From assembly GCA_004299305.1 (NCBI GenBank), contig SCPZ01000061.1, positions 1 to 54,522 of the forward strand: a DNA stretch of 54,522 bases, read 5' to 3'. A model generated the notes under the pieces. It did no database searches, was not told the DNA's origin, and worked only from the letters and a program-made list of their open reading frames with translations. Source of the stretch: Methylobacter sp. (GTDB lineage Bacteria > Pseudomonadota > Gammaproteobacteria > Methylococcales > Methylomonadaceae). Every line of letters begins with the position of its first letter. Within the stretch, counting starts at the first letter, position 1. Below, one piece after another: positions 1 to 54,522 of the stretch. The translations under genes and the position numbers were made by a program.

Positions 1-1
1 T

Positions 2-1213
2 GTCCTGAGCGGCGCACCCAACTATGCGTTCAGCGGCAACCATCAGGATGCCGGTCGCTACACGATTACGCCGTCCGGCTTGAGCGCAACCAATTACGCC
101 ATTAGCTATGTCGACGGCGCGCTAAATATAAGCCCCCTCGCCAACGTAAACTGGATTGGAAACAACGGCGATTGGTCAATAGCCGACAACTGGGAAGGAA
201 ATATTCTGCCGACAACCGGCAACGTATTGGCAGCCACTATCCCGACTGGCATTACTGTAACCTACGACTCCAAAGCGGGCGATACCAGACTGGACAGTTT
301 GAAGAGTCTGGGAGATTTCCAGATGACCGGAGGCAGCCTGGAAGTCACCGGCAACTTTAGTACTGCTCAATATACCCAGTCCGGCGGCAATCTTTTAGCC
401 GATAGCTTTAATGTCGACAATGCTTTCAACCAAACCGGCGGTACACTCACCGCCAATAATGTTTTTATCAACGCCATCAACACCATTGATCAAGGCATAT
501 CAGGGACCATCAAGGCCACCAATCTCACGGCTAATAGTGGTGAAGATGTTACTCTTGCAGGGTTAAATATTATTACCGGTGTACTGGACATCAGTGCGGG
601 CGGCAACATTTATTCGCGTACCCAGAAAGTTCACCGGATGAGCAGTCTAAATGCAGCCAGTGGCTGGATTGATGTTGAAAATATTGGCGGGTTTATTCTT
701 GGTTCGGAAGATATTTCCCAGGGCTCGGAGATCAGCAGCAATGTAGTCGCCAATGCTACAGGCGATATTACTATCAGCGCCCACTCTCCCCTCACGATTA
801 ATGGGGCCGTTTCTTCAACCGACGGCAATGTCAGTCTTACGGCCAGTAATAATGACACCCTATCTATTAATGCTCCTATTTCAGCACCCAATGGTATTAC
901 TACATTGGCAGGTGGTGATCTTAAGGGAAGTGACGCTAATTTATATAACCGATATTTTCATAATACTACGCATGATGGAATCAATAGTTCAACGACAATT
1001 GAAGATACGCTAAGTGAAACTGTAACGGACTCCACTGAGGAAGTTACCCAAGTGGTGGTGGGAACAACAATATCCCAATCAGGGCAGCCAATAGCCGATG
1101 AATCGGATAAACGCAAAAATCTATTAGACAACAAAAATACCACTGACGAATCTACTGATCTCACTACAGAAAAAAACAAGAAACTTAATAAGCAATGTGC
1201 TGTCGGACGATGA
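2..1213 (+). CDS. C-terminal part of MBG/filamentous-haemagglutinin-like surface protein (5' truncated by window edge)
   Basis: The reading frame is open from base 2, so the gene starts outside the window. The first about 35 residues (GRYTITPSGLSATNYAIS and the following DGALNI) match the end of an MBG-type domain, a beta-sandwich repeat found in very large bacterial surface or secreted proteins. The rest is rich in Gly, Asn, Ser and Thr with regular short beta motifs (TQSGGNL, FNQTGGTL, GDITISAH), as in the beta-helix of haemagglutination-activity proteins secreted by two-partner systems. The last about 70 residues are hydrophilic and acidic, ending KKLNKQCAVGR. Role as an exported adhesin or matrix protein is inferred from family only; no transporter partner is visible. 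A neighbouring frame stays open past the stop, to 1268. Confidence 0.6.
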   Translation, partial: VLSGAPNYAFSGNHQDAGRYTITPSGLSATNYAISYVDGALNISPLANVNWIGNNGDWSIADNWEGNILPTTGNVLAATIPTGITVTYDSKAGDTRLDSLKSLGDFQMTGGSLEVTGNFSTAQYTQSGGNLLADSFNVDNAFNQTGGTLTANNVFINAINTIDQGISGTIKATNLTANSGEDVTLAGLNIITGVLDISAGGNIYSRTQKVHRMSSLNAASGWIDVENIGGFILGSEDISQGSEISSNVVANATGDITISAHSPLTINGAVSSTDGNVSLTASNNDTLSINAPISAPNGITTLAGGDLKGSDANLYNRYFHNTTHDGINSSTTIEDTLSETVTDSTEEVTQVVVGTTISQSGQPIADESDKRKNLLDNKNTTDESTDLTTEKNKKLNKQCAVGR

Positions 1214-1275
1214 ATCTATACCGGACAAACTAGCTCCCACAATCAGACTTCTCCCTCAACTTTACTGAAAAAAAC

Positions 1276-3195
1276 ATGCATCAGCTCACCACTCACATCA
1301 TTGTTATTGAGCTGATTGGTTCAGGGGACAGAACGCCGCGTATTAAACAGCTTACTCCCTCCGCCGCTACATTTTTAGACTATAGCGTGAACGAACTCAT
1401 CGGCCAGCCTATTGATATTCTCTACGCTACCGGAAACGACAAGGCATTATGGCAGACGGCCCTTGCCAGCATAACCGATAATAATGCCCGGCTAGACCCT
1501 TCGGCTCCGCTCGGAACAAGCTTTGTCACTGAAATAGCCACCAAGTCAGATAACAAAGTCCAAGTATTACTATCGCTTTCGGTCTTGTCCAATCGGACGC
1601 CCAATAAAACCGACATTATTTTATTGATTCAGCCCCCCCCTGACGGAGCCGACGGGCTAGGTCTCAGCGCTGAATTGGCGTTGACCGAGAGTGAAGAACG
1701 TTTCCGGCAAATGGCGGAAATAACCGGCGAATGGTTATGGGAACAAAACCCCGAAGGCTACTATAGCTATAGCAGCACTGCAATTACCCAGATACTGGGC
1801 TATAGTCCTAATGACGTACTCGGCAAACACTATACCGAGTTTTTAGCGCCGCAGGATAAAGCAGACCAACAACGATACGCGACCAGCCATCGACCTTTTT
1901 ATGCATTACTGTCTCACTATCGGCACAAAGACGGTCGCCAAATACTGACCGAATCGACAGGGTTGCCGATAATCAACGCTGGGGGAAAACTGCTAAAATG
2001 GCGGGGCGTTGATCGGGACATTACCGCCAAAACGCATTTTCAGGATGCTCTTATCGAAAGTGAAAGACGTACCCGCCTGATTATTGAAAGCTCATTAAAT
2101 GCCATCGTGATCATGGATTCTTACGGCATTATTAACGATTGGAACCACCCAGCCGAAAAAATGTTCGGCTGGACTAAGGATGAAGCCATCGGCCAGCGTC
2201 TTGAAGACTTAATTATTCCTCCACGATTTCGCGATGCGCATCGCCAAGGCTTGGAACAGTTCCTGCGAACCGGCTTTGGTCCGCTATTAAATCAATTACT
2301 TGAGCAGACCGCCATGCGCCGCGACGGTACTGAGTTTCCTGTTGAACTCAGCTTTTCCCCGTTAAAACAGGGCAATACCTATATATTCAGCGGTTTTATC
2401 CACGATATTTCCAACCGAAAAGCGGCCGAACAACAGATTCGCCAAGCGCAGATCAATCTTGCCATTGCTCAAAGTGAAATCAGGATTGCCCAACGCATTC
2501 AGGCATCGCTGTCGCCCTCTGCGCCGATTAAATCCGCTCATTTTGAAGTCACAGGTTTCTGCCTGCCTGCCGACCGGATTGGCGGCGACTATTTCGATTA
2601 TTTTTACCGTAATGAAGACCATCTGGATATGATTATTGCCGATGTTTCCGGTCATTCAATCGGCCCGGCCCTGTTTATGGTGGAAACCCGTAGCGCCATT
2701 CGAACTCAGGCAAACGGCTTAGGTACGCCGGCAGAAACACTGACCCTGCTCAATAATTTCCTTTTTGAGGATTTGGATAAATCCGATTACTTTATTACGC
2801 TGTTTTATTTGCAATATAACATCAGCAAGCAGCGCTTGAGATTTGCCAATGCGGGCCATCCTCCCCCCTTATTGCTTAGCCCTTGCCAATCCGAATGCAG
2901 GCAATTGGATGCCGATGGCTTAATACTGGGCGTAAACAAAAATGTCGTTTTTGAAGAAAAAACCGTCACCTTATCCCAAGGCGACTTAATCCTGCTGTAT
3001 ACCGACGGTTTAACCGAAGCGGAAAACGCCAATGGCGAATTTTTCGGACTCAAGCGCGTCAGTGATATTCTGGTTCAACATGCGCAGCAATCTCCACAGA
3101 CCATCATTAACGTGCTGCTGGAACAGCTAAAATTATTTTGCTGCACTGAATCGTTTAACGATGATATTACATTAATGGTTTTTAAGCGGTATTAG
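1276..3195 (+). CDS. PAS-PAS-PAS SpoIIE/RsbU-type PP2C phosphatase
   Basis: A 639-residue cytoplasmic signalling protein with no membrane segment. Three PAS-like modules occupy roughly residues 8-125, 135-260 and 265-385 (for example EEWLWEQNPEG-type and ESSLNAIVIMDSYGII stretches), followed by a short helical linker and a SpoIIE-type PP2C phosphatase from about 410 to the end. The phosphatase shows the metal-binding motifs RIGGDYFDYF, IADVSGHSIGPALFM, FANAGHPPPLLL, LYTDGLTEAEN and NDDITLMVF. Such proteins dephosphorylate an anti-sigma-factor antagonist (STAS protein) in partner-switching pathways. No STAS or HPK-type kinase gene lies beside it, so the target is unknown. It converges with pgpA, leaving 23 bp between the stops. 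The enzyme class is clear; the signal sensed is not. Confidence 0.9.
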   Translation: MHQLTTHIIVIELIGSGDRTPRIKQLTPSAATFLDYSVNELIGQPIDILYATGNDKALWQTALASITDNNARLDPSAPLGTSFVTEIATKSDNKVQVLLSLSVLSNRTPNKTDIILLIQPPPDGADGLGLSAELALTESEERFRQMAEITGEWLWEQNPEGYYSYSSTAITQILGYSPNDVLGKHYTEFLAPQDKADQQRYATSHRPFYALLSHYRHKDGRQILTESTGLPIINAGGKLLKWRGVDRDITAKTHFQDALIESERRTRLIIESSLNAIVIMDSYGIINDWNHPAEKMFGWTKDEAIGQRLEDLIIPPRFRDAHRQGLEQFLRTGFGPLLNQLLEQTAMRRDGTEFPVELSFSPLKQGNTYIFSGFIHDISNRKAAEQQIRQAQINLAIAQSEIRIAQRIQASLSPSAPIKSAHFEVTGFCLPADRIGGDYFDYFYRNEDHLDMIIADVSGHSIGPALFMVETRSAIRTQANGLGTPAETLTLLNNFLFEDLDKSDYFITLFYLQYNISKQRLRFANAGHPPPLLLSPCQSECRQLDADGLILGVNKNVVFEEKTVTLSQGDLILLYTDGLTEAENANGEFFGLKRVSDILVQHAQQSPQTIINVLLEQLKLFCCTESFNDDITLMVFKRY

Positions 3196-3218
3196 GAAAA
3201 GTGTTCTTCCCCTGCTCC

Positions 3219-3725
3219 CTAGTAATAGGCTGAAGCCCAAAACAACAAACCGCCTGCGAATACCCCCGCCAGCACATCATCCAGCATGATGCCCAGGCCG
3301 CCATGCACCTGCCGATCAATCCACTTAATCGGCCACGGTTTGAGTATGTCGAAGAACCTGAACAAGATGAAACCCAGCACCACTGCTTGCCAGGAAAAGG
3401 GAACCAGACACATCGTTATCAGGTAACCGGCAATCTCGTCCCAAACGATGCCGCCGAAATCGTGTTCATCGAGTTTTTTTGCAGCACTGTCGCAGATCCA
3501 AATACCGACAACTGTGACAATCAGCGTCAAAAATCCATAAACGAACAGATTGGTTTGCGCAAATAACCAGTAAACAGGAATGGCGGCCAATGTACCGAAA
3601 GTGCCTGGGGCTTTTTTTGCTAAACCGGAACCGAAACCGAAGGCCAAAAACAGGACCGGATCAGACAGCACCTGCTTGGGCGTTAGTTTATTTTTACCTA
3701 ATTGGGTATTAAGAAAAATGCTCAA
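3219..3725 (-). CDS. pgpA: Phosphatidylglycerophosphatase A
   Basis: A 168-residue membrane enzyme that removes phosphate from phosphatidylglycerophosphate to make phosphatidylglycerol in the inner membrane. Family motifs are present: FGFGSGLAKKAPGTFGT near residue 30, DEHDFGGIVWDEIAGYL near 85-100, and FRFFDILKPWPI followed by GGLGIMLDDVLAG near the C-terminus. Hydrophobic segments fill the spaces between them. Its start overlaps the 3' end of thiL by 17 bp, which points to translational coupling, and thiL-pgpA is the usual gammaproteobacterial order at the end of the rib-nusB block. Length is typical. Confidence 0.95.
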   Translation of the reverse strand: MSIFLNTQLGKNKLTPKQVLSDPVLFLAFGFGSGLAKKAPGTFGTLAAIPVYWLFAQTNLFVYGFLTLIVTVVGIWICDSAAKKLDEHDFGGIVWDEIAGYLITMCLVPFSWQAVVLGFILFRFFDILKPWPIKWIDRQVHGGLGIMLDDVLAGVFAGGLLFWASAYY

Positions 3726-4644
3726 AACCTTTTACCTCTAATGATTGGATATGACCAGACTTATTCAAGCGTAAACCCGGTTTGGATTCAATAATGCCGA
3801 TTTTAGTCGCCTTTATAGTTAACTTATCTGCCTGATCGGGGCTTAGGGTAAAGCACAGCTCATAGTCGTCACCGGCAGTTAACGGCATAGACCAATCGCC
3901 GGTATCGTTTATATAAGCCTGCACAATGCTTGACAGCGGTAACGTTTCCCAATCAAGGCAGGCGCCAACTTGGCTTTGCTCGAGAATATGGCCCAGATCA
4001 CCGGCCAAACCGTCCGATAAATCGATACAGGCATTGGCAATACCGATTAAGCTTTGCCCGGCGTCGACTTGCGGTTCCGGTCGGTTAAATCGCGTTAAAG
4101 CCGACTCGGGATTTGCACAGTTGTAACCTTGCTTGATCTTTAAACCCAGCCCTGCATCGCCCAAATAACCGGTCATATAGATAAAATCGCCGGGACGAGC
4201 TTTAGATCGTAGCAACGCCAGACCTTTCGGAACTAAACCCATAGCCTGAACGGTCAAGGTCAACGGACCTGAGGTGGTATCGCCGCCAATCAAATCCACC
4301 GAATAGCGCTTGGCCAAATTTAAAAAACCTTGGGCAAAGGCTGTCAGCCAGCTTTCATCAACTTTGGGTAGGGTTAAGGCCAATGTTACCGAGATTGGCT
4401 TGGCGCCCATTGCGGCTAAATCGCTCAAATTGACGGCCAGCAGTTTATGGCCCAGCAGCTCCGGATCGGTTCCGGCAAAGAAATGTACGTTTTCGACCAT
4501 CGTGTCGGTGGTCACGACCAGCTCGAAACCCTCGGGAATGGACAGTAGCGCGCAGTCATCGCCGATGCCCAAGCGCGTTGAGGGATTGGTGATCCGTTGC
4601 TTGGTGAAGAAGCGTTGGATTAGGGAAAATTCGGAAAGCGGCAT
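3709..4644 (-). CDS. thiL: Thiamine-monophosphate kinase
   Basis: A 311-residue kinase that phosphorylates thiamine monophosphate to thiamine diphosphate, the last step of cofactor synthesis. AIRS-kinase motifs are visible: LGIGDDCALL near residue 25, VNLSDLAAMGAKP near 70, DLIGGDTTSG near 115, ACIDLSDGLAGDLGHI near 205 and GDDYELCF near 250. The length is normal. In related genomes nusB lies immediately upstream; here an AAA-ATPase/TOPRIM pair and a strong inverted repeat (4652-4718) separate the two genes, so thiL-pgpA may depend on read-through or on its own promoter. No good promoter was obvious in the 84-bp spacer. Confidence 0.96.
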   Translation of the reverse strand: MPLSEFSLIQRFFTKQRITNPSTRLGIGDDCALLSIPEGFELVVTTDTMVENVHFFAGTDPELLGHKLLAVNLSDLAAMGAKPISVTLALTLPKVDESWLTAFAQGFLNLAKRYSVDLIGGDTTSGPLTLTVQAMGLVPKGLALLRSKARPGDFIYMTGYLGDAGLGLKIKQGYNCANPESALTRFNRPEPQVDAGQSLIGIANACIDLSDGLAGDLGHILEQSQVGACLDWETLPLSSIVQAYINDTGDWSMPLTAGDDYELCFTLSPDQADKLTIKATKIGIIESKPGLRLNKSGHIQSLEVKGFEHFS

Positions 4645-4651
4645 GATCTCA

Positions 4652-4718
4652 AGTAGGGCGTGCCATGCGCGCCAAAGAATAGCAAGTCATCAAAAAGGCG
4701 CGCATGGCACGCCCTACT
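4652..4718. repeat. Perfect 22-bp inverted repeat (hairpin) between the TOPRIM gene and thiL
   Basis: The arm at 4652-4673 (starts AGTAGGGCGTGCC) is exactly complementary to the arm at 4697-4718 (ends GGCACGCCCTACT), with a 23-nt AT-rich loop. There is no clear U-tract, so it looks more like a REP/MITE-type palindrome than an intrinsic terminator. In RNA it would form a very stable hairpin just upstream of thiL, at the downstream boundary of the inserted AAA/TOPRIM cassette. Confidence 0.85.
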
Positions 4719-4728
4719 CAGCACATAG

Positions 4729-5289
4729 TTAAATTGCAAAAAGATTCGTTAATTCGTCTTTAAGATCGTTAAAACAAGGATGATTTAAATTATCGGGTGG
4801 ATCGGAATAAGCTGTTTTGTAAAGTTTAAGAATCTTTTTATGATCTTTATTATTCATTTCCGAACATTCAACAAAACATTCAATACATTTTCGTTCTTTT
4901 TCTGGTAATGAGGCTAAAATTAGTGATTCCAAATAACCAGCTCTGCTACTAGGAGAGCAGACAATGTAAAACCGGGCTATATCTTGAAAAGCTAATTCAT
5001 TGATAATGTTATTCAATTGTAGTTCTGTGTTTTCAAAGCCTTTGTATATCGCATCATCTTCTTTGTGATCAGCATCAACAATAAATAATATTTTGTTTAT
5101 CTGATCTGTTTCAACCTGCTGTTTCAGTAGCGAGTATTTTTCTTTTTTAAAAAAATTACTTTTAGAACCAAAACCTTCAAATTGAATAAAACTTTCATCC
5201 AATTTTAAATTAGCAAGTAAGGCTTTTATGAACTTCTTGTCAGAAGTATCTTTGTTATTACCTTCATGCAAAATAGCTGCTTTTACCAT
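4729..5289 (-). CDS. TOPRIM-like nuclease subunit (DUF3226/DUF4435-type), partner of the AAA ATPase
   Basis: A 186-residue AT-rich gene. It resembles stand-alone TOPRIM-type proteins of the DUF3226 group: an N-terminal acidic motif LHEGNNKD (Glu9), a DxD-type motif LFIVDADHKEDD (Asp72 and Asp74) and a later conserved-looking SSRAGYLESLIL segment. Glu plus DxD forms the metal site in TOPRIM nucleases of the OLD/Gabija/PARIS kind. It overlaps the upstream AAA-ATPase gene by 7 bp, so the two are probably co-translated. Its composition and codon use (many AAA, AAT, TTT codons) differ from neighbouring thiL and nusB, which suggests acquisition. Defence function is inferred from the pairing; the family assignment comes from motif recognition, not a search. 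Confidence 0.7.
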   Translation of the reverse strand: MVKAAILHEGNNKDTSDKKFIKALLANLKLDESFIQFEGFGSKSNFFKKEKYSLLKQQVETDQINKILFIVDADHKEDDAIYKGFENTELQLNNIINELAFQDIARFYIVCSPSSRAGYLESLILASLPEKERKCIECFVECSEMNNKDHKKILKLYKTAYSDPPDNLNHPCFNDLKDELTNLFAI

Positions 5290-6245
5290 CCCCTGACCTC
5301 ATGTTCTTGAGCCAAGCTATTCAAAAGCACTTCATAATTCATAGCAATGGTTTTTATTTCCTGCTGCTTGTTTTTTACCAAGAGAGTGTAGCTAATATCT
5401 GGCTCTTTCAGTTTTTCGGCAACTCGCGCAAACGATTCGAGCATTTCTTTGGAATGCGTGACTGCAAACACTTGGCAATTGATTTTCTTGGAAAGCGTTA
5501 AAATAAGCTCCCATAACCTGTCTAACTGGGTGTAGTGAATGCCGTTATCTATTTCATCGATAAATAAATAACCGTTTTCACAGGCATATAGGGCGCAGAT
5601 AATGGAAATGTAATGCCTTAAGCCGTCACCGAACTCGACTATATCGCGGTATTCGCCATTGGTTTTGCATTGCGGTTTATCGCCAATAACTTTAAATATT
5701 TCTATACTATTATCAAACTCATAAATATAATCATTTAACTGATTTTCTTGGTCCTGCTTTTGGACGGCTTGATAAAGTCTTATCAGGCCACCGTTATCAC
5801 AACCAAAATTATCTATATACATGATATTATATATACTATTAGCGTCAATAGAGAGGTTATTTGCATTAATAACATAATCTGTGTTATCAACACTAACTTT
5901 ATATTCTTTTATTCCGCTTTTCTTTACTACAGCGAACTCTATATTTTTCAAATTAGATTTAGCCAAATAGTTTTCTATACTATCTAAATATCTTTGATCA
6001 TTGATGCTACCTATCTTAGCCGCAATATTTAAAAATTCACGAGAATATTTGGTATTAATAATAGCTGTTAATATCTTATCCACATTGACCGAATGAACAT
6101 TAATATAACAAGCCTCCATAAACGCCGTCTTACCAATATTATTTTTCCCGCCAATCAAATTAACTCGCTTAAAACCGGACGCTTTAAAACAGGTAAAACA
6201 TTTAAACTGTGTTATTTCAATCTCGGTTAAAAAATGCTCATTCAT
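5283..6245 (-). CDS. OLD-like / AAA_15-type ABC ATPase, partner of a TOPRIM protein
   Basis: A 320-residue ATPase of the SMC/RecF/OLD class. It has the N-terminal ITQFKCF segment typical of these ATPases, a Walker A motif GGKNNIGKT (about residues 32-40), an ABC-signature-like EFGDGLRHYISI (about 204-215), Walker B YLFIDEIDNGIHY (Asp230, Glu231) and a switch histidine VFAVTHSKEML (about 259-269). This is the ATPase module of OLD nucleases without the fused TOPRIM domain; that domain is supplied by the next gene. The same split layout is known in the PARIS anti-phage system (AriA/AriB). A plausible SD (AGGA) lies about 9 nt upstream. It is strongly AT-rich relative to its neighbours. Target and trigger are unknown. 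Confidence 0.8.
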   Translation of the reverse strand: MNEHFLTEIEITQFKCFTCFKASGFKRVNLIGGKNNIGKTAFMEACYINVHSVNVDKILTAIINTKYSREFLNIAAKIGSINDQRYLDSIENYLAKSNLKNIEFAVVKKSGIKEYKVSVDNTDYVINANNLSIDANSIYNIMYIDNFGCDNGGLIRLYQAVQKQDQENQLNDYIYEFDNSIEIFKVIGDKPQCKTNGEYRDIVEFGDGLRHYISIICALYACENGYLFIDEIDNGIHYTQLDRLWELILTLSKKINCQVFAVTHSKEMLESFARVAEKLKEPDISYTLLVKNKQQEIKTIAMNYEVLLNSLAQEHEVRGW

Positions 6246-6423
6246 CTTATCGATCCTACCCGTTATCGAAACAGAAAACTTCGTGTCCTTCGTGCCTTCG
6301 TGGTGAATAAAAAGCTTTTGATCTACTTAGGGATGCCGCAAGCCTAAAAATCCCATCATTAATGATAGTTTTGCAAAACAACCCAACTCGGCATATAGCT
6401 ACAAAGGTATTTTGAAAAAGACA
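6246..6423. other. Spacer between nusB and the AAA/TOPRIM cassette, with a short dispersed repeat
   Basis: This 178-bp spacer contains TTCGTGTCCTTCGTGCC and TTCGTGGTG at about 6279-6305, a motif related to the CACGAAG/CTTCGTG hairpin at 17446-17471. The rest is AT-rich. Any promoter for the AAA/TOPRIM pair should lie here, but I could not pick out a convincing one. Confidence 0.5.
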
Positions 6424-6864
6424 TCATCCCTTACCTTGCGCCTTACTCTTAATCTCCACCGCTCTTTTTTGCTGCGCAACCTTATCCAATATACCGTTGA
6501 CATACTTATGACTACCATCCGCGCCAAAGTATTTGGCCAGATTAATACCTTCGTTTAACACAACCTTGTACGGCATATCCAACCGGTGCAACAACTCATA
6601 CACGCCGATTCTTAAAATCGCCCTTTCGACCGGGTCAATCGCATCAACCGGACGATCTACAAATTCCGATAACACCAGATCAATAGCGTCCAGGTTTTTA
6701 GGCACACCGTAAAACAACTCGACAAAATAACTTTTCTGAGCGTCTTTCAATCGCTCTTCTTCCAGAAACTGCCGTTCGATCTCGCTAAGAGCCTGACCGG
6801 CCATCTGCCATTGATACAATGCCTGTACAGCAGCCTTTCGGGCATTGGTTCTCGCTTGACTCAT
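6424..6864 (-). CDS. nusB: Transcription antitermination protein NusB
   Basis: A 146-residue all-helical RNA-binding protein that with NusE (S10) binds boxA of rRNA leaders for antitermination. It begins with the family-typical SQARTNARKAAVQALYQWQ, and carries FVDRPVDAIDPVERAILRIGVYELLH in the middle and VVLNEGINLAKYFGADGSHKYVNG toward the end. The start ATG shares one base with the ribH stop (TAATG), so translation is coupled. Normal length. It belongs to the rib-nusB operon, whose continuation to thiL is interrupted downstream. Confidence 0.97.
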   Translation of the reverse strand: MSQARTNARKAAVQALYQWQMAGQALSEIERQFLEEERLKDAQKSYFVELFYGVPKNLDAIDLVLSEFVDRPVDAIDPVERAILRIGVYELLHRLDMPYKVVLNEGINLAKYFGADGSHKYVNGILDKVAQQKRAVEIKSKAQGKG

Positions 6865-7340
6865 TAGTTTTCCAGGTTATTAAATAAACTTACCATTTCA
6901 ATGGCGGACATTGCCGCTTCCGCGCCTTTATTACCGGCTTTGGTGCCCGCGCGTTCTATAGCCTGCTCAATACTGTCAACGGTTAACACGCCAAAACTGA
7001 CCGGCACATTATATTGCAGGGAAACCTGCGCCAAACCCTTAACGCACTCACCAGCAACATATTCGAAATGCGGCGTGCCGCCGCGAATCACTGCGCCCAA
7101 GGCGATAATCGCATCGTATTTTTTCGCCGCCGCGACGCGTTGCACCACCATTGGCAACTCGAACGCACCGGGAGCCTTAACCAAGTGAATATCCGCTTTA
7201 TTGGCCCCGTGACGCACCAGCGCATCAATCGCACCAGCTTCCAATTGTTCAACGATGAAACTGTTAAACCGTGAGGCTACGATGCAGAATTTTCCGCCTT
7301 GAACGAGCAAATTGCCTTCAAAGGTTTTTAGTGTTGACAT
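6864..7340 (-). CDS. ribH: 6,7-dimethyl-8-ribityllumazine synthase
   Basis: A 158-residue enzyme that condenses 5-amino-6-ribitylamino-uracil with 3,4-dihydroxy-2-butanone 4-phosphate, the penultimate step to riboflavin. Recognisable segments are [53 protein letters not shown] and [32 protein letters not shown], which carries the active-site and oligomer contacts. Length is typical. A GAGAG motif upstream could serve as SD. A YefM-YoeB pair sits immediately upstream, between this gene and ribBA, where most relatives have no insertion. Confidence 0.97.
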
Positions 7341-7372
7341 GATGTTTCTCTCGTGTAATGAATCTATGATGT

Positions 7373-7636
7373 TTAATCTTTAGCATAATGAAATCTAAAG
7401 GAAATAAAAATGATCTCTGTTGCGGTGACTTTATAAACAAGTCGGTGCTCCGAGTTAATTCTTCTCGACCAAAATCCTGATAAATTTGCTTTAAGAAGCT
7501 CCGGCTTTCCTGTACCTTCAAAAGGCGTTCTTTGTATTTCTTTAATTAAGCCATTAATGCGTTTTAACAGTTTTTTATCGTTATCTTGAAACCAAACGTA
7601 ATCAAGCCATGAGCTTTCTGTAAAAACTAACTTCAT
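7373..7636 (-). CDS. yoeB: YoeB-family mRNA-cleaving toxin
   Basis: An 87-residue RelE-superfamily ribosome-dependent endoribonuclease. It matches YoeB closely over [55 protein letters not shown] and EHRLVYKV, ending in a FRFHYAKD tail in place of the usual CRYHY. The Glu of the RTPFEG region, the SRRI and EHRL arginines and the C-terminal His/Tyr correspond to the catalytic set, so the toxin looks intact. Its start codon overlaps the antitoxin stop (ATGA). Confidence 0.93.
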
Positions 7637-7887
7637 TCTTCGATAAGCTGTTTTTCAAAAACATGCCCCAGCTCCAATTCTTGAATGGATTTTTGTAAAT
7701 GTGCGGCATTTACAGGGTTCGATAATAAATAAAATGTTTCTTGCCAGGCATTAAAGTCGTCAAGCGCCATTAAAACCGCTTTATTTCCGTTATCGTTAAA
7801 TACTATAGTCGGTTCAACATTAGCGATAACTTGTTCGATAAGCTGATCTAAATTTTTAGAGGCTTGAGCTGTTGTTATAGCATCCAT
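7633..7887 (-). CDS. yefM: YefM/Phd-family antitoxin
   Basis: An 84-residue antitoxin of the Phd/YefM family. The N-terminal part (DAITTAQASKNLDQLIEQV, then ALDDFNAWQETFYLLSNP) is the DNA-binding dimer fold that represses its own operon, and the acidic tail ([16 protein letters not shown]) would wrap and inhibit YoeB. A strong SD (AGGAG, 5 nt before ATG) supports the start. It overlaps yoeB by 4 bp, the usual antitoxin-first arrangement. The module sits between ribBA and ribH. Confidence 0.92.
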   Translation of the reverse strand: MDAITTAQASKNLDQLIEQVIANVEPTIVFNDNGNKAVLMALDDFNAWQETFYLLSNPVNAAHLQKSIQELELGHVFEKQLIEE

Positions 7888-7923
7888 TTTATCTCCTATA
7901 TTTTAGTGAATAGCGAAACTTAA

Positions 7924-9027
7924 TTAGCCCACATGCTCGGCAACTTCCAAATCGAACCCGGACAACGCGACATACTTTTTCTGCGGGCCTAGTACCTTCA
8001 GTTTATGCACGCCAAGATCGGCCAGGATTCTGGCGCCGGTTCCGGTGGTGCGCCAATCTGCGGCACCGGCAGCCTGAGCCGGACTCACAACGCCGTTATC
8101 TTCCAATTGGTAGTGATGAATCAATTCCGCCAACGATTTATTGTCTTCGCTTTGGCGGATAACCACCAGCACGCCGCGCCCTTCTTCAGCTATTTTTTGC
8201 ATGGCCGCACGCAATGGAACGTTGCAATCGCTACGCTTGGAGGCAAACAGGTCATCCAACAAGTTTCGCGCATGAACCCGGACTAAAACCGGTTCGTCGC
8301 CGGAAACCTGCCCCATAACCAGAGCCAGATGCAGGTTATTGTCATTCCTGTCCTGATAGGCATAAAGCCTGAATTCGCCGAACTCAGTGGGATAAGCGCA
8401 TTCGCTGATGCGTTCCAGAGTATTTTCGTGCTGGATACGGTAATGGATCAGATCGGCTATAGTGCCGATTTTAAGATTGTGTTGTTTAGCAAACACCTCC
8501 AAATCAGGCCGTCTTGCCATCGAACCGTCTTCATTGAGTATCTCGACGATGACCGCCGCCGGTTCCACACCTGCCAGCTTGGCTAAATCGCAGCCCGCTT
8601 CGGTATGGCCGGCACGGTTTAATACCCCGCCTGATTGCGCCATTAACGGGAATATGTGTCCCGGTTGCACCAGATCGTCGGCTTTGGCATCGGCAACTAC
8701 TGCGCATTGAATGGTGCGCGCGCGGTCGGCGGCTGAAATGCCGGTAGTTACGCCGGTCGCGGCTTCGATAGACACGGTAAAATTGGTCGAATGGGCGGTT
8801 TTATTTTCATTGACCATCAACGGCAAACGCAACTGCTGACAACGCTCACTGGTCAAGGTCAAACAAATCAGGCCGCGACCGTAACGCGCCATAAAATTAA
8901 CATCTTCAGGCCGCGTAAACGCAGCCGCCATAACCAGGTCGCCTTCATTTTCACGGTCTTCATCATCCATAATGATGACCATTTTGCCTACGCGTAAATC
9001 TTCTATAATTTCTTCGATAGTATTCAT
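7924..9027 (-). CDS. ribBA: 3,4-dihydroxy-2-butanone-4-phosphate synthase with degenerate GTP cyclohydrolase II domain (RibBA/RibBX type)
   Basis: A 367-residue two-domain protein. Residues 1-200 form a complete DHBP synthase: MDDEDRENEGDLVMAA near 20-35, the HTEAGCDLAKLAG segment near 141-153 and VEILNEDGSMARRPDLE near 161-177. This makes the four-carbon precursor for ribH. The C-terminal part (about 205-367) is folded like GTP cyclohydrolase II but two of the three zinc-ligand cysteines are replaced (Asn255 and Ser266 where E. coli RibA has Cys54 and Cys65; Cys268 remains), and the RQEGR-type segment reads RQSEDNK. It is therefore probably inactive as a cyclohydrolase, and a separate ribA is expected elsewhere. 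It lies 13 bp after ribE. Confidence 0.93.
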   Translation of the reverse strand: MNTIEEIIEDLRVGKMVIIMDDEDRENEGDLVMAAAFTRPEDVNFMARYGRGLICLTLTSERCQQLRLPLMVNENKTAHSTNFTVSIEAATGVTTGISAADRARTIQCAVVADAKADDLVQPGHIFPLMAQSGGVLNRAGHTEAGCDLAKLAGVEPAAVIVEILNEDGSMARRPDLEVFAKQHNLKIGTIADLIHYRIQHENTLERISECAYPTEFGEFRLYAYQDRNDNNLHLALVMGQVSGDEPVLVRVHARNLLDDLFASKRSDCNVPLRAAMQKIAEEGRGVLVVIRQSEDNKSLAELIHHYQLEDNGVVSPAQAAGAADWRTTGTGARILADLGVHKLKVLGPQKKYVALSGFDLEVAEHVG

Positions 9028-9040
9028 TGTGCCTTTGGGC

Positions 9041-9697
9041 TTAGCCTAAAAAACCGCTTTTTTGCAATAATTCTTCTGTGACGCCGCAGTGACTTTTAGC
9101 CGCCGCCTCACCCTTGATTAACCGCTCCAGATAGCGAGCCAGTAAATCCACTTCCAAGTTAACTTTAGTTCCGACTACCGCATCGCCCAAGGTGGTCTCC
9201 TTTAGCGTATGCGGTACGATATTAACGCTGAACGTAGCGCCATCGACTTCATTGACAGTCAGGCTGATGCCGTTGATGCAAATAGAGCCTTTTTCGGCAA
9301 TATATTTGGCCAGGTTATCGGGCGCTTTAAATTTAAAGCGGAACGAACGGCCGTCAGCCTGCTTTTCCGTCACCGCACCAATGCCGTCAACATGGCCGCT
9401 GACGATATGTCCGCCCAAGCGGGTTGACGGTGTTAAGGCCAGCTCCAGGTTGACTGGTGTGCCGACCGATGCAGCATTCAAGATGGTCCTGGACAAGGTT
9501 TCGTTGGAGACATCGGCGCAAAAATAATCCGAGCCCAACTCCACTGCGGTCAGGCACACGCCGTTGACGGCAATACTGTCGCCCAGCGCAACGTCATGCA
9601 TCGGTAATTTGCCGGTCGCTATGGTCAACCGGCAATCACCGGCTTTGCGCTCGATTGCCGATATAAGGCCCACTGCCAAGATTATGCCTGTAAACAT
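9041..9697 (-). CDS. ribE: Riboflavin synthase (alpha subunit)
   Basis: A 218-residue enzyme that dismutates two 6,7-dimethyl-8-ribityllumazine molecules to riboflavin. It shows the internal duplication of the family: MFTGII with DSIAVNGVCLTAVEL and GGHIVSGHVDGIG in the first barrel, then GSICINGISLTVNEVDG and NIVPHTLKETTLGD in the second. Normal length. It follows ribD by 8 bp and precedes ribBA by 13 bp, so all are likely co-transcribed. Some genomes call the same gene ribC. Confidence 0.96.
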   Translation of the reverse strand: MFTGIILAVGLISAIERKAGDCRLTIATGKLPMHDVALGDSIAVNGVCLTAVELGSDYFCADVSNETLSRTILNAASVGTPVNLELALTPSTRLGGHIVSGHVDGIGAVTEKQADGRSFRFKFKAPDNLAKYIAEKGSICINGISLTVNEVDGATFSVNIVPHTLKETTLGDAVVGTKVNLEVDLLARYLERLIKGEAAAKSHCGVTEELLQKSGFLG

Positions 9698-9705
9698 GAA
9701 AGCCC

Positions 9706-10791
9706 CTACAATGGTGTATAAGTTAATTTTAAATCCTGGCCGACTTGCCTGACATCGCGCAGTGTTAACTGTTTTTTATCCGCCATCTGCTGCAATCCCG
9801 GCAAGTTAAACAATCCACGACCCTGGTCACCCAAAATACAAGGCGCCATGTAAATGACGTACTCATCAACCAGGCCTTCAGCTAGTAATGCGCCATTCAG
9901 CACAGAACCCGCCTCAACCAGCAGTTCGTTGATCTGCTGCCCGCTTAAAAAATCCATCACAGCTTGCAAATCCAGTCGCCCGTTTTTGCCGGGCAGTTGA
10001 TAAACTTCAAAACCCGCCTGCTGCAACGCCTGTTGTTTTTGCTGATCCTCTGCACAAGTCAAAATCAGGCTGCGTCCCGGCAGTTTTGCCATCTTTGCTG
10101 CAACCGGCATGTTCAGATGCGTATCCAGCACCACCCTGAGCGGTTGCAAGACATCACTATCGATACGGGCATTCAGCGCCGGATCATCGGCCAATACGGT
10201 ATTGATGCCGGTTAAAATCGCCGAGCTCTCCGCCCTTAATCGTTGCACATCGGCCCTGGCCTCGGGTCCGGTAATCCATTTGCTTTCACCCGATGCCATC
10301 GCGGTGCGCCCATCGATACTCATCGCCAACTTGCTGCGCACAAATGGGCGGTTTTTAGTCATACGCTTGATAAAACCGCGATTCACCGCCAACGCGTCTT
10401 CCTGCAACACACCACAGACGACTTCAATTCCCGCCGTTTTGAGCTTTTCCAGTCCTGCGCCTGATACCCGAGGATTCGGGTCCTGCATGGCCGCAACAAC
10501 CCGACTGACTCCGGCTTTTATCAACGCATCGCAACACGGCGGCGTTTTGCCGTGATGACTACATGGCTCCAAGCTTACATAAGCCGTTGTCCCCTTGGCA
10601 TCCGGTACATCTTTTAACGCTTCAACTTCCGCATGACCTTGGCCCGCTTTGGCATGCCAGCCCTCCCCGATCACTACATCATCCTTGACCAGCACACAGC
10701 CTACACGAGGATTCGGGTCGGTGGTATAACGGCCTTTTTTAGCCAGATAAATGGCTCGAGCCATATAAAAAGCATCGCGGTCCGCTGACAT
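9706..10791 (-). CDS. ribD: Bifunctional diaminohydroxyphosphoribosylaminopyrimidine deaminase / uracil reductase
   Basis: About 361 residues. The N-terminal zinc deaminase shows HAEVEALKDV and PCSHHGKTPPCCDALI (zinc ligands His, Cys, Cys), and the C-terminal NADPH reductase begins near residue 145 with RPFVRSKLAMSIDGRTA and includes KWITGPEARADVQRLRA and LLVEAGSVLNGALL. It performs the second and third steps of riboflavin synthesis. The ATG at 10791 is preceded by GGAG within the end of nrdR; a GTG at 10803 overlapping the nrdR stop (GTGA) is an alternative that would add four residues. Either way it is coupled to nrdR. Confidence 0.95.
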   Translation of the reverse strand: MSADRDAFYMARAIYLAKKGRYTTDPNPRVGCVLVKDDVVIGEGWHAKAGQGHAEVEALKDVPDAKGTTAYVSLEPCSHHGKTPPCCDALIKAGVSRVVAAMQDPNPRVSGAGLEKLKTAGIEVVCGVLQEDALAVNRGFIKRMTKNRPFVRSKLAMSIDGRTAMASGESKWITGPEARADVQRLRAESSAILTGINTVLADDPALNARIDSDVLQPLRVVLDTHLNMPVAAKMAKLPGRSLILTCAEDQQKQQALQQAGFEVYQLPGKNGRLDLQAVMDFLSGQQINELLVEAGSVLNGALLAEGLVDEYVIYMAPCILGDQGRGLFNLPGLQQMADKKQLTLRDVRQVGQDLKLTYTPL

Positions 10792-10799
10792 TATTTTTG

Positions 10800-11441
10800 T
10801 CACTCCGGTTCCCTCGGCAACTGCTCCTTGCGTTGCCCTACTTCGGCAACTGCTCCCGGCGTTGCTCTACCTCCTGCATCCTTGCAGTCGTCCTGCATCC
10901 GTACAGTCGTACCGACTGCGGCACTTCCGCCATCCATGGCAGTCGACCGCGCCGGTTCCCTACCGGCTGCGGCACTTCCACCATCCATGGCAGTCGTTTG
11001 TAAATGTTCAATCATATCGGTGAATTCGCTGACATCCTGAAAACTGCGATAAACCGAGGCAAAACGCACAAAAGCCACATGATCCAATGAACTCAATTCT
11101 TTCATGACCTTTTCGCCCAACTCCTGGGCCGATATTTCCCGCTCGCCTATCGCTCGCAAATCCTGTTTTATTCGATTAATCGCGGCTTCAATATCATCGC
11201 TACCTACAGGCCGTTTTTCCAACGCCCTAAGCATGCCTGATCGCAACTTATTTTCCTCGAAAGGCTCACGTATTCCATCGCGTTTAATAATACGGGGCAG
11301 TGTTAATTCAGCGACTTCGTGCGTCGTAAATCGCTCCTTACAAACGTTACACTCACGCCGACGACGAACCTGATCGCCATCATTTGCCAATCTGGAATCA
11401 AGGACCCGCGTATCTTGTGCGCCACAAAACGGACATCGCAT
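10800..11441 (-). CDS. nrdR: NrdR transcriptional repressor with an abnormal repeat-derived C-terminal tail
   Basis: A zinc-ribbon/ATP-cone repressor of ribonucleotide reductase genes. Residues 1-45 carry the ribbon ([27 protein letters not shown]) and about 49-140 the ATP cone ([41 protein letters not shown]). The family normally ends near residue 150, after the stretch seen here as FTDMIEHL. This protein continues for about 65 more residues ([11 protein letters not shown] twice, then a Gly/Arg/Glu-rich run), encoded by a dispersed DNA repeat found elsewhere in the window in non-coding spacers. The repeat has therefore probably displaced the native stop. The repressor domain itself looks intact. 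Confidence 0.93.
10806..10998. repeat. Dispersed CGGCAACTGCTCC / CTCCTGCATCC repeat cluster inside the 3' end of nrdR
   Basis: On the plus strand this stretch has two copies of CGGCAACTGCTCC (near 10816 and 10845), CTACCTCCTGCATCC followed by TGCAGTCGT, and two copies of CCATCCATGGCAGTCG about 51 bp apart. Closely related sequence lies in non-coding DNA at 18598-18670, and partial copies at 17472-17498 and about 11490-11520. It is a dispersed repeat family, here read through by nrdR on the minus strand. Confidence 0.8.
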
Positions 11442-11651
11442 AGTTAAGCCACTCTATTTTGTATATACCAATGACCTCCATGAATGGAGGAAATGCCGAC
11501 GACTGCCGGGAGCAGTCGCGACAAGATAGACTTTCAAATTCGAAAAACCGTTAATTTTATAACACTCTGCCTGTTATCTGTATTTTATTTTCTAAACTAT
11601 ACTGTAGCCGCGCTCATATCGACTCAACTACATCATCCAAGACGCAGCCAA

Positions 11652-12302
11652 ATGAAAGATCAAGAAGGCGTAATAAAATATCAGCTAAATCATACGCAGC
11701 AGCCGATTCCCCCTCTATGCTCCCTAACCGAAATCAACGCATGGCGCACTATTGCGGTCCGACTTGATCTTATTGGGCAATCCCCTAAACGTTATAACAA
11801 CATCGGTTTCGGCAATATCAGCCAAAGAATCAATCCTAACAGCAATCAATTTATCATCAGCGGCACTCAAACCGGCCATATCGAACATTTAAACCCCGAA
11901 CATTATTGCCTTATCGTCAAAGCGGAACCCCACCAAAACCGGCTTCAGTCCTGCGGTTTGTGCAAACCATCGTCTGAATCCCTGACTCACGCCAGCATTT
12001 ATGCCCAGAATAATGCTGTCCAAGCCGTTATTCACGCCCACAGCCCTGAGATATGGAAACATACTGTAGCGCTTGGACTAGCCCACACGACTGCCGACAT
12101 ACCTTACGGCACGGTTGAAATGGCGACGGCTGTTAAGCGGTTATTCCAATCAGGGAACTTAACACAGACTTCATTATTTACCATGCTGGGACATGAAGAC
12201 GGGGTCATTGCTTTCGGCAGAAACATGCAGGAGGCGGCGTGGGAGCTAATTAACTGTTTATCGCTGGCCATCGGCATTGAACAACAATGCATTAACCGAT
12301 AA
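11652..12302 (+). CDS. Class II aldolase/adducin-family protein
   Basis: A 216-residue protein with the class II aldolase fold (L-fuculose-phosphate aldolase, methylthioribulose-phosphate dehydratase and relatives). Typical features are NIGFGNISQRI near residue 50, SSESLTHASIYAQN with the catalytic-type Glu, the zinc motif AVIHAHSPEIWKH (HxH) and the later LGHEDGVIAFGRN with the third His. Substrate cannot be told. The ATG at 11652 is chosen because homology begins shortly after it; the frame is open upstream to 11484, but that part covers a repeat fragment and an unlikely hydrophobic leader. It stands alone, divergent from nrdR and 40 bp ahead of grxC. Confidence 0.8.
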   Translation: MKDQEGVIKYQLNHTQQPIPPLCSLTEINAWRTIAVRLDLIGQSPKRYNNIGFGNISQRINPNSNQFIISGTQTGHIEHLNPEHYCLIVKAEPHQNRLQSCGLCKPSSESLTHASIYAQNNAVQAVIHAHSPEIWKHTVALGLAHTTADIPYGTVEMATAVKRLFQSGNLTQTSLFTMLGHEDGVIAFGRNMQEAAWELINCLSLAIGIEQQCINR

Positions 12303-12342
12303 AATGCACGACCCTATATTAGCGACCTTTAATTAATAAAAT

Positions 12343-12600
12343 ATGCCGGAAATACAGATCTACACAACCAATATTTGCCCTTATTGCATGATGGCTAAAC
12401 GCCTGCTCGACAAAAAGGGAGCTCACTACACAGAAATTAATGTCGATGCCAAACCTGGCTTAAGAGAGGAGATGATGCTCAAAACAAACCGCCGGACGGT
12501 TCCTCAAATCTATATCGGCGATTATCATGTCGGCGGCTTTGACGAGCTGTATGCGTTGGACCAACAAAAGAAACTGGATGATTTACTGGCAGTTGCGTAG
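12343..12600 (+). CDS. grxC: Glutaredoxin 3
   Basis: An 85-residue thioredoxin-fold thiol oxidoreductase with the dithiol site CPYC (NICPYCMMAKRLLDKKG), the cis-proline motif RRTVPQIYIGDYHVGGFDEL and a short C-terminal helix. It reduces protein disulfides and glutathione mixed disulfides in the cytoplasm. Length is typical of GrxC. It follows the aldolase-like gene by 40 bp on the same strand, but a functional link is not implied. Confidence 0.95.
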   Translation: MPEIQIYTTNICPYCMMAKRLLDKKGAHYTEINVDAKPGLREEMMLKTNRRTVPQIYIGDYHVGGFDELYALDQQKKLDDLLAVA

Positions 12601-12688
12601 ATGGCCCTCTTTTTTAAGACCTATTGACTCATTAACGCCGACGAGTATAAGCGTGGGTAATGTTGCAAGCGGTTACAAAACATTACCC

Positions 12689-12901
12689 CTATGCCACTTG
12701 ACAATGTGCTACATCCCCGGCCAGCAATTCCAATACTAAAACATCGCAAGCCCCACACCCTGAACAAGCACCGGTGATTCTGGATATTTCATCCAGATTA
12801 TCCACTCCATTATTAACAAGAGCCTTAATTTGCTCTTTAGTTGCGCCACTACAATAACAAATAATGTCCTTGCCTTTATCCGGATTCATATCTTCATTCA
12901 T
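12689..12901 (-). CDS. Bfd-like [2Fe-2S]-binding protein
   Basis: A 70-residue protein with four cysteines in the bacterioferritin-associated-ferredoxin pattern: ICYCSGATKEQIKALV (CxC) and TGACSGCGACDVLVLELL (CxxC plus extra Cys). Such domains bind a [2Fe-2S] cluster and either reduce bacterioferritin to release iron or act as small redox modules. No bacterioferritin gene is adjacent. Start could also be the inner Met at 12889. A 17-copy hexanucleotide repeat lies 65-166 bp upstream of the start codon, in the region where its promoter should be. Confidence 0.8.
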   Translation of the reverse strand: MNEDMNPDKGKDIICYCSGATKEQIKALVNNGVDNLDEISRITGACSGCGACDVLVLELLAGDVAHCQVA

Positions 12902-12965
12902 CTAAAAACCGCAGTTGGATCGTGTGAAAGCCGTTCGTGCTAAACCTCAAAGCATGGGTGGCTCC

Positions 12966-13067
12966 ATGTTTATGTTTATGTTTATGTTTATGTTTATGTT
13001 TATGTTTATGTTTATGTTTATGTTTATGTTTATGTTTATGTTTATGTTTATGTTTATGTTTATGTTT
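12966..13067. repeat. Hexanucleotide microsatellite (ATGTTT)17
   Basis: Seventeen uninterrupted perfect copies of ATGTTT (AAACAT on the minus strand) over 102 bp. Read on the plus strand it encodes a Met-Phe run within a spurious open frame. It lies in the spacer upstream of the minus-strand Bfd-like gene and downstream of galU. Perfect tandem arrays of this length are prone to slipped-strand copy change. Confidence 0.97.
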
Positions 13068-13087
13068 AATTCAGATTGTGGTACGAC

Positions 13088-13121
13088 GCTTGTAATAACG
13101 AATAAATTCGCCATTACAAGC
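13088..13121. repeat. 34-bp imperfect palindrome downstream of galU
   Basis: Arms GCTTGTAAT (13088-13096) and ATTACAAGC (13113-13121) pair perfectly, and inner CGAAT/ATTCG extends the stem. It lies 11 bp beyond the galU stop. It could be a terminator-like hairpin for galU but lacks a U-tract. Confidence 0.65.
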
Positions 13122-13132
13122 TCGCATGTTAC

Positions 13133-14014
13133 TTACTCAAGAACCAAATTCTTCAAATAATCCAGAAAATCGCCCTTTAACTCTTCATGTATCAAGCCAT
13201 ATTCAACAGTTGCCTGCAAATAACCGAGTTTTGATCCGCAATCGTACCGTTTACCTTCAAATTCATAGGCCAGCACCTGCTCATCGGTCATTAATGCCGC
13301 TATCGCATCAGTCAACTGGATCTCACCACCAGCGCCGCGCTCTGTCGTTTCAATCTTTTCAAAAATGGCAGGTGTCAGAATATAGCGACCAACTACTCCG
13401 AGATTTGATGGAGCGCGCTCGGGAGCAGGTTTTTCAACAATCAATTCAACCTGGCCTAGCGCCGGGGAGACTTCCTTGGTTTTGACTATGCCGTATTTAT
13501 CGGTTTCTTGGGGATTTACTCTTTCTACGCCTAATACACTGCACTGATTTTTATCATATTGCTCAACCATTTGAGTCATACAACCGGCGCCGTTACGATT
13601 TCCGATCAAGTCATCGGCCAAGATAACCGCAAACGGTTCATCGCCGACGGCAGACTTGGCGCAAAGCACCGCATGACCTAAGCCCAATGCTTCAGGCTGA
13701 CGAATAAACACGAATGACACATTCGGCGGCATCATCTCCCGAACCATTTTTAATATTCCGGTCTTACCGCGAATAGTCAGCTCATTTTCCAACTCATAAG
13801 CCTTATCAAAATGATCCATGATGACGTTTTTGGTTCGGCCCGTAACAAATATCATCGTATCAATACCCGCAGCTACGGCCTCTTCAACACAATACTGGAT
13901 CAAGGGCTTGTCCACAACCGGCAACATTTCCTTCGGACTGGCCTTAGTGGCAGGTAAAAAGCGGGTTCCGAGACCCGCAACCGGAAAAACTGCTTTTCTT
14001 ATTTTTTGATTCAT
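13133..14014 (-). CDS. galU: UTP--glucose-1-phosphate uridylyltransferase
   Basis: A 293-residue nucleotidyltransferase making UDP-glucose from UTP and glucose 1-phosphate, for polysaccharide and glycogen-related synthesis. It begins with the family-typical KIRKAVFPVAGLGTRFLPATKA (nucleotide-binding loop), followed by PKEMLPVVDKPLIQYCVEEA, RQPEALGLGHAVLCAK, FAVILADDLI and RYILTPAIFEKIE, with GGEIQLTDAI and RYDCGSKLGYL near the end. The ATG at 14014 matches the usual N-terminus; the frame extends 21 codons further upstream without homology. Apparently monocistronic. Confidence 0.96.
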   Translation of the reverse strand: MNQKIRKAVFPVAGLGTRFLPATKASPKEMLPVVDKPLIQYCVEEAVAAGIDTMIFVTGRTKNVIMDHFDKAYELENELTIRGKTGILKMVREMMPPNVSFVFIRQPEALGLGHAVLCAKSAVGDEPFAVILADDLIGNRNGAGCMTQMVEQYDKNQCSVLGVERVNPQETDKYGIVKTKEVSPALGQVELIVEKPAPERAPSNLGVVGRYILTPAIFEKIETTERGAGGEIQLTDAIAALMTDEQVLAYEFEGKRYDCGSKLGYLQATVEYGLIHEELKGDFLDYLKNLVLE

Positions 14015-14166
14015 TTTAAGACATTCTCGACAATACAGATCATTAAAAACCAGATGCTGGGCGCAGCATTTGATCATCCCTGCCCTACAAAAAGAGCGAT
14101 TTCATTTTAAGCTTTTTCCAGACTTCGACTCTATTTATCTTTAAATACGAAGCTGTTATTCAATAA

Positions 14167-14931
14167 CTAAAAACTTTCAACCAATGCCGTAAAAACATCC
14201 GGTTGTTGTACATGTAGCCAATGTCCGGCGTCAGCTATGGTGCTCAAAGCCGCCTCCGGAAATAACGAGTCTATATCTCCGGGCTTAACGAAGTCTGAAT
14301 CGCCTCCTGCGATAAACAAGGCTTTGCCGGTAAATGGCGCTAAATGGTCTGCATTCGGAAAGGCAGCGATATTGGGTGCCATCCGGTGAAAAATATCCAG
14401 ATCAACCCGCCAACAATATTTGCCGTCCTTTAGAATGAGATTTTGCAGCAGGAATTGGCGATAACTCAATTCGGGTATGCGTGACGCGAGCAGTGTTTCG
14501 GCTTGTTTGCGGTTGCTGATTTCAGCCAGCGGCAGCGCTTTTAGCGCCAGTACGGTGTTGTCAAAACTATGTTTATAGCTGATCGGCGCAATATCGGCCA
14601 CAATCAGCTTATCCACCCTGTCCGGCGCCGCAAGCGCAAGCCACATGGACACCTTGCCCCCCATGCTATGCCCCAACAAGCCGGTTTTTTTCAAGTCGCG
14701 TCGATCAATAAATCGCAACAAATCCGCTGCCATGGACGGATAATCCATGACCGGGTGATGCGGCGATACGCCGTGATTGCGCATGTCCGGCACATAAACA
14801 TGAAACCGGCCGGATAATCTTTGCGCTATTTGCCGCCAGTTTCGCGAAGAAGCAAAAAAACCATGCAAGATAATCAGCGGACTGTTATTCGGGTCGCCGA
14901 ATTCCTCAAAAGCGAGTTCTACAGTTTCCAT
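14167..14931 (-). CDS. Alpha/beta-fold hydrolase (YbfF-like esterase)
   Basis: A 254-residue alpha/beta hydrolase. The oxyanion-hole loop LIILHGFFASSRNW, nucleophile elbow GLLGHSMGGKVSMWLA (Ser), acid region and terminal His motif ADAGHWLHVQQPD are all visible; PDMRNHGVSPHHPVMDYPSMAADL is characteristic of the YbfF/EstB-type acyl-esterase group. Substrate not predictable. The ATG at 14931 shares its A with the TGA of the upstream DUF445 gene (TGATG), giving translational coupling and fixing the start; a longer open frame upstream is only overlap. Confidence 0.9.
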   Translation of the reverse strand: METVELAFEEFGDPNNSPLIILHGFFASSRNWRQIAQRLSGRFHVYVPDMRNHGVSPHHPVMDYPSMAADLLRFIDRRDLKKTGLLGHSMGGKVSMWLALAAPDRVDKLIVADIAPISYKHSFDNTVLALKALPLAEISNRKQAETLLASRIPELSYRQFLLQNLILKDGKYCWRVDLDIFHRMAPNIAAFPNADHLAPFTGKALFIAGGDSDFVKPGDIDSLFPEAALSTIADAGHWLHVQQPDVFTALVESF

Positions 14932-15650
14932 CAGGCAAAAACGAATAACGCGCCCATCAAACCGCCGAAGATACCGCCCCAAACAACCAACCAGCCCAAA
15001 TGCTCGCGGATGATAGCCTGAACCATCTCTTTAACTAATTGCGGGGTTAACTCACTCAAGCGCTTGTCGATGACTGTTTCGATTTTGCCGATAATATCAC
15101 CGCCAATTTTATGTGCATCCAAGCCCTGTTTTAATGCGGTTTTAAATCGTTCGGACTCGACCATTTCAGTCAGGGTGATTTTCATTTTCTCGGTAAACGG
15201 TTCTTTTAACGGCGCCAGCGCTTCTTCGCCGCCCATCATCACCAACATGCCACCAAAAGAAGATCCCATAATCGACGACACCAAGCCTTCGTACACCTTG
15301 TCGTAATCGACTGCATTCAATAAAGGCTCCAGATTCAGCAGGTTTTTGCCTTGTTGTTCCTCGTTTTCAATAAACTGTTCGATGTTGTTTGCAGTAAAAA
15401 ACTGTTCCATCATCAGCCGTTTGATGGACAGTTTGAATTCTTCAAACCGGTCTGGTATAACGCCCGAACCATATAAATAAGGCACTTTTTCAAACAGCAT
15501 GTAAATTGCCAGCCAATTGGTAATCGCCCCGGAAAGGGCAAAAAAGCCGATGGATTTAATGAATTGTATAGAGCTTGCATAGCCGATAATAATGATCACA
15601 ACCGCGATAAAATTGGTCATGAAGCTTTTATTTAATAATTGTTCGTTCAT
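14931..15650 (-). CDS. DUF445-family membrane protein
   Basis: A 239-residue protein with hydrophobic segments at the N-terminus (about residues 12-55: FIAVVIIIIGYASSIQF and FFALSGAITNWLAIYMLF) and one at the extreme C-terminus (GWLVVWGGIFGGLMGALFVF). The TNWLAIYMLFEKVPYLYGSGVIPDRFEEFK segment is the signature of DUF445 proteins. The middle is an amphipathic helical region. Function of the family is not established. Its ATG overlaps the lpdA stop (ATGA) and its stop overlaps the hydrolase start, so lpdA, this gene and the hydrolase form one translationally coupled unit. Confidence 0.88.
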   Translation of the reverse strand: MNEQLLNKSFMTNFIAVVIIIIGYASSIQFIKSIGFFALSGAITNWLAIYMLFEKVPYLYGSGVIPDRFEEFKLSIKRLMMEQFFTANNIEQFIENEEQQGKNLLNLEPLLNAVDYDKVYEGLVSSIMGSSFGGMLVMMGGEEALAPLKEPFTEKMKITLTEMVESERFKTALKQGLDAHKIGGDIIGKIETVIDKRLSELTPQLVKEMVQAIIREHLGWLVVWGGIFGGLMGALFVFA

Positions 15651-17056
15651 CGTTTCTTAATCAATAAATCAGTAATAGTGCCTTCGATCATTTCAGCCGA
15701 AAAACCCAGGGTTTCCGCTAAAGTGGGATGTGCGTGTACCGTTAATGCCAAATCTTCAATGCTGGCCCCCATTTCCAAAGCCAATACGGCCTCTGCAATC
15801 AATTCCCCGGCATGAGTGCCGACAATGCCTGCGCCGAGAATACGGCCGGTTTGTTTATCGGACAGCAGCTTAGTTACGCCTTCTTTGCGCCCGATGCTTA
15901 ATGACCGTCCGCTGGCAGCCCAAGGGAAAGCGGCTTTTTCATAAGCTATGCCTTGCGCTTTAGCGGCATTCTCGGTCAAGCCCATCCAGGCTATTTCAGG
16001 ATCGGTATAAGCGACAGAAGGAATCGTCAATGCTCGCCACTCGGTCGACATTCCGGCAATGGCTTCAGCCGCTATTTTGCCTTCATGCGTTGCCTTATGC
16101 GCGAGCATCGGATTACCCACCACATCGCCGATAGCAAAAATATGTTTCACATTGCTGCGTTGTTGTTTATCGACACTGATAAATCCGTGTTCATCGACAT
16201 TGATCCCGGCTTTATCGGCATCGATTAGATGGCCGTTGGGGCGCCTGCCTATTGCTACCAACACCTTATCGAACAGATCGGTTTCGGGTGCATCTTTGCC
16301 TCCGAAGCTGACTTTCAAGCCTTCCGGCAACGCTTCAATATTTGTTACTTCGGTTTCAAGGAAAATATTGTCGTATTGTTTTTTGATTTGCTGCATTAAC
16401 GGCCTAACTAGGTCTTTATCGCAACCGGGAATAATCTGATCCTGCATTTCAACCACAGTAATCTTACTGCCCAGCGCGTTATAGACAGTCGCCATTTCCA
16501 GGCCGATGATGCCGCCGCCGATAATCAACAGTTTTTTCGGAATGCTTTCAAGATTGAGCGCGTCGGTGGAATCCATCAACCGTGGATCGTCATTCGGAAA
16601 TGACGGTATTTTTACCGGATGGGAACCGACCGCAATAATAGCTCGTTTAAACTCTATGACCTGGGTATCGTCGCCGTCTTCAACCAGCACCTGCGTATCG
16701 GACACAAATCGTCCGATGCCTTTAACAACTGTTACATTGCGTTGCTTTGCCAATGCCGCCAAGCCAGTAGTTAACTGGGAACTGATATTGTTTTTCCAGC
16801 TACGCAGTTTTTCCAGATCAATATCGGGTTCTGCGAAACCGATTCCGGCGGCAGCGATTTCTTTGGATTCATTTAGCACAGAGGCCACATGTAACAGGGT
16901 TTTTGAAGGAATGCAGCCGACATTTAAACAAACCCCGCCTAAAACCGGGTAACGCTCAACTAACGTGACTTGTTTACCTAAATCAGCCGCACGAAACGCC
17001 GCCGTGTAACCTCCAGGGCCACCGCCCAACACTAGAACTTCTGTTTTCAATTGCAT
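15647..17056 (-). CDS. lpdA: Dihydrolipoyl dehydrogenase (E3)
   Basis: A 469-residue flavoprotein that reoxidises dihydrolipoamide in 2-oxo-acid dehydrogenase or glycine-cleavage complexes. It contains the FAD-binding VLGGGPGGYTAAFRAADLG, the redox disulfide motif GGVCLNVGCIPSKTLLH, the NAD-binding GGGIIGLEMATVYNALG, the second FAD motif FAIGDVVGNPMLAHKA and the active-site base in LTVHAHPTLAETLG. No E1 or E2 gene is adjacent, so this may be a stand-alone E3 shared by several complexes. It starts the coupled lpdA-DUF445-hydrolase unit. Confidence 0.95.
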   Translation of the reverse strand: MQLKTEVLVLGGGPGGYTAAFRAADLGKQVTLVERYPVLGGVCLNVGCIPSKTLLHVASVLNESKEIAAAGIGFAEPDIDLEKLRSWKNNISSQLTTGLAALAKQRNVTVVKGIGRFVSDTQVLVEDGDDTQVIEFKRAIIAVGSHPVKIPSFPNDDPRLMDSTDALNLESIPKKLLIIGGGIIGLEMATVYNALGSKITVVEMQDQIIPGCDKDLVRPLMQQIKKQYDNIFLETEVTNIEALPEGLKVSFGGKDAPETDLFDKVLVAIGRRPNGHLIDADKAGINVDEHGFISVDKQQRSNVKHIFAIGDVVGNPMLAHKATHEGKIAAEAIAGMSTEWRALTIPSVAYTDPEIAWMGLTENAAKAQGIAYEKAAFPWAASGRSLSIGRKEGVTKLLSDKQTGRILGAGIVGTHAGELIAEAVLALEMGASIEDLALTVHAHPTLAETLGFSAEMIEGTITDLLIKKR

Positions 17057-17102
17057 ACCTTCAATTTAAGTAATGAGAGTTTATTGGTATTTTAATAATG
17101 GG

Positions 17103-17160
17103 ACACGGATGCCACGGATTAGACGGATTGAAACGGATTTTTTATCAGTGTTGTCCGTGT
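17103..17160. repeat. ACACGGA...TCCGTGT dispersed repeat
   Basis: A 58-bp element with arms ACACGGA (17103-17109) and TCCGTGT (17154-17160) and internal ACGGATTAGACGGATTG-like runs. Related sequences occur at 36552-36677, near 44450-44470 and, more diverged, at 47158-47287. It sits between DUF2835 and lpdA. Confidence 0.6.
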
Positions 17161-17169
17161 TCGATTTTT

Positions 17170-17400
17170 CTAACTCAGCTTTTTGATACTGACGAATTTA
17201 TTTTCTGGCGTTAATTCCATTTCAAAATAACCGCTGATGCCTTGCTTGGTCAAAAAAGACTGAACCCTGCCCGCCGGAAACGCGATTCTTCTACCGTCAT
17301 CGGCAACGACCGAAACATTTTTGGCCATACCTTGATAGACCTTAAGGTATTCGTCGTATGACAGGCTTAGTGCAAAACGAATGCGTTGAAGTTGGGTCAT
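17170..17400 (-). CDS. DUF2835-family small protein
   Basis: A 76-residue soluble protein that matches the DUF2835 pattern: FALSLSYDEYLKVYQGMAKNV at the N-terminus, RIAFPAGRVQSFLTKQGISG in the middle and FEMELTPENKFVSIKKL at the end, which looks like a PilZ-like or PasA-like small beta fold. Found mainly in gammaproteobacteria; function not established. Stands alone between htpX and lpdA, with repeats on both sides. Confidence 0.8.
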   Translation of the reverse strand: MTQLQRIRFALSLSYDEYLKVYQGMAKNVSVVADDGRRIAFPAGRVQSFLTKQGISGYFEMELTPENKFVSIKKLS

Positions 17401-17445
17401 GATATAAGCATCGACGTAAGCTGAAACCTAATTAACAACCACGAA

Positions 17446-17498
17446 GACACGAAGTTTTATTTCTTCGTGTCTCGGCAACTGCTCCATGCGCTGCTCTA
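17446..17498. repeat. CACGAAG/CTTCGTG hairpin fused to a CGGCAACTGCTCC repeat fragment
   Basis: GACACGAAG (17446-17454) pairs perfectly with CTTCGTGTC (17463-17471) over an 8-nt AT loop. It is immediately followed by CGGCAACTGCTCCATGCG (from 17473), a fragment of the family seen in nrdR and at 18598. It lies downstream of htpX and may act as a transcript-end hairpin. Confidence 0.65.
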
Positions 17499-17528
17499 GT
17501 TCATGTAAGTCGATCGTGGTTTAGTGTA

Positions 17529-18404
17529 TTAACGGCTGTTTTGTAACGCAGCAATGCGCTCTTCCAAAGGCGGATGACTCATGAACAGTTTGCTCACGCC
17601 ACCGCCGTTAATGCCAAAAGCCGCTAGTTGTCCCGGTAGATCTTCCGCTTCGTGTCCGCGCTGCAATGCACGCAGAGCGCCGATCATTTTCCCCCGTCCG
17701 GCCAAGTTGGCGCCGCCGGCATCAGCCCTAAATTCCCGGTAACGGGAGAACCACATAACCAACATAGAGGCCAAAATTCCCAAGGCGATTTGAGCCAGCA
17801 TTTGGGTGATGTAATAGGCCGGACCGTAACCGCGTTCGGTTTTAAATACAACCCGGTCAACAACGTGGCCGATAATGGTCGCAAAAAAGTACACAAAGGT
17901 ATTTACCACGCCCTGCATCAATGCCATCGTTACCATATCGCCATTGGCAACATGGCTGATTTCATGGCCGACCACTGCTTCAACTTCATCGGCATTCATG
18001 TTTTGCAGCAAACCGGTACTGACCGCAACCAATGCGCTGTTTCTACTCATGCCGGTAGCAAACGCATTGGCATCGGGAGTATCGAATATGCCGACTTCCG
18101 GCATACCAATGCCCGCCTGTCTGGCTTGCTTGGCCACGATGTCGATCAGCCATTGCTCGGTTTGATTTTGTGGACTCTCAATAACATGTACACCCATCGC
18201 ATTTTTTGCCGACCATTTAGACATCGCCAAAGAAATAACGGAACCGGTCATACCTATCACTGCCGATATGACCAAAAGGGCATTCAGATTTAAGTCGATG
18301 CCTTGAGCATCCAGAGTGCCGCTTAAACCTAACACATTAAAAATAACACTGATCACAACCAATATGGCCACATTGGTTGCAAGAAAAAGAAAAATACGCA
18401 TCAT
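17529..18404 (-). CDS. htpX: Membrane zinc metalloprotease HtpX
   Basis: A 291-residue M48 protease of inner-membrane quality control. Two N-terminal membrane segments (FLFLATNVAILVVISVIFNVL and LLVISAVIGMTGSVISLAM), the zinc motif VVGHEISHVANGDM (HEISH), a later pair of membrane segments (VVNTFVYFFATIIG and MLAQIALGILASMLVMWFS) and the third-ligand region YREFRADAGGANLAGR are present, then MSHPPLEERIAAL. Full length. It is usually controlled by the Cpx envelope-stress response, but I saw no clear CpxR box. Confidence 0.95.
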   Translation of the reverse strand: MMRIFLFLATNVAILVVISVIFNVLGLSGTLDAQGIDLNLNALLVISAVIGMTGSVISLAMSKWSAKNAMGVHVIESPQNQTEQWLIDIVAKQARQAGIGMPEVGIFDTPDANAFATGMSRNSALVAVSTGLLQNMNADEVEAVVGHEISHVANGDMVTMALMQGVVNTFVYFFATIIGHVVDRVVFKTERGYGPAYYITQMLAQIALGILASMLVMWFSRYREFRADAGGANLAGRGKMIGALRALQRGHEAEDLPGQLAAFGINGGGVSKLFMSHPPLEERIAALQNSR

Positions 18405-18752
18405 AATGTTTGAGCCTTTTGATAAGTTAAGGTTTAATCAATATGGGGGGTGAATAACACATTCCAACCCCTACTAAGAGTGCTAATATAACTTAGGCGA
18501 TTTCCTGCGAAAAATATACCCATCTGACTGGTCTTTCTGCCCGTCTGCTGCGTTGTAAAAAATGGTTACATAGCTCGCTATGCGCCCATTTTTACGCCTC
18601 GGCAACTGCTCCATGCGTTGCCTAAAGCGCCTACTGTTGGTGCTCTACCTCCTGCATCCATGCAGTCGTTGCAGACGAACAAAAATCCTGCGCCATTTGG
18701 GTATATTTATTCTTGGCAATCGCCTTAAAGTTTATTGATGGAGAGGATTCTC
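18405..18752. repeat. Intergenic region holding a composite inverted-repeat element (about 18495-18725)
   Basis: This 348-bp spacer between divergent htpX and the sorbosone-dehydrogenase-like gene contains an element whose ends, AGGCGATT (18495) with AATATACCCA and TGGGTATATT with AATCGCCT (to 18725), are inverted repeats. Inside are a GTAAAAAATGG/CCATTTTTAC hairpin (18555-18595) and a copy of the CGGCAACTGCTCC/CTCCTGCATCC family (18598-18670). No protein is encoded; it looks like a MITE-like or nested REP element. Confidence 0.7.
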
Positions 18753-19880
18753 ATGCATATTATAAAAGTAATCCTGTTGGCTTTGTTTGTAATTAGCCCT
18801 TGTTTAGCTTTTGCACAGCAAAGCAGTCATCAGGATATTTTAAAGCAGCTGCATTTACCGACAGGGTTCACGGTGTCTATTTTTGCAGATAACCTGCCCA
18901 ACGCTCGCAGTTTAGCTTTGGGCGATAACGGCATCGTATTTGTCGGCACAGGCTCTGAAAGTTCGGTTTATGCGGTACAGGACAATAATAGCGATGGCAT
19001 AGCCGATGCACGTTATGTCATCGCCAACCATTTATATATGCCCAACGGCGTCGCCTATCAGGACGGCTCGCTCTATGTAGCCGAAGTTAATCGCATTATT
19101 CGTTTCGACCATATCACCCAGCAACTGGATAATCCGCCTAAACCTGTTGTAATTTACGATCAATTTCCATCAGACCAGCATCACGGTTGGAAATATCTGC
19201 GTTTTGGCCCCGACAATAAGCTATACACCTCTGTCGGAGCCCCATGCAATATTTGTGAGCCGGAAAAAGCGATTTATTCCTCACTGACCAGGTTGAATGC
19301 CGACGGCACTGGCTTTGAAATTCTTGCCAGAGGCATCAGGAGTTCGGTTGGTTTTGACTGGCAACCGGAAACCGGAACCTTGTTTTTTTCCGATAATGGT
19401 CGCGATTATTTGGGCGATGATCTACCGCCCGATGAGCTTAATCAATGGACGGCCACCGGGGAGCATTTTGGTTTTCCTTATTGTCATGGCGGCGACATTC
19501 CTGACCCAGAACTCGCCTCAGGTAAAAAATGCCGCCAATTTACTGCGCCTGCGTGGAAATTTAAAGCCCATATAGCGCCGTTAGGGCTACATTTTTATCG
19601 TGGCAAGCAATTTCCGGGCGAATTTAAGAATCAATTATTCGTGGCAGAACACGGCTCATGGAACCGGTCTGATCCACAGGGCTATCGCATTGCGTTAATA
19701 AAATTCAATCAAGGCAAACCGGTTTCCGAACAGGTTTTTATCGACGGCTGGTTAACCAAGGAAGGCAAGGTGCTTGGACGCCCCGTTGATGTTCTGGAAA
19801 TGCCGAATGGCAGCCTGTTAATTAGCGATGATAAGCTCGGCGTTATTTATAAAGTTGAGTACAAAGGCAATCATGGATAA
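18753..19880 (+). CDS. Secreted PQQ-dependent sugar/sorbosone dehydrogenase-like beta-propeller
   Basis: A 375-residue exported protein. The N-terminus is a signal peptide (IIKVILLALFVISPCLAFA, cleaved around AFA-QQ). The mature part matches the glucose/sorbosone dehydrogenase family: LPTGFTVSIFADNLPNARSLA, MPNGVAYQDGSLYVAEVNRI, DQHHGWKYLRFGPDNKLYTSVG, RLNADGTGFEILARGIRSSVG and FVAEHGSWNRSDPQGY. Such periplasmic six-bladed propellers use PQQ to oxidise sugars, though many members are uncharacterised. The start at 18753 is supported by GAGAGG 6 nt upstream. Its last 8 bp overlap the next gene. Confidence 0.85.
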   Translation: MHIIKVILLALFVISPCLAFAQQSSHQDILKQLHLPTGFTVSIFADNLPNARSLALGDNGIVFVGTGSESSVYAVQDNNSDGIADARYVIANHLYMPNGVAYQDGSLYVAEVNRIIRFDHITQQLDNPPKPVVIYDQFPSDQHHGWKYLRFGPDNKLYTSVGAPCNICEPEKAIYSSLTRLNADGTGFEILARGIRSSVGFDWQPETGTLFFSDNGRDYLGDDLPPDELNQWTATGEHFGFPYCHGGDIPDPELASGKKCRQFTAPAWKFKAHIAPLGLHFYRGKQFPGEFKNQLFVAEHGSWNRSDPQGYRIALIKFNQGKPVSEQVFIDGWLTKEGKVLGRPVDVLEMPNGSLLISDDKLGVIYKVEYKGNHG

Positions 19881-20472
19881 AAAATTTGAAATTTTAAGCA
19901 AGGAAACCGTTTATCAAGGTTTTTTCCGAGTCGAAAAATACCATCTTAAACACACAATGTTTGCCGGAGGATGGAGCGCTGGAATAACGCGCGAGTTATT
20001 TATGCGCGGTAACTGTGTTGCCGTTCTATTATATGACCCCCATGCCGACAAAGTGGTGTTGATCGAACAATTCAGGGCAGGCGCAATTTTAAACCCTGAT
20101 AAAGCCTGGTTAGTGGAAATTGTTGCCGGAGCAATTGAGGAAGGCGAAACAGCCAAGGAGGTCGCTTACCGGGAATCTCTGGAAGAAGCAGGTTGTGAAA
20201 TTCAGCAATTAATGGTCATTAATGAGTTTTATACTACCCCGGGCGGCTCATCCGAGTGGATCACCCTGTTTTGCGGCAAAGTAGACAGCTCTCAAGTGGG
20301 CGGGATTCATGGTTTAGATCATGAAGATGAGGATATATTAGTACGCGCTGTCGATTTTGATGAAGCGTATCTTATGCTGGAAAATGGCGCGATAGAATCG
20401 GCAATACCTATTATCGCAATTCAATGGTTGGCATTGAATAGACAAAAACTCAAGCAGGAATGGGTGATATAA
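19873..20472 (+). CDS. nudF: NUDIX ADP-ribose/ADP-sugar pyrophosphatase
   Basis: A 199-residue hydrolase that cleaves ADP-ribose and related ADP-sugars. The NUDIX box GAIEEGETAKEVAYRESLEEAGCEI fits Gx5Ex7REuxEExGu, and the family-specific FYTTPGGSSEWITLFCGKVD with the DEDILVRAVDFDEAY segment fits the NudF group. VYQGFFRVEKYHLKH and VLIEQFRAGAI are also typical. The start at 19873 overlaps the previous gene by 8 bp, implying coupling; an alternative upstream start at 19828 has no homology. Confidence 0.92.
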   Translation: MDKKFEILSKETVYQGFFRVEKYHLKHTMFAGGWSAGITRELFMRGNCVAVLLYDPHADKVVLIEQFRAGAILNPDKAWLVEIVAGAIEEGETAKEVAYRESLEEAGCEIQQLMVINEFYTTPGGSSEWITLFCGKVDSSQVGGIHGLDHEDEDILVRAVDFDEAYLMLENGAIESAIPIIAIQWLALNRQKLKQEWVI

Positions 20473-20764
20473 AATAAAGAGGGAGATGCAACATTATCTT
20501 CATGTACTTCATGGTAATAAAAAAAGTTATAAGCATTGTGCTGCATCAGCACCCGACCTAGTTCCCTCTCCTGCTGGAGAGGGTTGGGGAGAATAGAAAC
20601 AAGCATTTATTTCTCCATCAAGGGAGAAGGAGTTGGCATCCGTGTTCCATTTTTCTAGCTGCCAAGGTGTCAAGATCATTAGGATGCGGTAGTTTATTTT
20701 CTGTGCGTTACCCAACAGTGTATATCAGCCAAATTCGTGTGATCTGTGGCTAATTTTTAAATTT
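20473..20764. repeat. Spacer with two dispersed repeats and a terminator-like hairpin
   Basis: Contains ATTATCTTCATG-TACTTCATGG (20493-20520), also present at 44602-44625, and a hairpin with arms CCCTCTCC (20564-20571) and GGAGAGGG (20576-20583), loop TGCT, which could end the nudF transcript although no U-tract follows. No gene and no cobalamin-riboswitch-like element was recognised ahead of the cobyrinate synthase. Confidence 0.55.
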
Positions 20765-22063
20765 ATGAATCTTTCAAAAACCCACTGCCCCGCCCTGTTC
20801 ATCACCGCGCCCGGTTCCAATCACGGCAAGACCACTATCACCGCCGCTCTGGCCCGCTATCATGTCGAGCAAGGCCGCAAAGTCAGGGTGTTTAAATCGG
20901 GCCCTGATTTTCTCGACCCGATGATACTCGAACGCGCTTGCGGCCTGCCGGTGTACCAGCTCGATCTTTGGCTGATCGGCGAAACCGAATGCAGGCGATT
21001 GTTATACCAAGCCGCGCTGGAAGCCGATTTGATTTTGATTGAAGGCGTCATGGGCTTGTTCGATGGCGAACCTTGCAGCGCCGATATTGCCGAATTATTC
21101 TCGGTGCCGGTATTGGCAGTGATTGATGCAAGGGGTTCCGCTCAAACAGTGGGAGCAATCGCCTATGGACTGGCCAACTATCGGCCTAAGCTATTATTCG
21201 CCGGTATTTTAGCTAATAACGTCGCCAGCCCGCGTCATAACGAAATGATCCTGAATGGCATGACGCCTGATCTGCGCTGCTTTGGCGGGATACCGCGCGA
21301 TAAGCAGTTTGTGTTGCCTGAACGGCATCTGGGTTTGGTTCAGGCAGAAGAAGTGCTTGATCTCGAATCGCGTATGATGGCCGCGGCAACGGCAATTGCC
21401 TCGACCGAGTTGACTAACTTGCCGGAAGCTGTGGAATTTATATCATCAGGACTGGAAACACTGCCTCAGCTACTTTCCGGCATCCGCATCGGCGTTGCCC
21501 GCGACACGGCATTTTCATTTATTTACGCCGCCAACCTGGAGTTGTTATGTGCGATGGGCGCTACGCTGATGTTCTTTTCGCCGCTTGCGGACGCTGCGCT
21601 ACCCGATGTCGACAGCCTGTATTTGCCGGGCGGTTATCCCGAACTGCACTTACAAGCGCTACAGGAAAATAAGGCGATAAAAGCGGCATTGCAAGCGCAT
21701 TTTCAGCAAGGCAAACCGATATACGCCGAATGCGGAGGCATGTTGTATTTGCTGGAATCGATCATCGATAAAACCGGAAATCGTGGTGACATGGTTGGCT
21801 TGCTGCCCGGACACGCCATCATGCAAAATCGATTGACAGGCTTGGGCTATCAATCCGCTCCTATGCCCGGCGGACTATTGCGCAGCCATACTTTTCACCA
21901 TTCCCTGATAGAAACGCCGCTAGTCCCTATCGCCTTCGGCGAACGCGTACAGAACACTTCAGAGGGGGAAGCCATCTATCAACTAAACCGGCTAACAGCC
22001 AGTTACCTGCACTGTTATTTCGCTTCAAATCCCACTGCCGCCGCGCAATTGTTTTTGCCTTAG
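20765..22063 (+). CDS. cobB: Cobyrinate (hydrogenobyrinate) a,c-diamide synthase
   Basis: A 432-residue ATP- and glutamine-dependent amidotransferase (CbiA/CobB family) that amidates the a and c side chains of the corrin ring. The N-terminal P-loop-type domain shows ITAPGSNHGKTTITAALARY and VFKSGPDFLDP, with IEGVMGLFDG and VLAVIDARGSAQTVGAI following. The C-terminal class I glutaminase has YLPGGYPELH and the nucleophile Cys in YAECGGMLYLLESI, ending with SYLHCYFASNP. Length is typical. It is isolated from other cobalamin genes here. Confidence 0.95.
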   Translation: MNLSKTHCPALFITAPGSNHGKTTITAALARYHVEQGRKVRVFKSGPDFLDPMILERACGLPVYQLDLWLIGETECRRLLYQAALEADLILIEGVMGLFDGEPCSADIAELFSVPVLAVIDARGSAQTVGAIAYGLANYRPKLLFAGILANNVASPRHNEMILNGMTPDLRCFGGIPRDKQFVLPERHLGLVQAEEVLDLESRMMAAATAIASTELTNLPEAVEFISSGLETLPQLLSGIRIGVARDTAFSFIYAANLELLCAMGATLMFFSPLADAALPDVDSLYLPGGYPELHLQALQENKAIKAALQAHFQQGKPIYAECGGMLYLLESIIDKTGNRGDMVGLLPGHAIMQNRLTGLGYQSAPMPGGLLRSHTFHHSLIETPLVPIAFGERVQNTSEGEAIYQLNRLTASYLHCYFASNPTAAAQLFLP

Positions 22064-22533
22064 GTAACTCCTGAATTTAATTTACTCATCAAACCGGCCG
22101 AATCATGATGTCCCATTTGGGCAATGGTTGGGTTACGTCCAGTCTGGCTTCAATTGCCAACATCGCTTCCTTAGACAGTGAAATTCCTTTTTCTCAGGAA
22201 ATCGCCTAAGTTGACCACCGGCTGTATTCCTTTCCATGAAAACGCTTTTCACACAGAAAAAATCATTTGAATTTATAAGATTCCCATATCGTTTGCAGAA
22301 AATATTATTAAGTGTTTATATCACAAACAAATCGTTTTAATTGATTTAATTGGAAATAGCGATTCTATTTTTGAATCGGCTTATAATTGTCTATAGGAAT
22401 AAGAGTCGCTGAAAAACAACATAACAGATGAACCTGAAAAATCAGTTGCAGCGTGCATAAAAAAGGATGTTGTGTTCACGCTGAATAGTTACAAAACCGC
22501 TTTAAATATTAACTCTGCCATCTGAACTTACTT
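22064..22533. other. 470-bp intergenic region with a gene remnant and a repeat end
   Basis: No complete gene. At 22195-22210 it has a 16-bp exact inverse match to the left end of the 18.5-kb element (CTTAGGCGATTTCCTG at 18492-18507). Next to it, on the minus strand, is a short open stretch that reads like a protein C-terminus (listed separately). At about 22358-22382 AGCGATTC and GAATCGGCT form a small stem. The segment before 22534 is AT-rich and presumably carries the kinase promoter, which I could not pinpoint. Confidence 0.5.
22102..22203 (-). pseudogene. Possible remnant of a protein C-terminus
   Basis: On the minus strand, directly after a TGA, the frame reads EKGISLSKEAMLAIEARL then DVTQPLPKWDIMIRPV and a stop. 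The composition looks protein-like and there is no start codon, so it may be the tail of a decayed gene, possibly linked to the repeat end beside it. The family is not recognised. Confidence 0.3.
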
Positions 22534-25500
22534 ATGTTTACTTCATTTTTCCTGCAACGCCTGGATTTGATTTTTTTCTTTTACGGTCTTGCCTTTTTGA
22601 TATTGGCTGCGATTTGCGCCGTATTGCGACGGATCAACTTCGAAGAGTTGCCCTGGCTGTGGCTTGGATTCTTTGGACTAACGCATGGCCTGAATGAATG
22701 GCTGGACATGCTTGCCCTGAGTATTGGTGATACCGTAACTTTCAAGTGGATTCGGCTGGCAATCTTAGCTTTGTCTTTCCTGTTCTTGTTTGAGTTTGGG
22801 CGGCGCAGCCTAATTAAAATTACCGGTAAAGGCTCAGAGAGCTATTGGATTTACCCGATTTTAATATCCGTTTGCGCAGCCTTTTGGGGGAATTTAACTG
22901 ATTTAAATGCAATGGTGCGCTATGCATTCGGATTAAGCGGTGGTTTATGCGCAGCCTGGGCTTTGCTCTATCTCAGAAGCGGGCGTGTCCACCGCTATAG
23001 CACTGCCGCATCGATGTTCGGTTATGCTCTGGCAACCGGTCTGATCGTTCCCAAGGCATCATTCTTTCCCGCTACACTGCTTAATCAAGAGCTATTTTTG
23101 ACAGGGACGGGGGGAATTCCAATCCAACTGATACGCGGGATTTTCGCCCTGCTCATTGCAACGCTGATATGGGCTTATTATTACCGGCGTTACCAGAAGA
23201 TCGACTTTGGTGGCGATGATTTGTCGACCCTGCCGGATTTTAAGTTTGGCTATATGATAATACTGATTGCTTTGATCATCGTGGGCGGAGATTTTCTGAC
23301 TAGCTTCTTTGGCAATTTAGCCCGGCATGAAATCCGAAACGAAGTTGAGATGCAAGTCAAGACGGCGGCGACGGTAATCAATACCGATCAAGTTATGGCG
23401 CTGAGCGGAACCTCGAAAGATCCCGATCAACCCGGCTACCATGCACTGTCACAAAAAATCGAAGCAATGCAGTTGAGTATTCCAGGGCTGCGCGATCTTC
23501 ATCTGCTGTTGTTGTCACATAGCCGGAAAATTGTCTATGCCGTTACAACCTCGCCGGGTGCTCAAGGCACCGAATTCGCACACCCTCCTGTTGAACTGTA
23601 CGAAGTCTTTGCGCATGGCCGGGCGCTTACCTTGGATGCTTATTACGATGCCAATAGAACCGTTATCTCCTCGTTTGTCCCTCTGCTTGATCAGTACACT
23701 CAAAAACCGCTGGCAGTATTGGCGGCAGAACTGAACGCCGACGAATGGCAACACTTGATAAAAATTTATCGTTTGGATGGAATTGTTCTAATCTTCCCTG
23801 TCATCTTGCTGATTATCTTGTTTTTCACGTTCCAGCAGCGGATCTTGGCGTCGACCAAACTGAACGAAATTCTAAATCGCCAACGTGAGCAGGAAAAATA
23901 CCTCAGTCTTATTCAGGCCTCGCAAGATGCCTTTTTGATTATTGATCACCAAGGTCGAGTACGGGATGTGAATGACGCGATGTGCCAACTCAGCGGCTAT
24001 CAGCGTGAGCAGTTAATGGCAATGACGATTCGGGAATTGGACTGCGTGATGAGCGATGAGCAGATCGCACAACAAACCGACTCTATCATAGCCGGAAACC
24101 GCTGCCGCTTTGACAGTCAATGGCAGACGCACGACGGAAGAATCTTGACCATAGATGTCAGTGCTAAGTACCTGAACGACCAAGAGGGCGGCAAAATAAT
24201 TTCTTTCGTCAGGGATATCACCGATCGCCAAGATCATGAAACCGAAATCAAGCACTTGAACTGGCTATACGCCGTTCAAAGCCATATCCACAAGTGCATC
24301 GTCGAGGTCAAGTCTCGTGAGGAATTGTTCGACCAAGTTTGCCAGCTGCTGATTCAATACGGTCACGCTTACTTAGCCCAGATCGGCTGGCTGGATAAGC
24401 AAAATCTCGGCGTAGAACTGGTTGCGCAATGCACTAAAGAGCGGGGCTCCCTTGATGACAGCATCTGCGCTATCGAAAACGGACTGGAAGGGTGCGACCC
24501 TATAGCAAGAGCAATCCTTGAGGGGCGCTCCATCTTATTCAAAAACCGCACAAATAATCCGGATCTATTGTCCTGGCATGAAGCCTTGAATCAACACAAG
24601 CTTAAAACCGTTGCCGCATTTCCGATTCGGCAGCAGGAAGATGTTTGCGGCGCCTTGGCTGTCTATAGTCAAGACATTAGTTATTTCGGTGACAAGGAAA
24701 TCGCCTTGCTCGAAGAGGTCGCTCAGGCAATCTCCTTCGGCCTGGATTATTTGGATAGCGAGTCGCAACGTAAGCAAGCGGAAATAGCACTACAGCAATC
24801 CGAAATAAAGTTCCGCACCGTCTACGATTCGACTTGCGACGCAGTGATGATGTTGGATATGAACGGTTTCTTCGATTGCAACGAGGCTGCGCTGGCGATG
24901 TTCGGTTGCCCCACGCGGGAAGTATTTTGCGCATCCCATCCCGCCGATTTGTCGCCGCCGGAGCAAGTTTGCGGCACTAATTCCATGGTGCTTGCCAATC
25001 AATACATTGCTACAGCGATGGAAAAAGGCAATTTGCGCTTTGAATGGACGCACAAACGTCTCGATACCGGAATAGAATTTCCCGCGGAGGTGCTGCTGAA
25101 TGCGATGATACTGGAGGGCAAAAAGGTGCTTCATGCCTCGGTGCACGAAATTTCCGAGCGCAAGCAGGTAGAACAGGCGCTACGGGAGAGTCAGACGCGA
25201 TACGAACGGGCGGTGAATGGCGCAAATGATGGTATTTGGGAGTGGATACCGGCAACCGGCGAAGATTACCTGTCGCCACGCTGGAAACAATTGCTCGGCT
25301 ATGAAGATCATGAACTGCCCAACGTGCGGGCAACTTTTTTCGACAACATCCATCCGGAAGATCAAGCGTTGGTTTCGGAAACGATTCGGGCGCATCTCGA
25401 AAATCATCAGCCCTTTGGTGTTGAATTGCGGCTACGTTGCAAGAACGGTGAATATCGGTGGTTTTATTCCCGCGGACAAGCCGAATGGGACGAGCACGGT

Positions 25501-28500
25501 CAGCCGCTACGCATGTCAGGCTCCATTTCCGACATTACAGAACATAAGAAAAACGAAGTCGTCTTGTTATTGCAGGCTCGCCGCGCCGAGGCCATGCTTA
25601 GGTTGCCTAAGTTTGCCGAGCCTTGGGATGAGGAACGATTCATGCAGCTGGGTCAGGAATTGGCAGAGGATCTCACTGGCAGTCAAATCGCTTTCATCCA
25701 CTTCGTTAACGAAGACCAAGAGACCATTGAATTAGTGACGTGGTCGCGCCGCACGATTGAACACTATTGCCACGCAGCTTACGAGAAGCATTATCCCGTT
25801 GGCCAGGCGGGCATCTGGGCGGATGCTTTGCGGCAACGTAAACCCGTGGTCATCAACGATTATTCTAGTTGCCCGCACATACACGGCTTACCGGAAGGAC
25901 ACAGCAAATTAACGCGCTTCATCACGGTGCCGGTCATTGAGAATGACAAAGTGGTCATGTTGGCAGCCGTGGGTGAGAAAAACTCGGATTACAGTGATCT
26001 GGACGTAGAAACCGTGCAGCTTATTGCCAATGAAATCTGGCGTATTGTGCAACGCCGGCGTTCGCAGATAAACGCAGGCCGTTTTAGTCGGGTACTTGAG
26101 CATTCGCTCAATGAAATCTATCTTTTCGATAGTCAGACCTTTAAATTCATTGATGTCAATTTAGGCGCACGACTCAATCTGGGCTATACGCTGGAAGAAC
26201 TACAACAAATGAGCTGTCCAGAGATCAAATCCGAATTTACTCTCGACACCTTCCCGGCATTGGTCGCTCCTTTGTACTCTGGAGCAGTGAAGCAAATTCA
26301 GTTCGAGGCTACGCATACCCGCAAAGATGGCACCACCTACCCCGTCGAGGTTCGCCTCGAACTGACCGACGATAATCCTCAGCTATTCGTTGCCTTCGCC
26401 CTGGACATCACTGAGCGTAAACAGGCGGAGAATATCATTCGAGAAAGCGAGGCGTTGTATCGAGCGGTATCCCAATCGGTCAACGAAGCCATAGTTATTA
26501 CCGACAGTTGGGGGAATGTAGTCAAATGGAATCGTGGCGCAGAGAACATGTTCGGTTACACGGAAGCGGAAATCAGCGGTCAACCGTTGAGCATCCTGAT
26601 ACCGCCTGAGTTACGCGCTACACATCTTGCTGGCTTGAGTAGACTACGCGCAGGAGGTGAATCGCACGTTATCGGAAAAACTGTTGAATTTACGGGGCTG
26701 CGCAAGAACCAAAGCGAGTTTCCGCTGGCAATATCACTGGCTCAGTGGGATTTGGACAAGCGTTGTTTTTATACGGGCGTGATCCGCGATATTAGCGAAC
26801 GCAAGCAAGCCGAGCATGAATTGGAACAGCATCGGCAACATTTGGAAGAGTTGGTGGCTCAGCGCACCAGCGAGTTGATGGTTGCCAAGAACCAAGCTGA
26901 AGCCGCTTCGAGATATGCTCGCAGTCTAATTGAGGCGAGTTTGGATCCATTGGTCACTATCAGCCCTGACGGTAAAATCACTTATGCCAATACCGCCACG
27001 GAACGGGTAACGGGGGTGAGCAGAGAGTACCTGATTGGCAGTGATTTTGCGGATTATTTCACGCAGCCCGAGCAAGCGCGAGCGGGTTATCAACAGATGT
27101 TTTCCCAAGGTTTTGTGACCGATTATCCGTTGGCTATAAAAGATGTACATGGCAGGATCACCGACGTACTTTATAACGCCAGTCTGTATCATGACGATGA
27201 GGGCAACATACTGGGCATATTCGCCGCTGCCCGCGATGTCACGGAGCGTAAAAAGGCAGAAGAAGCCGCCTATGCCGCCAGTCGAGCCAAGTCCGCATTT
27301 TTGGCGAATATGAGTCACGAAATTCGTACGCCGATGAATGCCATTGTCGGTCTGACCCATCTGCTGCGCCGTTCTGGAGTAACACCGACGCAGACCCCAT
27401 GGCTGAATGAGATTGACAACGCCGGACAACATCTGCTGAGCGTCATCAACGATATTCTCGATCTTTCAAAGATTGAGGCGGGACGATTTGAACTTGAACT
27501 GATAGGCTTTAGCGTCGATACTGTTCTCGATAATGTCCTATCGCTGGTGACTCGGCGAGCGCAGGACAAAGGTCTGACCATTAGCTGCGAGCCGAGTCCG
27601 GTTTCCTTTTGGCTGTGTGGCGATCCCACGCGGCTACGGCAGGCGCTGCTCAATTACGTCGGTAACGCGATTAAATTTACCGAGCGCGGTTCTATTATTT
27701 TGCGCTCCCGCTTGATAGAGGAAACGGACGAGGGTGTTCTGATGCGCTTTGAGGTCGAAGATACAGGCATCGGCATTCCTGTTGAGAATCAGGCCAATTT
27801 GTTTCAGTCTTTCATGCAGACGGATGTTTCAACTACCCGTAAATACGGCGGTACCGGGTTAGGTCTAGCGATTACCCGGCATTTGGCGCAAATGATGGGG
27901 GGAGATGCCGGATTCGATAGCGAAGCGAACAAAGGCAGTACCTTTTGGTTCACTGCCCGCCTTCGATATGGGCGCAGAAACCCAAAACCAGCTGCCGTAC
28001 CGCGCAGTATCGAGGAATCTCTCGCTGCACTGCGCCATTACGTGGGCACTCGGATATTGCTGGTCGACGATGTCGCGATTAACCGCGAACTCACCGAGCG
28101 ACTGCTTGACGATAGCGGTTTGATAATCGATATGGCCGAAGATGGCCGCGAAGCGGTAGACAAAGTTAGCGCTACGGCTTACGCGCTAATTTTGATGGAC
28201 GTGCATATGCCGGTTATGGATGGCCTGGATGCTACCCGAGCCATCCATCTGCTGCCTGGACAGGAAGCAACTCCCATTGTGGCCCTGACCGCGAGCGCTT
28301 TCGTCGAGGATAAGCAGACTTGTCTGGAAGCGGGAATGGTTGACGTGATTACCAAGCCAATGGAGCCTAACGACCTCTATGCGATGTTGTTGAAGTGGCT
28401 ACCGGCGCCCGATGCAACAGTGCTGGACAACGGGGCCGCAGCGCAAGCCCTGGCTATCGACTCAAGCGTACCCGTCAGTTTTTCGGGTATCGACATCGAG

Positions 28501-29067
28501 CGTGGTCTGGGTCTTTGGCGGGAAGTCCTGATTTATCAAAAGTTCTTGCGCATGTTTGCCGTCGATTTTGCAGACAGCGCACACGCCATAATGCAAGCGC
28601 TGACGGATAACAATAATGAGGCTGCGATAGCATTGGCGCATAAGCTAAAGGGAGTGGCGGCTAATTTGGCGCTCACCTCTGTAGCGCGGTATGCCACCGA
28701 CATTGAGGTGAATCTAAAGAGGGGGCTTGCAATTGATGAAGCGTTGCCTAAGTTACAACAGGCATTGGATACGGTGCTGATTTCAATCGCCCGTTATGCC
28801 CCGGATGAGGAAATTGCGAGCGATCAGGACGTTTGCGTCGATTCGGAACTAGTGACAAAGCTAGCGCCGCTATTTCTTGCGTTGTTAGAGGCGCTCGATA
28901 CCGATAATCCGAATAATGCCGAACCGATATTAAATGAATTGAGCACACTCTTGTCGGGCAAGCTTTTACAACGGGTAAGCACAGCGCTGGACGGTTTTGA
29001 TTTCAGGGGGGCAGAAACCGCTACTCGCGATCTTGCCAAGGCTTTGAACATTTCTGTGGATACCTAA
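22534..29067 (+). CDS. Giant membrane-bound hybrid sensor histidine kinase (multi-PAS/GAF, REC, Hpt)
   Basis: 2177 residues. Residues 1-225 hold about seven hydrophobic segments (MASE-like); another membrane pair near 237-260 and 410-430 encloses an external sensor region. Then come PAS (about 450-570), GAF (585-745), PAS (752-870), PAS (885-1010), a second GAF (1022-1180), PAS (1185-1300), PAS (1305-1430), a coiled coil and a PAS (1462-1585). The transmitter has HisKA with His1595 in NMSHEIRTPMN, an ATPase with DTGIGIP and GGTGLGLAI, a receiver with Asp1889 (LILMDVHMPVMDG) and an Hpt domain with His2036 (LAHKLKGVAANL). All phosphorelay residues are present. The response-regulator gene follows after 3 bp, so they very likely form one pathway. 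Ligands unknown. Confidence 0.95.
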   Translation: MFTSFFLQRLDLIFFFYGLAFLILAAICAVLRRINFEELPWLWLGFFGLTHGLNEWLDMLALSIGDTVTFKWIRLAILALSFLFLFEFGRRSLIKITGKGSESYWIYPILISVCAAFWGNLTDLNAMVRYAFGLSGGLCAAWALLYLRSGRVHRYSTAASMFGYALATGLIVPKASFFPATLLNQELFLTGTGGIPIQLIRGIFALLIATLIWAYYYRRYQKIDFGGDDLSTLPDFKFGYMIILIALIIVGGDFLTSFFGNLARHEIRNEVEMQVKTAATVINTDQVMALSGTSKDPDQPGYHALSQKIEAMQLSIPGLRDLHLLLLSHSRKIVYAVTTSPGAQGTEFAHPPVELYEVFAHGRALTLDAYYDANRTVISSFVPLLDQYTQKPLAVLAAELNADEWQHLIKIYRLDGIVLIFPVILLIILFFTFQQRILASTKLNEILNRQREQEKYLSLIQASQDAFLIIDHQGRVRDVNDAMCQLSGYQREQLMAMTIRELDCVMSDEQIAQQTDSIIAGNRCRFDSQWQTHDGRILTIDVSAKYLNDQEGGKIISFVRDITDRQDHETEIKHLNWLYAVQSHIHKCIVEVKSREELFDQVCQLLIQYGHAYLAQIGWLDKQNLGVELVAQCTKERGSLDDSICAIENGLEGCDPIARAILEGRSILFKNRTNNPDLLSWHEALNQHKLKTVAAFPIRQQEDVCGALAVYSQDISYFGDKEIALLEEVAQAISFGLDYLDSESQRKQAEIALQQSEIKFRTVYDSTCDAVMMLDMNGFFDCNEAALAMFGCPTREVFCASHPADLSPPEQVCGTNSMVLANQYIATAMEKGNLRFEWTHKRLDTGIEFPAEVLLNAMILEGKKVLHASVHEISERKQVEQALRESQTRYERAVNGANDGIWEWIPATGEDYLSPRWKQLLGYEDHELPNVRATFFDNIHPEDQALVSETIRAHLENHQPFGVELRLRCKNGEYRWFYSRGQAEWDEHGQPLRMSGSISDITEHKKNEVVLLLQARRAEAMLRLPKFAEPWDEERFMQLGQELAEDLTGSQIAFIHFVNEDQETIELVTWSRRTIEHYCHAAYEKHYPVGQAGIWADALRQRKPVVINDYSSCPHIHGLPEGHSKLTRFITVPVIENDKVVMLAAVGEKNSDYSDLDVETVQLIANEIWRIVQRRRSQINAGRFSRVLEHSLNEIYLFDSQTFKFIDVNLGARLNLGYTLEELQQMSCPEIKSEFTLDTFPALVAPLYSGAVKQIQFEATHTRKDGTTYPVEVRLELTDDNPQLFVAFALDITERKQAENIIRESEALYRAVSQSVNEAIVITDSWGNVVKWNRGAENMFGYTEAEISGQPLSILIPPELRATHLAGLSRLRAGGESHVIGKTVEFTGLRKNQSEFPLAISLAQWDLDKRCFYTGVIRDISERKQAEHELEQHRQHLEELVAQRTSELMVAKNQAEAASRYARSLIEASLDPLVTISPDGKITYANTATERVTGVSREYLIGSDFADYFTQPEQARAGYQQMFSQGFVTDYPLAIKDVHGRITDVLYNASLYHDDEGNILGIFAAARDVTERKKAEEAAYAASRAKSAFLANMSHEIRTPMNAIVGLTHLLRRSGVTPTQTPWLNEIDNAGQHLLSVINDILDLSKIEAGRFELELIGFSVDTVLDNVLSLVTRRAQDKGLTISCEPSPVSFWLCGDPTRLRQALLNYVGNAIKFTERGSIILRSRLIEETDEGVLMRFEVEDTGIGIPVENQANLFQSFMQTDVSTTRKYGGTGLGLAITRHLAQMMGGDAGFDSEANKGSTFWFTARLRYGRRNPKPAAVPRSIEESLAALRHYVGTRILLVDDVAINRELTERLLDDSGLIIDMAEDGREAVDKVSATAYALILMDVHMPVMDGLDATRAIHLLPGQEATPIVALTASAFVEDKQTCLEAGMVDVITKPMEPNDLYAMLLKWLPAPDATVLDNGAAAQALAIDSSVPVSFSGIDIERGLGLWREVLIYQKFLRMFAVDFADSAHAIMQALTDNNNEAAIALAHKLKGVAANLALTSVARYATDIEVNLKRGLAIDEALPKLQQALDTVLISIARYAPDEEIASDQDVCVDSELVTKLAPLFLALLEALDTDNPNNAEPILNELSTLLSGKLLQRVSTALDGFDFRGAETATRDLAKALNISVDT

Positions 29068-29070
29068 ACC

Positions 29071-30090
29071 ATGAGCAGACCTATTTTAATTGTTGATGAC
29101 GAGCCTACCAATTTAGCGACATTGCGGCAGATTCTGTCGCCGGAATACTCGTTGGTATTTGCCCGTAACGGTAGCGAAGCACTGGCGGCGGTAGCCAAAC
29201 ACCATCCCGCGCTCATCTTGCTGGATGTGATGATGCCGGATATGGACGGCTACGCGGTTTGTCGCACACTCAAAGCCGATCCTAAAACTGAAAACATCCC
29301 CGTCATCTTCGTGACGGGGCTGGCGGATGTCGGCGACGAAACCGCCGGTTTTGCGGTGGGCGCTGTCGATTACATTATCAAACCTGTGTCGTCGCCTATC
29401 GTAAAAGCTAGAGTGCATACCCATCTCTCGCTGGTAAGCGCGAAGCAACTGGAGCAAAGCTACCATGAGGCCATCTATATGCTGGGTGTAGCTAGTGAAT
29501 TCAGGGATACCGACACGGGTATCCATATCTGGCGAATGGCGGCCTATTGCAAAGCTTTAGCCATTGCCTGCGATTGGAAAGAAGCGGCTAGTAATAAACT
29601 TGAACTGGCGGCGATGATGCACGATATTGGTAAAATTGGTATTCCCGATTCGATTTTACTCAAACCTGGTAAGCTTAACGCAGCAGAATGGGAGATCATC
29701 CGTTCTCACACCACAGTAGGTCATGACATTCTTTCCAAGGGTTCCGCAGAAATCATTCTGATGGCAGCCGTCGTTGCCCTCTATCATCATGAAAGGTGGG
29801 ACGGACATGGTTATCCTTGCGGACTGGCCGGTGAAGCTATTCCTGAGGCAGCGCGTATCGTATCTGTTGCTGATGTCTTTGATGCCCTCAGTATGAACCG
29901 TCCCTACAAGGAAGCTTGGCCATTAGAGCGCGTAATGGAAACCATGACCAAAGGTGCAGGCACACAATTTGATCCACGCATTATTGAAGCACTCATTGGC
30001 ATCCTTCCTGATATTCTCGAAATCCAGGCTCACTGGGATGAGATAAATGTCGCAACTGGTTCTGTCGCAAAGTCTATCAGTCTGGGCTAG
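29071..30090 (+). CDS. Response regulator with HD-GYP phosphodiesterase output
   Basis: 339 residues: an N-terminal receiver (ILIVDDEPTN, phosphoacceptor Asp52 in LILLDVMMPDMDG, Lys in DYIIKPVSSPIV) and a C-terminal HD-GYP domain with the metal pair MMHDIGKIGIPD (His184, Asp185), the HTTVGHDIL motif and HHERWDGHGYP carrying the GYP signature, then RIVSVADVFDALSMNRPYK. HD-GYP enzymes hydrolyse cyclic di-GMP. All motif residues are present, so it should be active. It follows the giant kinase after 3 bp and is its probable phosphorelay target. Confidence 0.96.
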   Translation: MSRPILIVDDEPTNLATLRQILSPEYSLVFARNGSEALAAVAKHHPALILLDVMMPDMDGYAVCRTLKADPKTENIPVIFVTGLADVGDETAGFAVGAVDYIIKPVSSPIVKARVHTHLSLVSAKQLEQSYHEAIYMLGVASEFRDTDTGIHIWRMAAYCKALAIACDWKEAASNKLELAAMMHDIGKIGIPDSILLKPGKLNAAEWEIIRSHTTVGHDILSKGSAEIILMAAVVALYHHERWDGHGYPCGLAGEAIPEAARIVSVADVFDALSMNRPYKEAWPLERVMETMTKGAGTQFDPRIIEALIGILPDILEIQAHWDEINVATGSVAKSISLG

Positions 30091-30397
30091 AATTCAGGTA
30101 ACTCGCAAAAAATGGCTACCAACTAAGACGGGGCAAGTTGCTAGGCTTAACCGTTCGCCCTTGTCGAAGCCTGTCATGAGCTTGCCGAATGGGGTAGACG
30201 GTTAAGCCGATCATGGTTCGACAAGGCCTTTAGTCCTGAGCGTAGCCGAAGGGTCGCCACGAACGGCTTAACCTCAGGCTGTCCCGGTTTAGTTGGTAGC
30301 CCAAAAAATATCCGCCACTAATTTTCTTTAGACTGACACTTACTCGACAATAGCGGCAATCTATTCTAAATAGGTAAAGTCTTCTTTGAAAATCGCC
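30091..30397. repeat. Intergenic region with a nested palindromic element (about 30115-30299)
   Basis: This 307-bp spacer carries outer inverted repeats CTACCAACTAAGACGGG (about 30115) and CCCGGTTTAGTTGGTAG (ends about 30299). Within them a second pair, GGCTTAACCGTTCG (about 30144) and CGAACGGCTTAACC (about 30260), and a third, CTTGTCGAAGCC/GGTTCGACAAGG, are nested. It is MITE/REP-like and shares its outer end with elements at 44506, 51314 and 54342. No gene seen. Confidence 0.7.
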
Positions 30398-32071
30398 TTA
30401 ACGCCCGACAACAGCCCGCCCTTCACCGCGACGATCACTGGCGGCAGTTAATTGATGCGTAGTTTTATTCCACTGCACAGCCTGCATATCGCCATAGTTA
30501 TAACGCGCTTCTTTCAGCTGATGTCCCATCGCGGCAAGGCCTGTGAGCTGCTCGGCTGTTATTGCGCCTTTTTCATATTCAATTACATCGGGCATAAATT
30601 GATGATGGAAACGCGGCACTTGCACCCATGAGTCCGGTTCATTGCCTTGGGCAAAATCCAGTGCGGCTAACAGCACCATGGATATGATACGGCTGCCGCC
30701 GGGCGTTCCCAACACTGCAACGTGACTGCCGTCATCGAGAAAAGTAGGAGTCATGCTGGACAACATGCGTTTACCCGGCGCGATAGCATTAGCAATGCCG
30801 CCTACCAATCCGTAGCCGTTCATCGCCCCCGGCAGGCCGACAAAATCGTCCATTTGATCATTCAGCAACACGCCGGTTCCAGGCGCTACCAGACCCGCAC
30901 CAAAAGGAAAATTAATGCTTAGCGTTGCGGCAACCCGATTACCGCTTTCATCAATAATAGAAAAATGGGTGGTATTAATGCCTTCGGGTTGAGGCTGAAT
31001 TTCACCCGATAACATCTCACTGGGCAAGGCCTTGTCGGAGCGCAGACTGCTGCGCAATCCAGCCGCATAATCATCGTTCAACAAGCGCTTAACCGGTATA
31101 TCGATAAAATCCGAGTCGCCCAAATATAAGGCCCGATCATGATAAGCTCGGCGCATCGCCTCGACTATCAGGTGTTTCCGGGTCAGCTCATCAAGCTGTT
31201 TTAAATCATAGCCGGACAGAATGTTCAAGGCTTCAATCAGCACAATACCGCCCGATGATGACGGTGCGGAGCTGGTAATTTTTATGCCGCGATAACTGCC
31301 CTTGACCGGCTCCCGCTCGACAACCTGATAGAATGCAAGATCCTTCTTTGTCCAGATGCCGCCGGCCTTGTTGACGCCCGTTACCAGTTTATCGGCTATC
31401 TCGCCGCGATAGAATCCGTCCCGGCCTGCCTTGGCCAGTTGCTTTAAAGTATGGGCCAAATCCGCTTGCCTGAGTATCGAATAGGCTTCGGGGATATTGC
31501 CGTCAGACAGAAATATCTGTGCGGTCTGTGGGTGTTTTTTTATCACCTCGAGCCTGAACTGAAGCAGCTTCCGGTATCTTTCGCTGATTGCAAAACCGCT
31601 CTCTGCCGCCCTGATTGCAGGTTGCAGGCTTTTTGCCAGCGGCAAACGCCCGTATTTTTCCGACAAATGCACCAGAGCCGCAGGCATACCGGGAATAGCG
31701 GCCGCTAACGCACCATCAAGCGATAGACGGGGGATCGGCTTGCCTGCCTTATCCAGGTACATAGCTTGATGTGCCGCTAACGGCGCCTTCTCGCGCCCAT
31801 CTATCATCGTTTCAAAACCATCCTGCTCCCTATGCAGCAACCAGTAACCGCCTCCCCCCAGACCTGACCCGGAGGGCTCTACAACCGCCAATGTTGCGCT
31901 GACGGCCACGGCCGCATCGAAAACATTACCGCCTTTAGCCAAAATTTCAAAACCGGCTGCTGTCGCCAATGGATGCGCGCTGGCAATTGCGGCCTTAGAC
32001 CCATCCGCATAAGCAGGTGCGATACCGAAAACAACGCTTAATAGGAGTGCAGCACAGTATTTCTTTAACAT
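30398..32071 (-). CDS. ggt: Gamma-glutamyltransferase (glutathione hydrolase)
   Basis: A 557-residue periplasmic N-terminal-nucleophile enzyme that cleaves the gamma-glutamyl bond of glutathione. It has a signal peptide (YCAALLLSVVFGIAPAYA), the early motif ASAHPLATAAGFEILAKGGNVFDAAVA, the autoprocessing site NTTHFSIID in which Thr367 should become the N-terminal nucleophile of the small subunit, and LNDQMDDF and GKRMLSSMTPT of the small subunit with GGSRIISMVL. Slightly shorter than E. coli Ggt but complete. It is monocistronic, with a terminator for the next gene between it and dsbC. Confidence 0.95.
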   Translation of the reverse strand: MLKKYCAALLLSVVFGIAPAYADGSKAAIASAHPLATAAGFEILAKGGNVFDAAVAVSATLAVVEPSGSGLGGGGYWLLHREQDGFETMIDGREKAPLAAHQAMYLDKAGKPIPRLSLDGALAAAIPGMPAALVHLSEKYGRLPLAKSLQPAIRAAESGFAISERYRKLLQFRLEVIKKHPQTAQIFLSDGNIPEAYSILRQADLAHTLKQLAKAGRDGFYRGEIADKLVTGVNKAGGIWTKKDLAFYQVVEREPVKGSYRGIKITSSAPSSSGGIVLIEALNILSGYDLKQLDELTRKHLIVEAMRRAYHDRALYLGDSDFIDIPVKRLLNDDYAAGLRSSLRSDKALPSEMLSGEIQPQPEGINTTHFSIIDESGNRVAATLSINFPFGAGLVAPGTGVLLNDQMDDFVGLPGAMNGYGLVGGIANAIAPGKRMLSSMTPTFLDDGSHVAVLGTPGGSRIISMVLLAALDFAQGNEPDSWVQVPRFHHQFMPDVIEYEKGAITAEQLTGLAAMGHQLKEARYNYGDMQAVQWNKTTHQLTAASDRRGEGRAVVGR

Positions 32072-32177
32072 TTTTTCTCTGAGGAAGTTTGGGAGGAGCT
32101 GTACAAGGTGGACGCCGCCCTAGTTTTGCTGATCATTTCAAACTATGCCGCTGAACTGTTGCTATCGCTTAAAAAAC

Positions 32178-32202
32178 TAAGGGCAGAAATAATCTGCCCT
32201 TA
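32178..32202 (-). terminator. Rho-independent terminator of dsbC
   Basis: A perfect 10-bp stem TAAGGGCAGA/TCTGCCCTTA with a 5-nt loop (32188-32192), followed on the minus strand by TTAGTTTTTT. It lies 62 bp downstream of the dsbC stop and is oriented for it. Confidence 0.85.
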
Positions 32203-32264
32203 TGCGGTACTTGGTTTTCTGCTGGAGGCCAGGCTTTGCCTGACCTATAAACGAAACCGGCAAT

Positions 32265-32987
32265 TTATTTTGGAGCTTTCTCGGTTTCCAACGCTTCGGT
32301 CAATTGTTTTGCAGGCAGGTAACCGGGAAAGATATTACCTTTTTCGGTAACAATCATCGGCGTTCCTTTTACTTCAAAATCCTCAGCCAATTGCATATGT
32401 TCGTCAACCGGATTGGCACAGGTTTTTGCAGGAGGAGTATCGCCTTTTTTCGCCGCTGTTAAAGCCGCTTTACGATCATCGGCACACCAGACCGACACGG
32501 CTTTGTGATACGAATCGGAACCTTTACCGGCTCTGGGGAAAAATAAGTATTGGATAGTAATGCCTTCCGCCATGTATTGATCGATTTCCGAATGCAATTT
32601 ACGGCAATAACCGCAGTCAATATCGGTAAACACAGTCACCGTATATTTGCTTATTTTGGGTTTGAACACGATCATTTTATCTACGCCGAGCTTCTCGATG
32701 GCCTGTTTACGAGCGCCGCTCAACTTTTCTTCGGTTAAATCGGTACGTGCGGCAACATCAATCAAGTGCCCTTGAACTAAATACTTACCATCCTCGGAAA
32801 CATAAAATATATTGCCGCCGACGGTAACCTCATAAAGGCTTTTTATTTCAGAGGGCTTAACAGACTCCACTGATACCGATGGCATGGATTTAGTCAGCGC
32901 TTGCCTGATAGCATTCTCATCGGCATGAGCTACGGACAAAGTCAGGCCGACGAGTGGTAACGTGGCAATCTTAATAAGCTTTTTCAT
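32265..32987 (-). CDS. dsbC: Thiol:disulfide isomerase DsbC
   Basis: A 240-residue periplasmic disulfide isomerase. It has a signal peptide (IKIATLPLVGLTLSVAHA), an N-terminal dimerisation domain (SMPSVSVESVKPSEIKSLYEV, YVSEDGKYLVQG) and a thioredoxin domain with the active site DIDCGYCRKLH (CGYC) and the cis-Pro motif VKGTPMIVTEKGNIFPGYLP. A second cysteine pair (CADD and TCANP) matches the structural disulfide of the family. It lies where bamA normally follows rseP in related genomes, but has its own terminator and a 59-bp spacer from rseP. Confidence 0.95.
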   Translation of the reverse strand: MKKLIKIATLPLVGLTLSVAHADENAIRQALTKSMPSVSVESVKPSEIKSLYEVTVGGNIFYVSEDGKYLVQGHLIDVAARTDLTEEKLSGARKQAIEKLGVDKMIVFKPKISKYTVTVFTDIDCGYCRKLHSEIDQYMAEGITIQYLFFPRAGKGSDSYHKAVSVWCADDRKAALTAAKKGDTPPAKTCANPVDEHMQLAEDFEVKGTPMIVTEKGNIFPGYLPAKQLTEALETEKAPK

Positions 32988-33046
32988 AATGTTCCTGTGT
33001 GTGTTATAGAGTGTAGGCCAACCTACCTTGAACCTTGAACCTCATT

Positions 33047-34411
33047 TCATTGAAATAAACGTTCAACATCCAAAAACATAGCCAACGCCATCAATGATAC
33101 GAGTAATGCAATGCCGATTTGTTGAAAAAAGATTTGTACCTTTTCAGAAACAGGACTGCCTTTAACAGCTTCTACGGCAAAAAATAGTAAATGCCCGCCA
33201 TCCAATACCGGTATCGGCAATAAATTTAATACACCTAAACTAACGCTGACCAAGGCCATATATTTCAAAAATGGAGCCAAACCCATTGTAGCGGACTGTC
33301 CCGCATACTGGGCAATGCTGATAGGTCCGCTCAGGTTTTCTACGGAAGCTTTACCGATCAGCATCTTAGAAATCATTTTTAAGCTGGTAACGGAATAATA
33401 ATAGGTGGTTTCCAGTGCAACCGGTATCGCTGCCAGCGGCGACAACGAATATTCAGCGCTGACCGATTTCATCAACTCTTCGGGTATATAAACGGATGCG
33501 CCAACTTTACCTTCGCTCTTATCACCTACAAGCACACTTTTCGGTGTAATGCTTACAGGCACTCGTACGCCGTCGCGTTCAATCACCAGTTTTATTGCAA
33601 CGCCGCCATGATTTTTTACATAAGCCACCCATTGCATCCAATCGCTTATAGCTAAGTCGTCAACACTGACAATCAGGTCGCCTTGCTGCAAACCGGACGC
33701 GAAAGCCGCGCTATCGGGCAGCACTTGCCCTATGATAGGCTGCAATTTCGGTGACCAGGGTTTAAAGCCTAAGCGTTGATACAATACATCGGGATTTTCA
33801 CTGTCCTTATCAGTAAGATTGAGTGTCTTAACAGCTTGCTGATCGGCAAAGTTTTTTACCGTTACCTTTATGTTCTGCTCGCCATCCAAGGCCGAAGATA
33901 CTAAGACGCTCATGGCCTCAGTCCAGGTTGGCGTTACCTTGTCGTTAACGGAAAGTATCTGGTCGCCTTCAACAAAACCTGCGGCGGCGGCTAAGGTGCC
34001 CTGCTCTACCGCACCGAGTATCGGTTTTATGCCGGTCTCACCAATAACCAGCACACTCCAGAATAACGCTACGGCGAGTACCAGATTAAACAGGGGGCCT
34101 GCGGCTACTATGGCCGTCCTGGCCAATACGGATTGACGGTTAAAGGCATACGGCAAATCCGCTTCCTTAACTTCACCTTCCCGCTCGTCGACCATCTTGA
34201 CATAGCCGCCCAACGGAATTGCCGATATTACATACTCTGTCGTATCTGGATTTTTCTGGTACGCCCATAAAATCTTGCCAAAACCAAGCGAAAACCGGAG
34301 TACTTTTACCCCGGCTTTACGGGCGACCCAAAAATGCCCGAATTCATGAATTGAAACCAGGACGCTTATCGCGACTATGAAATAAAACAGTGTATGCAAC
34401 AAATCCATCAA
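33047..34411 (-). CDS. rseP: Site-2 regulated intramembrane protease RseP
   Basis: A 454-residue inner-membrane zinc protease that makes the second cut in anti-sigma-E factor RseA. The zinc motif [15 protein letters not shown] (His22, Glu23, His26) lies in the first membrane segment, two PDZ domains follow ([29 protein letters not shown]), and the second catalytic motif [16 protein letters not shown] precedes the last membrane helices. It overlaps the ispC stop by 4 bp. It is the last gene of the conserved rpsB-to-rseP block. Confidence 0.97.
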
Positions 34412-35592
34412 CTATTAAGCTCTCCAATAATTTGCGTAGAGGCCAACCTGGCCTGTTGGTCGGCATCCAAAATGATTTCTAGGGTATCGGCGGCCTTGGC
34501 CTCGAATTTTTTCATGCAACGCTCGATAATAAGCGGAATATCGGTAAAGCGAACCTGTTCGTTTAAAAATGCCTCGACTGCAATTTCATTGGCCGCATTT
34601 AAAATGGTCGGCATGGTGCCGCCAATGGCAATAGCATCGTATGCCAAACGTAAACAGGGAAATCGCTCCAGGCTAGGCTCTTGGAAATCCATGCGCCCGA
34701 CATCAAAAATATTCAACGGCTCAACACCTGAATCGAACCGCTCCGGCCAAGCCATGGAATAGGCAATCGGTATGCGCATATCGGGATTGCCCATTTGCGC
34801 CAACACCGTTCCATCCACATAATCGACCATCGAATGGATAACGCTTTGCGGGTGGATAACCACTTGTATTTGATCTGGAGTCATATCGAATAAGATACAA
34901 GCCTCTATCATTTCCAGGCCTTTATTCATCATGGTTGCCGAATCGACGGAAATTTTTCGACCCATATCCCATTTAGGGTGGGCCACCGCCTGCTCCGGCG
35001 TAACAGCGGCCAGTTGGTCAACAGGGGTTTCCCGAAACGGGCCACCCGAGGCGGTCAATAAAATACGTCTGGCTTGTTTTGCCTGCATCCCGGTTTTATA
35101 GCCGGCGGGCATGCACTGGAATATCGCATTATGCTCGCTGTCAATCGGCAACAACTGCGCCCCCGAATCGGCTACGGCCTGCATAAAAATCGAACCCGAC
35201 ATCACCAGAGCTTCCTTGTTAGCCAGCAATATGGTTTTACCCGCTTTTGCTGCCGCCAGACTCGGCAATAAGCCCGCCGCCCCTACGATCGCAGCCATCA
35301 CCGAATCGACGTTATCCAGCGTTGCAACATGCTCCAGCGCCTTAGCGCCGGACATGACCTTTATATCGGCTATTGGCGAGTTTTTAAGTTTTTCTTCAAA
35401 AACTTGCGCCTTATGTTCATCCACTACGACAACGATCTCTGGATGATGTTCCAGGCATTGCTCGTAAAGTGTGTCGATATTGGTGTTGGCTGTTAATGCG
35501 ATAACTTTATATAGACTGGAATGTCTGGCTACCACATCTAAAGTGCTGACACCAATTGAGCCTGTCGCTCCGAGTATGCAAATACCTTTCAT
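34408..35592 (-). CDS. ispC: 1-deoxy-D-xylulose-5-phosphate reductoisomerase
   Basis: A 394-residue MEP-pathway enzyme (also called Dxr) that converts DXP to 2-C-methylerythritol 4-phosphate with NADPH and a divalent metal. N-terminal dinucleotide fold [32 protein letters not shown], metal-binding DSEHNAIFQ, the flexible-loop [34 protein letters not shown] and [15 protein letters not shown] are all present. It overlaps cdsA and rseP by 4 bp each, so the three are translationally coupled. Confidence 0.97.
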
Positions 35593-36461
35593 GGGTGGAT
35601 TAAAATGACGCCGGCATAGAAAAACGGAATGGCCGCAATCAAGCTGTCAATCCTATCCAGAATCCCGCCGTGTCCCGGCAGTATTGAACCGGCATCCTTG
35701 ACGCCGCGCTGACGTTTGACCACGCTAAAAAACAAATCGCCATAAATAGAGATTAATACGGTCAATATGGACAGCAGGATAAAATCCAATGCAATCATAA
35801 GTTGGAAACCATATTTTAGGGTATACAGGTCTAAAGCGACTGCGCAAACGACGGCAGATGCTAACGCGCCGTACATGCCTTGAACCGTCTTACCCGGACT
35901 GATGTCGGGCGCCAATTTGGTTTTACCGTATTTCTTGCCGATAAAATAAGCGCTTATATCTGCCGCCCAAATTAAAATAAGGAAATACACGGTCAGCTCC
36001 GAGCCGTAGAAAGCTCTTAACCTGCTTAAAAATAGCCACATTGAAAATAGTACAAGCCAGCCGATCAATGCCTTATAGCGAATTTTCATTTCCAGATTTA
36101 AAACGCCTGTCGGGGTATTCCTGATTAATATCATAGCCAATATCCAGAACAACACCGGCGGTACAACCAGCCACTCCAGGATGCCTGAAAAATCCCTGAC
36201 ATCGGGCCAATCTAATACTTGAGCCGTCAGCTCCAAAAACTGCGTCCAAAAATGCAGCCACAACATGGGCAAAATCAACGCAGCTAAAAATAACCCGCGT
36301 TTAAACAGTGAGTTAATGCCGACAAGATTAGTCCACTCCCATGCCGCCAAAAGCGCAACTAGCCCTACAAGCAATGAAAAATACTCCGAAGGCAGCTGAA
36401 AAACAGCAAGCACAACCAAGGGAACCAGAATTAATGCGGTAATAATTCGCTGTAGTAACAT
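35589..36461 (-). CDS. cdsA: Phosphatidate cytidylyltransferase
   Basis: A 290-residue polytopic membrane enzyme making CDP-diacylglycerol, the precursor of all membrane phospholipids. Around eight hydrophobic segments are visible. Conserved parts are [31 protein letters not shown] and the C-terminal signature [27 protein letters not shown]. Normal length. A 262-bp spacer with a repeat separates it from uppS, so it may have its own promoter while still heading cdsA-ispC-rseP. Confidence 0.96.
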
Positions 36462-36551
36462 TTTGATTATTATTATATGAAGTTAAAAGTAAGTATTAAT
36501 TTTCGGTAAAACCAGCAAGTTATTTTGTAACTACTCAGCAGATAGAAAATG

Positions 36552-36677
36552 GAACACGGATGCCAAAAGTAGGCGCCTCTAGGCGACACGGATTAGACTG
36601 ATACATGCGGATAAAACCAATAAATGGGCTGTCCATCGACTCTTTAAAATCTGTTTAAATCCGTCCAATCCGTGTTC
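36552..36677. repeat. GAACACGGAT...ATCCGTGTTC inverted-repeat element
   Basis: Left end GAACACGGAT (36552) and right end ATCCGTGTTC (to 36677) are inverted copies, with internal CACGGATTAGACTG and CAGTTTAAATCCGTCC-like runs. It is the longest member of the ACGGATT family also seen at 17103 and 44450. It lies in the uppS-cdsA spacer. Confidence 0.65.
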
Positions 36678-36705
36678 TATTATAAAATGGCTATGAGTAG
36701 TTACG

Positions 36706-37443
36706 TTATTTTAAGATAATCGATTTATCAAGCAGTTGCTCCCCGGTATGACCAAAGCGCCTTTGCCGACTTTTAAAACTCTTGATAGCCTCTTCAAGCG
36801 AGTGCCGATCGAAATCCGGCCATAAGGTTTCGGTAAAATACAGCTCAGTATAAGCGAGTTGCCATAACAAAAAATTACTAACACGCTGTTCGCCGCCGGT
36901 TCTGATAAACAAGTCGGGTTCGGGCAGGTCTGCGGTCGATAAATACTGGTTGATCAGGTGTTCATTGACATCCTGGTTTTTTAATTCCCCGACAGCTATT
37001 TTCTCCGCCACTGTTCTGAACGCCTGACACATATCCCAGCGCCCGCCATAATTTGCCGCAATAACCAGCGTTAAGGCATTATTATTTTTGGTTTGCGCCT
37101 CGCCTTCGGCCATTTTGGCCTGTAACTTGTCAGAGAATGCGGTTCTGTCGCCAATAAATCGCAAGCAGATATTATTGCGATCAAGTTTGTTAATTTCTCT
37201 TTGCAGGGTCGCCATAAATAACCCCATCAACAATGACACTTCTTGTTCAGGACGACGCCAATTTTCACTGCTAAAAGCGAACAAGGTCAATACCTCAACC
37301 TCTTGTCTGACACAATGCTCTACAATTTTCCGAACCGCTTTAACTCCGGCCTGATGCCCGATGGCTCGAGGCATAAATCGTTTCTGTGCCCATCGACCAT
37401 TACCATCCATGATAATGGCGATATGGCGCGGATTGCTATTCAT
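36706..37443 (-). CDS. uppS: Undecaprenyl diphosphate synthase
   Basis: A 245-residue cis-prenyltransferase that builds the C55 carrier lipid for cell-wall and polysaccharide synthesis. It begins with HIAIIMDGNGRWAQKRF (catalytic Asp, P-loop), continues with FAFSSENWRRPEQEV, NYGGRWDM and ends with the signature PDLFIRTGGEQRVSNFLLWQLAYTELYF. The ATG at 37443 gives the standard N-terminus; the frame extends 21 codons upstream to 37506 without homology. It follows frr in the conserved block. Confidence 0.96.
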   Translation of the reverse strand: MNSNPRHIAIIMDGNGRWAQKRFMPRAIGHQAGVKAVRKIVEHCVRQEVEVLTLFAFSSENWRRPEQEVSLLMGLFMATLQREINKLDRNNICLRFIGDRTAFSDKLQAKMAEGEAQTKNNNALTLVIAANYGGRWDMCQAFRTVAEKIAVGELKNQDVNEHLINQYLSTADLPEPDLFIRTGGEQRVSNFLLWQLAYTELYFTETLWPDFDRHSLEEAIKSFKSRQRRFGHTGEQLLDKSIILK

Positions 37444-37526
37444 ACTCTGAAGTGTACAAGCGCCTTTAAGGGCGCTTGCTGATTCCAAACCATTACAGTC
37501 ATCCATAGGTGTTGTTCAAATCCCAA

Positions 37527-38084
37527 TTACATTGACAGTAAATCGGCTTCTTTTGCTTCCAGCAATTTTTCAACGTCTTTTACATACTGATCGGTCAATT
37601 TTTGAATTTTTTCTTCCGCCGCACGCGCCTCATCTTCGGAAATCATTTTTTCCTTTAACGCATCTTTTATGGCTGAATTTGCATCGCGACGAATATTCCT
37701 GATCGCAACACGACCATTCTCCGCTTCGTTCTTGACGACTTTAACCAAGCTACGGCGGCGCTCTTCAGTCAATGGCGGTAATGGAATACGAATAGTCATC
37801 CCATTGGTGGCGGGATTTAAACCCAGATCCGATTTCATAATGGCTTTTTCAATAGCCTGTACCATGCCCTTTTCCCAAGGCGTAATCGTCAAAGTACGTG
37901 CGTCTTCAACGGCAATATTGGCAACCTGGGACAACGAGGACTCGGTACCATAATATGAAACGTTAATTTGATCCAATAGACTGGGATGAGCCCGCCCCGT
38001 TCTTATTTTTGAGAATTCATGTTTTAAGGCTTCAATACTTTTGCTCATACGCGTTGAAGCATCTTGTTGAATATCACTAATCAT
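37527..38084 (-). CDS. frr: Ribosome recycling factor
   Basis: A 185-residue tRNA-mimicking protein that splits post-termination ribosomes with EF-G. It shows [73 protein letters not shown] and the long C-terminal helix ending in [16 protein letters not shown]. Full length. Its start overlaps the pyrH end by 8 bp. Confidence 0.98.
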
Positions 38085-38823
38085 TATCTGTTCCTCGTTG
38101 AATGAGAGACCCTATTTCTTCACCCATCATTAGTTTCATTACCGCACCTTTCTCAAAAATATTCATCACTCGCATTGGCACATTATTATCCCGGCATAAT
38201 ACCAACGCAGTTGTGTCCATTACATTTAAGCGCTGATCCAGCGCTTCATCATAGGTTAACCGTGGATAGAACTTGGCATTCTTGTCTTTTTGTGGATCGG
38301 CCGAATAAACGCCCTTGACTTTAGTAGCTTTAATCATCAACTCGGCATTGATTTCAATCGCCCTGAGACTGGCCGCTGAATCGGTAGTAAAAAAAGGGTT
38401 TCCTGTTCCTGCTGCAAAAATAACAACACGGCCCTTTTCCAAATGCCTAACCGCCCTACGGCGAATATAATCTTCACAAACCTGATTGATTTTCAGCGCG
38501 GACATCACCCTGACCTGCTGCCCGTGTGCTTCCAGCGCATCCTGCATAGCCAGGGCATTGATTACCGTAGCCAGCATCCCCATTTGGTCACTGGTTACTC
38601 TATCCAAACCTTCCGAAGCTTTTTCAGCACCACGCAATATATTGCCGCCGCCGATAACCAATCCAACCTGAATGCCAATATCGCATAACTCTTTAATTTC
38701 AGTTGCAAGTCGGTTAACAATATCTGCATCAATACTACCACCTGCCTCACTCATTAAAGCTTCACCGCTTAACTTAAGTAAAATTCTCTGGCAAATTGTT
38801 TTAGTATTGGAAATGGCTGTCAT
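38077..38823 (-). CDS. pyrH: UMP kinase
   Basis: A 248-residue hexameric kinase of the amino-acid-kinase fold, converting UMP to UDP. Motifs are [12 protein letters not shown] at the N-terminus, [58 protein letters not shown] and [13 protein letters not shown]. Normal length. It lies between tsf (61-bp gap) and frr (8-bp overlap). Confidence 0.97.
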
Positions 38824-38884
38824 GTTAATTATCGGGGGCTAGTATTTATTGTTGATGCGTATTCATCGGCAGTTAGCCAAGGAG

Positions 38885-39775
38885 TTATTGTGTGCCTCTA
38901 ACTTGTGCCATAACTTCCTCAGCAAAGTTTTCTTCTTTCTTCTCAATGCCTTCACCCACTTCCAAACGGGCAAAACGGATAACGCTATTACCTTTTGAGG
39001 CAAGCAGCTTGGCGACAGTCAGTTTATCGTCCTTAATAAACGGCTGACCCAACAAGGTGATTTCCGCCAAGAACTTACTAATGCGACCTACGACCATTTT
39101 TTCAATAATGTCTGCTGGCTTCCCACTTTCCGCTGCCTGAACCGAGAAAATTTCTTTTTCTTTTTCAATAAGTTCTGCAGGCACTTGTTCATCAGAAACA
39201 CAAGTCGGTTTGCTCGCTGCAATATGCATAGCAATGTCTTTACCTAATTGCTCATCTGCATTGGCTAATTCAACAATTACACCGATTTTATTGCCGTGTA
39301 AATAGCAGGCTGTACCACCCGTAGCCGTATGGTATTTTTGAAACCGTCTAACCGTAATGTTTTCGCCCAATTTAGCAATCAGGCCGCGACGGACTTCATC
39401 AACAATAGTGCCGTCAGCCAACGTCATTGCCAACAATTGTTCTTCTGTTTCAATATCGGAAACCAACAAAGCCGCAGTGACATTATTGACAAAACTGATG
39501 AAATCGTCTGCCTTCGCAACAAAATCAGTCTCGCAATTAACATCGGCAATTGCCACAGTTTTCCCGTCATCACTAACTTTAGCGCCGATGATGCCTTCAG
39601 CAGCAATACGACCGGATTTTTTATCGGCCTTGGCTAGACCTGCTTTACGCATATTTTCAATGGCCAATTCCATGTCGCCATTCGCTTCAACTAATGCTTT
39701 TTTACACTCCATCATGCCGGAGGCAGTTCTTTCACGCAGTTCCTTAACCATTGCTGCACTAATAGTAATACTCAT
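38885..39775 (-). CDS. tsf: Translation elongation factor Ts
   Basis: A 296-residue nucleotide-exchange factor for EF-Tu. The N-terminal UBA-like part [19 protein letters not shown] and the core motif [19 protein letters not shown] are diagnostic, and [24 protein letters not shown] and EVMAQVRG follow. The ATG at 39775 gives the usual [14 protein letters not shown] start, with AGGAAAG upstream; the frame is open nine codons further. A hairpin in the rpsB-tsf spacer may set the ratio of S2 to EF-Ts. Confidence 0.97.
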
Positions 39776-39805
39776 TCTTTGTCTTTCCTCATTATTCATC
39801 ACTGT

Positions 39806-39833
39806 AAAAACGCCCCCGTGAGGAGGCGTTTTT
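39806..39833 (-). terminator. Attenuator/terminator hairpin between rpsB and tsf
   Basis: A stem formed by AAAAACGCC.CC and GG.GGCGTTTTT (39806-39817 with 39822-39833, one mismatch, loop GTGA) followed by a T-run on the minus strand. Located 49 bp after the rpsB stop and 30 bp before the tsf start. Since tsf has no other obvious promoter, it probably acts as a partial terminator. Confidence 0.8.
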
Positions 39834-39882
39834 TGCCTAACTTTCAGCGCTCAGGAAACGCCTGTAAAAATACGAGCGTATC

Positions 39883-40623
39883 TTATTCTGCCGCCGCTTC
39901 TTCAACAAAATCATCTGCTTTTGCGGATAATCCCAAACTTGCTGATTTAGCATCCATGACTGCCGCAGAAACGCTTTCGCAATAGAGCTTAACCGCACGA
40001 ATTGAGTCATCATTACCGGGAATAATGTAATCAATTTTTTCCGGTGAATTATTTGAATCGACGATACCAACAACCGGAATGCCTAATTTTTTAGCTTCAC
40101 TGATCGCATTCTTTTCATAACCGACATCCAGTATAAAAATCACATCAGGGACGCCTTTCATATCTTTAATTCCACCCAAGCTGCGTTCCAGTTTTTCAAG
40201 CTCGCGCTCCATACCTAACGCTTCTTTCTTGCCAAAACGCTGATAAAGGGTGCCATCGGCTTTCATCGCTTCCAATTCTTTAAGGCGATTGATAGATTTC
40301 TTGATGGTTTTGAAATTTGTCAGCATACCGCCTAACCAGCGATGGTTGACATAAGGCATACCGCAACGTGCCGCTTCTTCAGCAACCACTTTTCGGGCTG
40401 CTTTCTTGGTGCCGACAAACAGAACCGTGCCTTTGTTTGCTGCCATCTGACCCAGATAATTCATTGCGTCATTAAACATTGGAAGCGTTTTTTCCAAATC
40501 GATGATATGGATTTTGTTACGTGCACCGAACAGGTAGTTAGCCATTTTCGGGTTCCAGTAACGAGTTTGATGCCCAAAATGGACACCCGCTTCAAGCATT
40601 TGCCGCATAGATACTGCTGCCAT
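39883..40623 (-). CDS. rpsB: 30S ribosomal protein S2
   Basis: A 246-residue ribosomal protein. It has [23 protein letters not shown] at the N-terminus, [57 protein letters not shown] and [32 protein letters not shown] in order. Normal length. It heads the rpsB-tsf-pyrH-frr block and has a long leader typical of S2-autoregulated operons. Confidence 0.98.
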
Positions 40624-40784
40624 GTGTTCTCCTAAAATAAAAAAATTCGAAACCTATGTTTCGAGTTGGGTTACGCCTCCACCTATCCCGATTGAAAACC
40701 AACTACAACCACTATTTTAAGTTTAGGTTGTACCGGCACCCTTCCAAACGTGACGATAGGCGTGAGTATTAGTTCAAAAACGAA
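40624..40784 (-). promoter_or_regulatory. rpsB mRNA leader (probable S2 autoregulatory region)
   Basis: About 160 nt separate the predicted transcription start from the rpsB ATG. The leader contains a CGAAAC/GTTTCG hairpin just upstream of the TAGGAGAACAC SD region and several GC-rich stretches (GGGATAGGTGGAGGCG). S2 is known to repress its own mRNA through the leader in gammaproteobacteria; here the structure is inferred from position and pairing only. Confidence 0.5.
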
Positions 40785-40790
40785 CTTCCC

Positions 40791-40819
40791 TTTATACCAT
40801 ATTTACTTTTTCACAACAA
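40791..40819 (-). promoter_or_regulatory. Predicted sigma-70 promoter of rpsB
   Basis: On the minus strand TTGTTG (plus 40814-40819) and TATAAA (plus 40791-40796) are separated by exactly 17 bp. The position, about 170 bp upstream of rpsB, fits a long regulatory leader. Confidence 0.6.
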
Positions 40820-40837
40820 GACGATCTCTGTTAAAAT
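40810..40837 (+). promoter_or_regulatory. Predicted promoter of map, overlapping the rpsB promoter
   Basis: TTCACA (40810-40815) and TAAAAT (40832-40837), spacing 16 bp. Its -35 overlaps the -35 of the opposing rpsB promoter, so the two may compete. The -10 is good; the -35 is moderate. Confidence 0.45.
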
Positions 40838-40934
40838 AGCTCCATTACACAGACAAAAAACAAGAGACACAGACTTAAAAATGTGTTGCTTACGCTTGTT
40901 GAACCTTACAACCTCTAGCCTTACATCTGTATTC

Positions 40935-41729
40935 ATGAGCATAATTATTAAAACCGAAACTGAAATCGAAAAAATGCGTATTGCCGGAAAGCTGGCCGCC
41001 GAAGTTTTAGAAATAATTGAACCCTACGTTGTCCCCGGCGTTACCACCGACGAACTCAACCAGATTTGCCACGACTATATTGTCGATACGCAACAAGCCA
41101 TACCGGCGCCACTTAATTATCGCGGTTTTCCAAAATCAATTTGCACCTCGGTTAACCAACAAATCTGCCACGGCATTCCCAGCGATAAAAAGCTTAAATC
41201 CGGCGATATTGTCAATATTGACATTACCGTCATTAAAGACGACTACCACGGCGATACCAGCAAAATGTTTTGCGTAGGCGAAGTAAGTCAGCACGCAAAA
41301 CGCCTAATCAAAATAACCCAGGAAGCCATGTTTTTAGGCATCGACCAAGTCAAACCGGGAGCTACATTAGGCGACATAGGCCATGCCATACAAAAACACG
41401 CAGAATCCAACCGCTACTCCGTAGTCAGAGATTTTTGCGGACATGGTATCGGCAAAAATTTTCATGAAGAACCCCAAGTGCTGCATTACGGCAAACCCGG
41501 CGACGGCGACGTTCTTGAGGCGGGCATGATATTAACCATCGAACCCATGATTAACCTAGGCAAACGACACATGAAAATATTGCCCGACGGCTGGACCGCA
41601 GTAACCAAGGATCGAAGCCTATCCGCACAATGGGAGCATACCATTTTGGTAACCCACAACGGTTATGAAATCCTGACTTTACGTCAAGAAGAAAAACTCC
41701 TACTCACGCCCCTTACCAGCGCCCTGTAG
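40935..41729 (+). CDS. map: Methionine aminopeptidase, type I
   Basis: A 264-residue metalloprotease that removes the initiator Met. Metal ligands lie in VNIDITVIKDDYHGDTSKMF (two Asp), DFCGHGIGKNFHEEPQVLHY (His), LTIEPMIN (Glu) and AQWEHTILVT (Glu); the substrate His is in VNQQICHGIPSD. The ATG at 40935 gives the usual N-terminus (SIIIKTETEIEKMRIAG); a further upstream ATG at 40881 adds 18 residues without homology. It is divergent from rpsB, as in E. coli, and ends 5 bp before glnD. Confidence 0.96.
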   Translation: MSIIIKTETEIEKMRIAGKLAAEVLEIIEPYVVPGVTTDELNQICHDYIVDTQQAIPAPLNYRGFPKSICTSVNQQICHGIPSDKKLKSGDIVNIDITVIKDDYHGDTSKMFCVGEVSQHAKRLIKITQEAMFLGIDQVKPGATLGDIGHAIQKHAESNRYSVVRDFCGHGIGKNFHEEPQVLHYGKPGDGDVLEAGMILTIEPMINLGKRHMKILPDGWTAVTKDRSLSAQWEHTILVTHNGYEILTLRQEEKLLLTPLTSAL

Positions 41730-41734
41730 GCAAT

Positions 41735-44380
41735 ATGAACGCCTTGAACAAAAATATTAACGCCGCGCTTTTTGCCGAAAAAGACAGCCTGCAACAATTC
41801 AAACACCTGTTAAAGCAAAAAGACGCCGAATTGCGGCAAAAATTCAACCCTCATAAATCGGTTTCCAAACTGCTTAAAGAAAAATCGGATTTTATTGACG
41901 AAATCTTAAGCTGCTGCTGGCAACATTTTCTCGGCGAATACGCTAACCAATTTGCCTTGTGCGCTGTTGGCGGTTACGGCAGAAGGGAGCTATTCCCCTA
42001 TTCCGATATTGACTTGGTTGTACTTTTGGATTCTGAAGACACAGCGCCTTACCAGGAAGCGCTATCAACCTTCTTCACCTTCCTTTGGGATATAGGCTTA
42101 AAACCGGGACAAAGCGTACGCACCATCAACCAATGCATCGAAGCTGCGATCAGTGACCAAACGATCATAACCAGTCTTATGGAAAACCGGCTGATTACCG
42201 GCAACACCACCCTGCATACAACACTTAACCAACGAATCACGCCGGATAAAATCTGGCCGTCGGACCAGTTTTTTGCCGCCAAAATGGAAGAGCAACGACA
42301 ACGTTATGCCAAATTCCATGACACTGCCTACAACCTTGAACCCAACGTCAAAGAGGGGCCTGGAGGATTGCGTGATAGACAAGTTATCGCCTGGGTATTT
42401 AAACGCCATTACAACGCATCGACACTCAAGGAATTGATTAAATACGGCTTCCTGCCCGAGTCCGAATATTTGGAACTGGTTGCCGCCGTTGAAGTACTCT
42501 GGCGAATTCGTTACGCACTACACCTGTTAATCAACCGCTGCGAAGACCGGCTCATTTTCGATTACCAGCGTGATCTTGCAAGGCAATTCGGCTTCAGCAC
42601 CGAGCATCAGGAATACAACCAAGATGTCGAACAGTTCATGCAGTTTTATTTTAAAACGGTGCTGGGACTTGAGCGCCTCAATGAAATGCTGCTGCAATTA
42701 TTTAACGAACGCTTCGTTTCCGGGGAAGTTGTCTACAAATCCATCCTGCTTAACGACAAATTTGTCGTCATCAACGGCTATCTTGAAGCGACTGATGACA
42801 ACTTGTTCGAACGATACCCGCTCGCCTTACTGGAACTTTTTTTAGTCCTGGAGCAAAATTCATCAATCAAAGGCGTCCGTGCAACGACCATACGTTTGAT
42901 TCGCAAAAACCTGTATTTAATCGACGACGCATTTCGCCGAAACAAAGCCGCTAACCGTCTTTTTATAGAAGCATTTCGCCAACCCCGAGGCATTACCGAC
43001 CAATTAAGACGTATGAATCGATACGGGGTTTTAGCCGCCTATATCCCTTGTTTTGCCAATATTGTCGCCCGGATGCAGTATGACTTATTTCATATTTACA
43101 CGGTGGACGAACACACGCTTTTTGTTATCGGTAACTTACGCCGCTTTGCCTTAGAAAAACACTCTGATGAACTGCCTTTCTGCAATGATATTTTCCTGCT
43201 GATTTCAAAGCCGGAAATCCTTTATCTTGCCGGACTATTTCACGACATAGCCAAAGGCAGGAGCGGCGACCATTCCGCAATTGGCGAAGAAATCGCCAAG
43301 GAGTTCTGCGTTCAACATGACCTTTCCCCCCATGACACCAACCTGATCTGTTGGCTGGTTCGCAATCACCTAGTCATGTCGATGACAGCACAACGAAAGG
43401 ACATCGGCGACCCTGACGTCATTCATCAATTCGCCCAAACCGTAGGTAGTATCGAATACCTGAACTACTTGTACCTACTGACCGTAGCTGATATTCGCGC
43501 TACCAATCCTGAACTCTGGAACGCATGGAAGGACGCCCTGCTAAAAGAGCTTTATTCGGTAACCCATAGCGCCTTGCACAGAGGCTTACAAAACCCCGTA
43601 GCACTGACAGACCGCTTACTCGAAAATAAAAAAGAAGCAAAAGGCGAGCTACTTAAACTCGGCATATCCGAGCCGATTATTCTTAGATCCTGGCAACATG
43701 CCAGTGACGATTATTTTTTAAGGTATTCAGCCGATGAAATAGCCTGGCACACCATTGCCATAGCCTCATCCCGAGAAGACGATTTACCCCTGGTTCTGCT
43801 GCGCCCGCAAACCCAACGAGGCAGCGCGGAAGTTTTTGTTTACACAAAGAATGAAGAAGCCATCTTTTCGTTAAGCACAGCCACCCTCGATCAACTGGGG
43901 CTTACCATTCTTGACGCCAGAATCATGACCACGACCGATGACTACGTACTTAATAGTTTCCTGGTTCTTGAGCAGTCGGGAGACCCCATCAACGAACTGT
44001 TCAGGGAAGTGCATATTTGCACAGTCCTTCGTAATAACCTGCTACATCGCGAAGTAAAAAAACACAAAAACATTCATCGTCAATCAAGACAGGCCAAACA
44101 TTTCCCTATCCCTACCAGCATTCAATTTCATGCCGACCCTTTAAACAGGCACACGATCATTGAACTTATCACCACCGATCATGCCGGACTATTATCAAAA
44201 ATAGGTCGCGCGTTTATGCAAAAAGACATTCATCTACACAGCGCAAAAATAACCACCATAGGCAGCCGGGCAGAAGACATGTTTTACATTACCGACAACC
44301 AGTCACAACCCATCACAGACCCTGTCAGGCAGGAACAAATACGTGAAGAGATCTTAAAAATGCTGGGTGCTACAAGCTGA
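41735..44380 (+). CDS. glnD: Bifunctional uridylyltransferase/uridylyl-removing enzyme (PII regulator)
   Basis: An 881-residue nitrogen sensor that adds or removes UMP on PII proteins according to glutamine. The nucleotidyltransferase motif VGGYGRRELFPYSDIDL lies at residues 78-94, followed by a PII-UTase linker (NVKEGPGGLRDRQVIAW), the HD hydrolase (LYLAGLFHDIAKGRSGDHS) near 505-525, and two ACT domains at the C-terminus (SSREDDLPLVLLRP-type and IIELITTDHAGLLSKIGRAF). Length close to the family norm. It follows map by 5 bp and is probably co-transcribed. Confidence 0.97.
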   Translation: MNALNKNINAALFAEKDSLQQFKHLLKQKDAELRQKFNPHKSVSKLLKEKSDFIDEILSCCWQHFLGEYANQFALCAVGGYGRRELFPYSDIDLVVLLDSEDTAPYQEALSTFFTFLWDIGLKPGQSVRTINQCIEAAISDQTIITSLMENRLITGNTTLHTTLNQRITPDKIWPSDQFFAAKMEEQRQRYAKFHDTAYNLEPNVKEGPGGLRDRQVIAWVFKRHYNASTLKELIKYGFLPESEYLELVAAVEVLWRIRYALHLLINRCEDRLIFDYQRDLARQFGFSTEHQEYNQDVEQFMQFYFKTVLGLERLNEMLLQLFNERFVSGEVVYKSILLNDKFVVINGYLEATDDNLFERYPLALLELFLVLEQNSSIKGVRATTIRLIRKNLYLIDDAFRRNKAANRLFIEAFRQPRGITDQLRRMNRYGVLAAYIPCFANIVARMQYDLFHIYTVDEHTLFVIGNLRRFALEKHSDELPFCNDIFLLISKPEILYLAGLFHDIAKGRSGDHSAIGEEIAKEFCVQHDLSPHDTNLICWLVRNHLVMSMTAQRKDIGDPDVIHQFAQTVGSIEYLNYLYLLTVADIRATNPELWNAWKDALLKELYSVTHSALHRGLQNPVALTDRLLENKKEAKGELLKLGISEPIILRSWQHASDDYFLRYSADEIAWHTIAIASSREDDLPLVLLRPQTQRGSAEVFVYTKNEEAIFSLSTATLDQLGLTILDARIMTTTDDYVLNSFLVLEQSGDPINELFREVHICTVLRNNLLHREVKKHKNIHRQSRQAKHFPIPTSIQFHADPLNRHTIIELITTDHAGLLSKIGRAFMQKDIHLHSAKITTIGSRAEDMFYITDNQSQPITDPVRQEQIREEILKMLGATS

Positions 44381-44674
44381 CTTGATTAGCAAGCACCCCA
44401 AGCACTAAAGTGGATGGATTTCTACGGCGCCGACTACGAGCGGGAGGACACGGATAAAACTAATGAATGGGCCGGGGGGGCCGATTCCAAAAAACATCAT
44501 TTTATGACTACCAACTAAGCTGGGACAGATAACATCCCTTTGAGGGATGTTATCTGTAAAACCGTCCCGCCTTAAAATTGGAAGACTAATTCTTTTCCCT
44601 TCATTATCTTCATGTCCTTCATGGCAATAAAAATACCTGTGTAACGATGAGCGCGACGCGTAAAAACGAGAAAA
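44381..44674. repeat. Repeat-filled spacer with a 14-bp perfect hairpin (44525-44557)
   Basis: Between convergent glnD and cheB. It holds a fragment of the ACGGATT family (about 44450-44470), then CTACCAACTAAGCTGGG (from 44506) and a perfect hairpin with arms ACAGATAACATCCC (44525-44538) and GGGATGTTATCTGT (44544-44557), loop TTTGA, then ATTATCTTCATG-TCCTTCATGG (44603-44625), shared with 20493. A near copy of the hairpin element is at 51313-51385. It may end both convergent transcripts. No gene seen. Confidence 0.75.
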
Positions 44675-45748
44675 CTATCGACCTCCACCATACGCCACAA
44701 TCTCATAAGCAATTCTGTCTAACGGTATTTCTTTATTTACAGCACCTAGTTTTACCGCCTCTTTCGGCATCCCATACACCACGCAACTGTCTTCATCCTG
44801 GCCTAGGGTACGAGCGCCCATATCATGCATTTCCTTCAGCCCCCTGGCGCCGTCATCGCCCATGCCGGTCATGATGATGCCCAGTGCGTTCTTACCTGCA
44901 CACTTGGCTACCGAACGGAACAATACATCGACCGACGGACGATGACGCGTAACAAGCGGTCCGTCGACAATCTCAACATGGTACTGCGCCCCGCTACGCT
45001 TAAGCAGCATGTGCCGCCCCCCTTGTGCAATCAGCGCACGTCCCGGTAACACTCGGTCGCCATTAACCGCTTCACGCACTTCAATCTGACACAGGTTGTT
45101 CAAACGATCGGCAAAAGCCCCGGTAAATTTTTCCGGCATATGCTGCACAATAACGATGCCTGGACAGACGCGCGGTAAGGCTGTCAATAAGACTTCCAAG
45201 GCCTGCGTACCGCCTGTGGAAGTACCAATGGCGACAACCCGATCGGTGGTTTCGGCCATTGCCTGGAAGGTTCCCGGAAGAATCGCGTCTGCGGTTAATT
45301 TGGCCGGCACCGGCACAGCTGCAACCGCTGTAACCAGCCTGCGCAGGTTAGCGCGAGAAGCCGCTTTAACTGCGGCAATCAGGTTTTCCGAATCATCCTG
45401 TAAAAACTGCTTAAGTCCTGCTTTCGGCTTGGTGACGATGCTCACCGCTCCAGCCGCCAGCGCCTGTATGGTGGTTTCAGCACCTTTCTCGGTGAGCGAG
45501 GAACAAATAACCACTGGCGTGGGGTGTTCGCCCATCAGCTTTTTCAAAAACGTAATGCCGTCCATGCGCGGCATTTCCACATCCAACACAATCACATCGG
45601 GCCATTGCACCTGCATTTTCGCCATGGCGAACAACGGGTCGGAAGCCGCGCCGATCACTTTAATGCCCGGATCCTGCGACAGGTTTGCAGTTAATACCTG
45701 TCGTACCACAGCGGAATCGTCCACTATCAACACCTTAATCTGGTTCAT
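44675..45748 (-). CDS. cheB: Chemotaxis response regulator/protein-glutamate methylesterase
   Basis: 357 residues. The N-terminal receiver carries VDDSAVVR and the phospho-Asp in [13 protein letters not shown]; the C-terminal esterase carries Ser in [12 protein letters not shown], His in [20 protein letters not shown] and Asp in [12 protein letters not shown], the catalytic triad that removes methyl groups from (and deamidates) receptors. The linker is about 70 residues. It is the last gene of the chemosensory cluster, 21 bp after cheD. Confidence 0.97.
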
Positions 45749-45769
45749 CCAAAACTCCTGTTTATTGGC

Positions 45770-46276
45770 TTAATATTTAGCTACGGGCAACACATGAGTG
45801 TGCTTAACCCAAACTTCTCCGCTCCACACATCAAACATCACTCTACGATACCCGACGCCGCCCAAGTGCTCAGCCACACAAGTAAAACCATATTGTTTTG
45901 TAAGCCGTTGCGCGGCATGGACATTCTTGATGCCGATCAGGGACTGGCTATTTTTTTTAGGCATTTCGGGAAACATATTGCCGCCGCCAAATAACTTGAC
46001 CTGATATTCTTTGTAAGATGCACCTACGACATCCATTTTCTTCAGCAACAGAACGATAGCCTCATCCGCATAACGCCCGTCCGGTACAGACCTGCCGCCT
46101 GTCCCGGCACGCTCCGGCAGCAGGTAGTGACACATCCCTCCTACCAGTAATCTAGGGTGCCAAAAAGTCATTGAAACACATGATCCCAATACCGTGCAGA
46201 TACGGGAATCCCGACCGGCGAAGTAGTAAGTGCCGGGCTGAAGAAATATCTCTAAAGAATGCAGAGACATCATCAT
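45770..46276 (-). CDS. cheD: Chemoreceptor glutamine deamidase
   Basis: 168 residues. CheD proteins deamidate receptor glutamines and help adaptation. The catalytic Cys is in CTVLGSCVSMTFWHP and the His in GGMCHYLLP; VKLFGGGNMFP and IGIKNVHAAQRLTKQYGF follow. It starts 2 bp after the cheR stop and precedes cheB. Start choice between adjacent Met codons (MMMSLH) is uncertain by one or two residues. Confidence 0.94.
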   Translation of the reverse strand: MMMSLHSLEIFLQPGTYYFAGRDSRICTVLGSCVSMTFWHPRLLVGGMCHYLLPERAGTGGRSVPDGRYADEAIVLLLKKMDVVGASYKEYQVKLFGGGNMFPEMPKKNSQSLIGIKNVHAAQRLTKQYGFTCVAEHLGGVGYRRVMFDVWSGEVWVKHTHVLPVAKY

Positions 46277-46277
46277 T

Positions 46278-47117
46278 TCAGGGCTTCAGGTAAACAGCCG
46301 GCTGCACTGCTCGCAGGCCTTCGGTTACACCGTTCAAAGTCTCGGAATGGCCAATCAAAAAATGCCCGCCGGGACGTAATGACGACAGTAAACGCGCTAC
46401 AACTTGGCGCTTGGTATCCTGATCGAAATAAATCATAACATTGCGCAAGAATATCACATCAAACTCGCCCAGTTTCGGTGGCGCTTCGGTGAGGTTATGT
46501 TGCATAAACTGCACACGTTCGCGCAATTTGCGCTCGATCAGTAATGATCCTTCCTGAGTGCCTGTGCCTTTAAGACAGCAGTTCGACAAATAAGAACTGG
46601 GAATTTCCATCATGCTCTCTATAGGGTAAAGGCCGATGCGCGCTTTTTCCAACACCCTAGTACTCAGGTCGGAGGCGACAATTTCCCACGGAGCGTGTCC
46701 CAATACGTCATCCAGCAACATGGCAATACTGTAGGGTTCTTCGCCGCTGGAACAGGCGGCACTCCAAACGCGGAAAGTTTTATCGGGTTTCCGGGCCGGT
46801 AAAATGCGTTGACGCAGAAAATCGAAATGTTTAGGTTCACGAAAGAAATGTGTTTCGTTGGTAGTCAGTAAATCCACCGCCATTTGCAGCTCCGTTTTGC
46901 CGTCAGCAGCGGTAATCATTTGAAAATACTCGCCATAGCTCGACAGCCCGTGATAGGTAAGCCGCTTCGCCAGGCGACTGGTTATCAGCGGCTTTTTGGC
47001 CGGTGACATATTGATGCCGGAGATACGGTAGATCAAGTCGCGAAACTGGGCGAATTCTTTCTCTCGCAACACTACGACGGCAGGTAGATTAGGATTTTTA
47101 AATGCGTATGCAGTCAT
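46278..47117 (-). CDS. cheR: Chemotaxis protein methyltransferase
   Basis: A 279-residue SAM-dependent enzyme that methylates receptor glutamates. It has an N-terminal helical domain (FAQFRDLIYRISGINMSPAKKPLITSRL), the TTNETHFFREPKHFDFL motif, SAM-binding RVWSAACSSGEEPYSIAM and FDVIFLRNVMIYFDQDTKRQV. The ATG at 47117 matches the normal N-terminus; the frame extends 25 codons upstream without homology. It heads a cheR-cheD-cheB unit and is separated from cheW by a 269-bp repeat-bearing spacer. Confidence 0.95.
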   Translation of the reverse strand: MTAYAFKNPNLPAVVVLREKEFAQFRDLIYRISGINMSPAKKPLITSRLAKRLTYHGLSSYGEYFQMITAADGKTELQMAVDLLTTNETHFFREPKHFDFLRQRILPARKPDKTFRVWSAACSSGEEPYSIAMLLDDVLGHAPWEIVASDLSTRVLEKARIGLYPIESMMEIPSSYLSNCCLKGTGTQEGSLLIERKLRERVQFMQHNLTEAPPKLGEFDVIFLRNVMIYFDQDTKRQVVARLLSSLRPGGHFLIGHSETLNGVTEGLRAVQPAVYLKP

Positions 47118-47386
47118 TGTCTTATTCCATTTAATTAATCCTGAAAAGAGCAGTTGAGCCACGGATGGACACAGATTTAGACAGATAGACAATGGATTAC
47201 ATTAATTCTTTGAGACACCCATGGGGTGAAATACTCATATTGCATAACCAAGCGTTTTATCAGTGATTATCTGTGTAAATCTGTAGCTAACTGATTTTTT
47301 TTAGGTTAATGTCATAACTCGTACAATCGGCCTTGTACTCCATACCGGAGATCAATGCTCGCCTTGTACATATAAATTGTCCAAAG
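47118..47386. other. Spacer between cheW and cheR with a diverged ACGGAT/ATCTGT inverted element
   Basis: CCACGGATGGACACAG and ATTTAGACAGATAGAC (47158-47190) are roughly complementary to GATTATCTGTGTAAATCTG (about 47262-47282), a diverged member of the 36552 family. It is 269 bp long with no gene. A promoter for cheR-cheD-cheB could lie here, but none stood out. Confidence 0.5.
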
Positions 47387-47947
47387 CTAGCTTTGGACTC
47401 CGCCCCCCGCTAGCGTCATCTCGGCATGAGATGCGTAACCCGCCGCAGCCAGCGTAGCCATATCATCCATACACAGCACATGCTGAATATTCAAGATGAT
47501 CACAAACTTGCCATTGACCTTGCCCATACCGGCAATGAAATCTGCGCGAATGTTGGTACCGAACGTAGGAGCCGGTTCGATCTCGTTAGCTGGAATTTCC
47601 AGTACGGCGTTCACAGCATCCACCATCACGCCGACACTCTGGGTTTCTTCCCCCACAGCCACTTCGATGATGATGATGCAATTGCGCCGCCCTACCGCAG
47701 TAGGCAGTTTGCCGAAACGAGAACTCAGGTCGATCACCGGCACCACCGCCCCCCTCAGGTTAATCACGCCACGAATGAAATTAGGCATTCGCGGCACTTC
47801 AGTTACTTGTCCATATTGAATGATCTCCTTGATGCGAACTATGCTGATGGCATAAGTTTCACCGCTCAACATAAAGGTAAGATATTGCTGTTGTTCCTCA
47901 AGCTCCTGACTTTCGGCCACAGCTGACAGCGCTACGATTGTATTCAT
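47387..47947 (-). CDS. cheW: CheW-type coupling protein (copy 1)
   Basis: A 186-residue scaffold that links receptors to the histidine kinase CheA. It shows the CheW fold: YLTFMLSGETYAISIVRIKEII, EVPRMPNFIRGVINLRGAVVPVIDLSSRFG, NCIIIIEV and VGVMVDAVNAVLEIPANEIEPAP. The start is supported by AGGAGG 5 nt upstream, placed right after the stop of the poly-HAMP receptor gene (9-bp gap). It is closely similar to the CheW at 51468-52004. Confidence 0.95.
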   Translation of the reverse strand: MNTIVALSAVAESQELEEQQQYLTFMLSGETYAISIVRIKEIIQYGQVTEVPRMPNFIRGVINLRGAVVPVIDLSSRFGKLPTAVGRRNCIIIIEVAVGEETQSVGVMVDAVNAVLEIPANEIEPAPTFGTNIRADFIAGMGKVNGKFVIILNIQHVLCMDDMATLAAAGYASHAEMTLAGGGVQS

Positions 47948-47956
47948 GCCCGCCTC

Positions 47957-50900
47957 CTAGAACTTTACGAATTCGGCTTCGTTAGGCGCCTGTTTTGCTT
48001 TCACCGTTTTTTTAACTGTCGGTTCAACAGGCTTGACCTTGTCCTTGATTTTGGGTGCCGCCGACACCGCATGGGACCTGCTATCAACGGTAAAGAACGC
48101 CATAAGTTCCTGAAGCTGCGTCGCCTGACCGCTCATCTCTTCCGAGGTGGCGGCCAACTGTTCCGATGAACTGGCATTTTGCTGGGTGATCCTGTTAAGT
48201 TGCTCCATCGCGGAATTGATTTGTCCGACACCCGACGATTGCTCTTCAGAGGCCGCCGCAATTTCCTGCACCAGATCAGCGGTTTTCTTGATAGAGGGCA
48301 CGATGGTATCCAATAGCTTGCCGGCGTTTTCAGCCATATCGACACTGCCGGAAGCGAGTTCGCCGATTTCCTGTGCGGCGACCTGACTACGCTCAGCCAG
48401 TTTACGCACTTCGGCGGCGACCACCGCAAACCCCTTGCCGTGTTCGCCGGCCCTGGCGGCTTCAATCGCCGCGTTTAAAGCTAACAGGTTGGTTTGATAA
48501 GCAATATCGTCGATGATGCCGATTTTGTTGGCAATGCTCTTCATTGCGCTCACGGTCTTTTTAACCGCTTCACCGCCTTGCGCCGCTTCGCCGCTGGCTT
48601 GGGTTGCCATGCCGTCGGTAACTTTGGCGTTTTCAGTGTTTTGTTTGATCGAAGCCGACATCTGTTCGACCGAAGAACTGGTTTCTTCCACGCTGGCCGC
48701 CTGCTCAGTGGTGGCCTGGCTCATACTCTGTGCAGTGGCGCTTACCTCCTCGCTAGCCGATGCGATATTGGCAGCGGCATCATTCACTTCGCTAATGACT
48801 TGCGATAGTTTGGCGATAGTATTGTTAACCGTATCCTTAAAATCTTTGAGCTGTCCCTTGTAATCGCCATTGACGGTTCGGGTAAGGTCGCCATTTTCCA
48901 ACTCGGTTAGAACCGCCACAACTTCGTTCACCGGAAGAATGACACCGTCCAGCGTGTTATTCACGCCTTCGACAATTTTACGGAAATCGCCTTGGTGCTT
49001 GCTTGCGTCGGCGCGCGTTTGTAAACGGCCTTCAACAGCGGCAATCGACAGCATGTTAGCGTCGGCCACCAGGGCGTTAACCGCATCAATACAAGTGTTC
49101 AGGTTGCTTTTTAAAATATTGAAATCGCCGTTGTAGGTATCGGTAATTTTGGCGGGGATATTGCCTTTGGAAATGCTATCAACATACGTCGCTGCCACAT
49201 TCAACGGCCCAATCACCGCATCCAGAGTATCGTTAACCCCGACCACAATCTTGCGGAAGTCGCCTTGATGTTTAGTTGCATCGGCGCGCGTTGCCAAGCG
49301 GCCTTCGACCGCTGCTACGGATAACACGTTGGCATCGGTCACCAGTGCGTTAACCGCATCGATACAGGTGTTGAGGTTGTTTTTCAGGATATTGAAATCA
49401 CCGTTGTAGGTGTCGGTGATCTTGGCGGGGATATTACCTTTGGAAATGCTATCAACATACGTCGCCGCCACATTCAACGGCCCAATCACTGCATCCAATG
49501 TATCGTTAACCCCGACTACAATCTTGCGGAAGTCGCCTTGATGTTTAGTCGCATCGGCGCGCGTTGCCAAGCGGCCTTCGACCGCTGCTACGGATAACAC
49601 GCTGGCATCGGTCACCAGTGCGTTAACCGCATCGATACAGGTGTTGAGGTTGTTTTTCAGGATATTGAAATCACCGTTGTAGGTGTCGGTGATTTTAGCG
49701 GGGATGTTGCCTTTGGAAATATTATCAACATACGTCGCTGCCACATTCAACGGCCCAATCACCGCATCCAGGGTATCGTTAACCCCGACCACAATCTTGC
49801 GAAAATCCCCTTGGTGTTTGCTCGCATCGGCACGGGTCGCCAAGCGGCCTTCGACCGCTGCTACCGATAACACATTGGCATCGGTTACCAAGGCCTGAAT
49901 ATTACGCTTGAGCAGTATTAGCCATTCGTGAATCTGGTCATCGTTGGACGCTTTTCCCATTTCCGCCGTCATGTCGCCATTGGCAATTTTGGTGACATAC
50001 ACAATCAACTCGGACAGCCAGCTATGCACGCCGTTAACAGCCTGCTTCATCTTGTCATGATCACCTTTGCAAACAACTTCCACCTTCTGGCGCAAGTCAC
50101 CGCCGCTAATCAGGCTTAAAATACGGTTGCCTTCGCCAATCGGTAGGAGAATCGCATCCAGCATCTCATTGACTCCGCCGATGACCTCGGCATAGGCGCC
50201 TTTAAACTGTTCCGGTTTGCCTCGTTCGGACAACTGCCCTTCCCTCGAAGCTAGAGTAAGACGCTGAAGTTCCTTTTGCAAACCTTGCAGCGTCGTCGCC
50301 ACATTGTTTACCGCTTGCTTCATCAGTTCATGGTCGCCCTTGTAAGTCTTTGCTATCAACTCGTCGATCTTACCGCCGGAAATTTGCGTGAGGATACGAT
50401 TGCCTTCGCCGATCGGCAGGAGAATCGCATCCAGCATTTCGTTAACACCGCCGACAACCTCGGCATAAGCGCCCTTAAACTGTTCCGGTTTGCCTCGTTC
50501 GGACAACTGCCCTTCTCTGGACGCTACGGTAAGACGCTGAAGTTCCTTTTGCAAACCTTGCAGCGTCGTCGCCACATTGTTCACCGCTTGCTTCATCAGC
50601 TCGTGCTCGCCCTTGTAAGTCTGGGCTATCAACTCATCGATTTTTCCGCCGGAAATTTGCGTGAGGATACGATTGCCTTCGCCGATCGGCAGGAGAATCG
50701 CATCCAGCATATCGTTAACGCCGCCGATGACCTCGGCATAGGCACCGTTAAACTGTTCCGGCTTGCCCCGCTCGGATAGCCGCCCTTCCCTGGAGGCCAA
50801 GACAAGACGTTGGAGCTCCTTCTTCATGCTTTGCTGCACTTCGATGATCCTACCCATACTCTTGGCTACCAAGTCATGTTCAGAACGAACACTGATCTTG

Positions 50901-51271
50901 ACCGACAGGTCGCCGTCAGCAATAGCCTGGGTAGCTGCTGCCTGCTGGTTGATGGCGTCAATAAGCGAATTGAGGTTATTCTTGATGATATTGAAATCAC
51001 CCTTGTAATGATCGCTAATTTTGTCGGGAATAGCGCCTTTGGAAATACCTTCGACATAATCTGTGGCCATAGTGAACGGCTGCACGATGGCATCCAGCAT
51101 TTGATTGATCGAATTGCCAATCTGTTGATCCTCGCCGATCAAGCCGACGGTATTGATACGCTCCTTGATTTGCCCGGCGATAATGGCTTGGGTAACCCGT
51201 TGTATTTCGATGGTGGCTTTCTTTTCTTCCCATTGCTGACCGCGATAGGAAAATAAATTATTTAGTTTCAT
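47957..51271 (-). CDS. Soluble poly-HAMP methyl-accepting chemotaxis protein
   Basis: 1104 residues with no membrane segment. After an N-terminal region with degenerate HAMP-like units, residues about 147-424 hold three 91-residue units of one type ([19 protein letters not shown]..., ending [10 protein letters not shown]). About 460-808 hold four 91-residue units of a second type ([18 protein letters not shown]..., ending NTCIDAVN). These are HAMP-like signal-conversion units. The signalling hairpin spans about 815-1060, with its tip in [32 protein letters not shown]. The tail ends NEAEFVKF. The start is supported by AGGAGA upstream. It is probably cytoplasmic; no ligand domain is recognisable. 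Units are near-identical in DNA, with a 273-bp period. Confidence 0.93.
48950..49890. repeat. 273-bp coding tandem repeats, type B (four units)
   Basis: Inside the soluble receptor gene, units such as those around 49268 and 49541 are exactly 273 bp apart and almost identical in nucleotide sequence, including synonymous positions (for example GGAAGTCGCCTTGATGTTTAG in both, apart from single changes). The outer units are more diverged. Each encodes one 91-residue HAMP-like unit. Confidence 0.85.
50070..50830. repeat. 273-bp coding tandem repeats, type A (three units)
   Basis: Three consecutive 91-codon units beginning KELQRL and ending TLQGLQ; the plus strand shows repeated GTTCCTTTTGCAAACC, GTGAGGATACGATTGCC and CTCGTTCGGACAACTGCCC blocks. 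The same period as type B but a different unit sequence, which suggests two separate expansions. Confidence 0.8.
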
Positions 51272-51467
51272 TTGGTGTCTCCTGGTATAGATTTTTTAAA
51301 GTTAAAAAGTCCGACTACCAATTTAAGCTGGGACAGATAACATCCCTTAAAAGGATGTTATCTGTAAAATCGCCCCGATTTAAATTAGAAGCCAAAAGTC
51401 CCATAAGATTAAGCATGTTGTTTATGCCCGACATTCCCATACTTAGAAATGCCGGGTGTGCTGCTCA
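51272..51467. repeat. Spacer between cheW copy 2 and the soluble receptor with hairpin element (51313-51385)
   Basis: Holds GACTACCAATTTAAGCTGGG (from 51313) and a hairpin with arms ACAGATAACATCC (51333-51345) and GGATGTTATCTGT (51353-51365), a near copy of the element at 44506-44580. It follows the cheW copy 2 stop on the minus strand and may reduce read-through into the receptor gene. Confidence 0.7.
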
Positions 51468-52004
51468 CTACAAGCTAGCCGAAGCAGACGCAGCCAATGC
51501 AGCCATATCATCCATCGACAGCACCTGCTGGATATTCAGGATGATCACAAACTTGCCGTTAATCTTGCCCATACCGGCAATGAAATCGGCCTGGATGTTG
51601 GCGCCAAACGTTGGCGCCGCTTCGATCTCGGTGGTTGGAATTTCCAACACTGCATTGACCGCATCCACCATTACGCCGACATTATGAGTTTCCTCGCCCA
51701 TCGCCACCTCGATGATAATAATGCAGTTGCGTCGCCCTACCGCAGTGGGCGGCTTACCGAAACGCACGCCCAGGTCAATCACCGGCACCACTGATCCTCG
51801 CAGGTTAATCACGCCGCGAATAAAACCAGGCATTCGCGGCACTTCGGTCACTTGGCCATATTGAATGATCTCCTTGATGCGAAGTATGCTGGCGGCATAA
51901 GTTTCACCACTCAGCATAAAGGTAAGATATTGCTGCTCTTCCTCAAGTTCCTGACTGCCGACCGGAGCCGACAGCATTTGTGCCGCTTGTGTGATTGTAT
52001 TCAT
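51468..52004 (-). CDS. cheW: CheW-type coupling protein (copy 2)
   Basis: A 178-residue CheW paralogue, very similar to the one at 47387-47947: YLTFMLSGETYAASILRIKEII, EVPRMPGFIRGVINLRGSVVPVIDLGVRFG, NCIIIIEV, VGVMVDAVNAVLEIPTTEIE. It starts 8 bp after the stop of the membrane receptor gene, with GGGGG as SD. The receptor-cheW pair here and the pair at 47387-51271 look like a tandem duplication. Confidence 0.94.
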   Translation of the reverse strand: MNTITQAAQMLSAPVGSQELEEEQQYLTFMLSGETYAASILRIKEIIQYGQVTEVPRMPGFIRGVINLRGSVVPVIDLGVRFGKPPTAVGRRNCIIIIEVAMGEETHNVGVMVDAVNAVLEIPTTEIEAAPTFGANIQADFIAGMGKINGKFVIILNIQQVLSMDDMAALAASASASL

Positions 52005-52012
52005 GCCGCCCC

Positions 52013-54196
52013 CTAAAACTTCGTGAACTCGGCTTCGTTAGGCAACTGTTTTGCTACCACTATTTTTTTAACTGTCGGTTTAAAAGGCTTGGCCTTAGTC
52101 TTACTCTTGGCAGCCGCCGATACCGTATGCGTTCTATCATCAACAGTAAAAAATGCCATAAGTTCCTGCAGCTGTTCTGCTTGTCCGCTCATCTCTTCCG
52201 AGGTGGCGGCCAACTGTTCCGAGGAACTGGCATTCTGCTGGGTGATTTGGTTAAGCTGATCCATAGCGCTGTTGATTTGGCCTACGCCTGATGACTGCTC
52301 TTCAGAAGCCGCCGCAATTTCCTGCACCAAATCGGCGGTTTTTTTAATCGAGGGTACAATGGTATCCAACAGCTTACCGGCGCTTTCCGCCATCTCGACG
52401 CTGCCGGAGGCGAGTTCGCCGATTTCCTGCGCGGCGACCTGACTACGTTCAGCCAATTTGCGCACTTCGGCGGCGACCACCGCAAAACCCTTACCGTGTT
52501 CACCGGCCCTGGCGGCTTCAATCGCCGCGTTCAAAGCCAGCAAATTGGTTTGGTAAGCAATATCGTCGATGATGCCGATTTTGCCGGCGATACTCTTCAT
52601 CGCACTCACGGTCTTTTTAACTGCGTCACCGCCTTGCGCCGCCTCGGTACTGGCTTGGGTCGCCATGCTGTCGGTGACCTTGGCGTTTTCAGTATTCTGG
52701 CTAATGGAAGCCGACATCTGTTCCACCGACGCACAGGTTTCTTCCACGCTGGATGCCTGCTCGGTGGTTGCTTGGCTCATACTCTGTGCCGTGGAACTTA
52801 CCTCCTCACTGGCCGATGCAATATTGGCAGCGGCGCAGTTGACTTCACTAATGACTTGCGAAATTTTGGCGATGGTGTTGTTGACCGTATCCTTAAAATC
52901 TTCGAGTTGCCCCTTGTAATGACCATTGACGGTTCGGGTCAGGTCGCCTTTCTCCATATCGGTGAGAACTGACACCACTTCATTAACGGGAAGAATAACG
53001 CCGTCCAAGGTATTGTTCACGCCTTCGACAATCTTGCGGTAGTCGCCTTGGTGTTTGCTCGCATCGGCGCGGGTTTCCAATCGACCCTCAAGGGCGGCCT
53101 GCGCCAACATCCCGGCATCGGCTACCAAGGCATTGACGGCGTCAATCGCGGTATTGAGGTTGTTCTTGATCACATTGAAATCGCCTTTGTAAGGATCGGT
53201 GATCTTAGCCGGGATGCTGCCCTTGGCAATTTTATCGACATAATTGGCAGCAACATTTAGCGGTCCAATCACCGCGTCCAGCGTATTGTTCACGCCTTCG
53301 ACAATCTTGCGAAAGTCGCCTTGGTGCTTGCTCGCATCGGCGCGGGTTTCCAGTCGACCTTCAATGGCAGCAGTGGAGAGTATGCCTGCATCCGCCACCA
53401 GCGCTTGGATGGAGATAGTCATGCGCTTCATCGCCGACATCACACTGGTGGTGTCACCGGCTTTGAGTTCGATTTGACCACTGAGGTCGCCGACGGCAAT
53501 ATTATTGGCCAGATTGGCGACATCCCCCGGCTCGCCGCCCAGTTGCCGCATCAGGCTCCTGGTGACCAACCACGCGATAAGCGCACTCATCACTAAAGCG
53601 ATAAAAGCGACAATCTGCATCAGTTTACGGCTGGATTCGTAAACTGATGTAGACTCTTTAGCGCCTTCAGCCATACCGTCGTCTTGAAAGTCGCTCATAT
53701 CATTCAGCGCATTTTGGAAGGCGTTATTAGTCGGCACGAAGTCATTGAACAAATAGTCGGTGGCCGCTTGCTTGCCTTGGCTTTTATCGGCCAGCAAATT
53801 ATAAAGAATGTCGTACTTGGGACTGAGCTGATTGCGCTGTTCTTTAATAGCGCTAATCAGCTCGCGCCCTTTCGGGGTAATAACAACTGCGTCGAGTTTA
53901 TCGAACATCGCCGTGTTCTCAGCGCGATTACTTTGAATTTCTGATTTAATACCTTGAATCTTGGTTTCACCGTCCACCAACAACAAAGTACGAATAAGAC
54001 GACCGTTTTCCGAGGCATTTTTAGCCATGTCGTTAGCCATTTTTACTTTGGCATAACGATCTTCAACGATGAATCGCGTTTTTTCCGACATATTGTTCAT
54101 GTTGCCGATGCCTACGGCAACGATAATGCCCAACAGGATTAACACCACCCCGAAACTAAGCCCGAGTTTCACTGCAACTTTCATATTATTAAACAT
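52013..54196 (-). CDS. Membrane methyl-accepting chemotaxis protein with repeated HAMP units
   Basis: 727 residues. One membrane segment at about 10-31 ([20 protein letters not shown]), a periplasmic four-helix-bundle sensor (about 35-188, rich in charged helices), a second membrane segment at about 193-215 ([19 protein letters not shown]) and a canonical HAMP ([26 protein letters not shown]). Two further HAMP-like units of the ALVADAGxL type follow (about 260-440), then a signalling domain nearly identical to that of the soluble receptor, ending NEAEFTKF. It starts the mcp-cheW-mcp-cheW run. Ligand unknown. Confidence 0.95.
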
Positions 54197-54522
54197 GTTA
54201 TTTTCCTTATCTTTAGCTAAAAAAATTTATCTATGAGAAGTACAAATTATGTCTATAGGGGGCTCAAATCGCCCTGCGTGTGTCAATATGGCGTATAAAT
54301 CCTCCTTTACGAGCCGCACAAATGGTTTAAAACTAAAATGCGACTACCAATTTAGGTAGCTCGCAATAAATAAATCATCACAGATCCCCCTCGTTCCACG
54401 CAGCGCGCTCATCGTTATACACAAGTGTCTGGGAGACACCGTCATCCCGGCAGGGATTGCCGGGATCCAGAGCACAGGGATGTGAATGCTTGATTTCATT
54501 GAGCAATTCCTGTGGCGAGACT
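54197..54522. repeat. Upstream region of the membrane receptor gene with palindromic repeats
   Basis: No gene in this 326-bp end of the window. It holds a copy of the GACTACCAATTTAGGTAGC motif (54342-54360), shared with 30115, 44506 and 51313, and a REP-like hairpin with arms ATCCCGGCA (54444-54452) and TGCCGGGAT (54458-54466). The receptor promoter should be within about 54200-54340; I could not identify a convincing one. Confidence 0.55.

What the first reader, a model, noticed from the sequence alone, without database searches (positions are those of the whole stretch)
4729..6245. Split ABC-ATPase/TOPRIM pair inserted in a housekeeping operon: candidate defence module
Seen: a 320-aa ATPase with Walker A, ABC-signature-like, Walker B and H-loop motifs overlaps by 7 bp a 186-aa protein with a TOPRIM-like Glu plus DxD pattern. 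Both are AT-rich relative to neighbours and sit between nusB and thiL, which are normally adjacent. Known: OLD/GajA fuse these modules, and PARIS (AriA/AriB) splits them. Inference: this is an OLD/PARIS-like anti-phage or abortive-infection pair, possibly of a less-studied subtype (DUF3226-like rather than the AriB family).
Basis: partly seen in the sequence, partly recalled or inferred. Interest (0 to 1): 0.75.

Follow-up and report, generated by a model that had tools for sequence, protein, structure and literature searches.

The report
Split OLD-type ATPase–nuclease defence pair
A methane-eating bacterium carries, wedged into a vitamin/transcription gene cluster, a two-gene ATPase-plus-nuclease cassette of a barely studied kind that most likely shuts down phage-infected cells, and whose parts look as if they have been swapped between strains.

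Summary
A 320-aa OLD/ABC ATPase and a 186-aa TOPRIM protein overlap by 7 bp between nusB and thiL, at 32% GC against 48% around them. The TOPRIM protein passes Pfam's DUF3226 cut-off, models like OLD TOPRIMs, and its family keeps six of seven OLD catalytic positions (by order and spacing). It is not PARIS (no DUF4435). It is a short, divergent branch of the AAA+DUF3226 pairs that PADLOC lists as candidate PDC-M38; the ATPase scores highest with AbiLi. The pair is at this site in 4 of 19 genus genomes with the site readable. In 28 of 34 related loci an intact TOPRIM gene follows the ATPase gene directly. New here: the same genome holds a second, canonical AAA/DUF3226 pair wedged into its his operon; many relatives sit in or against housekeeping operons; TOPRIM gene, ATPase ends and ATPase middle (61-165) seem to have different histories, as expected of swapped sensor and effector parts. 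Likely mechanism, inferred and not shown: the ATPase senses infection and releases or activates a two-metal nuclease, an abortive-infection design like PARIS or AbiL. No phage test exists. New variant of a known kind.

The parts
5283..6245 (-). OLD/ABC-type ATPase, 320 aa; Walker A 32-40, signature-like EFGDG 204-208, Walker B/D-loop 225-235, H-loop THS 263-265
5751..6065 (-). variable middle of the ATPase (residues 61-165; over 61-190 mean pairwise identity is 41% against 75-76% on either side), candidate sensing segment
4729..5289 (-). TOPRIM nuclease-like protein, 186 aa, DUF3226 family; putative catalytic set E9, D17, D72, D74, E121, K151
5283..5289 (-). 7-nt overlap of the two genes; taking the first in-frame start codon, the overlap is 7, 1 or 4 nt in the 28 related loci with an intact TOPRIM gene (in L095 only by a TTG start)
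6246..6423 (-). leader between nusB and the ATPase; its last part resembles that of the three other nusB-thiL copies; the consensus scan lists no sigma-70-like site on the minus strand here
4652..4718 (.). 22-bp perfect inverted repeat (REP-like hairpin) between the TOPRIM gene and thiL; a similar one stands in a genome without the pair (G017), so probably not part of the cassette
6424..6864 (-). nusB, upstream flank
3709..4644 (-). thiL, downstream flank

Best explanation
A two-protein, OLD-derived abortive-infection cassette of the AAA+DUF3226 kind. The ATPase (SMC/Rad50/AriA-like head) forms an ATP-dependent complex that keeps the TOPRIM protein inactive; a phage cue, probably read through the variable segment 61-165, changes the complex; the TOPRIM protein then acts as a two-metal nuclease on nucleic acid and stops the infected cell. 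Shown by computation: both genes, close coupling, near-constant pairing, conserved ATPase motifs, conserved OLD-type catalytic residues, OLD-like fold of the model, patchy presence, exchange of the TOPRIM gene. Inferred: complex, sensing, nuclease activity, target (RNA or DNA left open), defence.
Against: No functional data. Few of the identified neighbours of relatives are defence genes. The seventh OLD ligand (T506/S478) is Y in 26 of 30, and 13 of 30 members, the window's included, have extra residues between E9 and D17. Plain Foldseek ranked unrelated folds first for the TOPRIM, and AriB is not in the structure lists. No close relative was found in viral contigs and, for the TOPRIM, in plasmids or phages, so there is no direct sign of carriage by phage or plasmid for this subfamily.
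Confidence: 0.6

Rival explanations
1. Gabija/OLD-like direct DNA nuclease: ATPase and TOPRIM form a standing complex that degrades invading DNA when nucleotide pools or DNA ends change, without cell suicide.
For: TOPRIM fold and catalytic layout nearest to OLD C-terminal regions, which cut DNA; ATPase matches Rad50/SMC heads.
Against: Genes are split and thiL, not a helicase gene, follows; the ATPase scores far higher with AbiLi than with GajA or Old (151 against 28 and 23 bits).
Confidence: 0.22
2. Selfish toxin-antitoxin (addiction) module with no dedicated anti-phage role: the ATPase neutralises a TOPRIM toxin and holds the cassette in the genome.
For: Upstream neutraliser plus coupled downstream effector is a usual TA order (recalled); AAA-TOPRIM_OLD pairs behaved as TA pairs in PMC10440598 (passages); three relatives have the TOPRIM frame broken just before the DxD, two of them with the ATPase frame intact; a YefM-YoeB TA pair sits in the same operon.
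Against: For PARIS, deletion of either gene was non-toxic (PMC9122126, passages); a variable middle segment in the ATPase is easier to explain by changing triggers than by neutralisation alone.
Confidence: 0.12
3. Host nucleic-acid maintenance (RecF/RNase M5-like) tied to its operon neighbours.
For: Sits in a transcription/cofactor operon; ATPase residues 166-320 are under purifying selection (dN/dS 0.04-0.08 for the window against five relatives).
Against: Absent from 15 of 19 genus genomes at this site and not found in 18 of 23 at all, some of them incomplete (G018 discounted); related pairs are next to many unrelated genes; the TOPRIM gene has another history than its neighbours.
Confidence: 0.04

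Closest known systems
PDC-M38 (PADLOC candidate: PDC-M38A ATPase + PDC-M38B DUF3226 protein)
   Same: Same two parts in the same order; both models match (128 and 25 bits); profiles of the two TOPRIM groups align end to end.
   Different: Window proteins are shorter (320 and 186 aa against best models of 383 and 219) and score far lower than the canonical pair of the same genome (470 and 255 bits); TOPRIMs of the two pairs share no significant BLAST match. No paper in the open library holds the words PDC-M38, DUF3226 or PF11536.
AbiL (AbiLi + AbiLii/RloB), Lactococcus
   Same: AbiLi is the best PADLOC model for the ATPase (151 bits, best stretch 97-318); AbiL also uses a TOPRIM_OLD-type effector (PMC10440598, passages).
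   Different: The window TOPRIM does not match AbiLii or RloB at E 1; 7 and 3 of 30 family members do, weakly.
PARIS (AriA + AriB)
   Different: No DUF4435 match, which the published detection rule requires (PMC9122126, passages); AriB chains are 308-316 aa, the window TOPRIM 186 aa.
OLD / Gabija nucleases
   Same: Same ATPase superfamily and an OLD-like TOPRIM with the E-x3-E/D, DxD, E, K layout.
   Different: Two genes instead of one; thiL where gajB would be; T/S metal ligand replaced by Y.

Membership tests
DUF3226 (PF11536) | whole-protein score at or over 27 bits | tested here: met
   31.7 bits; 30 of 30 aligned members match at E 0.01
PDC-M38 (PADLOC) | match to PDC-M38A and PDC-M38B models, adjacent genes | tested here: inconclusive
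   128 and 25.5 bits, adjacent; PADLOC's own cut-offs are not shown by the tool
PARIS | AAA_15 at 32 bits or AAA_21 at 27 bits (thresholds in PMC9122126) | tested here: met
   49.5 and 44 bits
PARIS | DUF4435 partner at 27 bits | tested here: not met
   no DUF4435 row at E 1
PARIS | AriB fold | tested here: inconclusive
   AriB not among listed matches, which excludes nothing; the canonical DUF3226 profile meets AriB at E 0.08 over 53 positions
PARIS / Abi systems | growth arrest triggered by a phage protein | not testable with these tools
   needs phage or trigger expression
AbiL | AbiLi-type ATPase | tested here: met
   151.5 bits, best PADLOC model; PADLOC cut-off not shown
AbiL | AbiLii/RloB-type partner | tested here: not met
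   no match at E 1 for the window protein
OLD nuclease | ATPase and TOPRIM in one chain | tested here: not met
   two ORFs
OLD nuclease | E-x3-E/D, DxD, T/S-x-E, K catalytic set | tested here: inconclusive
   six of seven positions conserved, the T/S is mostly Y; in 13 of 30 members residues are inserted between E9 and D17; correspondence by order and spacing, not by residue-level superposition
Gabija | UvrD-like helicase gene gajB downstream | tested here: not met
   thiL follows

The most novel reading that the evidence does not exclude
AAA+DUF3226 pairs are a modular immune family that lives mainly as a passenger of housekeeping operons rather than in defence islands, and that diversifies by swapping three parts at fixed sites: the ATPase ends, the ATPase middle (trigger reading) and the whole TOPRIM effector. 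Methylobacter then keeps two differently tuned pairs in two operons (nusB-thiL and hisG-hisD) of one cell.
Probability: 0.35. Interest if true: 0.62.

Novelty: new variant of a known kind. Interest (0 to 1): 0.45.

Why it matters
TOPRIM effectors paired with OLD-type ATPases are a growing class of bacterial immunity, but the DUF3226 branch is not named in any paper of the open library searched here. The window pair is small, sits between intact genes, and its relatives show natural swaps of effector and, probably, middle segment: ready-made chimaeras for asking which part reads the phage and which part picks the target. Its place in housekeeping operons is an example of what searches by defence-island neighbourhood miss (a limit stated in the abstract of PMC13092281, seen in the listing).

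Tried and rejected
Spread by phage or plasmid within this subfamily: 0 of 107 and 0 of 74 candidate stretches in viral contigs encoded a relative (strict patterns); no TOPRIM match in plasmids or phages. The ATPase alone matches 148 plasmid and 2 phage records, over 36-48% of its length in the rows shown. Three plasmid hits were opened: one has an annotated AAA ATPase and DUF3226 gene side by side (L130), one the same with the ATPase annotated in two pieces (L131), one an ATPase with an unannotated DUF3226-like frame across the record start (L132); their proteins resemble the canonical pair more than the window's.

A 'TAG inside' in the TOPRIM of G005 and G020 looked like a pseudogene; it is their normal stop codon, one residue earlier than in the window. 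The G018 match is chance: it lies in a 729-aa frame that looks like a CheA-type kinase (by eye), so the count is 9 of 101 relatives and 5 of 23 in the genus, not 10 and 6.

Flanking hairpin and the 27-nt motif near the ATPase start as insertion ends: 19 matches to the hairpin arm and 6 to the motif in the genome with up to 3 mismatches, the window's own included, and a similar hairpin stands in G017 without the pair. No integrase was noticed at the site and target duplications were not searched for systematically; mode of insertion unknown.

One origin of the four nusB-thiL copies: not rejected and not shown (tree needs 2 changes, AU p 0.45); the similar leader favours one insertion followed by loss or exchange.

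Trees of the three parts: the TOPRIM tree rejects G010 with G005/G020 (AU p 0.0002), a grouping that the ATPase middle (support 90, not starred) and ends (support 72) favour; the ends do not reject the TOPRIM grouping (p 0.50), nor does the middle (p 0.23). The middle rejects the five Methylobacter as one clade (p 0.03), which the ends and the TOPRIM support. So the conflict rests mainly on the TOPRIM gene and on dS. Trees were the 'quick' kind; the middle tree has long branches, the window's among them.

Positive selection in the middle segment: not claimed; synonymous sites are saturated there.

Sequence search of solved structures: none for either family profile (E up to 1 for the TOPRIM, 0.01 for the ATPase).

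A mended count after re-checking: members with residues inserted between E9 and D17 are 13 of 30.

Full report
What is there. The two reported ORFs exist at the stated coordinates and overlap by 7 bp. They lie in a minus-strand cluster between nusB and thiL. Pair GC is 0.324 against 0.481 in the rest of the window and below each of 531 windows of equal length; in 29 of 29 loci tested the pair is poorer in GC than its flanks. The first point fits foreign origin, the second warns that low GC is a fixed trait of this family.

Pairing. A genome-wide pattern search gave 34 loci, mostly Methylococcales, with three Gallionellaceae and two Thiotrichales. In 28 of 34 an intact TOPRIM gene starts inside the end of the ATPase gene: overlap 7 nt in 12 loci, 1 nt in 14, 4 nt in 2, taking the first in-frame start codon (in L095 this is a TTG, and with its ATG the genes would not overlap). 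In three more (L085, L092, L111) the TOPRIM frame breaks at an apparent one-base loss in or beside a homopolymer just before the DxD (L111's ATPase frame is broken too); the other three gave no TOPRIM match, L097 and L110 at contig ends and L096 with an ATPase frame that departs after residue 300. In a sample of 397 genomes of the phylum, the window's own included, DUF3226 was over its cut-off in 9 genomes, 11 matches; all 11 have an OLD-like ATPase next to them (one of the 11 is this genome's second pair), the two matches below the cut-off have none. That search did not list the window's own TOPRIM, so divergent members are under-counted.

Distribution. The pair is at nusB-thiL in 4 of 19 genus genomes where the site can be read and at another place in a fifth genome (G001). 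The similar leader of the four copies points to one insertion, or to exchange by homologous flanks.

A second pair in the same genome. A canonical AAA/DUF3226 pair (470 and 255 bits to PDC-M38) lies at contig C9 9233-11190 between hisG and hisD, behind an HDOD-like gene (gene names by sequence, recalled). A pair is at the same place in G001, G005 and G020 (the HDOD-like gene was not found in G020); thirteen other genus loci fetched show hisG beside hisD without it (in one, L148, hisG is cut; L160 shows no hisG and is not counted). All four carriers of the his-operon pair are among the five carriers of the window type; two of these genomes are close relatives, so this is a hint only. The ATPases of the two pairs are 30-33% identical in two pieces, the TOPRIMs have no significant BLAST match.

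Neighbourhood. Pfam scans of 30 neighbouring proteins from 17 loci (three had no match) give mostly housekeeping genes: RsgA, MlaF-like ABC and MlaE, KsgA and TrpE, RsmG, MnmG, DnaE, MetH, glycosyltransferases, a dCMP deaminase and others. Defence genes were DarT and a macro-domain gene beside L101 and an AbiJ-domain gene beside L106; a second AbiJ-domain protein among the neighbours is probably that of L107. A PADLOC scan (E 1e-15) of 133 neighbours, up to seven per locus from 21 loci, matched 27 models, each in at most 2 of 133; among the 25 shown are DarT, DarG, type IIG and type I restriction-methylation enzymes, IetA and an AriA-like ATPase, so some loci do lie near defence genes; the call does not say which. 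In 14 of the 25 loci with an intact TOPRIM (30 examined) the next same-strand gene starts between 11 bp before and 15 bp after the TOPRIM stop; several of these are one site in sister genomes (mlaE four times, a DAO-family oxidoreductase twice, the AbiJ gene twice). No random-insertion control was run, so 'prefers housekeeping operons' is an impression, not a test.

Exchange of parts. Mean pairwise identity across 31 ATPases is 76% for residues 1-60, 41% for 61-190 and 75% for 191-320. Between G000 and G005, dS is 0.34 (0.22-0.50) for the TOPRIM, 0.46 (0.23-0.82) for ATPase 1-60, 0.93 (0.59-1.54) for ATPase 166-320, saturated for 61-165 (bootstrap lower bound 1.18), and 0.75-1.26 for five flanking genes. 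Between G005 and G020 the pair is almost identical at synonymous sites (0 to 0.09) while four of five flanking genes differ by 0.16-0.36; the fifth, pgpA, is also low (0.07), so the exchanged stretch may be wider than the pair. The TOPRIM tree rejects the grouping favoured by the ATPase trees (p 0.0002); the reverse tests are not significant. Gallionella L105 and L114 share both ATPase parts but have TOPRIMs in different starred groups, with L105 a long branch in the TOPRIM tree, so its place there is less sure.

Mechanism. PARIS keeps its TOPRIM nuclease bound to an ATPase sensor and frees it when a phage protein binds (PMC12409363, passages); AAA-paired TOPRIM_OLD proteins have been reported as neutralised toxins (PMC10440598, passages). 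The window pair has the sequence features such a system would need: a complete-looking ATPase, a complete-looking nuclease, and coupled genes. Sensing by segment 61-165 and the nature of the target are guesses.

Verdict. A real, patchy, exchanged OLD-type ATPase/TOPRIM pair of the little-studied DUF3226 kind, a divergent short branch near PADLOC's PDC-M38. It works most likely like PARIS/AbiL but is not a member of PARIS by its published detection rule. Papers: passages of PMC6755086, PMC7049728, PMC12409363, PMC9122126, PMC10440598, PMC12137116, PMC12111858, PMC10568477, PMC13092281 and PMC10853773 were seen; others were seen as search listings only. The preprint by Payne et al. 2024 on embedded defences, which I recall as a source of PADLOC's newer candidates, was seen only in reference lists.

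Noticed in passing
G000 contig C9, 9233-11190 (locus L071): Second, canonical AAA/DUF3226 (PDC-M38) pair in the same genome, inserted with an HDOD-like gene between hisG and hisD; same site occupied in G001, G005 and G020.
   Followed up: partly
7373-7887: YefM-YoeB toxin-antitoxin pair, also AT-rich, inserted between ribBA and ribH of the same operon; G001 has a yoeB at the same place.
   Followed up: partly
L085 9090-9200, L092 9090-9200, L111 9085-9190: Three relatives have the TOPRIM frame broken by an apparent one-base loss in or beside a homopolymer just ahead of the DxD motif: sequencing error, inactivation or a switch.
   Followed up: partly
L107 8954-9538 and L106 1366-2319: Two sister loci with a lesion each: E to K in the TOPRIM glutamate (L107) and D to G in Walker B (L106; read in its twin L066); L106, and probably L107, is followed by an AbiJ-domain gene.
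   Followed up: no
L077 4813-6125 (G023): Another genome of the family has a different 1.3-kb insert between nusB and thiL, with a GGDEF-like frame by eye.
   Followed up: no
4652-4718: 22-bp perfect inverted repeat of a REP-like family; 19 matches to the arm in the genome, own two included.
   Followed up: partly
12915-13160: ORF with a long Met-Phe repeat, probably a hexanucleotide microsatellite, beside a gene that looks like galU (by eye).
   Followed up: no
L112 9518-13768: dnaE directly behind a related pair carries intein-splicing and LAGLIDADG domains.
   Followed up: no
L132 (4,071-bp Klebsiella plasmid NZ_CP070094.1): Tiny ColRNAI-type plasmid with an OLD-like ATPase and a DUF3226-like frame behind it across the record start; 132 Klebsiella plasmid records match the window ATPase in part.
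   Followed up: partly
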